A stretch of 64,000 bases of DNA from Ferroplasma acidarmanus Fer1. GTDB lineage: Archaea > Thermoplasmatota > Thermoplasmata > Thermoplasmatales > Thermoplasmataceae. This document shows, one piece after another, positions 1 to 64,000 of the stretch. The DNA lies in contig NC_021592.1 in assembly GCF_000152265.2 (NCBI RefSeq), forward strand, positions 682,001 through 746,000, written 5' to 3'. The position numbers were made by a program, and so were the translations under genes. Every line of letters starts with the position of its first letter. The stretch's first letter is position 1. The notes below the pieces were generated by a model. It was not told the DNA's origin and ran no database searches. It saw only the letters and a program-made list of their open reading frames with translations.

Positions 1-273
1 AACATAATATACAGGGCGCTTGAAATGGAAAACAAGTTGCTTCGCCTTGAATTCAATCTGCCTGACCACCCGGGTATAATGGAAAAAATAGTAAATGCCA
101 TATCATCTTCCGGAGCCAATATATACCATGCTGAGGTGGATAATTTAAACAAGGATACGCCTATAGGATACCAGTATCTCCTATTCACAATAAACATCCT
201 TGACAAATCGAGAATAGATGAATTGCTCGGGAGCCTCGATAAACTTGGCTATAAATACCGGATAATAGGATAG
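1..273 (+). CDS. ilvA: Threonine dehydratase, C-terminal end (partial)
   Basis: The reading frame is open to the left window edge, so the ATG at 25 is probably internal and only the last ~90 residues are present. Visible is an ACT regulatory domain: a LLRLEFNLPDHPG strand-turn segment, then the SSGANIYHAEVD segment and a closing LGYKYRIIG. The residues before position 25 (NIIYRALE) followed by KLLRLE match the linker between the PLP catalytic domain and the ACT domain in archaeal and TdcB-type threonine dehydratases, which deaminate threonine to 2-oxobutanoate, the first step to isoleucine. A stand-alone ACT protein starting at 25 is the alternative, but the open upstream frame makes it less likely. 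Confidence 0.7.
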   Translation, partial: NIIYRALEMENKLLRLEFNLPDHPGIMEKIVNAISSSGANIYHAEVDNLNKDTPIGYQYLLFTINILDKSRIDELLGSLDKLGYKYRIIG

Positions 274-277
274 GCAA

Positions 278-547
278 TTAATCCCTTATTATTTCAAAAG
301 AATCAAAATTAGCATCATCGGCTGGCATGGATTCAACAGATGATAATTCTGCTAAGGGGATTTTTCTGCAATAGCCATCCATAATTGATATCATTTCCTC
401 ATCCCCTGAAAACACAGCAGAAACAGAGCCATCCTGATTATTTTTAACCCAGCCCTTTATGCCCAGCTCTACTGCCTTTTTCTTCACATGTGCCCTGAAG
501 CCAATTCCCTGTACAGTGCCATGAAATACAAATTTAACTGTTGACAT
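278..547 (-). CDS. acyP: Acylphosphatase
   Basis: Small 89-residue enzyme hydrolysing acyl phosphates such as carbamoyl or 1,3-bisphosphoglycerate-type anhydrides in the cytosol. The family signature GTVQGIGFR is at residues 10-18, giving the phosphate-binding loop and catalytic Arg18; the second catalytic residue is Asn36 in GWVKNNQDG. Length and fold pattern (ferredoxin-like alpha/beta) are normal for the family. It converges with the threonine dehydratase end, four bases apart, and its ATG at 547 is the only sensible start. No operon partner is visible. Confidence 0.93.
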   Translation of the reverse strand: MSTVKFVFHGTVQGIGFRAHVKKKAVELGIKGWVKNNQDGSVSAVFSGDEEMISIMDGYCRKIPLAELSSVESMPADDANFDSFEIIRD

Positions 548-581
548 AATGGATCATCATACTTTTCAATAAATTTTTTTC

Positions 582-1229
582 TCATAGCTTATTTTCAATG
601 TATTCCCCTACAATTTTACGGAGTGTCTTTCTTAATATTTCCGACAGTGCTGCGGTTGAAATGTCTAACTGTTCCGCTATTTCAGTCAGGCTCAGCTTCC
701 GTTCCGGGTCAAAGTATCCTTCGTCGTATAGCCTGACTATGATCTCTGCTTCCCTGTGTGTTATGCCGAAATTTTCTTTAAAATTTATATTGCCAATAGA
801 ATAAACAATGCCATTCATTTCCAGCATATGCTTTAATTCCAGTAATTTGCCATAGTTCTGGAATAGTAGCCGGTAACTAATCGCGGATGAATTGATAGCT
901 TTGCTTCCAAGTATTATGGAATCCAGTGAGCCTATTATGGAGCATGCACTGCAACATGATGATTTTGCCCATATTGTTTTATTCCCCGTTTTCAATGTGC
1001 TGCTGGTGAGTTTTTTTATTCCTTCCAGGGCTTTTTCAGCATCCTCTGCTGATTCAAATGTTATCCTGTGTGTTGTGCTCTTTCCATCTATCTTTAATCT
1101 TTCTATACCTGCACCTTTGAAATTCTCAAATATATAATTTGTAACATCACAATCTGATCGCTCAAGCGTAAATTCTGCTTCTACCTCCCTGTTAATTTTA
1201 GCCAACATTATCTTATTGCAAATATGCAT
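582..1229 (-). CDS. Bat-type HTH_10 transcriptional regulator
   Basis: A 215-residue regulator. The last ~60 residues form an HTH_10 (bacterio-opsin activator-like) DNA-binding domain: an ITHREAEIIVRLYDEGYFD helix followed by LSLTEIAEQLDISTAALSEILRKTLRKI. The N-terminal ~150 residues look like a sensor of unknown ligand; a cysteine group C92, C93, C96 (SSCCSACS) could bind metal or respond to redox, which is inference. The gene is divergent from the cytochrome bd operon with about 90 bases between them, so it is a natural candidate to control that operon and itself. An ATG at 1208 (MLAKINREV) is an alternative start. Confidence 0.85.
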   Translation of the reverse strand: MHICNKIMLAKINREVEAEFTLERSDCDVTNYIFENFKGAGIERLKIDGKSTTHRITFESAEDAEKALEGIKKLTSSTLKTGNKTIWAKSSCCSACSIIGSLDSIILGSKAINSSAISYRLLFQNYGKLLELKHMLEMNGIVYSIGNINFKENFGITHREAEIIVRLYDEGYFDPERKLSLTEIAEQLDISTAALSEILRKTLRKIVGEYIENKL

Positions 1230-1242
1230 AAATATCTTTCAT

Positions 1243-1278
1243 AGGTGTATAATAAGGATATACCTGATATATAAGGTA
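1243..1278. promoter_or_regulatory. Inverted AGGT/ACCT repeats between regulator and bd oxidase genes
   Basis: The 90-base divergent control region holds AGGTGTA at 1243-1249, TATACCT at 1259-1265 and AGGTA at 1274-1278. TACCT (1261-1265) and AGGTA (1274-1278) form a perfect inverted pair with an 8-base spacer, and the AGGTGTA/TATACCT pair brackets the other side. The TATA-like TTAAATAC near 1285 for cydA lies just beyond. This arrangement suits an operator read by the adjacent HTH protein, but binding is inferred. Confidence 0.35.
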
Positions 1279-1318
1279 GTTCAATTAAATACTTTCAATT
1301 AATATAATTTTGATTAAG

Positions 1319-2785
1319 ATGGGAATTTCATATCCAGTTTGGGATAGTGCAATGTTCGCGTATACAATTTCTGCGCATATCATTATAGTTGCCATCACAC
1401 TGGCAATGGCGCTGATGATAACCATTACCGAATATATAGCACTTAAACATAAAAATAAGTATTATGAGGCTCTGACCCATAAATTGAGTATAGCATTGGT
1501 AATAAATTTCGCTATTGGAACCGCTTCTGGAGTGTTTATGGCTGTGGAACTTATGCTATTCTGGCCAGTCTTCATGAAGCTGGTTGGTGCTGTAGCAATG
1601 CTGAGTTTCTATGCAGAGGTTTTTGCATTTCTTGTTGAGTCCGTTACCCTTATGGTATATGTTTACTTCTGGGATAATTTCAAAAACAGGTGGAACCACT
1701 GGCTGGTAAGCTGGGGAATTTTGATTGGAACAGGAGCATCTGCATGGCTTATCACCAATGTAAATGCATGGATGAATACCCCAACCGGGTCGTTTAACAT
1801 TGCAAAATACATGAGCAGCGGAGAAACTATTATAACAGGAGTTAACCCCTTAAAAGTTTTTTATGAGCCGTCAACAGGGGCAGAACTATTCCACATGTTT
1901 ATGGCAATGTATTTTGCGGGTTCTATGGCGCTTCTTGCATACTTCGCATATAAGTACCTGAAATCAAAGAATGAAAATGAAAAAATAATAGACAAATTAG
2001 CCATGAAGATACTTTCAGCAATAGGAATTGTTGATATAATACTCATAGGAATAAGCGGTTCAATAGAATTATCTACTCTACTCACAGTGGAGCCATTAAA
2101 ATATGCAATGCTGGAGTTGAATTTACACCCTGTTATGGCAGGCGCTCCAGAACATTTATTCGGTTTTATATCAAATGGAAAAGCTGTTGACTTCATTCCA
2201 CTTGCAGGCATACAATCGCTTTTAGCATATCCATTGACCAAGGGAAATGCCGGATACATACCGGGATTATCATCTTACCCAACATACACATGGGCACCAT
2301 CGGTTATACATAGCACCCTGGACCTTATGGTTGGATTCGGCTTATTGATGGGATTATTCTGGTTTATAGTCCTTGTGCTAAGAATAATGAAGAAGGATAT
2401 ATTCAAAATGAAATCCATACTCTATGGATTTATTGCCTTAGGATTTCTTGGTATTTTCACCATGGAAGATGGGTGGTATACAGCAGAAGTTGGAAGGGTG
2501 CCGTATATTATACTGATGCCGTATAATTCTGCAGGACAACCGATAGTAGCAGGCCACTATGGGGTAATGACAATAGCCCAGGCAGCTTCAACTTCCACTA
2601 TAGTATGGTATTTAGGGATAGTTATAATATTATTCTACCTGATAATAATACCATTCACATTCTACTTCAACGCAAAGGTACTGAACCTTTCAAATGTGGA
2701 GGAAGAGTTGAGGAAGGCAGAGAGGGATTTAAATCTCCCTGAAACTGGAAAGGACGTAAATAGCCTAAATGCGGGGGCGAGATAA
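1319..2785 (+). CDS. cydA: Cytochrome bd-type terminal oxidase subunit I
   Basis: Heme-bearing subunit of a bd-type quinol oxidase reducing oxygen at the membrane. With the ATG at 1319 the protein has 488 residues and about nine membrane helices. His20 in SAHIII corresponds to the N-terminal heme ligand of CydA, and the helix GVFMAVELMLFW...FYAEVFAFLVESV carries the conserved acidic residues of the proton and heme region. A long quinol-binding Q-loop like that of E. coli is not obvious. A TTG at 1310 would add three residues, but the ATG fits the family start (MGISYPVWDSAMFAYTISAH). It abuts the subunit II gene with no spacer. Confidence 0.9.
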   Translation: MGISYPVWDSAMFAYTISAHIIIVAITLAMALMITITEYIALKHKNKYYEALTHKLSIALVINFAIGTASGVFMAVELMLFWPVFMKLVGAVAMLSFYAEVFAFLVESVTLMVYVYFWDNFKNRWNHWLVSWGILIGTGASAWLITNVNAWMNTPTGSFNIAKYMSSGETIITGVNPLKVFYEPSTGAELFHMFMAMYFAGSMALLAYFAYKYLKSKNENEKIIDKLAMKILSAIGIVDIILIGISGSIELSTLLTVEPLKYAMLELNLHPVMAGAPEHLFGFISNGKAVDFIPLAGIQSLLAYPLTKGNAGYIPGLSSYPTYTWAPSVIHSTLDLMVGFGLLMGLFWFIVLVLRIMKKDIFKMKSILYGFIALGFLGIFTMEDGWYTAEVGRVPYIILMPYNSAGQPIVAGHYGVMTIAQAASTSTIVWYLGIVIILFYLIIIPFTFYFNAKVLNLSNVEEELRKAERDLNLPETGKDVNSLNAGAR

Positions 2786-3880
2786 ATGTCATTTTCATAT
2801 CTGGAAGCTAACGGCGTGTTCTTAAAGATAGTCATTGCAGCAATGGTTACATTCCTGTTTTCTGAATTCATAGCAATATATCCCATATTCAGCAATTATG
2901 AAAAGCATAAAACAGTAGTGCTGAAACACATAGTTCCAATATGGGAAATCACAGGAACTATGATAGTATTTTTTGTTGTGGAACTTGAGCTTATATATTC
3001 CGGGCTGGTACCGATATCCTCATACCTCTTTATACCTGTAATAGGGCTGTTCGTTGCTTTGCTCATATTAAGGAATGTGGCAATAATATATTCGGAGTTC
3101 ATATGGAAGAAAGTTGACAGCAAACCCCTGATGATGTTTTATTCAGCTGCAACATTTCTAATGGTTATAGGATTTGTAACTGCAATTGCGGCATTGATGG
3201 TAGGAAACAGTGTATCAACGGCAATTCCATCATTGCCTCCATTACTGCATCTGGATCTTACTAACCTGTCAAAATCCTATGTTGACTATATTGCATTGCT
3301 TACAGCTCCGGTATACTCTGCAGTTTACTGGGAATTCCTGTTCGGCACATTATTTATAGCATTCGGGATGTCACAGGTATTCTACAGAATAGCTAAAAGG
3401 ACAAGTTACATACCGCTGTTTACAATAATACTTGGATTATTCCTGAATGTAAATGCATGGAACGTGGTTGCTACGCTAGCAGGTGCAAAATTCATGGGAG
3501 ATTATATGATTCTGCCCGTTATAATAACTATAGCTATACCATTGCTATATATGTATAAGCCAACAACGAATTTAGCTTCATACAAACCGTTCTGGTTTAT
3601 TGTTATGACAATTGCAGTATTATTCCTTGAATTGCCAATAACCAGGATAGCCGGTGGGGCATACTCTATTAACACTTTTGCTTCTCCAAACTCAATGCTG
3701 GTTGCCAATTTCTGGCTTAGCATGATAGGTGGTATATTATTCCTGCTGCTGATGATAATGTATGCATATGTGTACAACAGCGGCAGAATGTCTATAAATC
3801 CTGACAAGATTGAAAAAACAAACAAAAGCAATGCAGAGGCCACTGAACAGGCAGGAAAGAATGAAGCACAGAAAAATTAA
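2786..3880 (+). CDS. cydB: Cytochrome bd-type oxidase subunit II
   Basis: Partner of the preceding gene: its ATG follows the subunit I stop codon directly, so the two are translationally linked. The 364-residue protein is almost entirely hydrophobic with about eight to nine predicted membrane spans and a polar, lysine/glutamate-rich C-terminal tail (NKSNAEATEQAGKNEAQKN). Subunit II sequences diverge widely; the assignment rests on membrane topology, size and position next to CydA. The end faces the DRG GTPase gene, 15 bases away, in T-rich sequence that could terminate both. Confidence 0.82.
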   Translation: MSFSYLEANGVFLKIVIAAMVTFLFSEFIAIYPIFSNYEKHKTVVLKHIVPIWEITGTMIVFFVVELELIYSGLVPISSYLFIPVIGLFVALLILRNVAIIYSEFIWKKVDSKPLMMFYSAATFLMVIGFVTAIAALMVGNSVSTAIPSLPPLLHLDLTNLSKSYVDYIALLTAPVYSAVYWEFLFGTLFIAFGMSQVFYRIAKRTSYIPLFTIILGLFLNVNAWNVVATLAGAKFMGDYMILPVIITIAIPLLYMYKPTTNLASYKPFWFIVMTIAVLFLELPITRIAGGAYSINTFASPNSMLVANFWLSMIGGILFLLLMIMYAYVYNSGRMSINPDKIEKTNKSNAEATEQAGKNEAQKN

Positions 3881-3895
3881 TTTTTTAAATTTTTA

Positions 3896-4978
3896 TTAAT
3901 ATTTGCTTATTAAGGTTACAACATCTTCATCATTTACTTTATAGTCAAGGCCAACCCTTGCTTCTATCTTTCTGGTAGGCCCGGTTATTATTGCATAACG
4001 GAAGGTAGAAATCATTTCCCTGCTTATCTTTCTGCTTACATCCCGTATGGTGGCACCCTCGCTTAATATCAGAGGCCGTTCATAGTCCACTTCCCCGGAT
4101 TTATTTCTCATATAAACCCTGACCATGTCAAGTGTTTTATAAATCATATTCTTCATGCTTTCCAGATTATGCCCGGTCTCTGCGGATACTTCAATATAAT
4201 TGCCAAAGTCTTTCAGCTTTCGCTTCAATTGTTCCTCATCGTGTGGCATATCTATTTTATTAACAACCATGAAAGATTTTATGTAAACTATGTTTCCCTT
4301 AAAAAAATCTATTAGATCGTCCATATCAATGTTTTCCCTTATGTATATATCGCCATTGACTATCTTGAACTCTTTTGCTATGTCCCTTATATCTCCGTTG
4401 TCAATATCCACATTTCTGGGCTTATGTATCCTTAATCCGCCATAATTGGTACGCTTAAATGCTATGTTTTTCTTTTTCCTGTTCAGTACAATCCCTGCTT
4501 TGTAAAGTTCAGCAATTATCCTGTCAAGTCCTTTTAACTGGATATCAGTTACAAGCACTATAAGATCCACATTCCTGATGGTGCTGATGATTTCCCTTCC
4601 CCTGCCTGCACCCAGTGCAGCATTGTCTATGATTCCTGGAAGGTCAAGTATCTGTATCTGGGCACCATTATAATTTAGTGTTCCTGGAATAACTGTGAGT
4701 GTTGTGAATTCAAAATTCCCTACAGTGCTTTTCTTATTTGTAAGGGCATTCAGAAGAGAACTTTTTCCTACATTTGGATATCCAACCAGTGCCATCGTGG
4801 CATCCCCGCTTTTAGAAACGGAGAAACCATATCCACCTGATTTTTTATGTGATTCTTCTTCCAGTTCAAGTTTTGACATTCTTGCTTTGAGCAACCCTAT
4901 ATGTTTTTCTGTAGCTTTATTCTTCTGGGTTTTCTTAATTTCGTCTTCTATTTCCTTTATCCTTTCCTGTATTGTCAT
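3896..4978 (-). CDS. DRG/Rbg-family GTP-binding protein (Obg superfamily)
   Basis: A 360-residue translation-associated GTPase. An N-terminal basic helical stretch (residues 1-48) precedes the G domain: G1 GYPNVGKSS at 66-74, G2 threonines in EFTTLTVIPG, G3 DLPGI, G4 NKID, and SAETG for G5. The insert between G3 and G4 and the C-terminal TGS domain (RPLILSEGATIRDVSRKI to VVTLISKY) are typical of DRG proteins, which associate with ribosomes and translation factors. It overlaps the upstream methyltransferase gene by four bases (ATGA), so the two form one transcript. Confidence 0.94.
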   Translation of the reverse strand: MTIQERIKEIEDEIKKTQKNKATEKHIGLLKARMSKLELEEESHKKSGGYGFSVSKSGDATMALVGYPNVGKSSLLNALTNKKSTVGNFEFTTLTVIPGTLNYNGAQIQILDLPGIIDNAALGAGRGREIISTIRNVDLIVLVTDIQLKGLDRIIAELYKAGIVLNRKKKNIAFKRTNYGGLRIHKPRNVDIDNGDIRDIAKEFKIVNGDIYIRENIDMDDLIDFFKGNIVYIKSFMVVNKIDMPHDEEQLKRKLKDFGNYIEVSAETGHNLESMKNMIYKTLDMVRVYMRNKSGEVDYERPLILSEGATIRDVSRKISREMISTFRYAIITGPTRKIEARVGLDYKVNDEDVVTLISKY

Positions 4979-5517
4979 TTTCTCACTTTTAACTCATAAA
5001 GCAATATGGCCTCAAAATCAAAACTCATAGATTTAAGTTTTATGAATTCATACTTCCGGTTTTTCTCAATAAATGATTCTATATCTGTTAAATCGGACAG
5101 AATCAGAAAAATATTGCCTCCTGGATTCAGATATTCATGGGCTGTTGCGAGAAATTTGCCGGTTACGGCAAAGCCATCCTTTCCACCCGCCCACTGGGGG
5201 CTCTCGCCTTCAACAGGCAGGTATGGCGGATTAAATATTATTGTATCGTATTTTCCATGTATATTTTCAAAGAGGTCTGATCTAACAATTTCCATGTCCA
5301 CATTATTGATAAATGCGTTATGCTTTATGAGATTTATTGCCTCCGGTGAAATATCTGCAGCTGTAACACTATGGCCTTGTCTGGCCAGTGTGATGGCTAT
5401 TAAGCCGGAACCGGAACCCATTTCCAGAACACTTTTCCCGCATTCGGCATTATCCAGGATAAGGTAAGTATCATCTGAGGGTTTATAGACATCATCGGAA
5501 TAATCTATATTAATCAT
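4975..5517 (-). CDS. HemK/Mtq2-like glutamine methyltransferase
   Basis: Class I SAM-dependent methyltransferase of 180 residues. The N-terminal VYKPSDDTYLIL motif, SAM-binding VLEMGSGSGLIAI and the catalytic NPPYLP loop are diagnostic of the HemK/PrmC-Mtq2 group, which methylates the GGQ glutamine of release factors (aRF1 in archaea) or related substrates. The substrate is inferred from family. I start at the ATG at 5517 (MINIDYSDDVY); the frame also offers a TTG nine bases upstream. It overlaps the DRG gene by four bases, linking two translation-related proteins. Confidence 0.88.
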   Translation of the reverse strand: MINIDYSDDVYKPSDDTYLILDNAECGKSVLEMGSGSGLIAITLARQGHSVTAADISPEAINLIKHNAFINNVDMEIVRSDLFENIHGKYDTIIFNPPYLPVEGESPQWAGGKDGFAVTGKFLATAHEYLNPGGNIFLILSDLTDIESFIEKNRKYEFIKLKSMSFDFEAILLYELKVRK

Positions 5518-5576
5518 GATTCTCAATAATACTATAAAGATATTTTATGTTTATTGAATTTTTAGAAGTTTGCTGC

Positions 5577-8261
5577 CTATGATGAGATAACCCTCGACGT
5601 TCCTGCAGTTTTTATTATTTCATAGGATGCATCTGCAACGGATATCAATTCGCTGTGGTGCGTGATCATTATCATCTGTGGCACTATGTTTTCGCCTTTC
5701 AATGAATATAATATAATATCTTTCAAATTGTTCCTCCTGTCCTCATCCAGAAAATTTGTTGGCTCATCCATAATTATGATGCTTATTATTTCCAGGACGT
5801 ATTCTGTTACGGACAATCGTATTGCTATTGCCAGTGCTGTTTTTTCTCCCCCGCTGAGTGATTCAAGGGTCTGTTCCATAGAGTTCTGGGTGACTTTAAT
5901 GTCAAAATTTTCATCTATGGAAATGTCATCAAAATCCAGGTTGAATGATTGTAGATACTTTCTTGTGAGGTTGGTCATGGAAGCGGATGCGTCTTTTCTG
6001 ATTATGGACTGTATGCCATTGTAATCAAAGGCTTCCCTTATTTTCCCCAGTGTTGATATAGCTTCCCTGGTCTTTTTATATTTTTCTGCATCCTGTTCAA
6101 GATTTTTAGCATTTTCCTCTGTTTCCTCTATCCGTTCTGTATATGAGTCCACCAGTGTCTTCATTTTTATGTTTTCCTGGTATGCAGACTTATACCGGGA
6201 TTCTATATTACCGGCCTGTTCATCTATGCCATCATACTGATGCATTGCCGATTGTTTATTTTCCATTTCAATACGCAATCCTTCAATAGATTTCTTCCTA
6301 TTCTCGATTTCATCCTTAATCGATTCCAGTTTTGATTTCATTTCCCTGGACCGTTCTACTTCAGTTTTAAGGCGATTGATTTCAGAAGAGATTTTGCCTG
6401 TATTCTGATATTCATTATATTCCGGCACAAAGCCAATTTGAGATAGCAGTTCATTTATCCTGTTTTTAAATGTGGTAAATGATTCTCCTGCTGCTTCAAT
6501 TTCTTTTTTGATTGCCCCGGGGTCCATACCGGAGATTATGCTGCTGTATCTGATATATTCATTTTCATATTGCTGCAGTTCTTTTATGGCTTTTTCCAGA
6601 TTCTCGTTTTCCGCCGAAAGTACATTGAATAATTCATGCCCTTTAGATGCGTTTTCAATGGTATTTTCCAGCTCTTTCTTCTCAGTTTCTAAAGATTTGA
6701 TTTCGTTAATGTAGGATGCTGCAGTTTCAATTTCCTGGCTTCCAAAAATTTTATACCTGTCCTTAAGCTTCTCCTGATCAGATTCAACTGAGTTTTTCTC
6801 CAGTTTCAATTTTTCTATGTCACCAATAATTTGTCCTGCTTTTTCGTCATATTCTTTAGATATTGATTCCATATGATCCGGAGTCAGGTTTGTGCCACAC
6901 AGGGGGCATGTGCTTTTGCCTTTCAGTGTTTCCATATTCTCCCTGACCTCAGTAAGGGTTTTGCTGTATGATGCCACGTTTGATTTTATTTCCGAGATTC
7001 TGGATGTTTTTTCTGAAATTTCCCTGTTGATTTTTTCCCTGATTGGCCTGAAATTTTGTATATCTTCCAGGCTCAAGCCGGAGGATTTTAAATAATTGTC
7101 AACATAATTTTTCATTTTATTCAATCTATCTACCATTGATTGAATGTTGCTGGATGCACTCAGGTATTCCTCGTGCATTTTCCTGCTTTCCTTTATTTTT
7201 TCACTGTTCAGTGTATATTTATCGTGCATATCCGAATACTTTTTATGGTATTCCGAAAGCTTTTCAAGTTTTCCGGCGTAATCAGAATATTCTGATAGTC
7301 TTTTATTAGCTTTTTCCATGTCCTTTGCTGCACTGTCCATTCCCGATTTCTCCAGAAAATACCGGTTAATAAAATCCATTTTTTTATAATATGGATTCTC
7401 CTGAAGTTCTGTTACCCTTTTCTCGATTGAAGTGATTTCAGAAATTTTTGCAGATAATTCCACTGATTGGCCCTCCCTCTCTTTTATCTCATCCAGATAT
7501 TTTGAAATATTGGCTTTTATATTTTCTATAACAGTTATATACCGATCTCTTTCTTTCTGTTTTGCCTTTAATTCTTCCAGTTCCCCGTAATATTTTTCGG
7601 ATTCAATTTTAGCCCGGGACATGGATTCAAATGCTGTTTTTTTCTCTTCCTTAAACTTTTCAATATCTTTTTTTGCCTGATCAAGCCTCTCACTGGAGTT
7701 TTGAAGCAGGATCATTTCTTCCCTGAATGCACCAATGATTTCCCTGAGCCGGTCAGCGCTCCTTGAAAGTGATGTGAGCCCTATTATATCGGAAAAAATT
7801 GTTTTCCGTTCCTTCGGGGTGCCGGAGATTAATGAATCCATCTGCCCCTGCTCTACAAATACTGAATTTTTGAATACTTCCCTTGAAACATTCAAAATTT
7901 TTGTTATCTCAACGTTTACACCTTCATATGTTTCAGCTACTATTACACCGTTCTTTTTAACAGATGCAAGCCTTTCTGCATTTTTTGCCTTCTTAAGGCC
8001 GAAGTGCCGGTATACTTCGTAATGTTCACCATTTACATTGAAATTCAATGTAATTTCGAAATAATTCTTTCCCTTTTTTATCAATTCATTGTTTTTTTCA
8101 TTATTCCTTGACTCAGCAAATAATGCGAATTTTATTGCGTCAAGTATGCTGGTTTTTCCGGCACCGTTCTTTCCTGTGATTATATTAATGCCCTGTTCAA
8201 AGGTTATTTCAGTATTCTCGTGTGATAGAAAATTTATAATTTTTATGGATTCTATAATCAT
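5577..8261 (-). CDS. rad50: DNA double-strand-break repair ATPase Rad50
   Basis: SMC-like ATPase of 894 residues that bridges DNA ends with Mre11. Seen in order: Walker A GKNGAGKTS at residues 30-38, a Q-loop segment VFVEQGQMDSLI, long coiled coil, the zinc hook CPLCG near residue 450 at its tip, returning coiled coil, the ABC signature LSGGEKTALAIAI near 800 and Walker B IIIMDEPTNFLD near 830. Length is normal. Its ATG shares one base with the mre11 stop (TAATG), so translation is coupled. Last gene of the nurA-herA-mre11-rad50 operon. Confidence 0.98.
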   Translation of the reverse strand: MIIESIKIINFLSHENTEITFEQGINIITGKNGAGKTSILDAIKFALFAESRNNEKNNELIKKGKNYFEITLNFNVNGEHYEVYRHFGLKKAKNAERLASVKKNGVIVAETYEGVNVEITKILNVSREVFKNSVFVEQGQMDSLISGTPKERKTIFSDIIGLTSLSRSADRLREIIGAFREEMILLQNSSERLDQAKKDIEKFKEEKKTAFESMSRAKIESEKYYGELEELKAKQKERDRYITVIENIKANISKYLDEIKEREGQSVELSAKISEITSIEKRVTELQENPYYKKMDFINRYFLEKSGMDSAAKDMEKANKRLSEYSDYAGKLEKLSEYHKKYSDMHDKYTLNSEKIKESRKMHEEYLSASSNIQSMVDRLNKMKNYVDNYLKSSGLSLEDIQNFRPIREKINREISEKTSRISEIKSNVASYSKTLTEVRENMETLKGKSTCPLCGTNLTPDHMESISKEYDEKAGQIIGDIEKLKLEKNSVESDQEKLKDRYKIFGSQEIETAASYINEIKSLETEKKELENTIENASKGHELFNVLSAENENLEKAIKELQQYENEYIRYSSIISGMDPGAIKKEIEAAGESFTTFKNRINELLSQIGFVPEYNEYQNTGKISSEINRLKTEVERSREMKSKLESIKDEIENRKKSIEGLRIEMENKQSAMHQYDGIDEQAGNIESRYKSAYQENIKMKTLVDSYTERIEETEENAKNLEQDAEKYKKTREAISTLGKIREAFDYNGIQSIIRKDASASMTNLTRKYLQSFNLDFDDISIDENFDIKVTQNSMEQTLESLSGGEKTALAIAIRLSVTEYVLEIISIIIMDEPTNFLDEDRRNNLKDIILYSLKGENIVPQMIMITHHSELISVADASYEIIKTAGTSRVISS

Positions 8262-9382
8262 TATTCCACCTGCATTATCTCCCTTATTAACCTGTAGGAT
8301 GTTTCATTGTCCTCATTCTTTATTGAGTTAAATATATTTTCAGCCAGTGATGCCATCTGGTCATCTTTGAAATAGGCTTTGAAGTAATCCTGCAGTTTTG
8401 ACATATTGGGTTTTTCCTCAATGCTTTTAACCTCTTTTTCAAACACAGGCCCTCTTATTATGACGTTTTTAAGTAGCAGCAGGTTTGCTTTTACATCATC
8501 CCGGTCTGCGTCCCCGTGGATAGTTAATGATATAAGCGGCTCTTTGCCGTTTATTCCCGGAGTTTTCAGTATTTTTTGCATATCGTCCATATAGCTGGCA
8601 TAATTGGTGTTTACAGCATTCAGGTATCTTGTAGATTTCAGTTTTACCCTCTGTGCATCTATTTTTCCATTTTCTATGTCTACAAGGTTTACTGATTTCC
8701 CGTTCCTTAAAAAATTTTTAATTTCATTTGTGCTGTTCAGGTCAGTAGACCCTGCATATGAAAATACCGGATATTTATCTGTTATTAAATAAGAATCATG
8801 TACATGGCCAAATGCAAGGTATTTATAATTAACAGGAAGGTCTTTAGAATCTACCTCACAGGCTTCCGGTATAAGATACGGTGAAACGCCCTGGTGCGAC
8901 ATCATTATGGAGTTTTTATATGATTTTGCTTCAATATCGGCCTTTCTATACTGATCCACGAGGCTGTTTTTCCTTAGCCCTTTCATGTTGGATATTCCGG
9001 AAAGCAGTATGTCTTCACCACCATAATTGATTACAATGCTCTGCAATTCCTCAGTTCCAAGGAGCTTTACTCCCAGAAAATCGAATATCCTGGAAGCTAC
9101 CTCATCCGTTCTTTTAGGGCGGTCATGGTCCCCCATTATCAGGTACATTGTTTTATTTTTTTTATAAAGTTTTATCATTGCTTTCTTAAATTCATTCATT
9201 GCCCTGTTTGAAGGAGACCATGTATCGAATAAATCTCCGGTATGGACAAAAAAATCTACATTTTCCTCAAGTCCGAAATCTATTGCTTCGTTGAATGATT
9301 CATAAAAATCCTCTTCCCGCAAATCCATCATGTACTGGCGATATCCCAGATGTGTATCTGATAAATGGAGGAATCGTGCCAT
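8261..9382 (-). CDS. mre11: DNA repair nuclease Mre11
   Basis: Manganese-dependent nuclease of 373 residues, partner of Rad50. Phosphoesterase motifs: motif I FLHLSDTHLGY (residues 4-14), motif II HTGDLFD, motif III MGDHDRPKR near 85, and downstream MMSHQG and AFGHVH segments for the remaining metal ligands. The C-terminal part, ending near EIMQVE, is the Rad50-binding region. It shares single bases with herA upstream and rad50 downstream (TAATG at each junction). Confidence 0.97.
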   Translation of the reverse strand: MARFLHLSDTHLGYRQYMMDLREEDFYESFNEAIDFGLEENVDFFVHTGDLFDTWSPSNRAMNEFKKAMIKLYKKNKTMYLIMGDHDRPKRTDEVASRIFDFLGVKLLGTEELQSIVINYGGEDILLSGISNMKGLRKNSLVDQYRKADIEAKSYKNSIMMSHQGVSPYLIPEACEVDSKDLPVNYKYLAFGHVHDSYLITDKYPVFSYAGSTDLNSTNEIKNFLRNGKSVNLVDIENGKIDAQRVKLKSTRYLNAVNTNYASYMDDMQKILKTPGINGKEPLISLTIHGDADRDDVKANLLLLKNVIIRGPVFEKEVKSIEEKPNMSKLQDYFKAYFKDDQMASLAENIFNSIKNEDNETSYRLIREIMQVE

Positions 9383-10923
9383 TAAAATTCACCCAGGAGG
9401 TCCTTTGTTTTTTTCCGTATTTCTGAGGGGTCATTCTTCTTCCTTACCTCTTCCCGGGCTTCCCTGAGCAGTGCTATTACATCGATATCTGACCCTCCTG
9501 CCATGGTTTCCCTGTTCCTGATTTTGACAACAGCCGGCATTTTGACAATCTCCCCGACTATTATGGCTTCCCCGGTGTCAAGGGATGGTAGGTCTTCCAT
9601 CAGATAGCCCGTGATATTCTCACTGCTTTCCAGTATGGCATTCTGGTCCGAGGGGTTGGTAACACGTAGTATTATCTGTGAATTGCACTGGCTCAGCACA
9701 TCTGCATCTATTTTTCCCGGGCGCTGGGTAATGACTACAAGAAATATTCCGAATTTTCTGCCTTCCCCTGCAATCTTCTTTATCATTTTTGCTATGTTGC
9801 TATTGCTTCTTGGTGGAACAAAATTATGCGCCTCTTCAATGAAAACGAATACAGGATATTTGAATTCAGATGATAATTTAACATCGTAAATGGAAGAGAG
9901 CACCCTGTAAGAGAAGTAATTGGCCAGGAACTGGTCCATGCCGGATAAATCCATTACAGACATTTTTCCAGGGCCAAGGTAATCATTTATCCCGGTTGTA
10001 TAATCCTGGAATATATCCTTAATTTTTTTCAGGAATGTTAGCCTTCCCTTGATTTTCTTATAGTCTTCCGCCGGGAGTGATTCAGCGGTTTCAAGGAAAT
10101 CGTTCAGGTCCTTCTTTCCCTTCATTTTCTTGTATATGTCATCCACTATGGAAATAAGGTTTGTATAGCCCTCTTTTATATCCATTATTCCCTTTACATC
10201 GTCAGGTGTAAGGTCGCTGAACCTTATCGTGAAATTATTGATTATGCCCACATCGTTGTTTGTATACCGGCCTGTGCTCAGTGGCGTCCTGAATACACTG
10301 ATGCCCTCAGAGTAAAATTTCCCATCTACACCTTTTTTCATGAATACATAATCTGCATGTGGGTCAAGAACTATTATAGATGCACCTTTTTTAAGCAACT
10401 CTTCCATTATTACAGACGCTGTATGGCTTTTCCCGGCTCCGGTTTGTGCCAGTATGGCAAGATGCCTGCGCAATCCATTCACGTTAAGTGAAACATTCAC
10501 ATTGTTGTCCGGCAAGGATCCTATATTCAATGATTCTTCCGTGTTAAAGGAAAATACTTTCTGAAGTATTTCATCACTTGCCGGATATACGGGCATACCG
10601 GGCTTTATTATTTCCCTTGATTGGGCGAGATAACCATCCTTCAGTTTTCCAAGTATTGTGGATATGCATATATTGACAAAGTCATTCATCCCGGTCTTTG
10701 CATATTTATCAATGCTCTGGTAGTCCATGCCATCATTCATTAATTCACTTTTAGATTTTATTTCCTCAATCCTTCCTATTACTATCTCATTTTTAATTTT
10801 CAGGTAAACATATTCCCATTTTTTTATATTGCTATCATCCGATATGACAAATTGGAACCTTCCTGAAGTATTTTCACCTATTATGTAACCTATCTTAAGC
10901 TCTGATTCTTGCACGCCTTTCAC
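9382..10923 (-). CDS. herA: DNA translocase/helicase HerA
   Basis: Hexameric FtsK-like ATPase of 513 residues that works with NurA to resect DNA ends after Mre11-Rad50. An N-terminal HAS-barrel precedes the RecA core with Walker A AQTGAGKSHTA near residue 160 and Walker B VFIEEAHNFVPP, followed by the arginine-finger region ITQRPGKIDADVLSQCNSQIILR. The frame begins with GTG at 10923, inside the nurA gene (29-base overlap); internal alternatives are possible but the N-terminal SELKIGYIIGE strand argues for this start. Second gene of the operon. Confidence 0.96.
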   Translation of the reverse strand: MKGVQESELKIGYIIGENTSGRFQFVISDDSNIKKWEYVYLKIKNEIVIGRIEEIKSKSELMNDGMDYQSIDKYAKTGMNDFVNICISTILGKLKDGYLAQSREIIKPGMPVYPASDEILQKVFSFNTEESLNIGSLPDNNVNVSLNVNGLRRHLAILAQTGAGKSHTASVIMEELLKKGASIIVLDPHADYVFMKKGVDGKFYSEGISVFRTPLSTGRYTNNDVGIINNFTIRFSDLTPDDVKGIMDIKEGYTNLISIVDDIYKKMKGKKDLNDFLETAESLPAEDYKKIKGRLTFLKKIKDIFQDYTTGINDYLGPGKMSVMDLSGMDQFLANYFSYRVLSSIYDVKLSSEFKYPVFVFIEEAHNFVPPRSNSNIAKMIKKIAGEGRKFGIFLVVITQRPGKIDADVLSQCNSQIILRVTNPSDQNAILESSENITGYLMEDLPSLDTGEAIIVGEIVKMPAVVKIRNRETMAGGSDIDVIALLREAREEVRKKNDPSEIRKKTKDLLGEF

Positions 10924-11959
10924 CCCTTGTTTCGTAAAATGGTATTTCCAGTTTTCTTTCCAGTGCCCTCATATATATCTTCTCCATTTCCACGGACCTG
11001 AATTTGACCTTTTTATCCACATCAACCAGCCAGAGGTTGTAAACCTTGTATCCGGTATAACCGTAAAATAATGTATTTATTATCTTCTCGTCCAGGTTGT
11101 ATGGCTTCCGATCCAGATCCTCTTTGATAAAGCTCTTTGACAGCACCTGCACCTTCATTGGCAAATCTACAGGGTCTGGAAGGATATCAAAGGAGACGTA
11201 ATTTATATCTGTACCTTCTAGATTCTTCCTGTACATCACGGGAGTTGTATATCCACTTTCCTCTGCAAATGATTTTATCAGGTAATGGTCATTTCTGTAA
11301 ATTCCAGATTCCTTTTCTTTTATTTTCATAGTTTCTGGATCGTTGCGTGCAGTTTCCAGAAGGTACTTTTTAAAGCATTCAGTATAGCTGCTCTTTGCCA
11401 TAAATATGAGTGTTGTGCCTTTCTCGTAGGATTTTCTTATAAGTTCCTTCAATGTTTTCATGTATTCATACATAAAATTCTCATATTTTTCTATTGGAAG
11501 CGTTTCTATCCTGTGCGACAATCTCCCCTTTAAAGATCCATCAACAAAGAGATATTCGGGGGAATGTTCATCAAGAAACTTTAACATTGACTTATGTTCT
11601 GAATGCTCCATAAGAAGTATGGTAAAATTTCTCTGATCCACAGGGTCAACGGCAACGAGGTCAGCATGAAAATCCGATGTTACCTCATTGTTGTAAAGGG
11701 TAAATGCCCTGACAATCACAATATTTTTTCCATTGTAAAGCATCCTGAGAAATTCAGAACTGTCTGTTGCAGCAGCATCTATTTTTCCAGGGTCCGAAGG
11801 CTTAAATTTAATATAATTGGAATTAAAAAGGTCACGGTAAAATTTGTATATGCTTGACGTTTTGTCCAGTTTCAAATCCTTTTTCATTGAATCACTGTTC
11901 CTGTCAAGATAATTCATAAAATCTGAAAATGTATCCATATAAATAACAATATATTTCAT
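10895..11959 (-). CDS. nurA: 5'-3' nuclease NurA
   Basis: Nuclease partner of HerA, 354 residues, first gene of the resection operon. The family's catalytic segment appears as KIDAAATDSSEF around residues 60-71 with the metal-binding aspartate, followed by conserved blocks LFVDGSLKGRL and LIFMAKSS. The C-terminal end (RGERRARIRA) overlaps the start of herA by 29 bases, a common feature of this pair. An ATG at 11938 (MDTFSDFMNYL) is an alternative start. Archaeal NurA is poorly conserved, so the herA/mre11/rad50 context adds much of the confidence. Confidence 0.92.
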   Translation of the reverse strand: MKYIVIYMDTFSDFMNYLDRNSDSMKKDLKLDKTSSIYKFYRDLFNSNYIKFKPSDPGKIDAAATDSSEFLRMLYNGKNIVIVRAFTLYNNEVTSDFHADLVAVDPVDQRNFTILLMEHSEHKSMLKFLDEHSPEYLFVDGSLKGRLSHRIETLPIEKYENFMYEYMKTLKELIRKSYEKGTTLIFMAKSSYTECFKKYLLETARNDPETMKIKEKESGIYRNDHYLIKSFAEESGYTTPVMYRKNLEGTDINYVSFDILPDPVDLPMKVQVLSKSFIKEDLDRKPYNLDEKIINTLFYGYTGYKVYNLWLVDVDKKVKFRSVEMEKIYMRALERKLEIPFYETRGERRARIRA

Positions 11960-11984
11960 TCAAAAATAAATCTTTCCATATGTG

Positions 11985-12023
11985 TGCCTGTTTGCCAGAA
12001 CTGCAAAGTCCATAGGACAGGCA
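11985..12023. promoter_or_regulatory. Inverted repeat upstream of the resection operon
   Basis: TGCCTGT at 11985-11991 and ACAGGCA at 12017-12023 form a perfect 7-base inverted pair with a 25-base spacer, 26 bases before the nurA start. It lies at or just upstream of where the nurA promoter must be. It may be an operator or chance; nothing in the window names its binding protein. Confidence 0.25.
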
Positions 12024-12136
12024 AATATTTATCCTGAAATCTATTGTAAAAAATTATATAGGCGTAAAGTTTTAAAACCATATCTACATTATTGCTAGCT
12101 TATATGGATAAATAAGATGTTGATGGAGGTGCTGTT

Positions 12137-12188
12137 GTGTTTCAAAGTGTAAGGGTTGAAAATGAAAATATGGATAAGGTTATTGATC
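12137..12188 (+). pseudogene. Probable 5' stub of the disrupted M50 protease gene
   Basis: A strong Shine-Dalgarno (GGAGGTG, 12125-12131) sits just before a GTG at 12137 that opens a frame reading MFQSVRVENENMDKVIDL before running into insertion-sequence DNA and a stop at about 12223. The direction, strong ribosome site and position just before the element fit the beginning of the protease gene whose C-terminal half resumes at about 13453. The identity of this short N-terminus is inferred, since the first residues of such proteases are poorly conserved. Confidence 0.4.
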
Positions 12189-12214
12189 TGTTCCCCCAAA
12201 ATTTGGACAGTTTT

Positions 12215-13153
12215 TTAGTGTAATATTGAGACACTTTCATTCCTCCTGCTTATATTAATTTTCCTGCTTTTCAATCTTCTCTCCTCCCTTTTCATTCTAT
12301 CTTCCAGAAACTTATTCCTGAATTCTTCACTGATGTTCCATTGTTTTTCAAATTCTACAGGTGTTAAATAGCCTATAGAAGAATGTGGCCTGTAATTGTT
12401 GTAATCATTGAAGGCGTATTCCATTAATTCCTTAGCGTCTTCATAGCTTTCAAGGTCATTCTGCCATATATAATCAGTTTTCAATGAATTATGGAATGAC
12501 TCTATATCCCCATTATCCTCAGGTGTTTGCTTTTTAATGTATTCATGTTTAATATTCAGTAACCTTACAGTATCTTTAAAGCTTTTAGCTATATACTGTG
12601 TTCCATTGTCTGTCCTCAGTACAAGATTACTAAGATTAGAATTACTGTACCTTATTGCATATGCCTCTTCTATTGGCTTTACACAATCTTTGGCTGTGCA
12701 TGTCCTTGAGAAATTGTATGAGATCCATCTTTTGGAAAAGCAATCCTTTACAGCCATTAAATAGTACATCCCATTATGTGTGCTGACATAGTGTATGTCT
12801 GTTTCCCATAGCTGGTTTATGTCTGAGGGCTTTGTTAAATTCCTTTTGTTTGTCCTGTTCTTATGCTTTGCATATGGTAATTGTAAATTCCTTGATTTTA
12901 TTATTCTCCTTACCGTTTTTATGTTTATTTTAACCCCTTCATTCCTTAATACAGCCCATATTCTCCTGTGCCCGTATGTAACCCTTTTTCCTGATATCTC
13001 CAGTACCCTATTTATTGTATTTTCAGGTATCCTTGATTTCTTATGCTTTACTGTAATTTTCCTGTTATAGTAGATGTATGATCTCTGTATTCCGGTTATT
13101 TTAGAGAACCTTGATACTGATAGTTTATTTCTAAGGTTATTTACTGCTTCCAT
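12215..13153 (-). CDS. IS3-family transposase OrfB (DDE integrase domain)
   Basis: A 312-residue rve-type integrase. After an N-terminal HTH_21-like region (KITVKHKKSRIPENTINRVLEISGKRVTYGHRRIW) come the DDE residues: Asp in LWETDIHYV, Asp in LRTDNGTQY and Glu in NGDIESFHNSLK, followed by NDYNNYRPHSSIGYLTPVEFE typical of IS3. Its ATG shares a base with the orfA stop (TAATG). It is most likely made mainly as the C-terminal part of an OrfAB fusion by frameshifting upstream. The frame is intact. Confidence 0.95.
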   Translation of the reverse strand: MEAVNNLRNKLSVSRFSKITGIQRSYIYYNRKITVKHKKSRIPENTINRVLEISGKRVTYGHRRIWAVLRNEGVKINIKTVRRIIKSRNLQLPYAKHKNRTNKRNLTKPSDINQLWETDIHYVSTHNGMYYLMAVKDCFSKRWISYNFSRTCTAKDCVKPIEEAYAIRYSNSNLSNLVLRTDNGTQYIAKSFKDTVRLLNIKHEYIKKQTPEDNGDIESFHNSLKTDYIWQNDLESYEDAKELMEYAFNDYNNYRPHSSIGYLTPVEFEKQWNISEEFRNKFLEDRMKREERRLKSRKINISRRNESVSILH

Positions 13154-13428
13154 TATCTCTTCCCTCTGTAATTTTTTTTTAATTCATCTATAACCAGAGC
13201 CTGGTCACCTACCAGTCTTTTTAATTTTTCATTCTCTTTCTGGTATTCATTTTCTCCAGATCTACCTGATTCATAGAATCCCTTTTTTCCTGATTCTATA
13301 AATTTATCCCTCCATTTATAGAAGCTGGCTACAGATACTCCATGCCTCCTGCATAGCTCTGCTATATTATTTGATGTAAATGATTCCATTACTATTGCTA
13401 CCTTTTCATCTGGTGTAAATTTCTCCAT
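13153..13428 (-). CDS. IS3-family transposase OrfA (HTH)
   Basis: A 91-residue DNA-binding protein. Helix-turn-helix: SNNIAELCRRHGVSVASFYKWRDKF (residues ~19-43), then a leucine-zipper-like C-terminus (NEKLKRLVGDQALVIDELKK). A good Shine-Dalgarno (GAGGTGAT) lies just before the ATG at 13428. Near the end, nine adenines at 13172-13180 provide a slippery site; shifting -1 there leads into the orfB frame with no stop. Confidence 0.93.
   Translation of the reverse strand: MEKFTPDEKVAIVMESFTSNNIAELCRRHGVSVASFYKWRDKFIESGKKGFYESGRSGENEYQKENEKLKRLVGDQALVIDELKKNYRGKR
13172..13180 (-). promoter_or_regulatory. A9 programmed -1 frameshift site of the IS3 element
   Basis: On the minus strand orfA reads GAA TTA AAA AAA AAT TAC AGA to its TAA. 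Slipping back one base on the nine A's gives AAA TTA CAG AGG GAA GAG ATA ATG, which enters the orfB frame without a stop. This is the standard arrangement for producing OrfAB in the IS3 family. The reading is direct; frameshifting itself is inferred. Confidence 0.8.
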
Positions 13429-13452
13429 TATATCACCTCATTATATTCCAAT

Positions 13453-14076
13453 TTATATAAGGTTAATGCATCACTGCCATTTTTTATCCCATTTCCATAT
13501 TTGATAGGAACATTCGGGGCATTTGTTTCACTCAGGGACCCTGTCCCCACAAGAAAGGCAATGGCAGAAATAGGTGCAGCGGGCCCTATAGCTGGTTTCC
13601 TGGCGGCTGTCCCCCTCCTATTTCTTGCCCAGTATCTGGAGGGCATTTTCAAGCCAATAGGCAATTACATACCGTTCATTTTAAATTACCCTGAAATTTA
13701 CCATATATTTGGAATAGTTGAACCTTCCAATGTCCCCATATTCCCCATGGTTTTTGCTGTGTGGGTAGGCATGTTTGCAACCGCAATGAACCTTATACCG
13801 GCGGGGCAGCTGGATGGAGGGCATATTGCCAGGGGCATACTTGGCCCGAGGTCATATATATTAGGATATATCTTCATAGGGTTCCTGTTTTATCTAACGA
13901 TAACATATCATTATATAGGCTGGCTTTTCCTTGCCCTATTCGTTATCTTTATGGGGATGGCCCATCCGCCAGCCCTGAATGATTACGAGAAAATATCCAG
14001 AGTTGATATCGGGATAGCAGTCTTCTGCCTGGTAATGTTTGCGCTTACCTTTACTGCGCTGCCGATAAAACCCTAA
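13453..14076 (+). pseudogene. C-terminal half of an M50 site-2 protease, N-terminal part lost
   Basis: The frame reads through KVNASLPFFIPFPYLIGTFGAFVSLRDPVPTRK in pieces that match the region just after the HExxH active site of S2P-type intramembrane proteases, then AEIGAAGPIAGFLAA, and the third zinc-ligand motif NLIPAGQLDGGHIARG. About five membrane spans remain. The HExxH helix and everything before it are missing: the frame runs upstream directly into insertion-sequence DNA. A TTG at 13501 could start translation but the product could not bind catalytic zinc. I judge the gene inactivated by IS insertion plus deletion. Confidence 0.8.
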
Positions 14077-14109
14077 AAAATTAATAACTAAAAACAGATA
14101 CAGACTAAG

Positions 14110-14182
14110 GGGCTTGTGGTCCAGTGGTTATGACGCTTCCCTCACACGGAAGAAATCGCCGGTTCAAATCCGGCCAGGCCCA
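14110..14182 (+). tRNA. tRNA-Val (CAC)
   Basis: Cloverleaf is complete: acceptor GGGCTTG pairs with CAGGCCC (two G-U or A-U closing pairs near the middle), anticodon stem CTTCC/GGAAG encloses CTCACAC with anticodon CAC, and the T arm CCGG(TTCAAAT)CCGG is intact. Discriminator A at 14182; CCA is not encoded. It lies 33 bases after the broken protease gene. No intron. Confidence 0.96.
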
Positions 14183-14217
14183 TTAATAGTTAGTATGATT
14201 ATATAATAAAAAAGTGG

Positions 14218-14248
14218 ATGGTTTTATGGCTAGCTTAAATAAAACCAT
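14218..14248 (+). repeat. 10-bp perfect hairpin downstream of tRNA-Val
   Basis: ATGGTTTTAT (14218-14227) and ATAAAACCAT (14239-14248) are perfect reverse complements with an 11-base loop containing GCTAGC. It lies 36 bases after the tRNA-Val 3' end and ~230 bases before the next gene. No T-run follows on the + strand, so it is not a classic terminator. The rest of 14249-14440 is AT-rich without a recognisable gene. Confidence 0.5.
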
Positions 14249-14475
14249 TATTAAGATATATGAATAGTAATAAATTAAAATCATTATATCAATATCTAAA
14301 GTTTCAATAACTCTGTGAAATGGTTATTTTATAATCTTGAATTCTAAAAATCTAATAATTTATTTATATTATTTATAAATTTCAAATAAAATTTACAGGA
14401 AAGAAAACGCATAAATATGGTTAAAATACATATCCTTGTACATAAATTTATATACGCAGCAAATGTATTGCCTAT

Positions 14476-15327
14476 ATGATAACTGTAAATAGGAAAAGTT
14501 TATTGATTGTAGCCACGGTAATAACGGCAGCTCTTATGATAAGCATGCCATTATCTGCAGCAGCAAGCCCGGGAAACACACATGCATATTTAGACAGTGG
14601 ATCATCAATGAATTACATTTGCAGTACATCAGGATACACTTATTCCCAGGATTACTCACACTCAAACGGCATAGGAAAAACCACCATAAGCAATACTACT
14701 GTGAGTCCTGCCACATATTATTATAATGTATCTGTAAGCAGTTCAAACAACACAGTAGCAAATATAACTGTTCCAACAAGCAGTGGAATATCGTCATATA
14801 CCAATGTCCCCATAAGTGATGCAAAATATATGGTGCCCATATATGTCAGTAATTCTTCTAAAAGTTTGACAGTCTTAATTCCAATGAGTGGGGGAAATTT
14901 TAAAGGATTATATGGAAACTACAACTATACAGTTAACTATTCAAAAGCTATTCAATTTTCATACTACAAAACCGCATTTGGAACAGTAAAGGCCACGGAA
15001 TATGTTATATCTGAGCATGAAATAACGAGCAACTCAACACCATCAACTGCAGCTTCATATTGTAATGTAACAGGCGCAATATATATCAGCTCCGCCACAA
15101 ATGTCATATTAAGTTTAAATGCAAATGTTCACGAAAAATCCGTAAGAAGTGGAACAACACCCTCAAATGAAACGTATACTTCAACTGGCTATACGTACAC
15201 TCTTGACCTTTCGAGTACAAACGTTGTACCGGTTCATACAGAACTCACCGGAGCTTATATTGGCATAGGGGTGGCTATAGTGCTTCTCGGAATAACTGTT
15301 TATTACTTCTATGGCAGGAAGCATTAA
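14476..15327 (+). CDS. Secreted, membrane-anchored Ser/Thr/Asn-rich surface protein
   Basis: I do not recognise a family. Seen: an N-terminal signal (RKSLLIVATVITAALMISMPLSAAA, roughly residues 5-29), ~220 residues rich in Ser, Thr, Asn and Tyr with many N-glycosylation sequons (NTT, NVS, NIT, NYT, NSS), and a C-terminal membrane helix near residues 258-279 followed by a short basic tail YGRKH. The topology is that of an archaeal cell-surface protein held by its C-terminus with the body outside. A TTTATATA box at about 14447 lies ~26 bases before the ATG, so the mRNA is probably leaderless. No catalytic motif is visible. Confidence 0.8.
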   Translation: MITVNRKSLLIVATVITAALMISMPLSAAASPGNTHAYLDSGSSMNYICSTSGYTYSQDYSHSNGIGKTTISNTTVSPATYYYNVSVSSSNNTVANITVPTSSGISSYTNVPISDAKYMVPIYVSNSSKSLTVLIPMSGGNFKGLYGNYNYTVNYSKAIQFSYYKTAFGTVKATEYVISEHEITSNSTPSTAASYCNVTGAIYISSATNVILSLNANVHEKSVRSGTTPSNETYTSTGYTYTLDLSSTNVVPVHTELTGAYIGIGVAIVLLGITVYYFYGRKH

Positions 15328-15390
15328 ACGCCCGAACATCTACATAAAAGATTGAGGGAGAAATGCCAGGAAATAAAATTTTTTTCTTTT

Positions 15391-16779
15391 TTAATCCGGT
15401 ATTATCTTTTGATTATTTTTAAACATAATCAGGATACCTGGAATTATCAATATTATAACGAGTATTATAAATAAAGTATTTGTAACGATTCCAAACATGA
15501 TCATAACAAAAAATCCGGTAAATGAAAAGATGGAAATCCCAAGATAGATGTGTTTCATATTGACATTTTTCCTGTGTGAATAAAGATATATGCCTGTCAG
15601 AGAATCTATTCCGAATTCCATCATCAGAAATATTCCAGATATTGACAGCAACTGTGCAAAGAAGCTTTCTATTGATGGCACAAAAAGCATGACTGCATTT
15701 ATTGATTCAGCCGCTATCATAATTATAATAAGGTTAGCATATGGGCTTTTCCTTGTTTTATTAATATATCCGAATTGCTTTGGAAGGAGATGCTCGCGGG
15801 ACATAGCGTACCATGCCCTGCTGAGTATATAGGTTGTCAACCACAGCGAACTTGCAGTAGATGCTATAACTGCAATATCCATAACAAATGAATATTGTGG
15901 AATTATGTAATGGGACCAGGTGGCGAGAGGGTCCAGACTAGCTGATAGAAGGCTCATAGGTGTCTCAATATCCATTAATGTCATTGTAACAAGATAAATG
16001 GCAAATACTGCAATAAGCCCTATAATTCCTGTAGTTCCTGGCCATTTTTCCCTATTAAATGACTCCTCGGATGCATATGAATCAATTTCCCATCCATCCA
16101 TGATTGTGGCTATTATGGGGAAAGCCAACATAAATTTATATGGATTCTTCAATAGAGCGCCAAAACCTATGAACCAGCCTGGCGAAACCGTATTTACAGT
16201 ATGCCCCGGCAAAAAATATATTGCTATTATAATGAAAACGGCAATTATGGATAACTCCAGTACCAGAAAGATTTCTGTGAGCCTTGCAGTTGGCCTTGCA
16301 CCCATTATAGATGCTACAAGTGTAATTAAAATCCATGCACTGCCGAGCAAGAATATGGTTACTGTACTGCTATATATGGAATAACTTATTATTCCAGTAT
16401 TGTAAAGCAACACTGCTGTATATTCGCCTGCAGGTATTACTATTGGTGGAATTGAAAAAAAATATGCAAGGGTAATTATCCATGCCTGCAAAGAACCGTA
16501 CCTCTTTGATACGATCTTATTTCCCCAGTGATATGATGCACCTGCGCTGGGGTATAATCTGTTAAATTTTCTAAACAATATAGCTGCGCCAAGCCATATG
16601 GGAAATGTGATGATAATTGCCATAATTGAATAAAACCCAAGGTACATTGCAATGACACCGTATGATGCTGCTATGCTGAATGCAGGTGCTACGCTTGATG
16701 TTGAAAGTGCTGAAAGGTCAATAAATTTATGTACATTAGATTTTAAGTCACCAGAACTCCTGTTTATTTTAAATATCAT
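15391..16779 (-). CDS. APC-superfamily amino acid permease
   Basis: A 462-residue membrane transporter with ~12 predicted helices. The N-terminal FIDLSALSTSSVAPAFSIAASYGVIAMYLG helix and the AGASYHWGNKIVSKRYGS segment are the usual APC TM1 and TM2/loop landmarks; TM6 has the EIDSYASEE unwinding region. Family members move amino acids or related compounds into the cell by cation symport; the substrate cannot be named. I start at ATG 16779; a TTG nine bases upstream is also in frame. It is a lone gene, convergent with the surface protein. Confidence 0.85.
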   Translation of the reverse strand: MIFKINRSSGDLKSNVHKFIDLSALSTSSVAPAFSIAASYGVIAMYLGFYSIMAIIITFPIWLGAAILFRKFNRLYPSAGASYHWGNKIVSKRYGSLQAWIITLAYFFSIPPIVIPAGEYTAVLLYNTGIISYSIYSSTVTIFLLGSAWILITLVASIMGARPTARLTEIFLVLELSIIAVFIIIAIYFLPGHTVNTVSPGWFIGFGALLKNPYKFMLAFPIIATIMDGWEIDSYASEESFNREKWPGTTGIIGLIAVFAIYLVTMTLMDIETPMSLLSASLDPLATWSHYIIPQYSFVMDIAVIASTASSLWLTTYILSRAWYAMSREHLLPKQFGYINKTRKSPYANLIIIMIAAESINAVMLFVPSIESFFAQLLSISGIFLMMEFGIDSLTGIYLYSHRKNVNMKHIYLGISIFSFTGFFVMIMFGIVTNTLFIILVIILIIPGILIMFKNNQKIIPD

Positions 16780-16966
16780 CTTTATCAATTAAGTATACTT
16801 TATTAAAGTAAAGTTTATTTGAATATTTAAATTTTCCTTCAGGCATATTTCTTAGGATATAGTTAACCGCAAAGAGATTATTATTGGTTCAAAAATATAT
16901 AAGAAACGGGCGTTGCATTTTATGTTACAAAAATGAGGGGCGTGTTCTATGGGAAAATAGATAATT

Positions 16967-16991
16967 TAATGTTTTCCATGTTATAACATTA
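16967..16991. repeat. Nested inverted repeats in the intergenic region
   Basis: The stretch 16780-17322 has no convincing gene. Within it TAATGTT (16967-16973) pairs with AACATTA (16985-16991), and the perfect 12-base palindrome ATGTTATAACAT occupies 16978-16989, so two alternative foldings compete. A near-inverted ATGGGAAAA/GTTTTCCAT pair also brackets it. A TATA-like AATATATAAG lies at about 16892. This could be a small transcribed element or simply AT-rich structure. Confidence 0.35.
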
Positions 16992-17194
16992 AAATTTTAC
17001 TATACTGCCTACCGATGGCTCACCCCTAAACGGTTATTTTGAAATCTTATATTTTTACAATTTTTAAACAAGACCCCTGAATACGTCCTGAACTCTGGGC
17101 TTTTGAGCAGGCATTTAAGTTATTATACAGTATTTACCAAAATCTTTATATGCTTATATGTGTCACTATATATAGAATATGAAAAAGAGGTAAA

Positions 17195-17220
17195 ATAGGT
17201 AGTGGGATATAACTACCTAT
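17195..17220 (+). repeat. 9-bp perfect hairpin in the leader of the small membrane gene
   Basis: ATAGGTAGT (17195-17203) and ACTACCTAT (17212-17220) pair perfectly around GGGATATA, followed at once by AGGAG. A TATA box (CTTTATATGC, ~17142) upstream implies a ~150-base leader for the gene at 17323 that would contain a four-residue uORF (ATG at 17178, MKKR), this hairpin and the AGGAG. A regulatory role is inference. Confidence 0.4.
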
Positions 17221-17322
17221 AGGAGAGTGGCATTGTTTGGGATCCGGAACACGTAAAAAGCCAAATATCTGCTGCTATGGATAACTCTTATAGGGTGTAT
17301 AATTTCGGGGTAGTGCATTTAA

Positions 17323-17736
17323 ATGGTAAATTTATATGGTTTAATAACGGGATTTATATATTTAATAATATTTTATATAATTTCATGGGGGATGCTGGTT
17401 TATATTCTTTTTTTAGTATACAGGAAATACCTTCCAGAATCATCAACTAAAAAATCAATTTTATTTTCAACCGTAATTACACTTTCTATACTAATCTTAT
17501 TATATTATCCATTATATGATATATATTTATTAACAACTAAAGATATGTTTCCATTGGGTATAACCGGTTTGATCATTGTTTATTTGAATATTTCTGTTAT
17601 AATTGGATTTGCATCACTATCAATCATATATATTACACTGGACAATTATAAAGCAGCACTTAAAATTGGGGGCTTAACTTCTGTTGTGCTATTTTTATAC
17701 ATGAATCTAAGTGCATTTATATTCCTTGTGCCATGA
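17323..17736 (+). CDS. Small four-helix membrane protein, unknown
   Basis: A 137-residue protein made almost entirely of four predicted membrane helices (around residues 7-32, 45-65, 75-103 and 114-135) joined by short loops with a few basic residues (YRKYLPESSTKK). No family is recognised. Codon use is strongly A/T-biased compared with the neighbouring core genes, and the surroundings are gene-poor and hairpin-rich, which suggests a lineage-specific or acquired gene. The ATG follows an in-frame TAA directly. It could be a transporter subunit or toxin-like protein, but nothing in the sequence decides this. Confidence 0.55.
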   Translation: MVNLYGLITGFIYLIIFYIISWGMLVYILFLVYRKYLPESSTKKSILFSTVITLSILILLYYPLYDIYLLTTKDMFPLGITGLIIVYLNISVIIGFASLSIIYITLDNYKAALKIGGLTSVVLFLYMNLSAFIFLVP

Positions 17737-17882
17737 TTTCCTTTTTATAGTATGTTGCAGTTCAGATTCGGCTGTTAATTAGTACTGACCAGAAAATGGT
17801 ATAATTAAAATTAGAGGAATAGCGGGAAAGGTTAATATTAAATTCACTGTTTAAAGGTGAAACAAACAAAGGAAAAACATTG

Positions 17883-18053
17883 ATGAAAGGTTTCAGGGGT
17901 AATTTATCCATGAGTGTTTTTAAATTAAAAATTACCCTACTGGGGTATTATTACCCGAAAAATTTTAAAAGGAATGTAGAAGACGAACTGAGAAAAGGCA
18001 TATCTATATTCTGTATTCATTATATCATAACATGTTTATATCAGAAAAAGTAG
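17883..18053 (+). CDS. Possible 56-residue ORF before tRNA-Glu
   Basis: An ATG at 17883 opens 56 codons ending in TAG at 18051-18053; AAAGGAAA lies ~10 bases upstream as a weak ribosome site. The product has a basic middle (YYYPKNFKRNVEDELRKG) and a hydrophobic C-terminus with two cysteines (SIFCIHYIITCLYQKK). No homologue is recognised and it could be a chance frame in the 380-base gap between the membrane protein and tRNA-Glu, where I see nothing else. Confidence 0.25.
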   Translation: MKGFRGNLSMSVFKLKITLLGYYYPKNFKRNVEDELRKGISIFCIHYIITCLYQKK

Positions 18054-18119
18054 ATATGAATTATTTAAGGAGAGATGATTTAAGATTTTCCTGGTTAAAG
18101 AATTAAAATTGTACTATAG

Positions 18120-18194
18120 TGCTCCGACCGGGATTTGAACCCGAGTCATCGGCTCGAAAGGCCGGAATGCTTGGCCTGACTACACCATCGGAGC
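18120..18194 (-). tRNA. tRNA-Glu (TTC)
   Basis: Reading the minus strand, acceptor GCTCCGA pairs with TCGGAGC, the anticodon loop CTTTCGA gives anticodon TTC, and the T arm is CGGG(TTCAAAT)CCCG. The outermost anticodon-stem pair is a C-A mismatch, otherwise the fold is normal. Discriminator A; CCA is not encoded. It lies just downstream of purA's 3' end on the same strand. Confidence 0.94.
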
Positions 18195-18250
18195 ATACAA
18201 ATAAGCCTGGAATTAATGGCCTAAAAGTTGTATGCCATAATCGCATTATA

Positions 18251-19531
18251 TTAATTAAATATTTGTTTTGTTATAGTCATTCTACGGTCTTCCCCAAGCG
18301 ATATAATATCAATGGTTTTACCTGTTTTTTCCTCAATGAACTCAATATATTTTTTCATATTCTCGGGAAGTGCCTGGTATCCGTTTGCAATTATATCATC
18401 AGGGTTTTCTATGTCGCCCCAACCGGGCAACTCCACATAATCAACATGCAACTTCTCAAAATCATCCAGCCTTCTCGGAAAATAGTCAATTTCCTTGCCA
18501 TCTATTGTATATTTTGTTGCTATCTCTATTGTTTTCATTTTCCCCAGTATGTCTACCTTTGTAATGGCTAAAGAGTCCACATCGTTCATCATTATGGTAT
18601 ACTTTAACAATGGGAGGTCAAGCCAGCCGACTCTCCTTGGCCTGCCTGTAGTTGTACCGTATTCACTGCCTAAATCCCTCAATGTGCTGTCCCCTATTAT
18701 TTCCGAGGGGAATGGCCCTGAACCAACCTTGGATGTATAGGCCTTGAAAACTCCGATAACACGGTCAACCTTTCTGAAAGAGAATCCAGACCCGGTTGAT
18801 AGTGCTCCTGCAAGTGTGTTTGAAGATGTGACAAATGGATATATTCCAAAATCTATATCCAGCATTCCTCCCTGGGCACCCTCAAAAAGTATATTTTTGC
18901 CAAGGCGGTAATCGTTGTTTATAACGTTCTCCGTATAATCCATATATTGCATGATTGAATTGCCAAAGCCGCAAAGGTCCTTAACCATTTTAGCCCTTTC
19001 TTCCGGATTTTCGAATATGCTGCCCTTTAGCAGTTGTTTCTTCATATTGTATATTGTTTCAATCTTGTCTTTAATAATTTCTGGATTAGATAGGTCTATA
19101 AAGCGTATCCCGGTTCTTGCATACTTATCTTCGTATGTTGGGCCGATGCCCTGGGATGTTGTCCCTATATTTAATTTAGACCTGATTTCTTCCTCTTTCT
19201 TGTCAAGGCATTTGTGCATTTTGGTAACTATGTGTGCGCCTGCACTGATTTTTATCTCTATATCTTTCTTGGATTTTTTAAGCAGGTCCAGTTCTGATAC
19301 GAGTTCTTCCGGATCTATAACCATTCCATTTCCAAGTATGACTTTATTGCTCTGCATTGCTCCGGATGGAACCAGATGGAATTTAAATTTTTCACCTTTT
19401 ATGACAACTGTGTGCCCTGCATTGCTGCCGCCATTAAAACGTACAACTTCATCATAATCTCTGCTGACAAAATCAGTAATTTTACCCTTCCCCTCATCAC
19501 CAAACTGCAAACCAAGAATAACTGAAATCAC
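18251..19531 (-). CDS. purA: Adenylosuccinate synthetase
   Basis: Joins IMP and aspartate using GTP, the first committed step to AMP. The 426-residue protein has the N-terminal GTP loop GDEGKGK (residues 11-17, with catalytic Asp12), the NGGSNAGHTV segment with catalytic His41, the GTTSQGIGPTYEDKYARTGIR IMP-binding region, FEGAQGG, and the GTTTGRPRRVGWLD loop. The frame begins with GTG at 19531, which is at the conserved N-terminus (VILGLQFGDEG). Single-gene unit. Confidence 0.97.
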   Translation of the reverse strand: MISVILGLQFGDEGKGKITDFVSRDYDEVVRFNGGSNAGHTVVIKGEKFKFHLVPSGAMQSNKVILGNGMVIDPEELVSELDLLKKSKKDIEIKISAGAHIVTKMHKCLDKKEEEIRSKLNIGTTSQGIGPTYEDKYARTGIRFIDLSNPEIIKDKIETIYNMKKQLLKGSIFENPEERAKMVKDLCGFGNSIMQYMDYTENVINNDYRLGKNILFEGAQGGMLDIDFGIYPFVTSSNTLAGALSTGSGFSFRKVDRVIGVFKAYTSKVGSGPFPSEIIGDSTLRDLGSEYGTTTGRPRRVGWLDLPLLKYTIMMNDVDSLAITKVDILGKMKTIEIATKYTIDGKEIDYFPRRLDDFEKLHVDYVELPGWGDIENPDDIIANGYQALPENMKKYIEFIEEKTGKTIDIISLGEDRRMTITKQIFN

Positions 19532-19660
19532 TTTAACCTATATGTTATATTAATTGAGTATAAAACTGTTATTTTAAATCAAGAAAACAAGAAAATTAAA
19601 AATTAAATGGTTTTCCCTGGTAAAGGGAAAATATTCATGGAGTTATTTTACATTTACAGT

Positions 19661-20365
19661 TTAGTTAAGGTATTTTGAAACTTCCTCATTCGTATAAACG
19701 TGGAAAGTCTCACCAACTTTTATTGAAGCGATTTCAGGCTCTTTCATTGAGCTTGCGTCGGCAAGTGCTGATTTAAGAGCTGCTACTCCAAGTTTTATTG
19801 TGTCTTCAAGGCTCATGTCATCCTTGTATTCTTTCTCAATATAATCGGTAACTGCATCTTTCCCTGCACCAATAGCCACTGATTTATATTCATTTATTGT
19901 TCCAGCGGGGTCACAATCAAATAATCTCGGGCCTATTGTGTCTGTACCAGCAAATATGATAGATACTCCGTATGGCCTGACGCCTCCAAATTGTGTGTAC
20001 TGCTGCATCTGGTCGGCCACTTTTTTCACAAGGTTTTCTATATTTGTGAGCGAACCGTATGTTACCTTTTCCTGCTGTGCTCCAACCCTTGCAAAATCTA
20101 TTAGTACCCTTGCATCAGCAACAAGACCTGATGTTACAGTTGCAACATTGTCATCTACAAGCTGAATTTTTTCCAATGAATTCTTTTCTACAAGCCTGCT
20201 TCTTGCCTTCTTTTCTGATAAAAGCAATACGCCGTCCTTGAATTTTATACCAAGGGCTGTTGAACCTTTCTTTACTGCTTCTCTTGCATACTCGACCTGA
20301 AATAATCTCCCATCAGGAGAAAATACTGTTATTGCTCTGTCATAAGCCATTTGACCCTGTTGCAT
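19661..20365 (-). CDS. psmA: Proteasome subunit alpha
   Basis: Structural alpha subunit of the archaeal 20S proteasome, 234 residues. The N-terminal gating segment [37 protein letters not shown] is almost the textbook proteasome_A signature, including the [13 protein letters not shown] that forms the alpha ring gate. No N-terminal catalytic threonine, as expected for alpha. The beta subunit and PAN are not in this window. The start ATG at 20365 (MQQGQMAYD) agrees with the Thermoplasma protein. Confidence 0.98.
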
Positions 20366-20536
20366 TTATTCACCTCTTCCTTAATTATAATATAAGATTA
20401 TAATCTTTTCTTCAAATCAATATGTATATTTCATTATAAAATTTTCCCTAATCCCGTAAAAGAAAAAAATGTTAAATACAGGATAATTAAATAGTTGAAA
20501 ACACAAGGGATATATTAATAGATTTTATGTGTGCAT

Positions 20537-21367
20537 ATGTCACCATATAGAACTGTATTTGACAATTTTGCACATATAAGGAGAAATGGGTATTACGTTG
20601 ATGCAGCAAAAGAATTTTTGAAATATGGAGGAACATCCATGAACATGGTTAATTTTCCGGATTATTTCTATACACCGGAATCACATTATGAAAAACTTTA
20701 CAGGGAAACCATAGATGTTGCAAAAACAGTTAGAAATGCCGGGGTGGATACAGTGATTACAATCGGGCCATATCCACTGGATTATTTCTATTTCCAATCC
20801 GCAGGGAAGGACCCTGTAGAAGAAATGAAGAGAGGAATAGACATGGCGGCATCCATTATAACAGCCGGAAATGCTGATGCCATGGGAGAGATAGGTTACC
20901 CACATTTTCCCGTTGATGAAAAGGTCTACAGCGATTCCGGGACTATTCTGGAATATGCACTGGATGTATGCCATGACCATGATATTCCTTTGATCCTGCA
21001 TACAGAGGATATGGATGAAGGAGGCTATTTGAGAATAGAATCTCTGATTAAAATGCATTACGGTGTTGATAGGGTAATAAAGCACCATGCAAATGCCACG
21101 GATATAAATTTTAATGATAGCATAACCAAATCATTTATTGCTTCAAGGAACAATATAAAAACTGCAGTAAGCTCTGGCAAGGATTTCTTACTGGAAACAG
21201 ATTATACAGACCAGAAAGACAAGCCTGGCAAGGTTATTCCTGTATACTCGGTGCCGAAAAGGGCTGAAATGATAAAAAATTTATACGAAAATTATGATGA
21301 AATATTTCACAGGATTTTTGAGGAAGTGCCATTCAGGATTTACAGGAAGGAATTCTTCGACAGATGA
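20537..21367 (+). CDS. TatD-related metal-dependent hydrolase (TIM barrel)
   Basis: A 276-residue TIM-barrel amidohydrolase resembling the archaeal TatD-like group (COG1099-type). Probable metal ligands: Glu in MGEIGYPHF, His in ILHTED, His in IKHHANA, and Asp in LLETDYTDQ. The first-strand ligand motif, usually D-x-H-x-H, is altered here (VFDNFAHIRRNG), so the first metal site may differ. Natural substrate unknown; the family includes nucleases and deacylases. I start at the ATG at 20537, ~26 bases after a GATATATTA box; a GTG six bases earlier is possible. Confidence 0.8.
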   Translation: MSPYRTVFDNFAHIRRNGYYVDAAKEFLKYGGTSMNMVNFPDYFYTPESHYEKLYRETIDVAKTVRNAGVDTVITIGPYPLDYFYFQSAGKDPVEEMKRGIDMAASIITAGNADAMGEIGYPHFPVDEKVYSDSGTILEYALDVCHDHDIPLILHTEDMDEGGYLRIESLIKMHYGVDRVIKHHANATDINFNDSITKSFIASRNNIKTAVSSGKDFLLETDYTDQKDKPGKVIPVYSVPKRAEMIKNLYENYDEIFHRIFEEVPFRIYRKEFFDR

Positions 21368-21477
21368 TTATTCATTGCCATATTATTATCATCTATATTG
21401 CGTTCCAGGATTTATTAGTAAGTTGGCACAATAAAATCCTTCTAATGATAAATATTTAAATGGCTATGGTATTCATA

Positions 21478-22137
21478 ATGATAATGATCGACATCAGCAA
21501 ATATGATAAACTACTGGAAGACCTTAAGGCAATGTTGTTTTCTGAACGAAAATCCAGAAAATTAAACAGGATAGAGCCTAATTTTTACAAAAATATACAT
21601 TCATTGTTTGTTGAGTTAACGGAGGAAAAAGATAGGGTTGTATCCAGCGATATTACAGAATATATGGAAATAACTAAACTCCTTGATGAAGTAAGGAAAA
21701 ATTTTAAGGCATTTTTTCAGGTGAGATTCGAGAAAATTGGGAAGTACTCCGTGTATGATGAAATAGAGGAATACCTTTACAATATGAGCCCCGAGGAAAA
21801 GAATATAATGAAGGAATTGAACGCCCAGATGAAGGGGTACTACGATGATTTTACCGGCATAACGAGGCAAACAGAGGAAATTCCAGAGATGCCTGAAGAA
21901 GAAAATATTGTGGAAGAACCTCCTGAGAAAAATATTACAGAACCTGAAATCGAAGAAGCGCCGGTTCCAGAAGAAATGGTGCTCGTGAGGATAATTAAAG
22001 ACCAGCCACCAATAGCGCAACCTGATAGGGATTATTATCTGCACAGGAATGATATACTGTATATTTCAGGTTCATTTGCAAAAATGCTTAGTTCCCACGG
22101 AGTCTGTTCTTATATTGAAAAAGGTAAAAAATTATAA
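21478..22137 (+). CDS. Archaeal GINS subunit (Gins51-like)
   Basis: Component of the GINS complex that holds the Cdc45/RecJ-MCM replicative helicase together. The first ~125 residues are a helical A-domain (YDKLLEDLKAMLFSE...FYKNIHSLFVELTEEKD), followed by an acidic proline/glutamate-rich linker (EEIPEMPEEENIVEEPPEK) and a C-terminal B-domain VRIIKDQPPIAQPDRDYYLHRNDILYISGSFAKMLSSHG, typical of Gins51. Several in-frame ATGs (21460, 21466, 21478, 21484) exist; a TATTTAAAT box at 21450 favours 21478 or 21484 for a leaderless mRNA. Confidence 0.8.
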   Translation: MIMIDISKYDKLLEDLKAMLFSERKSRKLNRIEPNFYKNIHSLFVELTEEKDRVVSSDITEYMEITKLLDEVRKNFKAFFQVRFEKIGKYSVYDEIEEYLYNMSPEEKNIMKELNAQMKGYYDDFTGITRQTEEIPEMPEEENIVEEPPEKNITEPEIEEAPVPEEMVLVRIIKDQPPIAQPDRDYYLHRNDILYISGSFAKMLSSHGVCSYIEKGKKL

Positions 22138-22159
22138 GCAGATATTATATTGCTAATCC

Positions 22160-22345
22160 ATGGAAAAAATATGTGAAGTCAAAGGATGCAATGAAAAAAG
22201 TTTTCAAACGGTGCCAGCTGACCTGGCCGGAAAGGTTTTCTCATTGAAGGAAGAGAAAACCAAGGTCCATCTATGCAAAGTTCATTACAAGGAGTACAAG
22301 AAGAATACTAAAAAAGAAAGGGAAACACAGAGAATGGACTGGTAA
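22160..22345 (+). CDS. Small zinc-ribbon-like protein
   Basis: A 61-residue protein with C5, C10, H37, C39 and H42 (KICEVKGC and KVHLCKVHYKEY), a spacing suitable for one zinc ion, and a basic C-terminus (KEYKKNTKKERETQR). It follows the GINS gene by 22 bases and precedes the glycosyltransferase by 8, suggesting co-transcription. It probably binds nucleic acid or protein; I do not recognise the family. Confidence 0.65.
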   Translation: MEKICEVKGCNEKSFQTVPADLAGKVFSLKEEKTKVHLCKVHYKEYKKNTKKERETQRMDW

Positions 22346-22353
22346 GTTTTTAG

Positions 22354-23124
22354 ATGGAAGGCATTTCAGCGATTATAACTGTTCTTAACGAAGAGAAAAA
22401 TATAAGGGACCTTATGGTTTCCCTAATTTCCCAGGAACAACCATTTGAAGTTATTGTAGTTGACTCCATGAGCACGGATAAAACCCCGAAGATACTGAAG
22501 GAGTACGCTGAAAAATATGATTTCGTGAAATATTATAGAAAAAAAACAACCAGAGGCGGCGGAAGGAATTATGGCGCATCGAAATCAAATTATGATTATC
22601 TAGCATTCATCGATGGCGATGCAATAGCTGGCGAGTCATGGATTAAAAATTTAAGGGCTTTAACACAAAATTATAACCTTGTTGCCGGTAAAAGCATCAA
22701 TACAGGCAATATGAGATATTCCATGGAGAGGTTCAAGCTTTATTATGGGGGATTTGAGGTTACGCGCCCTTCCTCTAATTTAATGTATTCAAAATCGCTT
22801 TTTCAAAGCATAGGTGGCTTCGATGAAAATTTTGTAACTGCCGAGGATATTGATATGAATATACGGGCAGTAAAATCCGGTGCGAAATATGCAGTATGTG
22901 ATACCTGCATTGTATATACAAAAACAAGGGAAACTTTCAGGGATTTTAAAAAACAGGCATACTGGAACGGATACGGAAGGCGCCAGCTAAAGGAAAAGTA
23001 TGGCAGAACACTGGAATTGTCCCACAGGCTGAATATGAAAGATCTATTCTCGCCTACATATGTTATCAGGAATTTTTATGGCTTAAGAGGTTACCTGCAC
23101 TGCATGCTGAAAAGCAAAAAATAA
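22354..23124 (+). CDS. Family 2 glycosyltransferase
   Basis: A 256-residue GT-A fold enzyme: SAIITVLNEEKNIRDLMVSL at the N-terminus, VIVVDSMSTDKTPKIL, the metal-binding FIDGDA (DxD equivalent), and GGFDENFVTAEDIDMNIRAVKSG with the catalytic-base ED region. It lacks obvious membrane spans except a short hydrophobic C-terminal stretch, so it acts at the cytoplasmic face. Donor and acceptor are unknown; glycan assembly for surface proteins or lipids is plausible. Eight bases after the small zinc protein gene. Confidence 0.88.
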   Translation: MEGISAIITVLNEEKNIRDLMVSLISQEQPFEVIVVDSMSTDKTPKILKEYAEKYDFVKYYRKKTTRGGGRNYGASKSNYDYLAFIDGDAIAGESWIKNLRALTQNYNLVAGKSINTGNMRYSMERFKLYYGGFEVTRPSSNLMYSKSLFQSIGGFDENFVTAEDIDMNIRAVKSGAKYAVCDTCIVYTKTRETFRDFKKQAYWNGYGRRQLKEKYGRTLELSHRLNMKDLFSPTYVIRNFYGLRGYLHCMLKSKK

Positions 23125-23149
23125 ACTTTGTTTTATCCGGATTCTATCA

Positions 23150-23812
23150 TCAATGCCTGGCGATAAAACACGACAGGATCTTTTTTTCTGCATTTCTTAT
23201 GTGCAATAAAGCAGTGGGTTTAGATATGGAAAACCTGCGTGCGATATCATCAAGGCTTGTGGTCCTTGGCCAATCCAGGTATCCACTATTGTATGCTTCC
23301 TGAATTATCTTTTTCTCTGTCGGGGTAAGGCGCATAATATTCATTTCCTGGTTTAGATTCCTCGATATATCCATTATGCTATCTCCAGAACTCACAGATG
23401 TATAATCAAAATACTTTATTTTATTATTCTTTTCTATAAGTTCTAAATCATGCATCACAGAAGATTTATCAAAGTGCATAATAAAATAACTCTCTCCACC
23501 ATTAAACGCAATGAAAGGGTACATTGGAATTCCGCCACTTTCGTTTATAGATTGCATTATATTATGCCCCTTTTTTGTGCCTATGAACATGTTTGCATAT
23601 TTCCCCTTGATGAACCTGATGGTACTGAAATCACGCCGGTATATATTATTGATATCACTTCCTATGGAATATGCTATCAGGGAATTTGCACTATCGCTCA
23701 TATTATAAATATTCGATATTATAATCTTTGATTCGTTATTTTCGGTTGATTTTGATAGGCTACAGTCTCCCGCTACATGGACACTCAGGAAATACATATT
23801 AAAATAGCCCAA
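23150..23812 (-). CDS. Bat-type HTH_10 transcriptional regulator
   Basis: A 220-residue regulator with the same plan as the one near the bd oxidase genes. The C-terminal domain reads LTPTEKKIIQEAYNSGYLDWPRTTSLDDIARRFSISKPTALLHIRNAEKKIL, a clear HTH_10. The N-terminal ~160 residues have a sensor-like mix of strands and a histidine-containing VHVAGDCSLS start but no recognisable domain. It converges with the glycosyltransferase gene. Target unknown; the divergent metabolic cluster beginning at 24066 is the nearest candidate. Confidence 0.85.
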   Translation of the reverse strand: MGYFNMYFLSVHVAGDCSLSKSTENNESKIIISNIYNMSDSANSLIAYSIGSDINNIYRRDFSTIRFIKGKYANMFIGTKKGHNIMQSINESGGIPMYPFIAFNGGESYFIMHFDKSSVMHDLELIEKNNKIKYFDYTSVSSGDSIMDISRNLNQEMNIMRLTPTEKKIIQEAYNSGYLDWPRTTSLDDIARRFSISKPTALLHIRNAEKKILSCFIARH

Positions 23813-24065
23813 TCGAGTATATAACTTTAATTAACACGCAATATTGCAAATGACGGTTTAAATAGCATAGTACTTATTCCATTGAATTTTCTGGAGTGCA
23901 GCGGTCATTAAAATTTTTCTATACCTACTCTATTATTGATCATGCAAAATCATTATTGTGCATTTAATTTAAAATTCTTTTTTATTGGCAATCATACCAC
24001 GGGGCTATTATCCTGCTATAATATGTTATATTAACAGATTATATAGTGGCATACAATAATACATA

Positions 24066-25103
24066 ATGCTAACTGATGATACTTTGCGGGAGGGAATGCA
24101 AACTCCCGGATTTGCCATGTCTTATGATGAAAAGATAGAACTTGCAAAACTTATTTCTTCTGCCGGAATTAAGCGGGCACTTGTTGCCTACCCACCGGCA
24201 CATAAATCTGAATTTGAGGTTACAGCTGCTATTGTGGATGGCAAATATTTTCAGCAGGTATTTGGGCTTGGGCGCACAGTAAAGGAAGATATTGATATGA
24301 TTAATGAAACTGGAGCGAATATTTCACTTCATCTGCCATTTAAACTTGACAATATGGGCCAGGTGTATGAGAATATCAAATATGCGTGTACACTTGGAAA
24401 AATTGTTGAAATTGGCTTTGTGGATATAGATATGTTCAGCGTTGAACAGATAACAAAGTTTTGCCATAAAATGGAAGAGCTAAATGTTGATGTGGTCCAG
24501 CTGCCAGATACACGTGGTAAAATGAATCCTGCAGCAATAAAAAATGTCTTTGAAGCTGCAAAAAAAGCCACAAATATAAAAATAGAAGCCCATTGCCATA
24601 ATGACTACGGAATGGCAGTAGCCAATACAATATCAGCAATATCGGCAGGTGTCGATTATATAGATACAACAATATTTGGCACAGGAGAAAGGAATGGCAT
24701 TGCTGATTCTATAACACTGGCAGATTATCTAATGAAAAATAATCTGGAAAAGTCACTGGATATAAAGGGCATTATAAAAGCATACAATTATGTGTATGGC
24801 CTTATTCTAAAGAAAATTGGCATGAATTTCTTTACAGATAATTTGCCAGTGTATGGAAACAATTCTGGGATACAGACAGCTGGAACCCATGTAGCCTATG
24901 GAAATGCATTTACCGAAAAGAATTATTCTGTGAACGTTTATACCGGGAAGAAAATGATTATGGAGATACTGGATAACAATAATGTAACATATGATAGAGA
25001 AAAAATAGGGAAAATAGTGTCCATGATTAAGGATGAATCTGCTATCCGTGGTGAGGCTTTGCCCGTTAAGGATATTATAAAAATCGCAGATGGTGCCATA
25101 TGA
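24066..25103 (+). CDS. DRE-TIM metallolyase (carboligase/HMG-CoA lyase superfamily)
   Basis: A 345-residue TIM-barrel enzyme. The DRE motif DDTLREG (residues 4-10) supplies the catalytic Arg and metal Asp; the metal histidines are in IEAHCHNDYGMAVANT, and IFGTGERNGIADSITLADYL matches the synthase-type C-terminal barrel strand. The HCHND pattern is closer to isopropylmalate, citramalate and homocitrate synthases than to HMG-CoA lyase, but the LeuA regulatory domain is absent. It either condenses an acyl-CoA with a 2-oxoacid or runs the reverse cleavage. Overlap of four bases with the CoA-transferase gene indicates a joint pathway. A GATTATATAG box ~26 bases upstream suggests a leaderless mRNA. 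Confidence 0.8.
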   Translation: MLTDDTLREGMQTPGFAMSYDEKIELAKLISSAGIKRALVAYPPAHKSEFEVTAAIVDGKYFQQVFGLGRTVKEDIDMINETGANISLHLPFKLDNMGQVYENIKYACTLGKIVEIGFVDIDMFSVEQITKFCHKMEELNVDVVQLPDTRGKMNPAAIKNVFEAAKKATNIKIEAHCHNDYGMAVANTISAISAGVDYIDTTIFGTGERNGIADSITLADYLMKNNLEKSLDIKGIIKAYNYVYGLILKKIGMNFFTDNLPVYGNNSGIQTAGTHVAYGNAFTEKNYSVNVYTGKKMIMEILDNNNVTYDREKIGKIVSMIKDESAIRGEALPVKDIIKIADGAI

Positions 25104-26218
25104 AGAGGGTTATAGAATTAGGGCAGATAGTAGCTGGGCCCACTGCAGGATTAATTTTTGCCGATATGGGATTCGAGGTTATAAAAGTTGAAAAACCATG
25201 CAGCGGTGATATATCAAGGGAATTAACCGGAACCAGTGCTGGAACATTTATGTATTATAACAGGGGCAAAAAGAGCCTTGAACTGGATATCAAAACAGAT
25301 TTTGGAAAAGAAGTATTGACTAAACTTTTGAGTACTGCAGATATTATTGTAGAAAATATGGCACCCGGCACTATGAAAAAAATTGGATTCTCCTATGAAG
25401 ATGTTAAAAAAATCAATAGCCGAATCATATATGTATCCATAAAGGGATATATGGAAGGCCCTTACGAAAATAGAAAATCCCTTGATTATCCAGTAGAAAT
25501 AGAATCTGGACTTGCTTATATGACCGGGACAAAAGACCGGCCGATGAGAATGGGTGCATCGATAGTAGACATGGTAGCTGCTATACTTGGTGTTACAAAG
25601 TCTTTCCAGTTAATTTCAGAAAATAAGGGCGGGCTGGTAGAAATAGGCCTTTTTGAAACTGCAATGTTTCTGGCGGGGCAGCATATAGCAACATACCAGA
25701 TAGAAAAAAAGGGTCTGGAGCCAATAAATGAAATGAATTTTGCCTGGGGCATATATGACTATTTTATGTCATCTGATAATAAGAAACTTTTCATAGCTGT
25801 AGCCACGGATGACCAGTGGAAAAAGTTCTGTGAAGGTTTCGGGCTGGAAAGCCTGATCGCAGATGAAAAATTTTCCAGCAACAATGCAAGATATATGCAC
25901 AGAGATTTTCTTATACCATTAATTCAGAAGAGGTTATTATCTATGAATTATGAAGAGATAAAAAATATACTGGATTTATATAATATAAGTTACGGAACGC
26001 TTAATAAGCCCTGGGAACTTTTGCATGACCCGCAGGCTCTAAACTATATGGTAAATATGAATTACAACAATAATAGCTATGAGGTCCCGAGGCTTCCGTT
26101 TTCGGTGGCGCAGAATAATAACGCACCGCCACTTGGAAACTGTACCAAAAAAATACTGTCTGATCTGGGTTATAGCGATACCAGGATAGAAGAGGCAATA
26201 AAAACAATGATTAAATAA
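25100..26218 (+). CDS. Class III (CaiB/BaiF) acyl-CoA transferase
   Basis: A 372-residue CoA-transferase. Family landmarks: VIELGQIVAGPTAGLIFADMGFEVIKVEKP at the N-terminus, FMYYNRGKKSLELDIKT, IIVENMAPGTMKKIG with the catalytic-region acidic residues, and a C-terminal VPRLPFSV and APPLGN pattern. Such enzymes move CoA between carboxylates through a covalent aspartyl intermediate; the aspartate is probably in the SIVDMVAAILG helix. ATG overlaps the previous gene by four bases. It likely activates or de-activates the acid handled by the DRE-TIM enzyme. Confidence 0.9.
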   Translation: MKRVIELGQIVAGPTAGLIFADMGFEVIKVEKPCSGDISRELTGTSAGTFMYYNRGKKSLELDIKTDFGKEVLTKLLSTADIIVENMAPGTMKKIGFSYEDVKKINSRIIYVSIKGYMEGPYENRKSLDYPVEIESGLAYMTGTKDRPMRMGASIVDMVAAILGVTKSFQLISENKGGLVEIGLFETAMFLAGQHIATYQIEKKGLEPINEMNFAWGIYDYFMSSDNKKLFIAVATDDQWKKFCEGFGLESLIADEKFSSNNARYMHRDFLIPLIQKRLLSMNYEEIKNILDLYNISYGTLNKPWELLHDPQALNYMVNMNYNNNSYEVPRLPFSVAQNNNAPPLGNCTKKILSDLGYSDTRIEEAIKTMIK

Positions 26219-26278
26219 GGTATATTTGATCTAACATATTATAATACTACTTTATATATACTTTTAATATGCATTTTT

Positions 26279-27643
26279 ATGCAAAATAAACCTTATGAAG
26301 GTAGTGTTGGGGATCGCCTTGATCGATTGCCGGTGAGCAAGTTCCATACGAAGTTTCTTCTGTACGTTACAGGAGGCGAATTTATAATTACGTTCCTTGT
26401 CTTGCTAGTCGGAAGTTTGCTGGCCATTATTTCTGAAGTTTTTCACCTGTCAACAGATGTGTCAACTTATATCATGCCAACAGCGTTCTATAGCGGGATG
26501 GTTGTCGGAACATTTGCATTCGGGAGGCTTGCCGATATATATGGCAGGAAGAAAATTTATTTTGTTAATCTACTGGTTTTTGCAATCGGTGCGATAATTG
26601 CAGGATTAATGTCAAATTACATACTTATAGGAGTGTTTATGTTCATTGCGGGGATTGGCACCGGTGCAGAAATACCGCTAGGAGATACATACATAAGCGA
26701 AACTATGACGAAGCGCAATAGGGGTAGAAGGTTAGCATTAGTATACACGATAGGTGTGATTAGTGCTCCATTAGGTGCGTTCTGGCTGTTAGAGATGTCT
26801 AACATCAACCTTGCGGATAGCTGGAGAATTTTCCTAATAGTTCTAGGTGTAGCCGCCTTGGTATTTCAGGTAATACGATTCAGAATGAAAGAGTCTCCCA
26901 GGTGGCTGGAATCTGTTGGTAGATATAAAGACGCAAACAATCTTATGAATAGCATTGAAGAAGAGGTTATGAAAGAAAAAGATATAAGTTCACTCCCGCC
27001 GGTTGAGAACCATACAGAGGTACTTAAGGAGAAACCGAAATGGATAGACCTTTTTGATAAAAAATTACGGAAAAATACCATTATGGTAATTATATTCCAA
27101 TATGCGCAAAGTGGTGTGTTTTTCGGGTTTACAGCTCTTGTGCCCACTCTTCTTATTGCAAAGGGATATTCTTTAGCCTCAACCTTTTTATTTAGCATAA
27201 TTATCTATATGGGATTTCTAGTAGGCAGTCTAGTCAATTTACTGTATATAGACAAATTAGAGAGAAAAATTGGTGTTTGTTTGTTTGTAGGCCTGGCAGG
27301 AATTTTTGGCATTATATTCTCTATTGCTAATAATTCAGCAGAGATAGTGCTATTTGGATTCATTGTAGCTTTTATGCTATGGAATATGTCTAACTTTTTC
27401 CATCAGTATCAGGCTGAGATATTCCCAACAAAACTTAGAGGTTCTGGAACTGGCATGGGGCAGGGCATAAATGCCATAGCGTCAGCGTCGGTACCAACCC
27501 TTATTGTAGTATTTGTTCTATCGCATGGATCGCTTGCGGTATTTTCTGTTCTGGGGATACTTGTTGTGATTACAATAGTTGATATAATGTTATTTGGGCC
27601 AAAAACAAGCCAGAGAGAATTGGAGTCTATATCTAACATGTGA
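26279..27643 (+). CDS. MFS transporter (metabolite:H+ symporter type)
   Basis: A 454-residue 12-helix carrier. The MFS loop signature GRLADIYGRKKIY lies after helix 2, with EIPLGDTYISETMTKRNRGRRLAL in helix 4/loop and the repeat motif YIDKLERKIGV in the second half; the EIFPTKLRGSGTGMG segment is typical of the sugar/organic-acid porter branch. It probably imports an organic acid or sugar. A TTTATATATA box at 26251-26260 precedes the ATG by ~25 bases, so it has its own promoter 60 bases after the CoA-transferase. The stop is almost contiguous with the following hydrolase gene. Confidence 0.87.
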   Translation: MQNKPYEGSVGDRLDRLPVSKFHTKFLLYVTGGEFIITFLVLLVGSLLAIISEVFHLSTDVSTYIMPTAFYSGMVVGTFAFGRLADIYGRKKIYFVNLLVFAIGAIIAGLMSNYILIGVFMFIAGIGTGAEIPLGDTYISETMTKRNRGRRLALVYTIGVISAPLGAFWLLEMSNINLADSWRIFLIVLGVAALVFQVIRFRMKESPRWLESVGRYKDANNLMNSIEEEVMKEKDISSLPPVENHTEVLKEKPKWIDLFDKKLRKNTIMVIIFQYAQSGVFFGFTALVPTLLIAKGYSLASTFLFSIIIYMGFLVGSLVNLLYIDKLERKIGVCLFVGLAGIFGIIFSIANNSAEIVLFGFIVAFMLWNMSNFFHQYQAEIFPTKLRGSGTGMGQGINAIASASVPTLIVVFVLSHGSLAVFSVLGILVVITIVDIMLFGPKTSQRELESISNM

Positions 27644-27649
27644 TTGAAC

Positions 27650-28393
27650 ATGGACACACATAAAGTGGTACACAAATACGGAAATGGAAAAGTGAGAATT
27701 GTTCTATTTCAAGGGTGGGGTTTACCACCTTTTTTATGGAGTAAAACACTTCAATTTTTTGATTTGAATAAATTTGAAATAATGACAATTGACCTGGGAA
27801 AAATTGATTTGGAACAAAATTGCGATCTCAATTCATTCTGCAATATAATAAATGATATTCTAACTAGAAATAGCTTTTACCCAGATTTTTTATTTGGCCA
27901 TTCCATGGGTGCTACCATAATGATCAGTTTATTGTTAAATTTCAGTGTTAAACCAAAAGGGATAGTATTTATAGATTCCGGGCTTAAACCCTCCGTTAGA
28001 AACAGTGAACTAATGCCACTAATTAACAGAAATTCGGGTAATATTGGTACATACAGGACAATACTGAGATCATTCTTTAGAAATATCGATTTTAATGACT
28101 TGGAAAAGATTACAGATGAATTTATGCAGTATAATATAGATGTTTTAAAATGCCAGTTAAAAGCTATATCTCGTTATGATTTTACAAGCACAGCTAATTT
28201 TTTAACATTGCCAGCGCTGATTATATTTGGAGAATATGACAAAAATAGAAATTTTGAAGAGCTTCAAGATGTTCATATTAGGATTAAAAATTCTACCATT
28301 GTTGTTTTCAAGAATTCTGCACATTGTCCAATGTTTGAGGAACCACTTAGATTTGCTGATATTGTCCAGAAGTTTATAGATGAAATAAGTTGA
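27650..28393 (+). CDS. Alpha/beta-hydrolase
   Basis: A 247-residue serine hydrolase of the BioH/esterase type. Oxyanion segment LFQGWGLPPFLW near the start, nucleophile elbow FGHSMGATIM (Ser in GHSMG), acid in IIFGEYDKN and catalytic His in NSAHCPMFEEP. Its base composition is more A/T-rich than that of the neighbouring core genes. ATG 27650 is preferred; a TTG at 27644 follows the MFS stop directly. Co-transcription with the MFS gene suggests it hydrolyses an ester or thioester connected with the imported compound; this is inference. Confidence 0.82.
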   Translation: MDTHKVVHKYGNGKVRIVLFQGWGLPPFLWSKTLQFFDLNKFEIMTIDLGKIDLEQNCDLNSFCNIINDILTRNSFYPDFLFGHSMGATIMISLLLNFSVKPKGIVFIDSGLKPSVRNSELMPLINRNSGNIGTYRTILRSFFRNIDFNDLEKITDEFMQYNIDVLKCQLKAISRYDFTSTANFLTLPALIIFGEYDKNRNFEELQDVHIRIKNSTIVVFKNSAHCPMFEEPLRFADIVQKFIDEIS

Positions 28394-28430
28394 ATTAATA
28401 TTATACACATTTTATATTGCTATGTCTATT

Positions 28431-29675
28431 TTATGTTGCAACAGCTATGCATGCAGTAGCGATTATTAATCCAAACATAAACAGGTATACAACCTCATTT
28501 TTCCTTGATAACACAAGGTCGCCCATTATATTTTTGTTTCTGCCAATTATCCACATCATTGCTAGAGGGGCAATCAATGCAAAAACAAAGAATATCAGGA
28601 GGTATAGAACAATGGCTATCATGCTTGATGGGTTGATAATTAAGACAGCTATTACGGCTGGCAGGCTTTCAAGTATATATACGATCCAGTATGATTTCTT
28701 TTTCATGTTAAGAGATTCAGCTATGCCCCATGCACTCCCGAGGGATATGGTAATAAGTGCAATAAAACCTGCAGCTATTAATCCTATCCCAAGGATAATT
28801 GGTGAGAAATCTCCTGCTACCGGAATAAGTACTTTGCCAAGTTGCTGTGGAGTTGCAAAAAAGGATGAATGGCTTGCATGTGGGATTCCCGCAAAAGCCA
28901 TTTCAGCAATGACCATAAGAAGTTCAGTCACTATGGCCCCGGCGAGTGTTTCTTTGCGCATTATTCTGAGCGACCTGCGCCGGGTAATTCTTATATGTCC
29001 ACCATCCAGATCACCGAGTTTCAGCCCGGTAGCTGATGCCTGGAAGAATATCATAAATGGCATTATTACTGCACCAACATTAGCTGCAAGCAGGAAGAAA
29101 TACCCTGCGGTAGGTTTTATCAATATGGGGTTGGCCAGAGGTGATGACACAGGTATAATACCTCTCAATGCCAGCGATAGAAGCAATGCGATTATCAAAA
29201 GCAGTGAAATTATAATAAGGGGCTTTTCAGCCTCGCTATATTTTTTTCTTGTGACAATTAATATGTGTATAACATATATAACTGGAATAGTATAATAAAT
29301 TGAAAGCCCCATTATTTCCAGGCCTATTCCTATTCCAAGGTATTCAATGCCATAGGTTACTGTATCGGTTAAAGCCATGGGCAAAGCAACAATGGATGCT
29401 ATTCTTTTCCCATAATTTTTCCTGACAATGTCCCCCAGCCCGCCTTTAGTTGCTATCCCGATTCTTCCAGCAAGTTCCTGAATCACATATAGCGGTATTA
29501 TAAGAATGAGCATAAGCCATATTAAGCCATATCCAAGAGTTGCACCAGTTTGTGCTGCTCCAATATATGAGGAGGCATCCATATCAGCCATCATGACAAG
29601 CCATGCAGGCCCGAATAGGGCGATGGTATCCCTGTTTAATAATCTCCGCCTTTTATGTAAATCGTCTACGTCCAT
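28431..29675 (-). CDS. Nramp-family metal ion transporter, variant motif
   Basis: A 414-residue membrane protein with about 11 helices and Nramp architecture. Helix 1 carries MADMDASSYIGAAQTGATLGYGLIW, in place of the canonical DPGN metal site, keeping the Asp but changing the rest to ASS. The helix-6 site reads VGAVIMPFMIFFQAS: the metal-binding Met-Pro is kept but the His of MPH is replaced by Phe. These changes suggest altered ion selectivity. Proton-coupled divalent metal uptake is the family function. It stands behind a DtxR-like palindrome (29754-29769), fitting metal-regulated expression. It converges with the hydrolase gene. Confidence 0.85.
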   Translation of the reverse strand: MDVDDLHKRRRLLNRDTIALFGPAWLVMMADMDASSYIGAAQTGATLGYGLIWLMLILIIPLYVIQELAGRIGIATKGGLGDIVRKNYGKRIASIVALPMALTDTVTYGIEYLGIGIGLEIMGLSIYYTIPVIYVIHILIVTRKKYSEAEKPLIIISLLLIIALLLSLALRGIIPVSSPLANPILIKPTAGYFFLLAANVGAVIMPFMIFFQASATGLKLGDLDGGHIRITRRRSLRIMRKETLAGAIVTELLMVIAEMAFAGIPHASHSSFFATPQQLGKVLIPVAGDFSPIILGIGLIAAGFIALITISLGSAWGIAESLNMKKKSYWIVYILESLPAVIAVLIINPSSMIAIVLYLLIFFVFALIAPLAMMWIIGRNKNIMGDLVLSRKNEVVYLFMFGLIIATACIAVAT

Positions 29676-29738
29676 TAGCTACATCCCTGAACCTACAATA
29701 CAATATGGCTGTGTTGTATTTTTAGGTTAGCCAAAGTG

Positions 29739-29769
29739 TATATTTAAATGTTTGTTAGGCATACCTAAC
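29739..29769 (-). promoter_or_regulatory. Nramp promoter with DtxR/MntR-type palindrome
   Basis: GTTAGGCATACCTAAC at 29754-29769 has perfect 6-base arms and matches the TTAGG...CCTAA core of IdeR/DtxR-family operators. On the minus strand it lies directly upstream of a TATA-like TTTAAATATA (29739-29748) and 79 bases before the Nramp start codon. A further TTAGG half-site (TTTAGGTTAGCC) lies at about 29721-29732. A DtxR-family repressor bound here would block TBP/TFB. No such repressor gene is in the window. Confidence 0.6.
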
Positions 29770-29883
29770 TAATTGTATTGCAGCATATTCAGGATGTATC
29801 AACTTATAGAACGTACAAAATAAACGGGATTTGTTAAAATTTTTGCTGGTATAAAAATGTTAAAATGCTCTGATATGTATAAA

Positions 29884-29956
29884 TGGGACCGTCCGAATTT
29901 GAATCGGAGTCACCAACACCCCAAGCTGGTAGGATACCAAGCTACCCCACGGTCCC
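29884..29956 (-). tRNA. tRNA-Pro (GGG)
   Basis: On the minus strand acceptor GGGACCG pairs with CGGTCCC, the anticodon stem CCAGC/GTTGG encloses TTGGGGT with anticodon GGG, and the T arm CCGA(TTCAAAT)TCGG is intact. Discriminator A; CCA is not encoded. It stands ~97 bases after the end of... the minus-strand Nramp promoter region and upstream of nothing on the same strand within 100 bases, so it is probably its own transcript. Confidence 0.94.
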
Positions 29957-30054
29957 TTGTGTTATGAATATCCAGATAGGATATAAAAATTTTCAATAGC
30001 AGAAATTATATTATAATTCTGCACATAATATTAATTATAAATTTTTATGGTTCT

Positions 30055-30276
30055 TCAGGAATATGAGATAACCTCATCCAGCAGGTCTGCGTTTGAAAGT
30101 ATCATCCTTCTGCAGCAGTACCTGTCAACGCCAAGGTTGTCAAGTATCTCTGATTTTTCTTTGCCAGTAGGGTCGTGTCCGGTATCCTTGCGTATTTTTT
30201 TAGATTCTTCTACAAATCTTACGTAATCGGAACCGATAACCTTGCCACAGCTGAAACATCTCACCGGTATTATCAT
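30055..30276 (-). CDS. rpoN: RNA polymerase subunit N (Rpb10)
   Basis: A 73-residue zinc-binding RNA polymerase subunit at the D/L/N/P assembly platform. Zinc ligands are in VRCFSCGKVI (C7, C10) and in the CCRR motif (RYCCRRMIL), the invariant signature of RpoN/Rpb10. Last gene of the rpl18e-rpl13-rps9-rpoN operon, 4 bases after rps9. This gene order is widely conserved in archaea. Confidence 0.98.
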   Translation of the reverse strand: MIIPVRCFSCGKVIGSDYVRFVEESKKIRKDTGHDPTGKEKSEILDNLGVDRYCCRRMILSNADLLDEVISYS

Positions 30277-30280
30277 GATA

Positions 30281-30685
30281 TCACCTGTATGATTTCTGCC
30301 TCTTCGCCCTGGCTCCTGAACCCATAGGTTTTTTCGGCATTTTTCTCCTTATGTCGTTTACCAGCATCGTCCTGTCATATGTCCTGATTGTGTTTTCCAG
30401 TTCGTGGTCATCTGAGAAGTATTTTACTATTCCCTTTGCCATTGCAGTTCTTGCGGCGTCTGTTTGCCCGGTATTTCCTCCCCCGGTTACCTTTATTTCT
30501 ATATCTATTTCATTTGCCCTGTCTCCCAGTATCTTCAGGGGCTCCATGACTTTATTTCTCAAAAGTTCTATAGGATAGAGTTCTACCGGTTTGCCGTTTA
30601 TGAAGACTTTTCCGTTGCCCTTGCGGGTTATGGCCCTTGCAACTGCAGTTTTTCTCTTTCCTATTGTAAGTATTTCATTGCTCAT
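30281..30685 (-). CDS. rps9: Ribosomal protein S9 (uS9)
   Basis: Small-subunit protein of 134 residues. N-terminal IGKRKTAVARA, central VTGGGNTGQTDAARTAMAKG and the basic C-terminal tail ending KRQKSYR, which reaches into the P site, are all diagnostic. ATG overlaps the rpl13 stop by four bases (ATGA), giving coupled translation. Confidence 0.98.
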   Translation of the reverse strand: MSNEILTIGKRKTAVARAITRKGNGKVFINGKPVELYPIELLRNKVMEPLKILGDRANEIDIEIKVTGGGNTGQTDAARTAMAKGIVKYFSDDHELENTIRTYDRTMLVNDIRRKMPKKPMGSGARAKRQKSYR

Positions 30686-31104
30686 TGGTTCTCACCTAAT
30701 ATCTTTGAAATGTCTCCCAGTGTTATAAATCCTGTTGCGTTTGTATTCATAGCCTTGTCTATTTTAACAAATTCAACATCAGTTAAGGATTTTGGTATGC
30801 CGCTGTATACCTTGCACCTTTTAAGTGCTTCAAGCCCCTTTGTTTTCTTTATTGGAAGCATTTCACTTACCGATCTTCTCATAATCTGGTCCGGTGTTCT
30901 GGGATAGTATGGACCTTTTCTTACACTTCCTATATTTCTCCTGTGGTTAAATTTATCAAGAATAAACTTCCTGCTTCCTGTTATGGCTATTTTAGAAGCA
31001 TTAACTATAACGACCTCTTCGCCTGAAAGAAGCTGTTTCGCCACATAGGTTGAAAGCCTTCCGTAAATATGGTTGTCGCCATCAATATATATCATATTTA
31101 TCAC
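30682..31104 (-). CDS. rpl13: Ribosomal protein L13 (uL13)
   Basis: Large-subunit protein of 140 residues: IDGDNHIYGRLSTYVAKQLLSGEEVVIVNASKIAITG and the R-x-P-x-x-I-M-R-R-S-V motif (YYPRTPDQIMRRSVSEMLP) are characteristic. The frame begins with GTG at 31104, overlapping the rpl18e stop by four bases; an ATG nine bases downstream (MIYIDGDNH) is the alternative start. Confidence 0.97.
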   Translation of the reverse strand: MINMIYIDGDNHIYGRLSTYVAKQLLSGEEVVIVNASKIAITGSRKFILDKFNHRRNIGSVRKGPYYPRTPDQIMRRSVSEMLPIKKTKGLEALKRCKVYSGIPKSLTDVEFVKIDKAMNTNATGFITLGDISKILGENQ

Positions 31105-31469
31105 TTTATAATTTTTAAATTGGTACCCTTTGGATTTTCATTGGCAAGATCCTTTAACTCTATGAACTCGCTACCTGATTCGGCAAGTTTAAGCTTTGCC
31201 TTATCACTTGCTTTTACCGCTGCAATTCTGACCTTTTTATGGAGTATTCCTGATGAAAGAAGTGTTCCGGGTATAACCACGGTATCTCCCTCAGAAACAA
31301 CCCTGTCAAGTTTCCCAAGGTTCACGTTTGCGTAATGGTTTCTTGAAGAATTTAATCGAGAGGCAATATCACGCCAGAATATGCTCTGGCTTTCCCTCGA
31401 TCTTTCAAGCAAATTATTTATTACATCTATTAAATAGACGCTTGTCTTTCTCTCTACTTTGATCGACAT
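31101..31469 (-). CDS. rpl18e: Ribosomal protein L18e (eL18)
   Basis: First gene of the operon, 122 residues. The L18e/L15 fold shows in VYLIDVINNLLERSRESQSIFWRDIASRL, NVNLGKLDRVVSEGDTVVIPGTLLSSG and KKVRIAAVKASDKAKLKLAESG. Shorter than the eukaryotic protein, as usual in archaea. The stop overlaps rpl13 by four bases. Confidence 0.97.
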   Translation of the reverse strand: MSIKVERKTSVYLIDVINNLLERSRESQSIFWRDIASRLNSSRNHYANVNLGKLDRVVSEGDTVVIPGTLLSSGILHKKVRIAAVKASDKAKLKLAESGSEFIELKDLANENPKGTNLKIIK

Positions 31470-31531
31470 AGGGCTATATTGATAATTAATTAATAAATTT
31501 ATTGAATGCCTGAGCTACAAAGAAAGACAGG

Positions 31532-31569
31532 GGCAATGCTTGATTGCCGGCAAACAGGCAGATGCTGCC
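31532..31569 (-). repeat. Tandem hairpins ahead of the rpl18e operon
   Basis: Two small perfect hairpins follow each other: GGCAA/TTGCC (31532-31548, loop TGCTTGA) and GGCAG/CTGCC (31557-31569, loop ATG). They lie between the stop of the MFS gene and the start of rpl18e on the same strand. They could end the MFS transcript or fold in the r-protein leader. The sequence is more GC-rich than other spacers here. Confidence 0.4.
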
Positions 31570-31578
31570 AGGAAAAGG

Positions 31579-32922
31579 TCAATTAAGGCTTTTGCCCTTC
31601 GTCTCCGGTGCAAGCAGGAAAGTAATGGAAAAACCTATTACTTCAAACACCACAAGGAAAATCAGGACAAATGTAAATGGCAGTGTAAATAGTATAATTG
31701 GAAATGCTATGGTGCCAACAATAGCACCTATTCTGGATACTGATGTGGCAAAACCCATTGCTGTTCCACGAATCCTTGTTGGGAATATCTCCACAGGATA
31801 ATCATAGGTAAGGTTTGTTGGCCCCATATTGTGGAAAAGGTGCATTGTTGCGAAGGAGAAGAAAGTCAGGAGGATTCCAAGGGCAATAAAATTTGATACT
31901 GCAGCAAAGATAATAAGAGAAACAGCGGCACCGCCAAAACCTATTAGCTCCAGGCTCTTCCTCCCGGTTTTTTCAACATAGTACATGCATATAAGAAAAC
32001 CTATAAAGACTGGCAATTCCTCAAGGAGGGTGGCAAGAACAACCATAACAATGTTCGAATTGCTATAAGCAAAAGCAGATGGGGTATATTCCCAGACGCC
32101 ATAACTGGAAACATCGTATGAAAACCATGCAACTGAGACGAATATAGTATAATAAAGATATTTTTTGGAGAATAAATCCCTGATTTTTGAATTTCCACTT
32201 TCCACAACAGGAAGTTCGTCCACTTCCATGCCTGCTGATTTGCCCAGGTAATTAGATGATTTTAATGCTTCACTGTCTCTTCCTTTTCCTGTGAGCCAGA
32301 ATGGGCTCTCTGGCAGGTTTCTCCGCGATAGTATAACGAAAAAGGGTATAATTGCACCTGTAAGGTATAATATTCTCCAGTTTATAGCTGCAGGAATGTA
32401 AAGGATAACAGGAATTGCAACCAGAAGCAGCACTATTCCGCCTATTGTCCATGAAAATATGTTAAACACGAGGAATTTTCCACGCTTGTTTTTCGGTGAA
32501 AATTCTGCCTGGATTGATGAGCTTATTGGATAATCTGCACCAATTCCTACACCTGCCAGAATTTCGAATATGATAAATTCAAGGATATTGGTAGAAATTC
32601 CACTCATAATGAGGAATACCATAGTTATTATCAAATCGTATTCGTATATTTTTTTCCTGCCATACTTATCGGAGAGGTTCCCAAGGATTATGCTTCCAAA
32701 GAACATTCCTATAAACAGGGAAGAACCCATGAATGCAATGTAATAAACGTAAAATGGCGTTCCAGAAACCAGGTGGAAGTAATCACGCATATAAAGTATG
32801 GCAATTGAGTAAATTGAAAGCACATAGCCATCCATGAAAATACCCATTGAGGAAAGCAGTGTTATTTTGAGCAGAATCGGGCTTACTGGCAGTTCATCTA
32901 TTCTTTTATGAACAGAAAGCAT
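31579..32922 (-). CDS. MFS transporter
   Basis: A 447-residue 12-helix carrier of the major facilitator superfamily. Loop signature LGNLSDKYGRKKIYEYD after helix 2, GADYPISSSIQAEFSPKNKRGKFLV in the helix 4-5 region, and the EIFPTRIRGTAMGFATSVSRIGA motif of metabolite/sugar symporters. The protein resembles the carrier in the 26 kb cluster, so the two are likely paralogues. Substrate unknown. Stands alone upstream of the r-protein operon. Confidence 0.86.
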   Translation of the reverse strand: MLSVHKRIDELPVSPILLKITLLSSMGIFMDGYVLSIYSIAILYMRDYFHLVSGTPFYVYYIAFMGSSLFIGMFFGSIILGNLSDKYGRKKIYEYDLIITMVFLIMSGISTNILEFIIFEILAGVGIGADYPISSSIQAEFSPKNKRGKFLVFNIFSWTIGGIVLLLVAIPVILYIPAAINWRILYLTGAIIPFFVILSRRNLPESPFWLTGKGRDSEALKSSNYLGKSAGMEVDELPVVESGNSKIRDLFSKKYLYYTIFVSVAWFSYDVSSYGVWEYTPSAFAYSNSNIVMVVLATLLEELPVFIGFLICMYYVEKTGRKSLELIGFGGAAVSLIIFAAVSNFIALGILLTFFSFATMHLFHNMGPTNLTYDYPVEIFPTRIRGTAMGFATSVSRIGAIVGTIAFPIILFTLPFTFVLIFLVVFEVIGFSITFLLAPETKGKSLN

Positions 32923-32972
32923 CTTAATCCTTTCTTTATTATATATTTAATGATAAAGTTTGCCAAACCAAT

Positions 32973-33683
32973 TTATTGCAACCTGTTTATGGTCTGGCGC
33001 ATGATTCCCATTATTTTAAAAAATTCAGAATCGGTTATATTTGCACGGGCTATTATACGGTTTAGCATATTCATAAGCGTATCAATTTCCTGTTCATTAT
33101 AGTCTATTTTAGCCAGCAATTCTTCAAGCCTTCCTGCAAGTGTATCAATTTTGTCACGCCCTATGAGGTCATGTGTTATAGTAGCATTGCCTGAATAGTT
33201 TGCCTTGATCATTTCATAAAGTATTATTGCAACAGCATGTGATAAATTGTATACAGGATATTCAGGGTTCCCTATTATTTTCAGGAAAAAATTGCACATT
33301 CCCAGTTCTTCATAGTTCAGGCCATTGTCCTCCCTTCCAAATACAAGGGCAACTTTCTGCCCTGTAAGCCCGTTAGTTGACCAGAACTCTTCAGGCCCGG
33401 TTGGAACTCTCCTGAACTTTTCGCCGGATTTAGAAATATCTGAAGTCCCTGCTATTATCTCAAAGCCACTCACAGCTTCCTTAAGAGAATTAAAAATTTT
33501 TGCATTGTCTAAAATATAACGGCCATGCATAGACCGGTAAATAGCTTCTGTTTCAATAGGGGTTTTGACGATCCGGAGATCGCTTATTCCACTATTTGCC
33601 ATTGATCTGGCAACTGCCCCTATATTGCCCTGGTATTTTGGCTCAACCAGAACCACAGAGATAATTTTATCAAGGTCTAACAT
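32973..33683 (-). CDS. trmJ: tRNA 2'-O-methyltransferase TrmJ (SPOUT)
   Basis: A 236-residue SPOUT enzyme methylating ribose 2'-OH at tRNA position 32 in the archaeal/bacterial TrmJ family. Family motifs: SVVLVEPKYQGNIGAVARSMANSG (motif 1 with the catalytic Asn/Arg region), KVALVFGREDNGL (motif 2) and IIGNPEYPVYNLSHAVAIILYE (motif 3, trefoil-knot SAM site). The C-terminal ~70 residues form the helical extension of TrmJ. It starts directly at the FKBP stop (no spacer), so both are co-transcribed. Confidence 0.92.
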   Translation of the reverse strand: MLDLDKIISVVLVEPKYQGNIGAVARSMANSGISDLRIVKTPIETEAIYRSMHGRYILDNAKIFNSLKEAVSGFEIIAGTSDISKSGEKFRRVPTGPEEFWSTNGLTGQKVALVFGREDNGLNYEELGMCNFFLKIIGNPEYPVYNLSHAVAIILYEMIKANYSGNATITHDLIGRDKIDTLAGRLEELLAKIDYNEQEIDTLMNMLNRIIARANITDSEFFKIMGIMRQTINRLQ

Positions 33684-34457
33684 TTATTGTGTTTCTTTTA
33701 CGTTGTCTTTCTGGTTTTCCTTTGAATCTTCTTTTTTCTCCTCCTTGTTTTCAGCAGGAGCTTCTTCCTTCTTTTCTTCTTTTTTCTCCTCTTTCTTATA
33801 AAGTTCTTTTACAACCACGTCTTTCTCAGGCATGTATTTCCTGATGTCATTCACAATTTTATACTTGGAATCTATCCAGTTGACGTCGAATTTGGCTTCT
33901 TCCGGAATCTGAATGCTTATAGAATCATTTTCTATTTCAACCACAAAATTATCTGAATCTGAGTAGCCCATATCTATTATGGCATTTACTTTCCCTTTGA
34001 CATCGTCTATTACTTTGCTAACCTGGTACTTATAGTAAAGGTCTTTTCCAGCAAGTTCATGGTTATAATCAATTAAAACCCTGCCGGGAGTAACAGATAT
34101 TATTCTGCCTACCTTATTGTTTATATTTACTTCTTTTCCAATTTCAGGATTAATTTTATTTCTCTGGAATTCCCTCATGGGGACAACCTTAATGTTTTTG
34201 GTATCCCTCATGCCATATGCATCCTTTGCCGGGACTGTTACCTCGTACTCTTTGCCGAGCTCTGCCTGCTTAAATGAATCATTAATTTCCTTGAAAAGGC
34301 CATCCGTGCCAATAACAATAACTGCATTTTTGTACTTTTTCTTATCGTCAAATATATTTTCCTGTTTGGCTAAGTCTTCCTTGCTAGTTGAAATCAATTT
34401 TTTATCCTGCCCTGCACGCATTTCAAAGCTTAATTCTATGAAATCTCCATCGTTCAT
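33684..34457 (-). CDS. FKBP-type peptidyl-prolyl isomerase, long form
   Basis: A 257-residue cytosolic prolyl isomerase/chaperone. An N-terminal FKBP domain (GDFIELSFEMRAG...GLFKEINDSFKQAELGKEYEVTVPAKDAYGMRD) contains the IF-domain insertion (INPEIGKEVNINNKVGRIISVTPGRVLIDYNHELAGKDLYYKYQV) of long archaeal FKBPs, followed by a ~75-residue C-terminal domain and a highly charged tail of KKEEK repeats. The tail resembles the one on stalk protein L12 in this genome. I start at ATG 34457 behind a GGTGAT ribosome site; a TTG three bases upstream is in frame. Confidence 0.9.
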   Translation of the reverse strand: MNDGDFIELSFEMRAGQDKKLISTSKEDLAKQENIFDDKKKYKNAVIVIGTDGLFKEINDSFKQAELGKEYEVTVPAKDAYGMRDTKNIKVVPMREFQRNKINPEIGKEVNINNKVGRIISVTPGRVLIDYNHELAGKDLYYKYQVSKVIDDVKGKVNAIIDMGYSDSDNFVVEIENDSISIQIPEEAKFDVNWIDSKYKIVNDIRKYMPEKDVVVKELYKKEEKKEEKKEEAPAENKEEKKEDSKENQKDNVKETQ

Positions 34458-34602
34458 CAATAATCACCAATAATTTACTGTATGGAATTATTAATTTCTA
34501 TTTATATTTATTGAAATACGGGGAACCGGTCCGGGCATGGTTAAATTATATATATTTTCACCCTATTAACAAGGCTTTTATATATTGTATTAATAGTTTA
34601 TT

Positions 34603-36084
34603 ATGAAAATATATATTGATGGAACATGGAAAGAATCATCAAATGGAAATACGTTAAACAAGTACAACCCGAGCACTGGAGAAGTTCTTGATACATTTCC
34701 CGCTGCCACTAAAGATGATATTGATGCAGCTATGGATTCCGCTGAATCCGCATTTCCCTCATGGTCAGATATGGGAACACAGGAAAGGGCAAAAATCCTG
34801 TATAAGGCAGTAGAATTAATATCGCAGAAAAGAGGGGAGCTTGAAAACCTGCTAACTTTAGAAGTTGGAAAAATAAAACGTGAGGCTATAGATGAAGTTG
34901 ATGGTGTTATTGACCAGATTCAATACTACGCTGAATTTGAAAGGAAGCTAACAGGAGATATAGTGGAAGGGTCCAGTTCAAAAAGGAAAATATTCCAGTA
35001 TAAAGTTCCATATGGCATAGTGGTTGCAATAACGCCATGGAATTTTCCGGCAGCTATGGTTGTGAGAAAGCTTGCACCGGCATTGTTGACAGGAAATACC
35101 GTTATACTGAAGCCAAGTTCAGATACACCGCTTACTGCCAACTGGATCGTCAATAAATTTATAGAAGCAGGAATACCCAAGGGAGTTTTGAACTTTGTAA
35201 CAGGCCGTGGATCTGAAATAGGTGATTATATAGTAAACCATAAAAAGGTCGGCCTGGTAACTATGACAGGTTCAACTTCAACCGGGCAAAAAATCATGCA
35301 AAATGCATCCTCAAATATGGCAAAATTAATTCTGGAACTTGGTGGAAAAGCCCCATTTATCGTATGGAAAGATGCCGATATGATAAGGGCATTGAAAAGC
35401 CTAATATGGGCAAAGTACCTCAATGTTGGACAATCGTGTATAGCTGCAGAGAGATTGTACATACATGAAGATATATATGACAAATTTATGTCAAAGTTTG
35501 TCGCAATCACAAAGAAATTGACAACAGGGGATCCGGATACATCCGATGTTGGGCCACTGATAAATAAAAACGCGCTGGCTGGGATGGTACAGACAGTAAA
35601 CAATGCAAAGGATTCCGGGTATAAAATACTCACAGGCGGCAATACTCCGGACCTTCAGGGAAAGTATAAAAACGGGTATTTCTTTGCACCAACCATAATA
35701 GAAAACGTTCCACAGGATTCCGGATTATTCCAGGATGAGATATTTGGCCCTATTATAGGCACTGAAAAGATTTCCGGGGTAGATGAGATGTATAGAAAAG
35801 CAAACGATTCGAAGTTTGGATTGGCATCTTACCTGTTCACTGAAGACCCTGAACTCATGCTGGAGGCATCCGAGAAAATCAGATTCGGGGAACTCTATAT
35901 AAACATGCCAGGGCCTGAAGCGTCACAGGGCTACCATACAGGATTTAGAATGACAGGTCAGGCAGGAGAAGGCAGCAAATATGGAATAAACGAATATCTG
36001 AAGTTAAAAAATGTATATGTTGATTATTCAAAGAAGGCACTTTACATAAATACTATAAACAACAGCCTTTTTGATAATCTATAA
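34603..36084 (+). CDS. Aldehyde dehydrogenase, probable glyceraldehyde dehydrogenase
   Basis: A 493-residue NAD(P)-dependent ALDH. Catalytic Cys is in VGQSCIAAERLYI, the general base Glu in LELGGKAPFIVW, and the cofactor-binding ITPWNFPAAMVVRKLAPALLTGNTVILKPSSDTP and TGSTSTGQKI segments are normal. Thermoplasma and Picrophilus use a close relative as D-glyceraldehyde dehydrogenase in the non-phosphorylative Entner-Doudoroff pathway; I infer that role here. It faces pyruvate kinase tail-to-tail with two bases between stops, which supports a glycolytic context. A TTTATATATTG box ~25 bases upstream implies a leaderless mRNA. Confidence 0.85.
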   Translation: MKIYIDGTWKESSNGNTLNKYNPSTGEVLDTFPAATKDDIDAAMDSAESAFPSWSDMGTQERAKILYKAVELISQKRGELENLLTLEVGKIKREAIDEVDGVIDQIQYYAEFERKLTGDIVEGSSSKRKIFQYKVPYGIVVAITPWNFPAAMVVRKLAPALLTGNTVILKPSSDTPLTANWIVNKFIEAGIPKGVLNFVTGRGSEIGDYIVNHKKVGLVTMTGSTSTGQKIMQNASSNMAKLILELGGKAPFIVWKDADMIRALKSLIWAKYLNVGQSCIAAERLYIHEDIYDKFMSKFVAITKKLTTGDPDTSDVGPLINKNALAGMVQTVNNAKDSGYKILTGGNTPDLQGKYKNGYFFAPTIIENVPQDSGLFQDEIFGPIIGTEKISGVDEMYRKANDSKFGLASYLFTEDPELMLEASEKIRFGELYINMPGPEASQGYHTGFRMTGQAGEGSKYGINEYLKLKNVYVDYSKKALYINTINNSLFDNL

Positions 36085-36086
36085 AT

Positions 36087-37766
36087 TTATATTTCTGTGA
36101 TGATGCCTGTATCGGCATCTATGCTTATTGTTGTATTTTTGTTTATCTGTTTAACCAGTTCGGCATTATATACCAGAGTTTTTCCAGCATCCAGGAATTT
36201 GTCTATTATCCTGTTGGTAACATCGGATTTTATTATGGCTGCGTTATATTTCGAATAATCGATATTGCTGTCATATCTGTCAAGAAGGATGATGTTTCCG
36301 TTTTCAGGAGCATCCGTATCAATTTTTCCTGTTACGTTGTGCCCTGCAGGGTACCCCCTGCCAATGAAGCGCCCTATAGAAATAACCCTGATGTTATTTG
36401 TACCTCCAAGGTATAGGGATGGAGAACCTGATACAACGATGGCCTTTTCCCCTGGATTCAGCAATCCAAGCGGGGCTATTTTATTTATTATATCGTATAT
36501 ATTTTCCTCCTTCGCCTGTGCTTCCGGCAGTACAACTGGTATTACGCCCCTCATGAGATTTATAGACCTTGCAAGCCATTCAGTTTGCACGATAGCATAG
36601 ATATCATTGACAGGCCTGATTGCCGACAATATTTTCGCTGTATGGCCTGTTCTTGTCATTGCAATAATGGAACTTACATCAATGGTATTTGACATAATTT
36701 TCACACCCTTGGCAACAGAGAAAGCTATGGGATCCACCATAAAATTCTCCGGTTCAGGGAAAGATGTGGATTGTGATTCTACATATTTGGAAATCTCGTA
36801 GAGGTATGTTACAGCCTCTACCGGATATTTTCCGATAGCAGTTTCCTCAGACAGCATAACAGCATCAGTATCATCAAGTATGGCATTTGTTACATCCGAT
36901 ACCTCAGCCCGGGTGGGTGAATCTGAATTTACCATAGATTCAAGCATCTGTGTTGCTACTATGGTTGGCACTGCATATTTATGTGATATGTCTATAATCC
37001 TTTTCTGGGCCATTGCAACTTCTTTCAATGGCAGCTCAACACCAAGGTCTCCCCTGGCGACCATGATAAAATCAGAAGCTTTCACAATTGATTCTAAATT
37101 ATCGTAACCGCTTTTTGTTTCGATTTTGCTTATAATATCGCCCTGCCCTTTTCGGTCATATATGTAGTCCTGAAGCTCATAAACATTTTCACGTGACTGG
37201 ACAAATGAAAGTGCATAGAAATTTATATTATTTTTCAGGCCTTCCTCCAGGAACATTTTGTCCCTATCTGTAAGGACTCCAAGGTCAATGTATTTGCCCG
37301 GAATATTTACCCTTGACCTATCGTGTATTGTTCCGGTATCCATGGCTCTAGTTGTTATTACTCCATTGCTGATGGATTCCACATTGAATCTTACCCTGCC
37401 ATCATTTATCGCTATCAGTGTATCCTTATCAACATAATCAGAGATTTTGTAGTTAATGGATATATCAGATTTAACTCCCGGGTTATCTGAAATTCCATAT
37501 GTATTCCCGGCTGTTATGTTTAAAATTCCACCGGGAAATTCCCCTGTTCTGAGCTCAGGCCCCTTGAGGTCCACCATTATTCCAAGTTTCTTATTATATT
37601 TCTCATTTATTTTATAAACAAGGCGGCTGACATCTGTAATATAACCTTCTGAAATATGTGCAGTGTTAATCCTTATGGTGGCCAATCCTTTATCAGCCAT
37701 TTTTGTGATAATAGATTCATCAAAACTTGCCGGGCCTAAGGTGGCCACTATTTTGGTTTTCGTCAT
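36087..37766 (-). CDS. pyk: Pyruvate kinase with extra C-terminal domain
   Basis: Converts phosphoenolpyruvate and ADP to pyruvate and ATP. The barrel motifs are clear: TKIVATLGPAS, IMVDLKGPELRTG, ISKIETKSGYDNLESIV, FIMVARGDLGVE and VPTIVATQMLESMVNSDSPTRAEVSDVTNAILDDTDAVMLSEETAIGKYP. At 559 residues it exceeds the usual ~475; the last ~85 residues, ending TISIDADTGIITEI, resemble a shortened PEP-utilising swivel domain like the C-terminal extension of Bacillus pyruvate kinases, but without its reactive Thr-Ser-His motif. The function of the tail is unknown. Confidence 0.95.
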   Translation of the reverse strand: MTKTKIVATLGPASFDESIITKMADKGLATIRINTAHISEGYITDVSRLVYKINEKYNKKLGIMVDLKGPELRTGEFPGGILNITAGNTYGISDNPGVKSDISINYKISDYVDKDTLIAINDGRVRFNVESISNGVITTRAMDTGTIHDRSRVNIPGKYIDLGVLTDRDKMFLEEGLKNNINFYALSFVQSRENVYELQDYIYDRKGQGDIISKIETKSGYDNLESIVKASDFIMVARGDLGVELPLKEVAMAQKRIIDISHKYAVPTIVATQMLESMVNSDSPTRAEVSDVTNAILDDTDAVMLSEETAIGKYPVEAVTYLYEISKYVESQSTSFPEPENFMVDPIAFSVAKGVKIMSNTIDVSSIIAMTRTGHTAKILSAIRPVNDIYAIVQTEWLARSINLMRGVIPVVLPEAQAKEENIYDIINKIAPLGLLNPGEKAIVVSGSPSLYLGGTNNIRVISIGRFIGRGYPAGHNVTGKIDTDAPENGNIILLDRYDSNIDYSKYNAAIIKSDVTNRIIDKFLDAGKTLVYNAELVKQINKNTTISIDADTGIITEI

Positions 37767-37821
37767 AAAAACTGATAATTGATACTATAATAAGCTTATT
37801 GGTTAACCATTTAGTGGAAAT

Positions 37822-39450
37822 TTATATTTTTTCCAGAAGCTGTATTCCAAGAAGGTCTGCACTATCCTCCATGATTTTCTTAAATGCCCTGACTATCCTC
37901 ATTCTTTTATTTTCCTCGCTGTTGCCAATTATAGGGCAATTCAAATAGAACTCATTGAAAGATTTAACAAGGTAAAGGATATAGCCAGCTATTATATCCG
38001 CCCTCAGGAAATCAACTGAATTCTGTAAATAGTATGGATAAACATACATCGCCTTTATAAGCGCCTTCTCGAATTCATTGTATTCCTCAGTGGAACTTTC
38101 AGTATTGCCAGTTTTGGAAATCAGGCTGCATGCCCTGGCATATGCATACATAATATAAGGAGCAGAATCCCCTTCAAAGTTGAGTGCCTCATCCCACCTG
38201 AATGTCAATGGCTTGTTGGCATTTATTTTTATAATGTTGTAACGGATTGATGATGCTGCTATGGCATTGCTTATTTTATCAACTTCCTCCTTGCTGTACT
38301 CCGGCCTTTTTTGCTTTATTATAGCTGCAGACTCCTCAACAGTTTTTTCATATAGATCGTTAACAGTAACAATATTTCCTTTTCTTGTTGACATCTTTCC
38401 TGTATCGAGGGAAACAAACCCGTAGAACAGATAGTCGATCCGGGATGGGAAATCCAGGTAATTATGGAGGACATAATCAAGATTTTTGGCATGGTCTTTG
38501 TGGTCTTCGCCTAAAACATCGATTATCCAGTCGAAATTTTCTGATTTGAACATATGGTAGACAAGGTCTCTGGCAAAATACAGCGATGTCCCATCCTGCC
38601 TTGTTAGAAATATTTTTTTATCACCAATTTCGATATATTTAGCCTTTCCCTCTGACTTCAGGTCTTCCGAAAGTGAATCTATTAACTGTGCAACATTGCC
38701 ATACATAATAAAATTGGACTCCCATACATATGTAGAAATATGTATGCCCAGTTTGGCCAGTGAATCTGTTATTGACTTAAGGACTATGGATGCGGTATTC
38801 TGTATTTCCTTGATTAATTCATTATCCCCTGTTTCATATTTTTCATCAAGTTCCTGGACTTCTCTTTTTATATCCGGGTCACTGTCGATATTTGTGTAAA
38901 TTTTCTGGTATCCGTCCAGCAGATTTTCCACTGTCATTTCCTCATCTTTGTGGTATTTAATATGGCCCAGGTACAGTGAAATAACCTGTTTGCCGGAATC
39001 GTTTACAAAGTACTGGGTTAAAGATCTTGTTCCATAACGTTCTATTATTCTGAAAATAGAATCGCCTATTATCGAGTTCCTTATTCTGCCTACATGTATC
39101 GGCCCGGTGGGATTGGAGCTTGTATGCTCTATGAGTGCTTTTGATGTATCCTGGAAAGTGTTTGGGTACTTGCCGAAAGTCCCGATAGAATTTTCCACTG
39201 TATCCAGCATCTTGCTAGACTTTATATAAAAATTTATGTAATTGCCCTGAAGCTCTACCCTGTCAATAAACTCCATGTCCATGCTTGATTTAATTCTGGA
39301 ATAAACCTCCTCACGGTTATCTTTAAATTTAAATATTTTAAGTGTAAAATCACCAAAATTTGTACCCAGTTCCATGTCATTGTCCTGTACACTGTATATG
39401 GTTTTAATTTTGTCCAGCATAATTTTTTTGTAATCATCAAAAAGAAGCAT
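37822..39450 (-). CDS. argS: Arginyl-tRNA synthetase
   Basis: Class I synthetase of 542 residues. The HIGH motif appears as HVGR in SSNPTGPIHVGRIRNSIIGDS (near residue 118), the KMSKS motif as KMSTRKGNIV (near 352), and the C-terminal DALR anticodon-binding domain as YAYARACSLISKTG to LLGIQLLEKI. The N-terminal Arg_S domain is short, as in other archaea. Starts at ATG 39450 (MLLFDDYKKIM). Confidence 0.96.
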   Translation of the reverse strand: MLLFDDYKKIMLDKIKTIYSVQDNDMELGTNFGDFTLKIFKFKDNREEVYSRIKSSMDMEFIDRVELQGNYINFYIKSSKMLDTVENSIGTFGKYPNTFQDTSKALIEHTSSNPTGPIHVGRIRNSIIGDSIFRIIERYGTRSLTQYFVNDSGKQVISLYLGHIKYHKDEEMTVENLLDGYQKIYTNIDSDPDIKREVQELDEKYETGDNELIKEIQNTASIVLKSITDSLAKLGIHISTYVWESNFIMYGNVAQLIDSLSEDLKSEGKAKYIEIGDKKIFLTRQDGTSLYFARDLVYHMFKSENFDWIIDVLGEDHKDHAKNLDYVLHNYLDFPSRIDYLFYGFVSLDTGKMSTRKGNIVTVNDLYEKTVEESAAIIKQKRPEYSKEEVDKISNAIAASSIRYNIIKINANKPLTFRWDEALNFEGDSAPYIMYAYARACSLISKTGNTESSTEEYNEFEKALIKAMYVYPYYLQNSVDFLRADIIAGYILYLVKSFNEFYLNCPIIGNSEENKRMRIVRAFKKIMEDSADLLGIQLLEKI

Positions 39451-39550
39451 TATTGGTAATAAATTATATGTAGTTATATTTTTTTATATCCAGTGTTAAC
39501 GGATCCGGATAAAATCGATTGATAAATATAACATATTGCCATTATAATTC

Positions 39551-40624
39551 ATGGAGATTCTGGAAAAACCCATAAATGGCAAAAATATAAAGATGTACAT
39601 AGGTTCCGGGCTTGAAAACAAAATCAACAGTTTCATGGAAGATTATGGCAAAAATATTTCCTTTGTTAGCTATGCACTGAAGCAGCTATACAAAAGCAAG
39701 ATAAATGCCATTTCTTCATACAAATCATTTTTGAAAGATGGAGAATCATCTAAATCTCAGAAGTATGTTAATATTGTTATAAAAAAACTGATAAATATGG
39801 AAATTGAACGGGACAATTCCGTGTCGTATATAGGCGGGGGAACTATAGGAGACCTTATAGGATATTCAGCATCTGTGTATAAGCGTGGAGTGCACCTGAT
39901 AGGAATTCCAACAACCTTGCTTGCCCAGGTAGACAGTTCCATAGGTGGCAAGAACGCTATAAATTTTGAAAATTTAAAAAATGCTATGGGGACATTCTAT
40001 AATCCTGATGTAATCTTTGCCGATGTTGATTTCCTGCTCGGGTCGGACCCTGCACTTTTAAGGGATGGCATAGCAGAAGCAATGAAGATGGCCCTTGTAA
40101 AGGACAGGAGATTCTTTAATTATTTTACCTCAAAAAACTTGAATTCTATATACAATAGGAAAAGCCTGGAATATGTAATATCAAAAAGCGCAAAGATAAA
40201 ACTGGATGTTGTTTCGGAAGATTTTTTTGATTCCAGGAAAATACGGTACCTGCTAAACTTTGGGCATTCCATCGGGCATGCTATAGAATCTTATACTGAA
40301 AACAGGGTGTCCCATGGAACTGCTGTTGCCAATGGCATGATACTGGAAAGTTATCTGGCATATAAGGCCGGATTTTCTGAACCATTTTACGAAACAGTAA
40401 GGGATGCAGTATCAGCCTATGGGATTCCATTGCTGGATTTCAACACTATTGAAACAGATAAGCTGGTATCCTTTATAAAAAATGACAAAAAAGTCGAAAA
40501 TGGAAAGCTGAATATGGTAATGTTAAAAGGCCCCGGACAGGCAGAAATTGGTGAAATAGGATTCCAGCAGATGAGGATGTATGTTAATCTCTACAAAGAG
40601 AGAAGCACGAAGGGAAACCATTGA
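39551..40624 (+). CDS. aroB: 3-dehydroquinate synthase
   Basis: NAD- and zinc-dependent enzyme of 357 residues making 3-dehydroquinate from DAHP. Motifs: IGGGTIGDLIGYSASVYKRGVHLIGIPTTLLAQVDSSIGGKNAIN for NAD and substrate binding, GIAEAMKMAL, and the zinc-ligand segment NFGHSIGHAIES...SHGTAVANGM. It is the first gene of the aroB-CM-aroE-aroK-aroA operon. The presence of classical AroB, rather than the archaeal DHQ synthase II, fits a Thermoplasmatales genome. Confidence 0.96.
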   Translation: MEILEKPINGKNIKMYIGSGLENKINSFMEDYGKNISFVSYALKQLYKSKINAISSYKSFLKDGESSKSQKYVNIVIKKLINMEIERDNSVSYIGGGTIGDLIGYSASVYKRGVHLIGIPTTLLAQVDSSIGGKNAINFENLKNAMGTFYNPDVIFADVDFLLGSDPALLRDGIAEAMKMALVKDRRFFNYFTSKNLNSIYNRKSLEYVISKSAKIKLDVVSEDFFDSRKIRYLLNFGHSIGHAIESYTENRVSHGTAVANGMILESYLAYKAGFSEPFYETVRDAVSAYGIPLLDFNTIETDKLVSFIKNDKKVENGKLNMVMLKGPGQAEIGEIGFQQMRMYVNLYKERSTKGNH

Positions 40625-40889
40625 TTTAACAGGATGTGTGGATTCTGGAAATAACCGTACAAATATTTATAATCCTATGTGGAATATTAACAGTGAAATG
40701 ACACGGTGTCACAGGGCAATAGGTACAATTACAGATATCGATATGGAAAGAAGCATCCCGGAATTTAACACTGTACTTAATGCTTTATCTGCAAAACTTT
40801 TCCAGAAAGAAGTTATGCGCATTAACATTGCGTTGGACAGGAACATTATGCCAGCAATAATTAAGGGATTCAGGAGGTATAAGGTATGA
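40581..40889 (+). CDS. Divergent AroQ-type chorismate mutase-like protein
   Basis: A 102-residue ORF between aroB and aroE. Weak but positionally supported similarity to AroQ chorismate mutase: KREARRETID at the start resembles the first helix, TDIDMERS resembles the D-x-D-R-E-R active-site turn, and LSAKLFQKEVMRINIAL resembles the last helix. The segment between (TGCVDSGNNRTNIYNPMWNINSEM) is not helix-like, and the residues equivalent to the catalytic Lys39 and Arg51 of the E. coli enzyme look replaced by Asn and Met. So it may be degenerate or have a changed role. It overlaps aroB by 44 bases and aroE by four. Confidence 0.5.
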   Translation: MLISTKREARRETIDLTGCVDSGNNRTNIYNPMWNINSEMTRCHRAIGTITDIDMERSIPEFNTVLNALSAKLFQKEVMRINIALDRNIMPAIIKGFRRYKV

Positions 40890-41674
40890 ATTTTTCAGCT
40901 TTAATAGGTAACCCTGTAGGCCATTCTATAGGTCAGGATATTTACAACAGCCTGTTTATGGACTACGGTATAGATTCCATGTATATTGCAATAGATCTGC
41001 ACAGGAAAAATTTGCCACGATTTTTTGATTTGTCCAGGGGCAATATTGAAGGCTTCAACATAACTGCACCGTATAAGGAAGAGTCAATACAATTTATAGA
41101 CTATGCAGATAAAATAGTTTCTGATACCGGATCGGTTAATCTCGTAAAAAACCAGGGTGGAAAATTATACGGATATAACAGCGATTACGCTGGATTTATG
41201 ATGCTTGCCAGAAAAAATAATATTGATTTTTCAGGTAAAAATGTAATAATAATGGGCACAGGTGGTGCAGCCAGGACAGTTGCATATTCAATAATGCAAA
41301 ATTATAATTCAAATATCAGCATAGTTTCAAGGAATCCTGGGGAAAAAAAGATTTACGGAATAGCCACAACAGGATATAATGATATAAAGGAATATGATAT
41401 TATTATTAATTGCACGCCACTGGGCACATTTCCAGATACTGGAATGCCTATCCCGGAAAATATGATACATAATGGAATAACCGGCATAGACCTTGTGTAT
41501 AATCCCTCCAGGACCCCATTTCTGAAAATAGTCGAAAAAAATGGTGGGATTCCGGTAAACGGAGAGGACATGTTCATCGGGCAGGGAATTGAAACGTTAA
41601 AAAAAATATATGGGATAACGGTAGATTATGAAAAATTTTATGATATTTTCCATGAAAATTTAAGGAGTAAATAA
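40886..41674 (+). CDS. aroE: Shikimate dehydrogenase
   Basis: NADP-dependent reductase of 262 residues converting 3-dehydroshikimate to shikimate. N-terminal GNPVGHSIGQDIYN with the shikimate-binding Ser, EGFNITAPYKE with catalytic Lys, and the Rossmann IIMGTGGAARTVAYSIM motif, then NCTPLGTFPDTGMP and a C-terminal GEDMFIGQG. Overlaps the preceding gene by four bases, and the shikimate kinase follows one base after its stop. Confidence 0.96.
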   Translation: MNFSALIGNPVGHSIGQDIYNSLFMDYGIDSMYIAIDLHRKNLPRFFDLSRGNIEGFNITAPYKEESIQFIDYADKIVSDTGSVNLVKNQGGKLYGYNSDYAGFMMLARKNNIDFSGKNVIIMGTGGAARTVAYSIMQNYNSNISIVSRNPGEKKIYGIATTGYNDIKEYDIIINCTPLGTFPDTGMPIPENMIHNGITGIDLVYNPSRTPFLKIVEKNGGIPVNGEDMFIGQGIETLKKIYGITVDYEKFYDIFHENLRSK

Positions 41675-41675
41675 A

Positions 41676-42494
41676 ATGATAATAAAAACCAATGGCGGCC
41701 TTTCTGTTCTGTCAGCATTTGTCAACGGCTATGGTGCTGCAATATCCATAGACCTGCCAATGTACACTGAGATCAAAAAGAGCGGAGAGGATATTTTTCC
41801 CACACCTGAAATGGCAGATACTGTGAATTTTCTGAGGAACAGATTTTCCATCCATGATAAATATTCAATAAATATCAATAGCCAGATTCCAATGGGAATG
41901 GGATTGAAAAGCAGCAGTGCCATGACACTTTCATTAATTTACGGAATTTTTAAAATAAATCATATGGACATCGCACCACAGGAAGTTTTAAAGATTGCGT
42001 CAGAGGCCTCAATACACAATAAAACATCGGTAACAGGGGCAATAGATGACCTTTCCATAGCATATTATGGCGGGTTTTGTTTTACTGACAACAGTTCGAA
42101 CCGGATTATATCAAAGCAGCAGATTGAGGAAAAATACATTATCCTGGAATTGCAGGACAGAATGGCATTGACATATGATATGCGAAACAGGGATTTTTCA
42201 GGGTACAAAAATTATTACGGAAGATTGCTGGAACTTGTGAAGGACGGACATATATTCGAATCTATGATGCTCAACGGGTATATATTCAGTGATGGAACAG
42301 AAACCGGGATAGTCAAAAAGATGCTCGGCACAGGTGCCATATATGCAGGAAGGAGTGGAAAAGGGCCTGCCATATTCGGAATATACGAAACAGAAAGTTC
42401 CATGGAAAGCTCTTTTAAACAGCTTACATCAGAAGGATACAACGTGATAAGAAGCAGGTTTAATAATTATGGAATTAATATATATGAACAATGA
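41676..42494 (+). CDS. aroK: Shikimate kinase, archaeal GHMP type
   Basis: A 272-residue GHMP-superfamily kinase phosphorylating shikimate, unrelated to bacterial AroK/AroL. The ATP loop is INSQIPMGMGLKSSSAMTLSLIYG, with VTGAIDDLSIAYYGGFCFTDN and the C-terminal GTGAIYAGRSGKGPAIFGIYE as further GHMP motifs. The overlap of four bases with aroA and the neighbouring aroE make the identity firm. Confidence 0.94.
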   Translation: MIIKTNGGLSVLSAFVNGYGAAISIDLPMYTEIKKSGEDIFPTPEMADTVNFLRNRFSIHDKYSININSQIPMGMGLKSSSAMTLSLIYGIFKINHMDIAPQEVLKIASEASIHNKTSVTGAIDDLSIAYYGGFCFTDNSSNRIISKQQIEEKYIILELQDRMALTYDMRNRDFSGYKNYYGRLLELVKDGHIFESMMLNGYIFSDGTETGIVKKMLGTGAIYAGRSGKGPAIFGIYETESSMESSFKQLTSEGYNVIRSRFNNYGINIYEQ

Positions 42495-43762
42495 ACGTTA
42501 AAATAAAAAATGGAACTATTTCAGGTACAATTTACGCACCGTCTTCAAAAAGTTATACCCAGAGGTATGTGCTCTATTCAGCCTTTTCCAATAAGCCGGT
42601 AAAAATTAAAAATGTCTCATTTTCAGAGGATGAGATGGTATCGCTTAAAATTGCCGAAAGCTGCAATGCCACCATTAATTACAACAGAAAAGATATAGAA
42701 ATAAAACCGGATTTTAAATGCCCGGATAGCATTTATGTTGGAGAATCCGGAACTTCTTACAGGCTTTCTATAGGATTACTGGTCGCAAGAAAATGCAAAA
42801 CAACAATAAAAGGAGAACAGCAACTGGCAGGGCGGCCTGTTGAACCTTTAATAAAAGCCTTATCAGATGCAGGTACCAATTTCAAAAAACACAAAGATGG
42901 CTTTTATATGGTAGATGGTAGAAATTCTGCTTCTACAGGAGTATCTATTGATGGTGGAACAAGTTCACAGTTCGTAAGTGCTATGTTATATTATTATTCC
43001 ATACTTGGAGAAGGAAACTTCACTGTCAGCAATATGGTTTCTGCGAATTATGTAAATATTACCATTAACTGCCTGAGGAATTTTGGTATCACGGTGCACA
43101 ATAATGGAAATAATTATTCCATAGAAAATGGTGATTACGCTGTTAAAGAAATTGGCATTGAAGGTGATTACTCCTCTGCGTCTTATTTTATAGTACTGGG
43201 CATATTTACCGGGAACATAAAAATAAAAAACCTGGGTATTGATTCACTCCAGCCGGACAGGCAAATTATAGAATTGTTAAACAATGCAACAGAATGCATA
43301 AAAATTGGTGGCAATGAACTTACCGTTGATAAGGCAAATTTTATAAAAGGAATTATTGTAGACGCTTCTGCGACCCCTGATATAGCTCCAGTAATATCGG
43401 TTATAGGGATATTTTCGACTGAAGGTGTAAAAATTTATAATTACCAGAGGTTAAAAACGAAGGAATCCGATAGATGGAAAGGAATAATTGAAATGTGCCG
43501 GGCATTTGGAGCGACCGTTTCAGTATGTGAAAACTTTATAGAAATTAAGAAGGGCATCCTTAAAGACCCGGAATCTATAAAATTCACAGACCATCGCATG
43601 ATAATGAGTGCTATAATAGCTGGGGTAATAGCAGGATCTCATACGGAATTTAAAAATGCGGAGAAAATTAATAAAAGTTATCCAGAATTTCTGGTTGACC
43701 TGAAAAGGCTCGGGCTGGAGATATATTCAGATTTAAATTTAAGTGGAGATGCCGTAATTTGA
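42491..43762 (+). CDS. aroA: 3-phosphoshikimate 1-carboxyvinyltransferase (EPSP synthase)
   Basis: Joins shikimate-3-phosphate with PEP; 423 residues, two inside-out barrel domains. Motifs: APSSKSYTQRYVLYSAF near the start (Lys and Ser binding substrate), GESGTSYRLSIGLLV, QLAGRPVEPLIKAL, DGGTSSQFVSAMLY, and RLKTKESDRWKGIIEM and DHRMIMSAIIAG near the end. Last gene of the operon; the 16S rRNA leader follows after ~240 bases. Confidence 0.96.
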   Translation: MNVKIKNGTISGTIYAPSSKSYTQRYVLYSAFSNKPVKIKNVSFSEDEMVSLKIAESCNATINYNRKDIEIKPDFKCPDSIYVGESGTSYRLSIGLLVARKCKTTIKGEQQLAGRPVEPLIKALSDAGTNFKKHKDGFYMVDGRNSASTGVSIDGGTSSQFVSAMLYYYSILGEGNFTVSNMVSANYVNITINCLRNFGITVHNNGNNYSIENGDYAVKEIGIEGDYSSASYFIVLGIFTGNIKIKNLGIDSLQPDRQIIELLNNATECIKIGGNELTVDKANFIKGIIVDASATPDIAPVISVIGIFSTEGVKIYNYQRLKTKESDRWKGIIEMCRAFGATVSVCENFIEIKKGILKDPESIKFTDHRMIMSAIIAGVIAGSHTEFKNAEKINKSYPEFLVDLKRLGLEIYSDLNLSGDAVI

Positions 43763-43830
43763 ACGGATTTATAAATATGTGAAATCTATATTATATTATT
43801 AATATATATTATGTCATTATTTTTATTGAT

Positions 43831-43865
43831 TTTATATAAGTTTCTGAATTGAAAATGCTTAAATA
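43831..43865 (+). promoter_or_regulatory. Candidate 16S rRNA promoters
   Basis: Two TATA-like boxes stand upstream of the rRNA processing stem: TTTATATAAG at 43831-43840 and CTTAAATA at 43858-43865, the latter preceded by an A-rich GAAAA that could serve as BRE. Either would start the transcript ~120-180 bases before the mature 16S end. The region 43763-44046 holds no gene. Confidence 0.4.
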
Positions 43866-43999
43866 TTGCTTAGTTATTTAGAATAGTCAACAAAAGCCAA
43901 TCTACAGCAAATAGATGGATATGCACACAGTGCGATTATGAAATCTATATTCCAGGATTGGGACAGATGAAGTTCTCATCATAAGATGGGTTCCGATAT

Positions 44000-44014
44000 G
44001 TAAGGTAAAGCCGC
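44000..44014 (+). promoter_or_regulatory. 5' arm of the 16S rRNA processing stem
   Basis: GTAAGGTAAAGCCGC here pairs with GCAGCTTTGCCTTAC at 45527-45541 behind the 16S gene: 15 positions with one U-G and one C-A, all others Watson-Crick. Archaeal pre-16S is excised at such a flanking helix by the bulge-helix-bulge endonuclease, so this arm and its partner enclose the whole gene. Confidence 0.8.
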
Positions 44015-44046
44015 TAATTTCTTATTAATAAGAGTGGAGGTAGGAT

Positions 44047-45517
<1,471 letters not shown>

Positions 45518-45526
45518 ATGTGAAAG

Positions 45527-45541
45527 GCAGCTTTGCCTTAC
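45527..45541 (+). promoter_or_regulatory. 3' arm of the 16S rRNA processing stem
   Basis: GCAGCTTTGCCTTAC, the pairing partner of 44000-44014, begins ten bases after the mature 16S 3' end. Sequence beyond it to 45650 is T-rich (ACTTTTTATTTTTTATTG), a likely archaeal terminator for the rRNA transcript. Confidence 0.8.
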
Positions 45542-45684
45542 AAACTTTTTATTTTTTATTGTTTTATATTGTTAAGTATTTGTTATATTGATTTTCATCT
45601 ATTCATGTACCATTCCATCATATTTATTCATATAATTTTTAAATTTTAGAAAAGATTTTATTTTATGTTTATCTTATCTATATA

Positions 45685-45903
45685 ATGGATAAAGGTATTG
45701 AGGGCAAACTTGTTGAACAACAGGAAAAAATTGAACGAAAATTTCAGGGTATAGGAAAGGGAAAATATGCCCGTATCCTCAAAATGGCCAAGAAGCCCAA
45801 TGGAAATGAATACACAAAAGTGGTGCTTATAGCAGGCAGCGGTATTGTGCTCTTAGGTTTAATAGGGTTTATTATATATTATATAATGCAGATAGTGTTT
45901 TAG
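45685..45903 (+). CDS. secE: Protein translocase subunit SecE (Sec61 gamma)
   Basis: A 72-residue single-span subunit of the SecYE channel. An amphipathic N-terminal helix (IEGKLVEQQEKIERKFQGIGKGKYARILKMAKKPNGNEYTKVVLIAG) lies at the membrane surface, followed by one membrane helix (~45-70). The KPNxxEY-type motif is typical of archaeal/eukaryal Sec61 gamma. Adjacent to spt5, an order conserved from bacteria (secE-nusG) to archaea. Confidence 0.95.
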   Translation: MDKGIEGKLVEQQEKIERKFQGIGKGKYARILKMAKKPNGNEYTKVVLIAGSGIVLLGLIGFIIYYIMQIVF

Positions 45904-45912
45904 GTGACTTTA

Positions 45913-46809
45913 ATGATGGAATATGATTGGTTAACGGCAGATATCCCCGATGTTATAAATGCGGGATGTGATAAACGTATCAAGCAACTTGAAGAAAAAG
46001 ATGATAGAGAGAAAATTATACCACTGGCTATTACTGTAAAGAATATCCAGGGTGCAAAAAGGAAATTCAACATTAATATAAGGACATCCCTGGAACTTCA
46101 AGACCCGTCTATAGACTGGAAATTAAAGTTAAAAGACGAATATACACTTTCAAGCAAAAAAATAGAGGAGATAACATATGACTTTGATCTCGATGGAAAC
46201 AAATCAAGGGATCTGGGATTGGAGATAGATACACCCATAGGCGGATATGAGGGTGACAGGCTTGATATTGATCTTTCAATTAAATCAGAAGATGGAATAA
46301 ATAGTTATAATAAAAAATTCAGTGTTAACCTTGTGCCGGTTATTAAAATTGCCAAATGTACCATAGGAAAGGAGCTTGACATCGCTATAGACCTGTCAAA
46401 CCATGCCGAAAGAGACAGGGAAGAGCGCATGGCAATGAATAAAAACGCCAGGAATGAAGTTATGGCCGTCATGTCCCCATATGAGATAAAGGGGTACTTT
46501 TTCATTGAAACAATGCATGCAGACAGGGTTGACGTACTGTCAAAATCTATAAGGGGATTCAGGGGATTTGTTTCTGGAGATATAGATATATCAGAAATAG
46601 AGAAATACCTTACGCCAAAGCCTGCAGTAACTGGCCTTGAAATGGGCTCACTTGTAGAAATAGTTGAAGGGCCATTTAAAGGAGAAAGGGCAAAGATTAC
46701 TGCAATTGATGCAGCAAAGGAAGAGGTAACAGTCCAGTTAATAGAATCCATGGTTCCTATACCGGTTACTGTAAAGGCTGAAGCTATTAGAAATCTGGAT
46801 AAAACATGA
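45913..46809 (+). CDS. spt5: Transcription elongation factor Spt5 (NusG) with N-terminal extension
   Basis: The C-terminal half is archaeal Spt5: an NGN domain (ARNEVMAVMSPYEIKGYFFIETMHADRVDVLSKSIRGFRGFVSG) and a KOW domain (GSLVEIVEGPFKGERAKITAIDAAKEEVTVQLIES). The first ~145 residues are an extra beta-rich domain (PLAITVKNIQGAKRKFNINIRTSLEL...YTLSSKKIEEITYDFDL) resembling an Ig-like or CARDB-type sandwich, absent from ordinary ~150-residue archaeal Spt5. ATG 45913 is chosen because GGTGAC lies at Shine-Dalgarno distance; a GTG directly after the secE stop is also in frame. Overlaps the next gene by four bases. Confidence 0.92.
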   Translation: MMEYDWLTADIPDVINAGCDKRIKQLEEKDDREKIIPLAITVKNIQGAKRKFNINIRTSLELQDPSIDWKLKLKDEYTLSSKKIEEITYDFDLDGNKSRDLGLEIDTPIGGYEGDRLDIDLSIKSEDGINSYNKKFSVNLVPVIKIAKCTIGKELDIAIDLSNHAERDREERMAMNKNARNEVMAVMSPYEIKGYFFIETMHADRVDVLSKSIRGFRGFVSGDIDISEIEKYLTPKPAVTGLEMGSLVEIVEGPFKGERAKITAIDAAKEEVTVQLIESMVPIPVTVKAEAIRNLDKT

Positions 46810-48173
46810 TAACTAAATCCAATTCAAAAGAAGCAGAAAAAGCGTTTATCGATAATATTAAAAAATTTTTTGACAATCCTGAGATTATACTTCCAGAGTG
46901 TACTGACAGTTGCTTTATGTGCCCTATAAAAGGTTATGCAAAGAAAATCCAGAAGATGAAAGAATCCAGCAATTTTGGCAAATACCATAATTCTGCAGAC
47001 CAGTTCCTGGCTGGGGTGTCAGAGACTTACAGAATACTGGAGAGCGAAAAAGCACCACTTATGGGGGTTATAAAGACAAACTATGGTTCTGTTAATTACT
47101 GTAAGCGGGGAAACACTGATGAACTGATAATTTCAGGTGTACAGAATTATGATAACGATATATACAGGCTTCTTGCATTTACAAATACAGTAAAATTGAA
47201 GAAGTTAAGGGTGTATTCCACAAGAAATTATTTTACAGCAACATGCAGGGAAAAGATTGATATTGATTTTATAACAGATTTATTGAACGAGGAGAATATA
47301 CCCTTTACCAGAGCCGAAGACAGGATAGTTATTGGAACAACCGGCAATAAAATTACTGTATCGGCATATGATGCCATACTGGACGTGTATGAAGATTTTG
47401 ACCACAACATAGTTTTTACATTGCTTAAGCATATGTTATTGCCTGATATGCCATTTAAAATTCAATCAGATTTTATGGATTTTATACCCGATAATCCTGA
47501 TATCATAACTGAATTTATACACAAAAGGCTTAGCACAAAGCAATTGCTGTCCCGTTTACGGAAAGACAAGATAAATTATGCAATCAAGAATAACTATTAT
47601 ATTATAAATTACGAGAATTATGGAATAGATGAATTTCTGGATAAACTGGAATTTGATGACAGGCTAAAGCCGTTCATAAGGGAGAAAATAGCATCCAAAG
47701 GATTTGTACTTGACTCTCCCAGCCAGCGCAAGGTACTGGAGTACCTGTTTCCTGAATATAAAAATGAAATTGTAAGGCTATTATATGATCTTACAGACGC
47801 GGAAATAAAATCCTTGAAAGGAAACCCCATGGAGATCATGGAAAACGCAAAGCTATTAAAAAGCAAGAAGTCGGTGAAATCAAAGATCATGGAACCATGG
47901 TCTGAAAATTCCAGGTATCTAATAGACTTAATTACATATTATTTCAACTATGGAAAATCCGACTCAATAAACTTTGGCAGGAAGAACATGAATAATGACA
48001 TACAGAAATCAATATATTATGCTTTTCTTGAAGCAATAGGAAGTGGAGAAGGATGGATGTTTACTGAAAACCAGATACTTCTGGGAAAAAGAATATATGA
48101 CTATGTAAATGACATGGTTAATGATCGGAATATAAACGATCAGCTCAAGAAAATAAAGGGGATAATAGGATAA
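46806..48173 (+). CDS. Conserved-looking protein of unknown function in the secE-spt5 operon
   Basis: A 455-residue soluble protein I do not recognise. A CTDSCFMCPIKG cysteine cluster near residues 37-48, with a further YCKRGN near 99, could bind zinc or an Fe-S cluster. The rest alternates strands and helices without membrane spans or known nucleotide motifs; DILDVYEDFDHNIVFTLLKHMLLPDMPF and DKLEFDDRLKPFIREKIASKGFVLDSPSQRKVLEYLFPEYKNEIV look like well-packed helical regions. It overlaps spt5 by four bases and the PUA gene by one base, so it is made together with transcription, secretion and RNA-binding proteins. A role near the ribosome or RNA polymerase is inference. Confidence 0.75.
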   Translation: MITKSNSKEAEKAFIDNIKKFFDNPEIILPECTDSCFMCPIKGYAKKIQKMKESSNFGKYHNSADQFLAGVSETYRILESEKAPLMGVIKTNYGSVNYCKRGNTDELIISGVQNYDNDIYRLLAFTNTVKLKKLRVYSTRNYFTATCREKIDIDFITDLLNEENIPFTRAEDRIVIGTTGNKITVSAYDAILDVYEDFDHNIVFTLLKHMLLPDMPFKIQSDFMDFIPDNPDIITEFIHKRLSTKQLLSRLRKDKINYAIKNNYYIINYENYGIDEFLDKLEFDDRLKPFIREKIASKGFVLDSPSQRKVLEYLFPEYKNEIVRLLYDLTDAEIKSLKGNPMEIMENAKLLKSKKSVKSKIMEPWSENSRYLIDLITYYFNYGKSDSINFGRKNMNNDIQKSIYYAFLEAIGSGEGWMFTENQILLGKRIYDYVNDMVNDRNINDQLKKIKGIIG

Positions 48174-48622
48174 TGTCAAAGCATATACTGTCAAAAAAAG
48201 ATTACAGGGCATTCATGGAAAAGCTCAGCGCATTCAATATAGACGGAACATCCATGGCGGATATTGAAGTGGAAACAAACAAAAAAAATGAGGTGTATTA
48301 TTTTTCAGGCAAACCGGTATTTTACAACGGCATGCCTACATTATACCTTATAAATTATCTGAAAATAAAGACACATAACGTTACTGTAGATAATGGTGCT
48401 GTGCCCCATTTAATGAATGGATCTAATCTATTCGCGCCCGGGATTGTTGATATGGACCCGAATATTAAAAAAGGTGACATGGTTTTTATCAAAAACATGG
48501 AAGGGTTATATATAGCAATAGGAAGGGCCAATGATAGCGGTGATGCAATAATGTCCTCCAGAAAGGGTGAAGCAGTGGAGATATTGCATTATCTTAATGA
48601 TAAAGTCATGAAAGAATTTTAA
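48173..48622 (+). CDS. PUA-domain RNA-binding protein (MCT-1-like)
   Basis: A 149-residue protein. The C-terminal ~75 residues are a PUA domain: VTVDNGAVPHLMNGSNLFAPGIVDMDPNIKKGDMVFIKNMEGLYIAIGRANDSGDAIMSSRKGEAVEILHYLND, with the usual VDxGA, APGI and KGDxV landmarks. The N-terminal part resembles the partner domain of archaeal MCT-1/Tma20-like proteins, which act in translation initiation or recycling in eukaryotes. Last gene of the secE-spt5 unit; start shares a base with the preceding stop (TAATG). Confidence 0.85.
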   Translation: MSKHILSKKDYRAFMEKLSAFNIDGTSMADIEVETNKKNEVYYFSGKPVFYNGMPTLYLINYLKIKTHNVTVDNGAVPHLMNGSNLFAPGIVDMDPNIKKGDMVFIKNMEGLYIAIGRANDSGDAIMSSRKGEAVEILHYLNDKVMKEF

Positions 48623-48746
48623 GCTTAGGCATGGGGGCTCATTATAAGATATCATTGCCATATCTAATTATGCGCCATGTTATGCAGTATTTTATAGACT
48701 AAAAAGTATACAAAATACTTATTTATCTAATTTGTATATATATTTC

Positions 48747-49196
48747 ATGGAAACATTAAAAATTGGAGAACAGGCTCCTGATTTTGAAACAATTGACCAG
48801 GATGGAAAAAATGTAAAGCTCTCAGATTTTAAAGACAGCGTGGTTGTATTATATTTTTACCCGAAGGACAATACGCCGGGATGCACCATGGAGGCTAAAA
48901 ACTTCAGAGATAATATAGATATGTTTACTGAAAAAGGCGTGAAGGTTTTCGGGGTAAGCGTAGACTCAAGTGAATCACATAAAAAATTCCAGGAAAAATA
49001 TAACCTTAATTTCACATTGCTCAGTGACAAACAGAAAGATATAGTAAAAAAATATGGCGTACTGGGCCTCGCTACTGCCAAGAGAGTTACATATATTATA
49101 AAAGATGGAAAGATTGTTTATGTATACCCGAAAGTGAGCCCGGGAGAACATGCAAAAGAAGTATATGAAAAGCTTCAGGAGTTAAAACTTATTTAA
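48747..49196 (+). CDS. bcp: Peroxiredoxin, BCP/PrxQ type, single-cysteine
   Basis: A 149-residue thiol peroxidase reducing hydrogen peroxide and alkyl hydroperoxides. Thioredoxin fold with YFYPKDNTPGCTMEAKNF: the peroxidatic Cys46 sits in TPGC. The usual resolving cysteine five positions later (TPGCTxEAC) is lysine here and no other cysteine is present, so it must work as a 1-Cys enzyme with an external thiol. ATG 48747 is chosen; a TTG at 48732 lies inside the likely TATA region (TTGTATATATATT). Confidence 0.92.
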   Translation: METLKIGEQAPDFETIDQDGKNVKLSDFKDSVVVLYFYPKDNTPGCTMEAKNFRDNIDMFTEKGVKVFGVSVDSSESHKKFQEKYNLNFTLLSDKQKDIVKKYGVLGLATAKRVTYIIKDGKIVYVYPKVSPGEHAKEVYEKLQELKLI

Positions 49197-49207
49197 TTTT
49201 ATTAATT

Positions 49208-49387
49208 TTAAGATCTTACAAAATTGCTTTTAATACTGAAATTTATAAGAGAAACAACCAATGTTACAAGTAACCATAAAACTGAGATCATTATCAGAAA
49301 CGGATTGAATTTTATTATAGAATACGCTAAAATGCCTATTGGCAACAGATACTTAATTATTATCCATAAAATACTATAAAAACCCAT
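49208..49387 (-). CDS. Candidate 59-residue two-helix membrane protein
   Basis: Below the usual length cut-off. On the minus strand an ATG at 49387 opens 59 codons ending TAA at 49208. The product, beginning MGFYSILWIIIKYLLPIGIL, has two hydrophobic helices (residues ~4-24 and ~30-50) around a short KFNP turn and a basic C-terminus SIKSNFVRS. It starts 25 bases after the stop of L12 on the same strand, filling almost the whole gap to the peroxiredoxin gene. Codon use looks like real coding sequence (varied third positions, no rare-stop clustering). No family recognised. Confidence 0.45.
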   Translation of the reverse strand: MGFYSILWIIIKYLLPIGILAYSIIKFNPFLIMISVLWLLVTLVVSLINFSIKSNFVRS

Positions 49388-49412
49388 AAAAATCTAAAAT
49401 AAAAAAATGTAT

Positions 49413-49718
49413 TTATCCGAAAAGAGAGCTTAAACCGGCCATTGCGTCTGAATCCGATTCATCCTTCTTTTCTTCTTTCTTCTCTTCTTTCTTTTTCTCC
49501 TCTTTCTTTTCTTCCTTCGCAGGTGCTGCTGCTACAGGTGCTGCTGCGGCATTTTTCAAGACTTCTTCTATGTTTACATTCTTCATGCTTTCAAGCAATG
49601 ATTTAAGTCTTGCGTCATCTGCCGCTACGCCTGCGTCTGTCAGTACCTTCTTCAGGTTCTCTTCATCTATTTCTTTTCCTGCTGAGTGAAGCAGTAAAGC
49701 TCCATATATATATTCCAT
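49413..49718 (-). CDS. rpl12: Ribosomal stalk protein P1 (archaeal L12)
   Basis: A 101-residue dimeric stalk protein that recruits elongation factors. N-terminal dimerisation domain [30 protein letters not shown], alanine-rich hinge, a [10 protein letters not shown] stretch, and the C-terminal factor-binding motif [19 protein letters not shown] ribosome site precedes the ATG. Last r-protein gene of the L11-L1-L10-L12 operon. Confidence 0.98.
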
Positions 49719-49727
49719 TTTGTCACC

Positions 49728-50684
49728 TCATCCAAATAAAGACCCGAGACCCGCTGCTGCGTCATCTCCAGATCCTTCATCTTTCTTGTCCTCTGTCTGG
49801 CTTTCTTCAGGGTTTTCATTCTCTATGTTTTCATTATTTAAATCTTTATTTATTAATGAATTTAGAGTTGTAGCGTTTATTACTGCTTTCCTTATAAAAA
49901 TATCTATATTCTTTTCATCAACAAAGTTTGCAGCAAGTGCAAGACCCTGTGCCTGTAGATATGCCTTGGACAATAATTCAGGCATTATCTCAGGAACAAG
50001 GAAATCTGCCTTTAATGCAAGTGCTTTTGCTTTCAGGAAAGCTCCGGCCATATCCGATACTATCTGTTCTATAGTTATGGATAGGGCATCCCTGGAATAA
50101 ACAAGCCTGTCACTATATGCAGCTATCATCTCAAGGCCAACTGTAACCGGAAGTATTTCCAGTTTTTCCAGCACCTGTGCCTTCTCCTTGGATATTACTT
50201 CGCCTTTTTTGACCAGTGTAACTTCGCTTTTTATTACTATTTTCCCCTTTTCTATTCCTGCCGGTATACCTGCCTTCTGGAATACTGATATCATAGGCCC
50301 TGGTGGGAATGATGTTTCCTTCGGTTCTATTATTATATCCTCTTCTGCTATTTCTCCACCACGTGCAGCCGCTTTTGTCCTTTTTGAGACAAGCATATCG
50401 TAAACTGTTTTTGGTGTCTCAGAGGTTGTAATAAGGGCTATCTGCCCGGTTGCGTGTTCTGTCATTCCTGCAATATTCTTTTTGTTTGATTTTTGTAATG
50501 CAAGCCTTAGTAATCTTGCCCTTAATACCTCTATTTTCACTTTCCCGCGTATATCGCTCCTTATTTTCTGGAATTCCTTATTTCTTAATCCCTTTATGCT
50601 AATAACTGCTGATACGGGGCTTTCGTTTAATTCCTCAGTAAGGGCATTAACCTTATCCACCTTCCACTGTGCTGGCTCGATCAT
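49728..50684 (-). CDS. rplP0: Ribosomal stalk base protein P0 (L10)
   Basis: A 318-residue protein that anchors L12 dimers on 23S rRNA. Recognised by [53 protein letters not shown] at the N-terminus, [14 protein letters not shown], and the C-terminal spine helix with L12-binding repeats ending in [10 protein letters not shown], the same tip motif as L12. ATG overlaps the L1 stop by four bases. Confidence 0.97.
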
Positions 50685-51325
50685 TCTATATCACCTAAAT
50701 TAATTGTAATTGCCTTACTCATCGTGCTCTTAATATATGCAGAGGCTATATTTCCCTTACCCTTATCAAGGTGGGAAATTATTCTTTTCAGAACTGTATT
50801 AAGGTTGGTAAATAGGTCTTCATTGCTCATAGCTTTCGTCCCGATAGGTACATGGAATGTGATTTTATCCCTGCTTCTGGCCCTTACACTTTTCTTAAGG
50901 TTTTCTATTAATGCACTTGGGTCCTGCCCTGGTGGCAATGGCTTGGGCATTTTTCCCCTTGGGCCCAGAATTATACCGAGGTTTTTACCAACATTTCCCA
51001 TAAGTGTGGATTCTGCTACAAAGAAATCTATTCCCTTGACAATTTTCTTGAATGACTTTTTATTATCTGAAAAATTATTCAGGTCTTCAACTGAATACAG
51101 ATAATCTGCATTCTTTGCCTTTGTACGCATTTCCTCACTGGCAATAACAGCAACTTTCAGGTCTTTGCCTCTGCCCGCAGGAAGTATGATTTCTTCATTG
51201 ATCCTATTCTTAGGATCTACCATATCAACGTCTTTCAGGTTTATTCCAACCTCTATGCTCTCATCAAAATTTCTTTTCTTGAGTTCTTTTAATTCCTTTA
51301 AATTTTCTATAATACTATTCTCCAT
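50681..51325 (-). CDS. rpl1: Ribosomal protein L1 (uL1)
   Basis: A 214-residue protein of the L1 protuberance and likely autogenous repressor. Motifs: [61 protein letters not shown] and [21 protein letters not shown]. It begins at the L11 stop with a one-base overlap (TAATG). Confidence 0.98.
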
Positions 51326-51801
51326 TATTTCTCACCGACATCTATTTCGCCAGCCTTGATTTTTTTCTGTAGTTCTGCAGCATTTATGCCATCTACTGTA
51401 ATGCCCAGAGACAGCGCAGTGCCAAGAACTTCAAGGACAGCTCCTTTCATTGTGTATGAAAGTAAACCGGATTTTTTGGATTCCGCAACCTTTTTGACCT
51501 GTTCCATTGTCAAATTTCCAGCGTAGTTTTCCTTATTTTTTCCCGAACCTTTGGCTATTCCAGCCTCTTTCTTCAACAGAGCTGAAGTCGGAGGTATTCC
51601 TATTATTATTTCATATTTCTTGGTAGAAGGGTCCACAACATTTACTGTTACCGGGACCTGCATTCCAGCAAAATCCTTTGTTTGTTCGTTTATATCCTTT
51701 ATTACCTGCCCGAGATTAAGTCCAAGAGGACCAAGGGCAGGGCCTAAAGGAGGCCCTGATGTGGCTTTTCCACCTTCAACCATTGTTTTAACTGCAACCA
51801 T
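51325..51801 (-). CDS. rpl11: Ribosomal protein L11 (uL11)
   Basis: First gene of the stalk operon, 158 residues. MVEGGKATSGPPLGPALGPLGLNLGQVIKDINEQTKDFAGMQVPVTV is the diagnostic N-terminal domain with the proline-glycine repeats; the C-terminal domain binds the GTPase-associated 23S rRNA. The 341-base gap upstream to the ComB-like gene is AT-rich, holds divergent promoters with several TATA-like words (e.g. near 52015 and 52063), and shows no other gene. Confidence 0.98.
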   Translation of the reverse strand: MVAVKTMVEGGKATSGPPLGPALGPLGLNLGQVIKDINEQTKDFAGMQVPVTVNVVDPSTKKYEIIIGIPPTSALLKKEAGIAKGSGKNKENYAGNLTMEQVKKVAESKKSGLLSYTMKGAVLEVLGTALSLGITVDGINAAELQKKIKAGEIDVGEK

Positions 51802-52142
51802 TTATTACACCTTCGATTATACCCTATTTCTAACTCATTTTTAATATTTTCTTTTTAACATATTTATTTTAGTGCATAGTTTCTAATCAGGTTGTTCTAC
51901 AAATATTTTATACCGGTATTCTGGGTATAAATAAAATATATAATCCGGAGTTTTTATTTTCTAAGACTAAAAGTATGTCATAACGTCCTGAAACATTAGT
52001 TATTACAGTATATAAGAATAAAATTTATAACATTGATAAAATTAAAGCAAAAATTTATAGGGTATATAAATGAAATAATAATATAGCAACATAATGTCAG
52101 AATAAATAAAAAGTAAATATATAAAAACAATATAGCATATAA

Positions 52143-52832
52143 ATGATAGTTAACGTTATCGACGGGCGAAGGGAAAAAAATTTTGATGATTCAACAAAGG
52201 TTCTTATTGATATATTCAGGGCTACCACAACAATTCCCCTGATGTTATACAGAAATGCAAAATCCATAATACCTGTAAGAACTATAACAGAAACAAGAAA
52301 AATGAAAGCAAAAAACCCGGATTATCTGACAAGCGGCGAAAGATATGGCGTCAGAATCCCAAGATTCAATTATGGAAATTCGCCAAGTGTAATAATGGGC
52401 GAAGACCTTTCAGGCAAAACCCTGCTATTTACCTCAACCAATGGAATAAAGGTTCTTTTTAAGATAAGGGAATTCCCGGGCGATATATACTTATCATCAT
52501 TCATAAATTTCACTGCAACATATAATGCCATCAAGGATCGGGAAAAAGTATCCATTATTGTCTCAAACAGGCCTGATGGCATATCAGATGAGGATTATAT
52601 CTATGCAAATATGCTAAAAGCTAAGCTCGAAGGCGAAGAGGTGAATGTTGATGATTACTGCAACCAGATAAGGGCAAGCCATGGTGCAAAGAGGCTTAAA
52701 ATTATGGGTGCAGCAGCCGATATAGAAAGTTCATTGAAAGTTGATATTTACCATGAACCTATAATATACAGCAATGGAAAAATAATACCCTTAACAAAAT
52801 TGAGCGGGAAATCTCCTTCAGCAAGCGAATAA
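52143..52832 (+). CDS. 2-phosphosulfolactate phosphatase-like protein (ComB family)
   Basis: A 229-residue member of the ComB family, Mg-dependent acid phosphatases. Seen: VLIDIFRATTTIPLMLYRNAKSIIPV with the family Asp/Arg core, YLTSGERYGVRIPRFNYGNSP, and LLFTSTNGIKVLFKI matching the TTNGT block. In methanogens ComB makes sulfolactate for coenzyme M; no ComA or other coenzyme M genes are in the window and this organism should not be a methanogen, so the substrate here is likely different. Single gene, convergent with the MptE-like gene. Confidence 0.82.
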   Translation: MIVNVIDGRREKNFDDSTKVLIDIFRATTTIPLMLYRNAKSIIPVRTITETRKMKAKNPDYLTSGERYGVRIPRFNYGNSPSVIMGEDLSGKTLLFTSTNGIKVLFKIREFPGDIYLSSFINFTATYNAIKDREKVSIIVSNRPDGISDEDYIYANMLKAKLEGEEVNVDDYCNQIRASHGAKRLKIMGAAADIESSLKVDIYHEPIIYSNGKIIPLTKLSGKSPSASE

Positions 52833-52880
52833 TATGGTAGCCGACGGTTAAATGAAAATCCTGTGGCACATTATTGTAAC

Positions 52881-53555
52881 TTAAATCTCAATAACATCAC
52901 CATAGTGCATGGATGTTCCCCTTAATTTTGACAGGCACCCGAGAAGGTATTTTGCCCACTCAAGCTTAATTTTTTTCCTTATAATGGCAGTGTTATCATA
53001 ATATGGCTTGATATTAACATTCTTGAAGTCGAAACCAAGCAGCGTTATATGCCTTGCTCCGAGATAATCTGCCAGAAAAGCTGACCTGTCACCATCACTG
53101 AATCCGCCGTAATTGTAAAGATGCGCCATTGGTATATACTGTGTTGTAGCAATACCATTACTGAAATATTTTGCATATTTTTCTATGGCGTTTATATTAT
53201 CCCCATGTGCATGCACGAGAATAATTGAACCGCGGTTGTACGAATCTATTATGGAATTGATATTTCCATCAAGGTCTGTCACTATAATATCCGGATTGCC
53301 ATATAAGCTGCTGTAAGTTTCTATTGCCGAATCAGCAACTATTACATATCCACCTGAAATTGTTTTAATAGCATTCTTTAAGTTTGGCCCGTTGCCGATA
53401 ATAAAAGCATTTCTTCCACGGTATGCATCTAAAATATTATCGCTGTTATGGATAAACTTCCTTAAAATCATAGATGATTCATAATCCATTTTTCTATTAA
53501 TTCCCAGAGAATCGGTAATCTGGAGATACAGCTGGAACCATTGGTCAAAGTTCAT
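52881..53555 (-). CDS. mptE: 6-hydroxymethylpterin diphosphokinase, MptE-like
   Basis: A 224-residue member of the DUF115/MptE group, which transfers pyrophosphate from ATP to 6-hydroxymethyl-7,8-dihydropterin in archaeal pterin cofactor synthesis. Motifs: AFIIGNGPNLKNAI, VIVADSAIETY, PDIIVTDLDGN (metal-binding aspartates), LVHAHGDNI and GFSDGDRSAFLADYLGARHITLLGFDF. It overlaps the DUF373 gene by four bases, so the two are co-translated. Confidence 0.88.
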   Translation of the reverse strand: MNFDQWFQLYLQITDSLGINRKMDYESSMILRKFIHNSDNILDAYRGRNAFIIGNGPNLKNAIKTISGGYVIVADSAIETYSSLYGNPDIIVTDLDGNINSIIDSYNRGSIILVHAHGDNINAIEKYAKYFSNGIATTQYIPMAHLYNYGGFSDGDRSAFLADYLGARHITLLGFDFKNVNIKPYYDNTAIIRKKIKLEWAKYLLGCLSKLRGTSMHYGDVIEI

Positions 53556-54679
53556 TTTATCTCCATCATATTATGATTTTTGCTTTTTGACGAAGAGTAG
53601 TATTTATGGACTGCAGATGCCGATAATGCTATTATTATTCCAGCAATTATATATGTCAAATACAGTATCATAGATGAATATGGTATAAAGCCAATTATAT
53701 ACCTGACGTAATTCATCATTCCATAAACTATTAACACTATAGCCAGCGAAAACGAAATGCCATACCACATCCTTGACATCCCGTGCCTCTCCTCCATGTA
53801 AACATCAAAGGCATCAAAAAGTTCCTTTGAAACGAATGACGCCAATACCCACCATACAAATGCAGATATAAATACCAGTACCTTGTTCATAATCGGTACG
53901 GTTTTTATTATGGATTCGTAGCTATATGCAATGCCGATTACTATAATAAAGAAAGACACAAGGTATGAAAGCATTGAAATTTTTGCCTCCTGTGAATATT
54001 CCTTTACGTCTGCAGCTAATTTTATAATAAGCTGGTTTATTTCAACAGCCCTGCCAACGAAATATGCACCCAGGACAATGGTAACAAACATAACTGCCCC
54101 TGTGGCTGGATCAAGTACATAAGATTTTGTAATAACCATGGCATATATAGTAAAAGCCAGCAGCGACACACCATAGCTCAGAAGCAGGAGGCCAACGGGT
54201 ATTGTAAATTTCCTGGCTATTTTCTTATCTTTAATGCCCCTTATAATGTAATAATAAAGTGATTCTATATTTTCGTTATGGCGAATAAGAATATGCTTAA
54301 CATACCTTATCCTTATCCTCGATGATATTAACGGTATTATATAATCGTCTTCTGCACCATCTGACACAAGTATAAGGTCGTCATAATGCTCCATTGAAAG
54401 TACATCATCCAGCTGTTTTCCAAGTATTTCATCTGATTTTGCACCAACATCATCGTCACCGGTGATCAGGGCAATTTCAACCTCTTCGTTTTTTCTCTGC
54501 AAGTCTTCGTATACCTTTATTGCGCCAAAAAGGGCGTTTGCATCAGAATCTTCAGGGTCAACAGAAATCAGCTTAAGTGCTGCATTATAGCATTCACCAT
54601 ATCCCGTAACGGGTCCATCCACCCCGGCCTTTATGCCGTAATCGTTGTCACGGTCCACATTCAATACAAGAGTTGCCAT
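53552..54679 (-). CDS. DUF373 membrane protein
   Basis: A 375-residue protein of the archaeal DUF373 family. The N-terminal soluble half (residues 1-150: LVLNVDRDNDYGIKAGVDGPVTGYGECYNAALKLISVDPEDSDANALF, then ITGDDDVGAKSDEILGKQLDDVL) has conserved aspartates; the C-terminal half has six or seven membrane helices. Function unknown. Its TATA box (CTTATATAC on the minus strand, 54708-54716) is intact, but an insertion sequence begins 14 bases further upstream, so upstream control elements have been displaced. Confidence 0.85.
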   Translation of the reverse strand: MATLVLNVDRDNDYGIKAGVDGPVTGYGECYNAALKLISVDPEDSDANALFGAIKVYEDLQRKNEEVEIALITGDDDVGAKSDEILGKQLDDVLSMEHYDDLILVSDGAEDDYIIPLISSRIRIRYVKHILIRHNENIESLYYYIIRGIKDKKIARKFTIPVGLLLLSYGVSLLAFTIYAMVITKSYVLDPATGAVMFVTIVLGAYFVGRAVEINQLIIKLAADVKEYSQEAKISMLSYLVSFFIIVIGIAYSYESIIKTVPIMNKVLVFISAFVWWVLASFVSKELFDAFDVYMEERHGMSRMWYGISFSLAIVLIVYGMMNYVRYIIGFIPYSSMILYLTYIIAGIIIALSASAVHKYYSSSKSKNHNMMEIK

Positions 54680-54721
54680 ACAGTATAATTATAATAGGAA
54701 AAGCAAGTATATAAGTTTTAT

Positions 54722-54730
54722 TACATTCAG
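54722..54730 (+). repeat. Target-site duplication, left copy
   Basis: TACATTCAG directly outside the left inverted repeat of the insertion sequence; the identical nine bases are at 56001-56009 outside the right end. An exact 9-base duplication shows a simple, fairly recent transposition event. Confidence 0.93.
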
Positions 54731-54745
54731 GGGTGTGGGACACTA

Positions 54746-54907
54746 TTATTCGTCCCTGGTTATTACAATGTAAACCCTTTTGCCGAGAAATTCCTTAGGG
54801 CAATCCACCTTTGCACCCGATCCGAACTTTGTTACTTTCCTCTCTATGAATCCATATATTCCTTTTATAGAGACCTCTGTTGTCTCATGTATTTCCACTT
54901 TTCCCAT
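54746..54907 (-). CDS. DUF2080-like transposon-encoded AbrB-type protein
   Basis: A 53-residue ORF divergent from the transposase: ATG at 54907, TAA ending at 54746 inside the left inverted repeat. The C-terminal part reads VTKFGSGAKVDCPKEFLGKRVYIVI, the GxSGxVxxPKxxxGKxV pattern of DUF2080/SpoVT-AbrB-like small proteins often carried by archaeal transposons. It may bind DNA, perhaps the element's own promoter. Family match is by pattern only. Confidence 0.7.
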   Translation of the reverse strand: MGKVEIHETTEVSIKGIYGFIERKVTKFGSGAKVDCPKEFLGKRVYIVITRDE

Positions 54908-54911
54908 AGTA

Positions 54912-54937
54912 ATGTATATATACATTGTATATATATC
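54912..54937. promoter_or_regulatory. Shared divergent promoter of the insertion sequence
   Basis: Between the start codons at 54907 (-) and 54943 (+) lies the perfect 14-base palindrome ATGTATATATACAT (54912-54925), followed by TGTATATATATC. The palindrome is ~25 bases before the transposase ATG, and the second AT run is ~25 bases before the DUF2080-like ATG, so both genes appear leaderless with interleaved TATA boxes. The palindrome is also a plausible site for autorepression by the AbrB-like protein. Confidence 0.5.
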
Positions 54938-54942
54938 TATCT

Positions 54943-55983
54943 ATGGGTCTTGTCAGGAGTGAGGACATACAGTATAAACTTGAGGAGATAAACAATATAC
55001 TGGGGAAGAAGTATGTACAGGAACATCCGGAAAAGGGGAGAAACTGGAGAACATACGAATCCGAGTTTTCACGGAGAATTAAAACTGCAATGAAGGAACT
55101 TGATCCCCTTATTGAAAAAGCCGTATCCATTATGCATATTGCTAAAAGGCCAGGGCATCCACATTCATTATTACTTGCCCAGAGGGTGAAATTAATACTT
55201 ATAAAACAGCTTGTTGGCGAATCAAACAGGATGTTTGTTAATATGCTCGATATATTTTCTATGCTTTCAGGCATAGATGTATCATATAAAACAATAGAAA
55301 GGCTATATTCAGACAATGAAGTTGTAATGGCCATATTCAATCTCCATGTATTGTTACTGAAGAATAAGAATATTGCAAATTCAGATGCAACAGGCGATGG
55401 CACGGGCTATTCATTAACAGTAAAGAAGAACTACGAATCCTATGCACAGAGGTTGAAAGACCTTGCAAAGGAGAATAAAGAAATTGGAAAGGAAGAACAT
55501 AAGGATAAAAAATCAAAAGGGCATAGAAAAAGATTGTTTGCATATTCCTTTTCCATTATGGATTTAAGGACAAGGATGTATATAGCCTCCGGAACAAGCA
55601 TGAAATCTGAAAGAAATGCATATGACAATGCAATGAGGATTGTCAACAAAATAGGTATTAATATAGATTCTATAAGGCTTGACAGGTATTATTCATCACC
55701 TTCATATGTAGATAAATTAGGGGATACAAAGGTATACATTATACCTAAGAAGAATTCTACATTGCACGGTTCACATAAATGGAAATCTATAATAAGGGAA
55801 TTTCTCAATGACACTATGAATTACCTTGAAAAGTACCATAAAAGAAGCAATTCAGAATCAGGATTTGCAGCAGACAAGAAGATGCTGGGATGGAATATGG
55901 CACAGAGAAGGGATGACAGGATAGGCAATGCACTGTTATGCACCAATGTCTGGCACAATTTATTCAATATGGGGAGGTATTAG
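54943..55983 (+). CDS. DDE transposase of the insertion sequence
   Basis: A 346-residue transposase. Likely catalytic acids: Asp in ANSDATGDGTGYS, Asp in SIRLDRYYSSPSY, and Glu in KRSNSESGFAADKKMLG, each at the end of a suitable strand or helix. A long N-terminal helical DNA-binding part (residues 1-130) and a lysine-rich insert (GKEEHKDKKSKGHRKRLF) follow the usual plan. Frame intact with stop inside the right end region (55981-55983). ATG 54943 is chosen over an upstream TTG at 54925 that lies in the promoter palindrome. Confidence 0.9.
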   Translation: MGLVRSEDIQYKLEEINNILGKKYVQEHPEKGRNWRTYESEFSRRIKTAMKELDPLIEKAVSIMHIAKRPGHPHSLLLAQRVKLILIKQLVGESNRMFVNMLDIFSMLSGIDVSYKTIERLYSDNEVVMAIFNLHVLLLKNKNIANSDATGDGTGYSLTVKKNYESYAQRLKDLAKENKEIGKEEHKDKKSKGHRKRLFAYSFSIMDLRTRMYIASGTSMKSERNAYDNAMRIVNKIGINIDSIRLDRYYSSPSYVDKLGDTKVYIIPKKNSTLHGSHKWKSIIREFLNDTMNYLEKYHKRSNSESGFAADKKMLGWNMAQRRDDRIGNALLCTNVWHNLFNMGRY

Positions 55984-56000
55984 AATAGTGTCCCACACCC

Positions 56001-56009
56001 TACATTCAG
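56001..56009 (+). repeat. Target-site duplication, right copy
   Basis: TACATTCAG, identical to 54722-54730. Just beyond, AGTATTAAAATACT followed by TTTTT (about 56030-56047) is a terminator-like hairpin that predates the insertion. Confidence 0.93.
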
Positions 56010-56080
56010 ATTATAAAAATAAATCTTAGTATTAAAATACTTTTTCCTCAGAAAATCCAGCAATATATCCTGTTTGATAA

Positions 56081-56296
56081 TCATTTCAGTATAAAGTATC
56101 CTGCACTTTTTTGCCTTGCCACCCTTTTTACCATTTTTCCGTCCATGAGTTCCTTAAGCCCGGAATTAACCAGCGCCTTTCCCAGGGCTACTTTTTTCAT
56201 TATATCGTCGGCTGTTTTCATCTTCTCTTCAGATACGGCGCCCATTGCTTTCAATGAACTGTATATTTTTTCTGCATTTCCTGATAATCCTACCAT
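56081..56296 (-). CDS. Small winged-helix protein
   Basis: A 71-residue basic protein with the layout of a single winged helix: KIYSSLKAMGAVSEEKMKTADDIMKKVALGKALVNSGLKELMDGKMVKRVARQKSAGYFIL, i.e. helix 1, a short helix with the T-A-D-D-I segment, a recognition helix and a two-strand wing ending in a hydrophobic strand. Probably a DNA- or RNA-binding factor in archaea; exact role unknown. It is divergent from the MBL hydrolase gene. Confidence 0.7.
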   Translation of the reverse strand: MVGLSGNAEKIYSSLKAMGAVSEEKMKTADDIMKKVALGKALVNSGLKELMDGKMVKRVARQKSAGYFILK

Positions 56297-56398
56297 TTAA
56301 AACCCCTATTCCATATTATATATAAATATATAAATATTATTAAATTAATAATTGTTATAAAAAGGCAAAAAATAATACCTGTAAGTTATTCACTATTT

Positions 56399-57148
56399 AT
56401 GCTGAACTTTTATATGCTGTCATCCGGTAGCAGGGGCAATTCGACTATAATATGGGATGAATATGATGCCATAATTATAGATTGCGGGATAAGCATGAAG
56501 AAATTCTCTGAGAAAACCTCACAATTTCAGATAGATGGGCTTGAAAAATCTATTTTTATCAGCCATGAGCATTCAGACCATTCTGCAGGTGCAAAGGCGA
56601 TTTCCAGGAAACTCAAGGCTGACCTGTATTCCAGAAGCGGGACACTTGAAAAGCTTCACCTGGAAAATTCTTATAGCATAAACGGCGAAGTTGCAATAGG
56701 GAATTTTACCGTTACCCCTGTGCATGTAAACCACGATGCTGTTGACCCTGTGGTTTACGTTATACGGAACAGGGGCGTGAAAATATCGGTGGTTTCTGAC
56801 CTGGGAATAATGAATGATGAATTGCTTGATGAAATGAAAAATTCCAATATCATGGCAATTGAAGCAAACCATGATCCGGAAATGCTTAAAAATGGGCCAT
56901 ATACAGAGGCACTTAAAAGGAGGATACGGAGTGACCACGGGCACCTGTCCAATGAACAGTCTGCTGAGGCCATATACAGCTCCGCCTCAGATGGGACAAG
57001 CATTATCCTTACACACCTGAGTGAAAAGAACAACACTCCGGATATTGCAATTAATACTGTAAAAAGTTATCTGGCCAACAGGCATAAGGGGTATAAGTCC
57101 CTGGAAGCAGCATCACAGGAATTCGGCAGTACACTGTATAAATTATAG
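56399..57148 (+). CDS. Metallo-beta-lactamase-fold hydrolase (YycJ/WalJ-like)
   Basis: A 249-residue MBL-fold enzyme. Metal-binding motif ISHEHSDHSAGAK, an N-terminal MLSSGSRGNSTIIWDEYDAIIIDCGIS typical of the YycJ group, VTPVHVNHDAVDPVVYVI, and VSDLG and IMAIEANHD for the remaining ligands. YycJ-type proteins have been linked to 5'-exonuclease activity in DNA repair; the function here is inferred. Its C-terminal ILTHLSEKNNTP supplies another metal-site His. Confidence 0.88.
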   Translation: MLNFYMLSSGSRGNSTIIWDEYDAIIIDCGISMKKFSEKTSQFQIDGLEKSIFISHEHSDHSAGAKAISRKLKADLYSRSGTLEKLHLENSYSINGEVAIGNFTVTPVHVNHDAVDPVVYVIRNRGVKISVVSDLGIMNDELLDEMKNSNIMAIEANHDPEMLKNGPYTEALKRRIRSDHGHLSNEQSAEAIYSSASDGTSIILTHLSEKNNTPDIAINTVKSYLANRHKGYKSLEAASQEFGSTLYKL

Positions 57149-57206
57149 CCTGATATACAAATTAGACCATACCAAAGTTTTTGTATAGTTTTTCAATCTG
57201 CGGAGT

Positions 57207-58205
57207 ATGGATGAATACGATCTTGTTATAATAGGGGCTGGACCTACTGGCCTCTTTGCTACTTTTCTGGCTGGCCTGAGAGATATAAAAAGTGTCACAC
57301 TGGAAGCACTTGACTATACAGGAGGGCAGATACCTGAACTTTACCCGGAAAAGATGGTATATGATGTCCAGGGGATTCCAAAGATAAATGCTACGGAACT
57401 CAGGGATAAAATGTACGAACAGGCAAAACTTTTCGACGGTGAAATAAAGCTCAGTTCCAAGGTTACCGATATTATTCCGGATAATGATGAGTACATAATA
57501 GAAGTTAATGGTGTTAAAGAGTACAAATGCAAAGCTGTGCTTATAGCCACAGGCATAGGCGATTTCACACCTAGAAAGATTGGATGCCCTGGCGAAGATG
57601 AATTCAAGGGCAAGGGAGTTGATTATACTGTAAAGGATATAACCAAATTTAAAGACATGGTTGTAGCTATTGTTGGTGGAGGGGATTCTGCACTGGATTA
57701 TGCCGATGAGCTTTCAGGCACAGCAAAAAAGGTCTATGTTTTACACCACAGTGAGAAATTCAAGGCAGCGGAAAAAACACTGGATGCGGTGATGAACAAT
57801 AAAGGCATATCGCTTATGATGAATACCTCCGTAACAGAAATAAAGGGCGACTCAAAAATACGGGAAATATCTACTATAAATGAAAAAGACAAAACCACCG
57901 GAAGTATAAAAGTTGATGCACTTGTCATTGCCATAGGGCATGTTGGAAAAGCAAATGTCTTTAAATCTGTAAATATAGAAACAAGCAAAAACGGCAGAAC
58001 CATTCTGGTAAACAATGAGTTCCAGACAAATTTAAAGGGCATCTATGCAGTAGGTGATGGGGCCACGGCAGCGGGAGAACCTGTACACCCTATAATAGCG
58101 ATTGATGGCGCAAATGCTTATATTGCAATCAACTTTATCAAAAAATACCTGACTCCAAATGCAACAATGTTTGGCGGGCATAGCTCCAGCCTTAACATTA
58201 AATAG
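57207..58205 (+). CDS. Ferredoxin/flavodoxin-NADP+ reductase, thioredoxin-reductase-like
   Basis: A 332-residue flavoprotein. FAD motif DLVIIGAGPTGLFATFLAGL at the N-terminus, NADP motif VVAIVGGGDSALDYADEL, and GIYAVGDGATAAGEPVHPIIAIDGANAYIAI for FAD in the C-terminal region. The CxxC redox pair of thioredoxin reductases is absent, which places it in the TrxR-like FNR group (YumC type) that transfers electrons between NADPH and ferredoxin. The extended C-terminal tail (FGGHSSSLNIK) fits. Dph2 follows 21 bases later. Confidence 0.9.
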   Translation: MDEYDLVIIGAGPTGLFATFLAGLRDIKSVTLEALDYTGGQIPELYPEKMVYDVQGIPKINATELRDKMYEQAKLFDGEIKLSSKVTDIIPDNDEYIIEVNGVKEYKCKAVLIATGIGDFTPRKIGCPGEDEFKGKGVDYTVKDITKFKDMVVAIVGGGDSALDYADELSGTAKKVYVLHHSEKFKAAEKTLDAVMNNKGISLMMNTSVTEIKGDSKIREISTINEKDKTTGSIKVDALVIAIGHVGKANVFKSVNIETSKNGRTILVNNEFQTNLKGIYAVGDGATAAGEPVHPIIAIDGANAYIAINFIKKYLTPNATMFGGHSSSLNIK

Positions 58206-58226
58206 GCATAAAACGATATGCAGTAA

Positions 58227-59231
58227 ATGGAAGTTGACGATGCAATAATAAGATTACGGGAGATGAAGGCTTCAAAGATATTGCTCCAGATACCGGACGG
58301 TTTGAAGCCTGAATCTTTCAACCTTTTCAATAAATTTTCAAAGGAATTTAATGTAATAATAAGCTCACAATCATTTTATGGTGCGTGTGACATAGGAAAT
58401 ATGGAAGTGTACAGGGATGTTGACTGCATAGTCCAGTTCGGCCATTCTGAAATACCCAATATCAAATACACAAAACCCATTCTATTCATAGAATACTTCT
58501 ACAAGCAGATAGAGCTTGATGATGATATATTTTCCATACTGGCTGAAAATCTTGTAAAAAATGTAGGGCTCCTTTCATCCGTGCAGTATTATAAGGAAAT
58601 GGAGTATGTAAATGGCAAATTAAAGGAACTGGGATATAATGTAATAGTGGGAAATGTGGATGGAAGGATGAAATACCCAGGCCAGGTTCTGGGTTGCAAT
58701 TTCAGTGCCGCACATTCAATAGCTGCTAAAGTGGATGCATACCTGCTTGTCAGTACCGGCTTATTCCACGGAATAGGTGCACAGCTATCCACAGATAAAC
58801 CTGTATACATACTGGATCTGAATAACCGGTCTATCAGAAATATACAGCCAGATATAGATAAATTTCTCAGAAAAAGGTATGCGAGAATAGAACCGGCAAT
58901 AGATGCAAAGAAATTTGCCATAGTTATTGACACAAAAATAGGGCAATACAGAAAAAAACTTGCATACAGCATATACAACAGGGTAAAAGGCATGGGGCGT
59001 GATGCCATAATCGTAACAGCAGACAATATAAATCCGGTAGATTTCCAGAACCTTATGTGTGATGCTGTTGTATTCACAGGATGCCCGAGGGTATCTATAG
59101 ACGATGAGGATAAATTCAGCATGCCTGTATTGACGCCAATAGAATTCGAACAGTTATTCGGGTTTAAAAGCAATAATAAATATATAATGGACGAAATAGT
59201 GGGTGTCGATTCCTACTCCCCTATAAGATAA
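58227..59231 (+). CDS. dph2: Diphthamide synthase radical-SAM enzyme Dph2
   Basis: A 334-residue homodimeric enzyme that transfers the 3-amino-3-carboxypropyl group of SAM to a histidine of EF-2. The three cluster-ligand cysteines are visible: SFYGACDIGNMEVY, GQVLGCNFSAAH and FTGCPRVSIDDE, and FGHSEIPNI and STGLFHGIG are further family blocks. Its 3' end overlaps the convergent methylthiotransferase gene by 19 bases. Confidence 0.93.
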   Translation: MEVDDAIIRLREMKASKILLQIPDGLKPESFNLFNKFSKEFNVIISSQSFYGACDIGNMEVYRDVDCIVQFGHSEIPNIKYTKPILFIEYFYKQIELDDDIFSILAENLVKNVGLLSSVQYYKEMEYVNGKLKELGYNVIVGNVDGRMKYPGQVLGCNFSAAHSIAAKVDAYLLVSTGLFHGIGAQLSTDKPVYILDLNNRSIRNIQPDIDKFLRKRYARIEPAIDAKKFAIVIDTKIGQYRKKLAYSIYNRVKGMGRDAIIVTADNINPVDFQNLMCDAVVFTGCPRVSIDDEDKFSMPVLTPIEFEQLFGFKSNNKYIMDEIVGVDSYSPIR

Positions 59232-60415
59232 TTGGACCCATGGGAGACAATGGTGCATTTAATTTCTGAATATTTTTCATAGTTTCCCTTTAATACAACT
59301 GGCCTGTAATTTATATCCCTTCCGACCATTGTTCCATTTTTCCCCTTTTCAGTAATCAAAACTTTTTCTTCCCTGCCAAGGTAACTATCAAGTTTTTTCT
59401 CCATCTGTTCCCTGTGCAATGATATGATTTCATTTGACCATTCCTTAAGCAGATTGGAATTTAAAGGCGTTTTATTATAATCTTTAGTGTATGGCCGGGG
59501 CGAAAAGCGTGTAACGTTTATTATATCAGGGTTATATTTCTCCAGGAATTTCATAGTTTTTTCGAAGCCTGCCCTGCTGTCATTATAGTATCCAAGTATT
59601 ATATCTGTGGCTATGGACATATCTGGAAATGCGTCATGGAATTTCTGCCATACTGCTTCCGCTTCCTCTATTGTGTATTCCCGGTTCATGGCAGAAAGTA
59701 CATTATTTTCCGCGCTCTGCACAGGCAGGTGGAGGAATTTAAATACCCTATCGTGCCTGTATGCATCCACAAGCTTATCCAGTATATCGTATGTATTTCT
59801 TGGTTCCAGCATTCCAACGCGGAGGTAGAAATCCCTATCTATGGATGAAATTCTATTTACAAGTTCTGCAAGGTCTGTTCCTATGTCTTTTCCGTATGCT
59901 GCAGTATCCAGTGAGGAAATCCTGATTTCCTTTATATTGCGGTCAAGTTCCATATTTACCTGGTTTACAATTTTATCTATTCCCCTTGAAAGGAGTTTTC
60001 CCCTGGCTATATGTGATATGCAGAAATTGCAACTGCCTGTACATCCTTGGTTGATAGGTATTCCATCGTATATATCTGATTTTATTTCTATGCCATCCAG
60101 ATCGCCCTCGTAAAAACTCCTGAATTCGCGTGGTTTTAATACCTGGACATTACCTGATTCTATCGTATTTCCGTTGACTGTTGCAAGGCATCCCAGAACC
60201 TGGACATTACCTGAAACCTTTGAAAGTGAGGATATGCGCTTTACCATTCTGTCTTCTGTATGCTTAATAACAACACAGGTGCCTATAAGGCTCAAATCTG
60301 CCTCCTCCGGGCTATTGACAATCTGGTTGTTTTCATCCTTAAGCAATTTGTTTAGGTAAAGTGAAGATTCGGATTTCTGTAAAGTGCATCCGTAGGATTC
60401 GAAATAAATTTTCAT
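59213..60415 (-). CDS. tRNA t6A37 methylthiotransferase (archaeal MtaB/CDKAL1-like)
   Basis: A 400-residue radical-SAM enzyme inserting a methylthio group into t6A37 of tRNA. Order: an N-terminal MTTase domain (IYFESYGCTLQKSES, LIGTCVV, QVLGCLATVN with three cluster cysteines), the radical-SAM CTGSCNFCISHIARGKLLSR, HLPVQSAENNVLSAMNREYT, and a C-terminal TRAM-like strand set (REEKVLITEKGKNGTMVGRDINYRPVVLKG). Slightly short relative to bacterial MiaB. Tail overlaps dph2, so the two transcripts are antisense at their ends. Confidence 0.93.
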   Translation of the reverse strand: MKIYFESYGCTLQKSESSLYLNKLLKDENNQIVNSPEEADLSLIGTCVVIKHTEDRMVKRISSLSKVSGNVQVLGCLATVNGNTIESGNVQVLKPREFRSFYEGDLDGIEIKSDIYDGIPINQGCTGSCNFCISHIARGKLLSRGIDKIVNQVNMELDRNIKEIRISSLDTAAYGKDIGTDLAELVNRISSIDRDFYLRVGMLEPRNTYDILDKLVDAYRHDRVFKFLHLPVQSAENNVLSAMNREYTIEEAEAVWQKFHDAFPDMSIATDIILGYYNDSRAGFEKTMKFLEKYNPDIINVTRFSPRPYTKDYNKTPLNSNLLKEWSNEIISLHREQMEKKLDSYLGREEKVLITEKGKNGTMVGRDINYRPVVLKGNYEKYSEIKCTIVSHGSNYLIGE

Positions 60416-60657
60416 GGATTTTAATTACAATTACGTTAATAACGATTATTATATTTACTATGGCAGCTGTTGAATATCAGGTTGTTTAAATTTTCTGTAT
60501 AGTTTTCCATTGGCAATAAAGGTTTCCAGAATATTTCCATTGATAATTAATATAATTACTGGAGGAGCATTCAATGTGCATCATAATATGTTTCTTACTC
60601 AATAGGCGGGAGTAATGATTTATATATGGATATTTCTATACTGCCATGCGACATTCT

Positions 60658-60683
60658 AAATTCGATAAGTGCCGAATTTTTTT
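60658..60683 (+). terminator. Hairpin with T-run upstream of the Lrp-like gene
   Basis: AAATTCG (60658-60664) and CGAATTT (60673-60679) form a perfect 7-base stem with an 8-base loop; seven T's run from 60677 to 60683. A TTTATATATGG box at ~60620 would start a transcript near 60645, i.e. ~40 nt before the T-run. It may terminate that short RNA or serve as operator for the Lrp-like regulator 50 bases downstream. The remainder of 60416-60732 shows nothing else. Confidence 0.4.
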
Positions 60684-60732
60684 AATAATTCTACTTTGAA
60701 AAAAGTTATATATTGCTTTAAAATATAATTTT

Positions 60733-61272
60733 ATGACGAAAGAAAATAATATGGAGAAGACCGAAGATAATAAAAATTATGAGTGTGACCTTTCTGTCCG
60801 ATGGGGGCATATTGACCCATCTATTCTGCCATTTGATGACCTCGATAAGGAGATTATGTGCTTTCTCCGTTATAATGCAAGAATGTCCAATGCCGAAATA
60901 GCTAAAATGTTGAATACAAGCGAAGCTACAGTAAGAAGAAGGATTAATGAGCTGGTGCGGAGGAAGATCATTACAGGATTCTCTGCACTTGTTGACCTGC
61001 ATGCAATAGAAAATAGCATAAAGGTATGCATCAGGATAGACACTGAAGGAGACAGGCTTGATGCAATAGCCGATTCACTGGCTGCAAATCCAAACGTATT
61101 ATCACTTTACAGAAGGAGGGGACAGAATCAGTTACTTCTCCAGGGGCTTTTCCTGAATCTTGAAACAATACAGGAATTTGAAGATAGCCTTGCCAGGAAG
61201 GATGGAATAGTAAAATACGATACTATGGTGGTATCAAAGGCGTTTAAAAAAGACCCCTGGGTAGGTATATAA
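60733..61272 (+). CDS. Lrp/AsnC-family transcriptional regulator
   Basis: A 179-residue regulator. After a ~35-residue leader comes the HTH: FDDLDKEIMCFLRYNARMSNAEIAKMLNTSEATVRRRINELVRRKIITGFSALVD, followed by an Lrp-type RAM/ACT ligand domain (KVCIRIDTEGDRLDAIADSLAANPNVLSLYRRRGQNQLLLQGLF). Such proteins sense amino acids and control their metabolism; aspartase, ending 6 bases away on the other strand, is a candidate target. A TTATATATTG box ~26 bases upstream suggests a leaderless mRNA. Confidence 0.9.
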   Translation: MTKENNMEKTEDNKNYECDLSVRWGHIDPSILPFDDLDKEIMCFLRYNARMSNAEIAKMLNTSEATVRRRINELVRRKIITGFSALVDLHAIENSIKVCIRIDTEGDRLDAIADSLAANPNVLSLYRRRGQNQLLLQGLFLNLETIQEFEDSLARKDGIVKYDTMVVSKAFKKDPWVGI

Positions 61273-61278
61273 AAAAAA

Positions 61279-62646
61279 TTAGTTCAAGAAATTAAATATT
61301 TCTTTATATTTCTTTTCATCTATTTTTCCAGTTGCCAGAACAAGGTCCTTTATGCTTTTTCCAGTTTCAAGGGATTCTTCAACAATCTTGGCCATGGTAT
61401 CGTAGCCCAGGTATGGATTCAGCAATGCGGCAGACCCGAAACTTCTTTCTATGTTTTCCTTTATCTTATTAAGATCCGGCTTTATGCCCTGTATGGCTTC
61501 TTCATCCAGCATTTTGATTCCATTTGCCAGCCTTTCTATTGACTTGGATATCTCATAGTCAATATGGGGCATCATAACATTCAGTTCCAGCTGCCCTGCT
61601 TTTACAGATAGATTGACAGCCTGCTGTGATCCGGTTATGGAATGGCATATCATATTCATAGCCTCTGCTATTGATGGATTTATCTTTCCTGGCATTATAG
61701 ATGAACCCTGCTGTACTGCTGGGAGGACAATTTCATGTAATCCTGCTCCCGGCCCGGAATAGAGAAGCCTCAAATCATCTGAAATTTTGCTCAGGTCAAG
61801 TGCCATATTTGACAGTGAGTTGATTACCCTTGAAAAATCGGTCATAAACTGCATTATGCCCATAAGATTTTCTCCGGGCCTGAAATTGAAGCCTGTTTCC
61901 TCTGATATTTTCTTCACGGCGTATTCTTTGTATCCATCCGGTGTATTTGCCCCATTTCCCACTGCGGTACCGCCGATATTTAATTCCAGTATATAGTCCA
62001 GTGCGGATTTGAATTCCTTCAAATCTCTGCCAATAGCAAATGCCCAGGCATTGAATTCATCCCCCAGGGTAACCCTGACGGCATCCTGAAGGTGGGTTCT
62101 CCCGGTTTTGTAAACTTTCTCGAATTCCTTATGCTTTGCCTTTAATGATTTTATTAGGGCTTCCGCATTTTCGATAAGTTTTGGTGATTTTAGCATTATG
62201 CTCACACGCATCATGGTGGGGTAAATATCGTTTGTTGATTGGCTCATGTTAATTACGTCGTTTGGGTGTGCGTATTTATATTCGCCTTTCTTATGGTTAA
62301 GTGATTCCAGAACCAGGTTCGCCAGTATTTCATTTGTATTCATGTTGAATGAAGTACCTGCCCCTGCCTGGAAAACATCAACTACGAATTGTTCATCAAA
62401 ATCTCCTGATATTAATCTGTCACATGCCTTGCTTATGCTTTCGTATAGCTCTTTCTGTAGCTTCCCGGCAGTATAGTTGGCATATGCTGCCCCTTTCTTT
62501 ACAATGGCCATTGCTTTTATATGGTCACGGTCTTTTGATTTTATTCCGGAAATATTAAAATTATTTTTTGCCCTCAGAGTATTAATTCCATAATAAATGG
62601 AATCGTCAATCTGTACTTCGCCTATTACATCTCTTTCTGTTCTCAT
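61279..62646 (-). CDS. aspA: Aspartate ammonia-lyase
   Basis: Reversibly splits aspartate into fumarate and ammonia; 455 residues, class II fumarase/aspartase superfamily. RTERDVIGEVQIDDSIYYGINTLRAKNNFNISG is the aspartase-type N-terminus; QAGAGTSFNMNTNEILANLV and SQSTNDIYPTMMR bind substrate; the mobile signature loop is GSSIMPGKINPSIAEAMNMI with the catalytic Ser. A class II fumarase would normally have a different N-terminus, so aspartase is preferred. ATG 62646 is chosen; a TTG at 62655 is in frame. Confidence 0.92.
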   Translation of the reverse strand: MRTERDVIGEVQIDDSIYYGINTLRAKNNFNISGIKSKDRDHIKAMAIVKKGAAYANYTAGKLQKELYESISKACDRLISGDFDEQFVVDVFQAGAGTSFNMNTNEILANLVLESLNHKKGEYKYAHPNDVINMSQSTNDIYPTMMRVSIMLKSPKLIENAEALIKSLKAKHKEFEKVYKTGRTHLQDAVRVTLGDEFNAWAFAIGRDLKEFKSALDYILELNIGGTAVGNGANTPDGYKEYAVKKISEETGFNFRPGENLMGIMQFMTDFSRVINSLSNMALDLSKISDDLRLLYSGPGAGLHEIVLPAVQQGSSIMPGKINPSIAEAMNMICHSITGSQQAVNLSVKAGQLELNVMMPHIDYEISKSIERLANGIKMLDEEAIQGIKPDLNKIKENIERSFGSAALLNPYLGYDTMAKIVEESLETGKSIKDLVLATGKIDEKKYKEIFNFLN

Positions 62647-62725
62647 AAATAACAATGCTATATCACTATAAAAATATTTTAATCAATACATTTAACATTG
62701 TCAACTGGCGAGTTAAAGCAATGAA

Positions 62726-62805
62726 CCTGGAAACTGTGTGTTCAAATCTGGAAAATATCACCAGCTACAATAGGCTCACTGGCTGGCAACACAGTGATTT
62801 CCGGG
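62726..62805 (+). ncRNA. Candidate structured RNA element
   Basis: In the 405-base gap between aspA and the DUF981 gene lies an 80-base stretch, richer in GC than its surroundings, that folds well: CCTGGAAA (62726-62733) with TTTCCGGG (62798-62805, one U-G), a 3-base TGA bulge (62795-62797), CTGTGT (62734-62739) with ACACAG (62789-62794), and an inner stem CCAGC/GCTGG (62761-62765/62782-62786). A second hairpin, ATGC/GCAT around CTTG, lies shortly after near 62830-62841. Function unknown; it matches no RNA family I can name. The overlapping short reading frame from 62721 is not convincing. Confidence 0.45.
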
Positions 62806-63060
62806 TATTACAGTACGCATGCAATTTAATGCCTTGGCATCTCCCTTCTTTTATGCATACGCTTTAATAAACCTTGGTTCTCACTTTTCAAACATCTCAC
62901 AAATTGTTTCCTAATGTTATATTTTCACTTTCTATTCATGACTTTGGAGGAATCTACATTGCCTTTTTTTAATTTCGACATATTGCAGATAAAATTAACA
63001 TTATCCGGAAAAAATTAAATTTCTACACTGGCACATAATAAAATATTAAAAATAAAAAAA

Positions 63061-63711
63061 TTATGGAGGCGAAACCAGATGTGCTGGAATAGCTTCTAAT
63101 CCTATTAATGCAGCAACAACAGCAGATACTACCAGGCCTATCCAGAACAACACCAGAACTACTGTCCAGACATTAGAGACTTTAGTCTTTCCTGGAAGTA
63201 TATCATAGATAAGTGTTGTGGGGAAAGTGAAAACCCCTGTCAATCCAAAGGCCAGAAAGAGCCCGAACATTGCAATTGGGCTTGAGGTAAGTTTGTCCAC
63301 ATATGCATTTGCGCCATACCATATAGAAATTATACCGGCAAAGAATGCAAGAATACCGACATACTGAAGTTTCTGTTTTAGGGCTATTGTGCCAGCCATC
63401 ATCAGTACTATAATGCCGAGGAACATAAATGGGTCGTCAAAAAGTATATTATACGCCCCGGGAAGTGGCCATACCATCTCACCCCAGAGCCCCATAAGAA
63501 CAATTATAGCACCCAGTATTCCAAGCGGGAGCGCCCCTGGCTTCAATATCTCATTAACATTTTTAGCTCCGTTTTTCCTGAACTCAATATACACCCAAGC
63601 CGACATATAAATAGAAACTATTGCCACCAATGATATTAAAAAAAGTTCCATTGGGGTGTCATCTACAAATCCCATATTTTTGTCACCAAGCCCATAATCT
63701 GCATTGAGCAT
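63061..63711 (-). CDS. DUF981 membrane protein
   Basis: A 216-residue protein with six or seven membrane helices, of the archaeal DUF981 type known from acidophiles. Helices occur at about residues 21-43, 57-76, 90-108, 113-131, 142-165 and 178-205. The loop between helices 2 and 3 (GEMVWPLPGAYNILFDDPF) carries the most conserved-looking polar residues. Function unknown. Single gene; nothing else is visible between it and aspA except the structured element. Confidence 0.8.
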   Translation of the reverse strand: MLNADYGLGDKNMGFVDDTPMELFLISLVAIVSIYMSAWVYIEFRKNGAKNVNEILKPGALPLGILGAIIVLMGLWGEMVWPLPGAYNILFDDPFMFLGIIVLMMAGTIALKQKLQYVGILAFFAGIISIWYGANAYVDKLTSSPIAMFGLFLAFGLTGVFTFPTTLIYDILPGKTKVSNVWTVVLVLFWIGLVVSAVVAALIGLEAIPAHLVSPP

Positions 63712-63938
63712 ATAGCTTTATGTTATTGGATATAAATATTTTGAAGCTATGATATAGACAAAATGGCGTATTATTCTATATTTCCGGAGCAACAGACCAT
63801 CATAAAACTGTATTATCAATATTTTCAAAAATATGATTGATTAAACATTTATAATAAATAACTCTTCGAATAGTGTATCTTATTTTCTGGAAATTGCACA
63901 TTGAAAAAAATTATATGCTTGTAAGCATGGTGAATTTA

Positions 63939-64000
63939 ATGTATATAGAGTTCACCGATTCTGGCATGGTGGTTCCGGATATCCTTACCATCGGTTATAT
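63939..64000 (+). CDS. Start of an unidentified gene (runs off the window)
   Basis: A TATA-like TTATATG at ~63912-63918 lies about 25 bases before an ATG at 63939, after which the frame (MYIEFTDSGMVVPDILTIGY) is open to the window end. A second ATG at 63927 is in the same frame. Only ~20 residues are visible, too few to identify. The spacing matches other leaderless genes here, which is the main support. Confidence 0.4.
   Translation, partial: MYIEFTDSGMVVPDILTIGY

Follow-up and report, generated by a model that had tools for sequence, protein, structure and literature searches.

The window, by which we mean the whole 64,000-nt stretch of Ferroplasma acidarmanus Fer1 DNA that was analysed, carries an insertion sequence, 1270 bp long and intact, at 54731-56000. 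Direct reading confirmed the exact ends and the target duplication that the first-pass annotation had described, with 17/17 bases of the ends complementary and TACATTCAG on both sides (Table 1). The element holds two divergent genes with start codons 35 bp apart. The transposase gene begins with the ATG at 54943, and its stop codon (55981-55983) abuts the right terminal repeat. The second gene is a tiny one of the DUF2080 family that reads away from the transposase, as had been noted; it begins with the ATG at 54907 and ends with a stop codon at 54746-54748. This stop had been placed within the terminal repeat, which is true of two of its three bases and not of the third. Just to the right of the element, at 56081-56296, the window contains a minus-strand frame of 71 residues with sub-threshold matches to HTH_41 and TrmB.

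Table 1. Features of the insertion sequence and its flanks, in window coordinates
Feature	Position	Strand	Remarks
Target duplication, left copy, 9 bp, TACATTCAG	54722-54730		single copy at the G050 empty site
Terminal inverted repeat, left, 17 bp	54731-54747		17/17 complementary to right end
DUF2080 gene, 53 codons + stop	54746-54907	-	PF09853, NF033496; purifying selection in relatives
Dyad TATATATACATTGTATATATA, 21 bp, putative operator	54915-54935		10/10 pairs, p 0.005
Transposase gene, 346 codons + stop	54943-55983	+	D152/E305 invariant, D247 nearly so, 14 relatives
Terminal inverted repeat, right, 17 bp	55984-56000		17/17 complementary to left end
Target duplication, right copy, 9 bp, TACATTCAG	56001-56009		single copy at the G050 empty site

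Seven full-length copies of the element are present in the genome of 1,935,211 bp, of which six are identical across 1270 bp and the seventh differs by a single-base deletion. All seven are flanked by a perfect 9-bp duplication, different at each site (TGTAAAATG at the seventh). In the copy with the deletion (L007, G000:C1:1285799-1287067) the base was lost from a CCC run near the left end, so that the last two DUF2080 residues are altered and the frame is extended through the terminal repeat. A second genome of the same species, G050, was compared at two of the seven insertion sites, and both were empty there, with flanks 100% identical and overlapping by exactly 9 bp. No DUF2080 match was found in the G050 genome, and its one transposase match is weak and stop-riddled. 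Barring precise loss in G050, the two tested insertions took place after the two genomes had diverged. The claim of recent activity is therefore well supported by the near-identity of the seven copies, by their individual duplications and by the two empty sites. Two degenerate relics of a related element, L008 and L009 (77% and 81% identical), lie about 3 kb apart in the same genome (G000:C1, around 1.913-1.917 Mb).

The transposase has the conserved acidic residues of the DDE type (alignment of 14 relatives, Table 1). In the related copy L043 (G311:C10) the nearly invariant D247 is replaced by Gly (RLGRYY), and this copy may be inactive as a result. Matches to IS5-type and DDE models were all sub-threshold: the score was 21.1 bits against PF01609, below the cut-off of 23, and 37.8 bits against NCBIfam IS5_2, far under the curated cut-off of 140, and assignment to the IS5 family by that model was rejected. 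Searches with the transposase gave nothing credible in the PDB (best E 0.99) and no match among plasmids and phages; PADLOC gave no match and PHROGs no consistent family (best E 0.03). The closest known elements appear to be those of the ISA1214 group of ISNCY. Members of the ISA1214 group have direct repeats of about 8-12 bp as well as terminal repeats, and the 9-bp duplications of the seven copies and the 17-bp ends agree with this. The size of about 1.1-1.3 kb, the archaeal hosts and the presence of two genes are also alike. Among the relatives examined, 17 of 42 have direct repeats of 9-12 bp. ISA1214 is named among the families common in Thermoplasmatales in PMC5473848, and PMC12350378 gives ISNCY as present, among four Ferroplasma genomes, only in that of F. 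acidarmanus fer1 (1.94 Mb), which fits this genome.

The small protein scored 58.1 bits against Pfam DUF2080 (PF09853, cut-off 21.5), bearing out the family call made earlier, and 46.8 bits against NF033496 ('DUF2080 family transposase-associated protein', cut-off 22); the Pfam and NCBIfam descriptions of DUF2080 are both without function. With divergent relatives included, 65 of the 389 genomes sampled from the phylum carry a member of the family. The description of the protein as AbrB-like fared less well. The AbrB/MazE model PF04014 matched none of 29 DUF2080 proteins in a Pfam scan, and alignment of DUF2080 to AbrB/MazE by hhalign scored 10.7, where 200 column-shuffled controls reached up to 14.9. 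What favours the label comes from the divergent relatives, two of four of which matched PF04014 below its threshold (E 0.013 and 0.039); when such relatives were added, the AbrB profile comparison gave scores of 19.7 (null maximum 18.3) and 18.0 (null maximum 16.2), over 16 columns only and with 200 shuffles. A short G-N-S...P motif region is common to DUF2080 and the MazE/AbrB antitoxins and regulators, whereas DUF2080 proper does not exceed the shuffled control and has no fold match. AbrB kinship thus seems plausible but unproven. A PDB profile search with DUF2080 yielded no firm link to a known DNA-binding fold, and its sole strong-looking match, to an IgA1 protease (6e-07), proved to be a repeat artefact. 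AlphaFold monomer models reached a pLDDT of 66, or of 82 with 62 sequences, and the latter model, compared with known folds because a swapped-hairpin dimer would mark the AbrB/MazE superfamily, gave no significant match with Foldseek and VIA.

To what extent the small gene accompanies the transposase was assessed by a transposase-alignment scan of GTDB species genomes, from which the best 80 of 109 relatives, nearly all from archaeal MAGs, were taken. Among these 80, 44 are intact in one frame and have enough upstream sequence, one is cut by a contig end and 35 are broken or partial. DUF2080 is present in divergent orientation in 37 of the 44 intact relatives, on the same strand in none and absent in seven, and it occurs in 10 of the 35 broken or partial ones. 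The small gene is therefore a usual accessory and not an essential part of the element, and to the question raised by the first-pass annotation, whether it is always present, the answer is mostly but not invariably. Relatives lacking DUF2080 include three from Nitrososphaerota (L084, L085 and L089) and one, L086, whose archaeal host is unplaced. In L085 and L086 nothing like a small DUF2080 gene was seen. The transposase of L086 is intact, and the element has matching ends of 15 bp and a direct repeat of 10 bp. In L133, which also lacks DUF2080, no recognisable left end was found. In the other two of the seven, both DPANN elements (L104, 1395-1720; L130, 2140-2520), the DUF2080 slot is filled by a different small divergent frame, which presumably resembles the N-terminus of IS1634-type transposases.

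Where present, DUF2080 is under purifying selection, as judged from codon comparisons: of 13 hand-picked pairs, some of them with members in common, 10 yielded an estimate for DUF2080, with dN/dS 0.00-0.15. Nine of these were estimable for the transposase as well, and in every one DUF2080 had the smaller value. The ratios are rough, since several dS values are near saturation. The gene as a neutral passenger is ruled out by this selection. It had been proposed that copies with the gene absent or frameshifted would argue against selection; both kinds exist, in seven of the 44 intact relatives and, for the last two residues, in L007, yet the low dN/dS values stand. One could also imagine a selected passenger of another kind, an antitoxin-like protein directed against host nuclease toxins that aids persistence of the element, with an autoregulatory dyad and only incidental control of the transposase. 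PMC10440598 lists SpnP2/DUF2080 as one of the antitoxins with validated activity towards nuclease toxins, the likeness to the protein studied here being by family name. However, there is no toxin gene inside the element, and in the 37 intact relatives just mentioned the neighbour of DUF2080 is the transposase; we consider such a passenger role quite improbable.

DUF2080 is also found with unrelated transposases. It lies upstream of, and co-directional with, IS66 transposases in L010, L015, L028, L034, L197 and L202 and IS1182 transposases in L036 and L200, all over the NCBI cut-off, and ISH3-like transposases in L012, L017, L019 and L022, which are below the cut-off. These elements resemble that of the window in having the same DUF2080 family and, in many cases, a dyad at the DUF2080 start, and differ from it in that DUF2080 is co-directional with the transposase instead of divergent. 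Adjoining the ISH3-like element L022 is a frame (708-1172) that looks PIN-toxin-like by eye.

The dyad of the window is centred on position 54925, the exact midpoint of the two start codons, and is composed of TATA repeats; its p value was obtained from 200 dinucleotide shuffles. If both transcripts are leaderless, as the first-pass annotation supposed, simple arithmetic places a TATA box about 24-31 bp upstream in or next to the dyad arms. That annotation had built a shared promoter on a 14-base palindrome at 54912-54925. A symmetric site is indeed present, but the palindrome is just a part of the larger dyad at 54915-54935 and was rejected as the whole operator. Genome-wide, a perfect match to the dyad occurs solely at the seven copies, and the nearest other sites have three mismatches.

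Many DUF2080 elements possess a symmetric site on the DUF2080 promoter side. In L019, L022 and L026, for instance, the DUF2080 ATG is immediately preceded by GGATAT-N7-ATATCC, the N7 differing among the three. Upstream of the transposase, a dyad significant at p 0.05 against dinucleotide shuffles was found for 28 of the 55 elements that carry DUF2080 (L051 and L053 being among those lacking one) and for none of the 14 that do not, and the dyad scores of the two classes differ (p 0.0001). L108, one of the 14, contains the core motif together with an apparent internally deleted DUF2080 remnant. Upstream of DUF2080 itself, 35 of 66 regions reach p 0.05 and 31 do not. A further set of 20 loci that had played no part in the earlier comparisons, though one of them, L211, shares its genome with L012, gave a dyad at p 0.05 in 10 of 20, and in five of the 10 with a clear DUF2080; L194, L195, L199, L201 and L203 are the loci with a clear DUF2080 in which the dyad stays below significance. 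When sites were anchored on a centre hexamer C(C/T)AT(A/G)G, ignoring the flanks, 39 promoter sites were obtained in 35 of 51 elements, with 20 sites farther upstream as controls. The outer symmetric pairs are complementary at a mean of 5.4 of 7 positions in the promoter sites and 1.75 of 7 in the controls, and when the 24 distinct sites having four or more pairs are considered, two or more standard pair types occur at five of the seven positions. Thus, the dyad arms vary between elements yet mostly remain complementary. The dyads have a high AT content and coincide in part with TATA-like sequence, and it could be argued that they are nothing but the chance symmetry of AT-rich TATA boxes, that their link with DUF2080 type is one of mere physical linkage and that DUF2080 has some other role. 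The TATA repeats of the window dyad and the 31 of 66 regions lacking a significant dyad would be in line with this. Against it stand the enrichment over dinucleotide shuffles, the lack of any significant dyad in the 14 elements without DUF2080 and the symmetric changes in both arms as compared with the control sites, and we give it hardly any credence.

Comparisons among elements support the view that the sequence of the dyad goes with DUF2080 and not with the transposase. In partial Mantel tests (n=50), distances between dyad half-sites correlated with DUF2080 distances given the transposase, an effect that is small (r 0.168, p 0.0095) and part of which plain linkage could yield as the operator adjoins the DUF2080 gene, whereas no correlation with the transposase remained given DUF2080 (r 0.003, p 0.45). 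The parity of the dyad centre also follows DUF2080. With an arm of 9, one DUF2080 clade has 16 odd centres, two even (L022, L053) and one without a dyad (L036), against 43 even, one odd (L115) and seven none among the remaining DUF2080; with an arm of 10 the counts are 13 odd, one even (L012) and five none in the clade and 38 even, one odd and 12 none in the rest. These counts, like the others made across elements, are not independent by descent, and the clade was taken, after some dyads had been seen, from a DUF2080 tree that gives it a weak fork (85/0).

The tree of DUF2080 disagrees with that of the transposase, although the former is built on 46 columns and has many unresolved forks. An AU test rejected the grouping of the window DUF2080 with those that accompany near transposases (p 8e-5), the group having been picked from transposase kinship after the alignment identities were seen. 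The window transposase is 75% identical to that of L070 and 74, 66 and 69% identical to those of L041, L042 and L043, respectively, yet the window DUF2080 shares only 34-38% identity with its counterparts in L041-L043. With those in L044 and L073 it shares 85%, and with that of the IS66-linked element L015 68-70%. The 35-bp intergenic sequence matches L073 at 34/35 and L044 at 31/35 positions and L041, L070, L071 and L072 at 19-21/35, while at the transposase DNA identity lies between 67 and 75% for each of the six. Other cases are L115 and L117, the youngest swap among those considered, with transposases 92% and DUF2080 proteins 67% identical and no significant dyad in either, and L053 with L125/L137, which share a supported common transposase clade and have DUF2080 from distant clades. 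It thus appears that the DUF2080 gene and its switch site have been swapped between transposon families.

Taken together, the association of the dyad with DUF2080, the covariation of its arms, the coupling of its sequence to DUF2080 type and the selection on the gene lead us to think it likely that DUF2080 is a homodimeric autorepressor which, with its operator dyad, forms an exchangeable cassette holding transposition down. DNA binding, dimerization, repression and the effect on transposition are all inferred from sequence comparison. The element would then consist of two modules, the transposase with the terminal repeats and the repressor-operator cassette. The 53-residue DUF2080 would occupy, as a homodimer, the 21-bp dyad at 54915-54935, a site that spans the core promoters presumed for the two divergent genes. 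Its binding there would silence the transposase gene as well as that of DUF2080 itself, keeping transposition low while copies accumulate. In IS66- and ISH3-like elements, DUF2080 is the first gene of a co-directional pair and the dyad immediately precedes its start codon; self-repression would thereby extend to the transposase gene behind it. The cassette would be exchanged both between elements and between transposase families. The self-regulating switch that had been suggested earlier accordingly gains comparative backing, through the occurrence of the dyad with DUF2080 and its tracking of DUF2080 type, as a reading by comparison.

Alternatively, DUF2080 might be a DNA-binding accessory of transposition, acting in assembly, targeting or end-bridging, or an activator, with the dyad as its binding site. 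Its company with a transposase across a wide range of archaea and with several DDE transposase families would suit such a role. Relatives seem, however, to have moved without DUF2080, as L086 with its intact transposase, matching ends and direct repeat suggests, and the position of the dyad at DUF2080's own start codon in co-directional elements is that of an autoregulatory site; we therefore view an accessory or activating role as unlikely. The arrangement favoured here, an autorepressor acting on a common intergenic region, recalls the Tn3 family, in which tnpR and tnpA are divergent and TnpR is a resolvase acting at res. In both cases a small regulator, DNA-binding in Tn3 and presumably so for DUF2080, diverges from the transposase, but DUF2080 has 53 residues and no recombinase match. 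In the open-licence PMC literature, where the name DUF2080 turned up in one paper, we found no description of a DUF2080 repressor-operator cassette or of its exchange, and in this the present reading goes beyond what is described there for ISNCY/ISA1214 elements.

The comparative evidence gives DUF2080 a testable function and a predicted site in many elements, with half-sites differing by protein type. If the autorepressor reading is true, the cassette would be a portable transposition switch common to several transposase families. By analogy with phage repressor immunity, we would tentatively raise the further, rather speculative idea that archaeal transposons fall into immunity groups set by their DUF2080-operator pairs: resident copies would repress newcomers with the same operator, and swaps across unrelated transposase families would enable escape and a burst, perhaps including one that gave rise to the seven young copies here. 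Such archaeal transposon 'immunity' would, if the autorepressor reading is true, be made directly testable by the swapping of repressor and operator.

A divergent relative of DUF2080, with the motif GNSGRxYLPPDWxGK, was found in five loci (L205, L206, L207, L210 and L213) near a same-strand gene that scores over the cut-off for the benzoyl-CoA reductase subunit bzdN. It is possible that a DUF2080-type regulator is used outside transposons in these loci, two of which (L205 and L213) have a GTAGTTA-type dyad at p 0.05.
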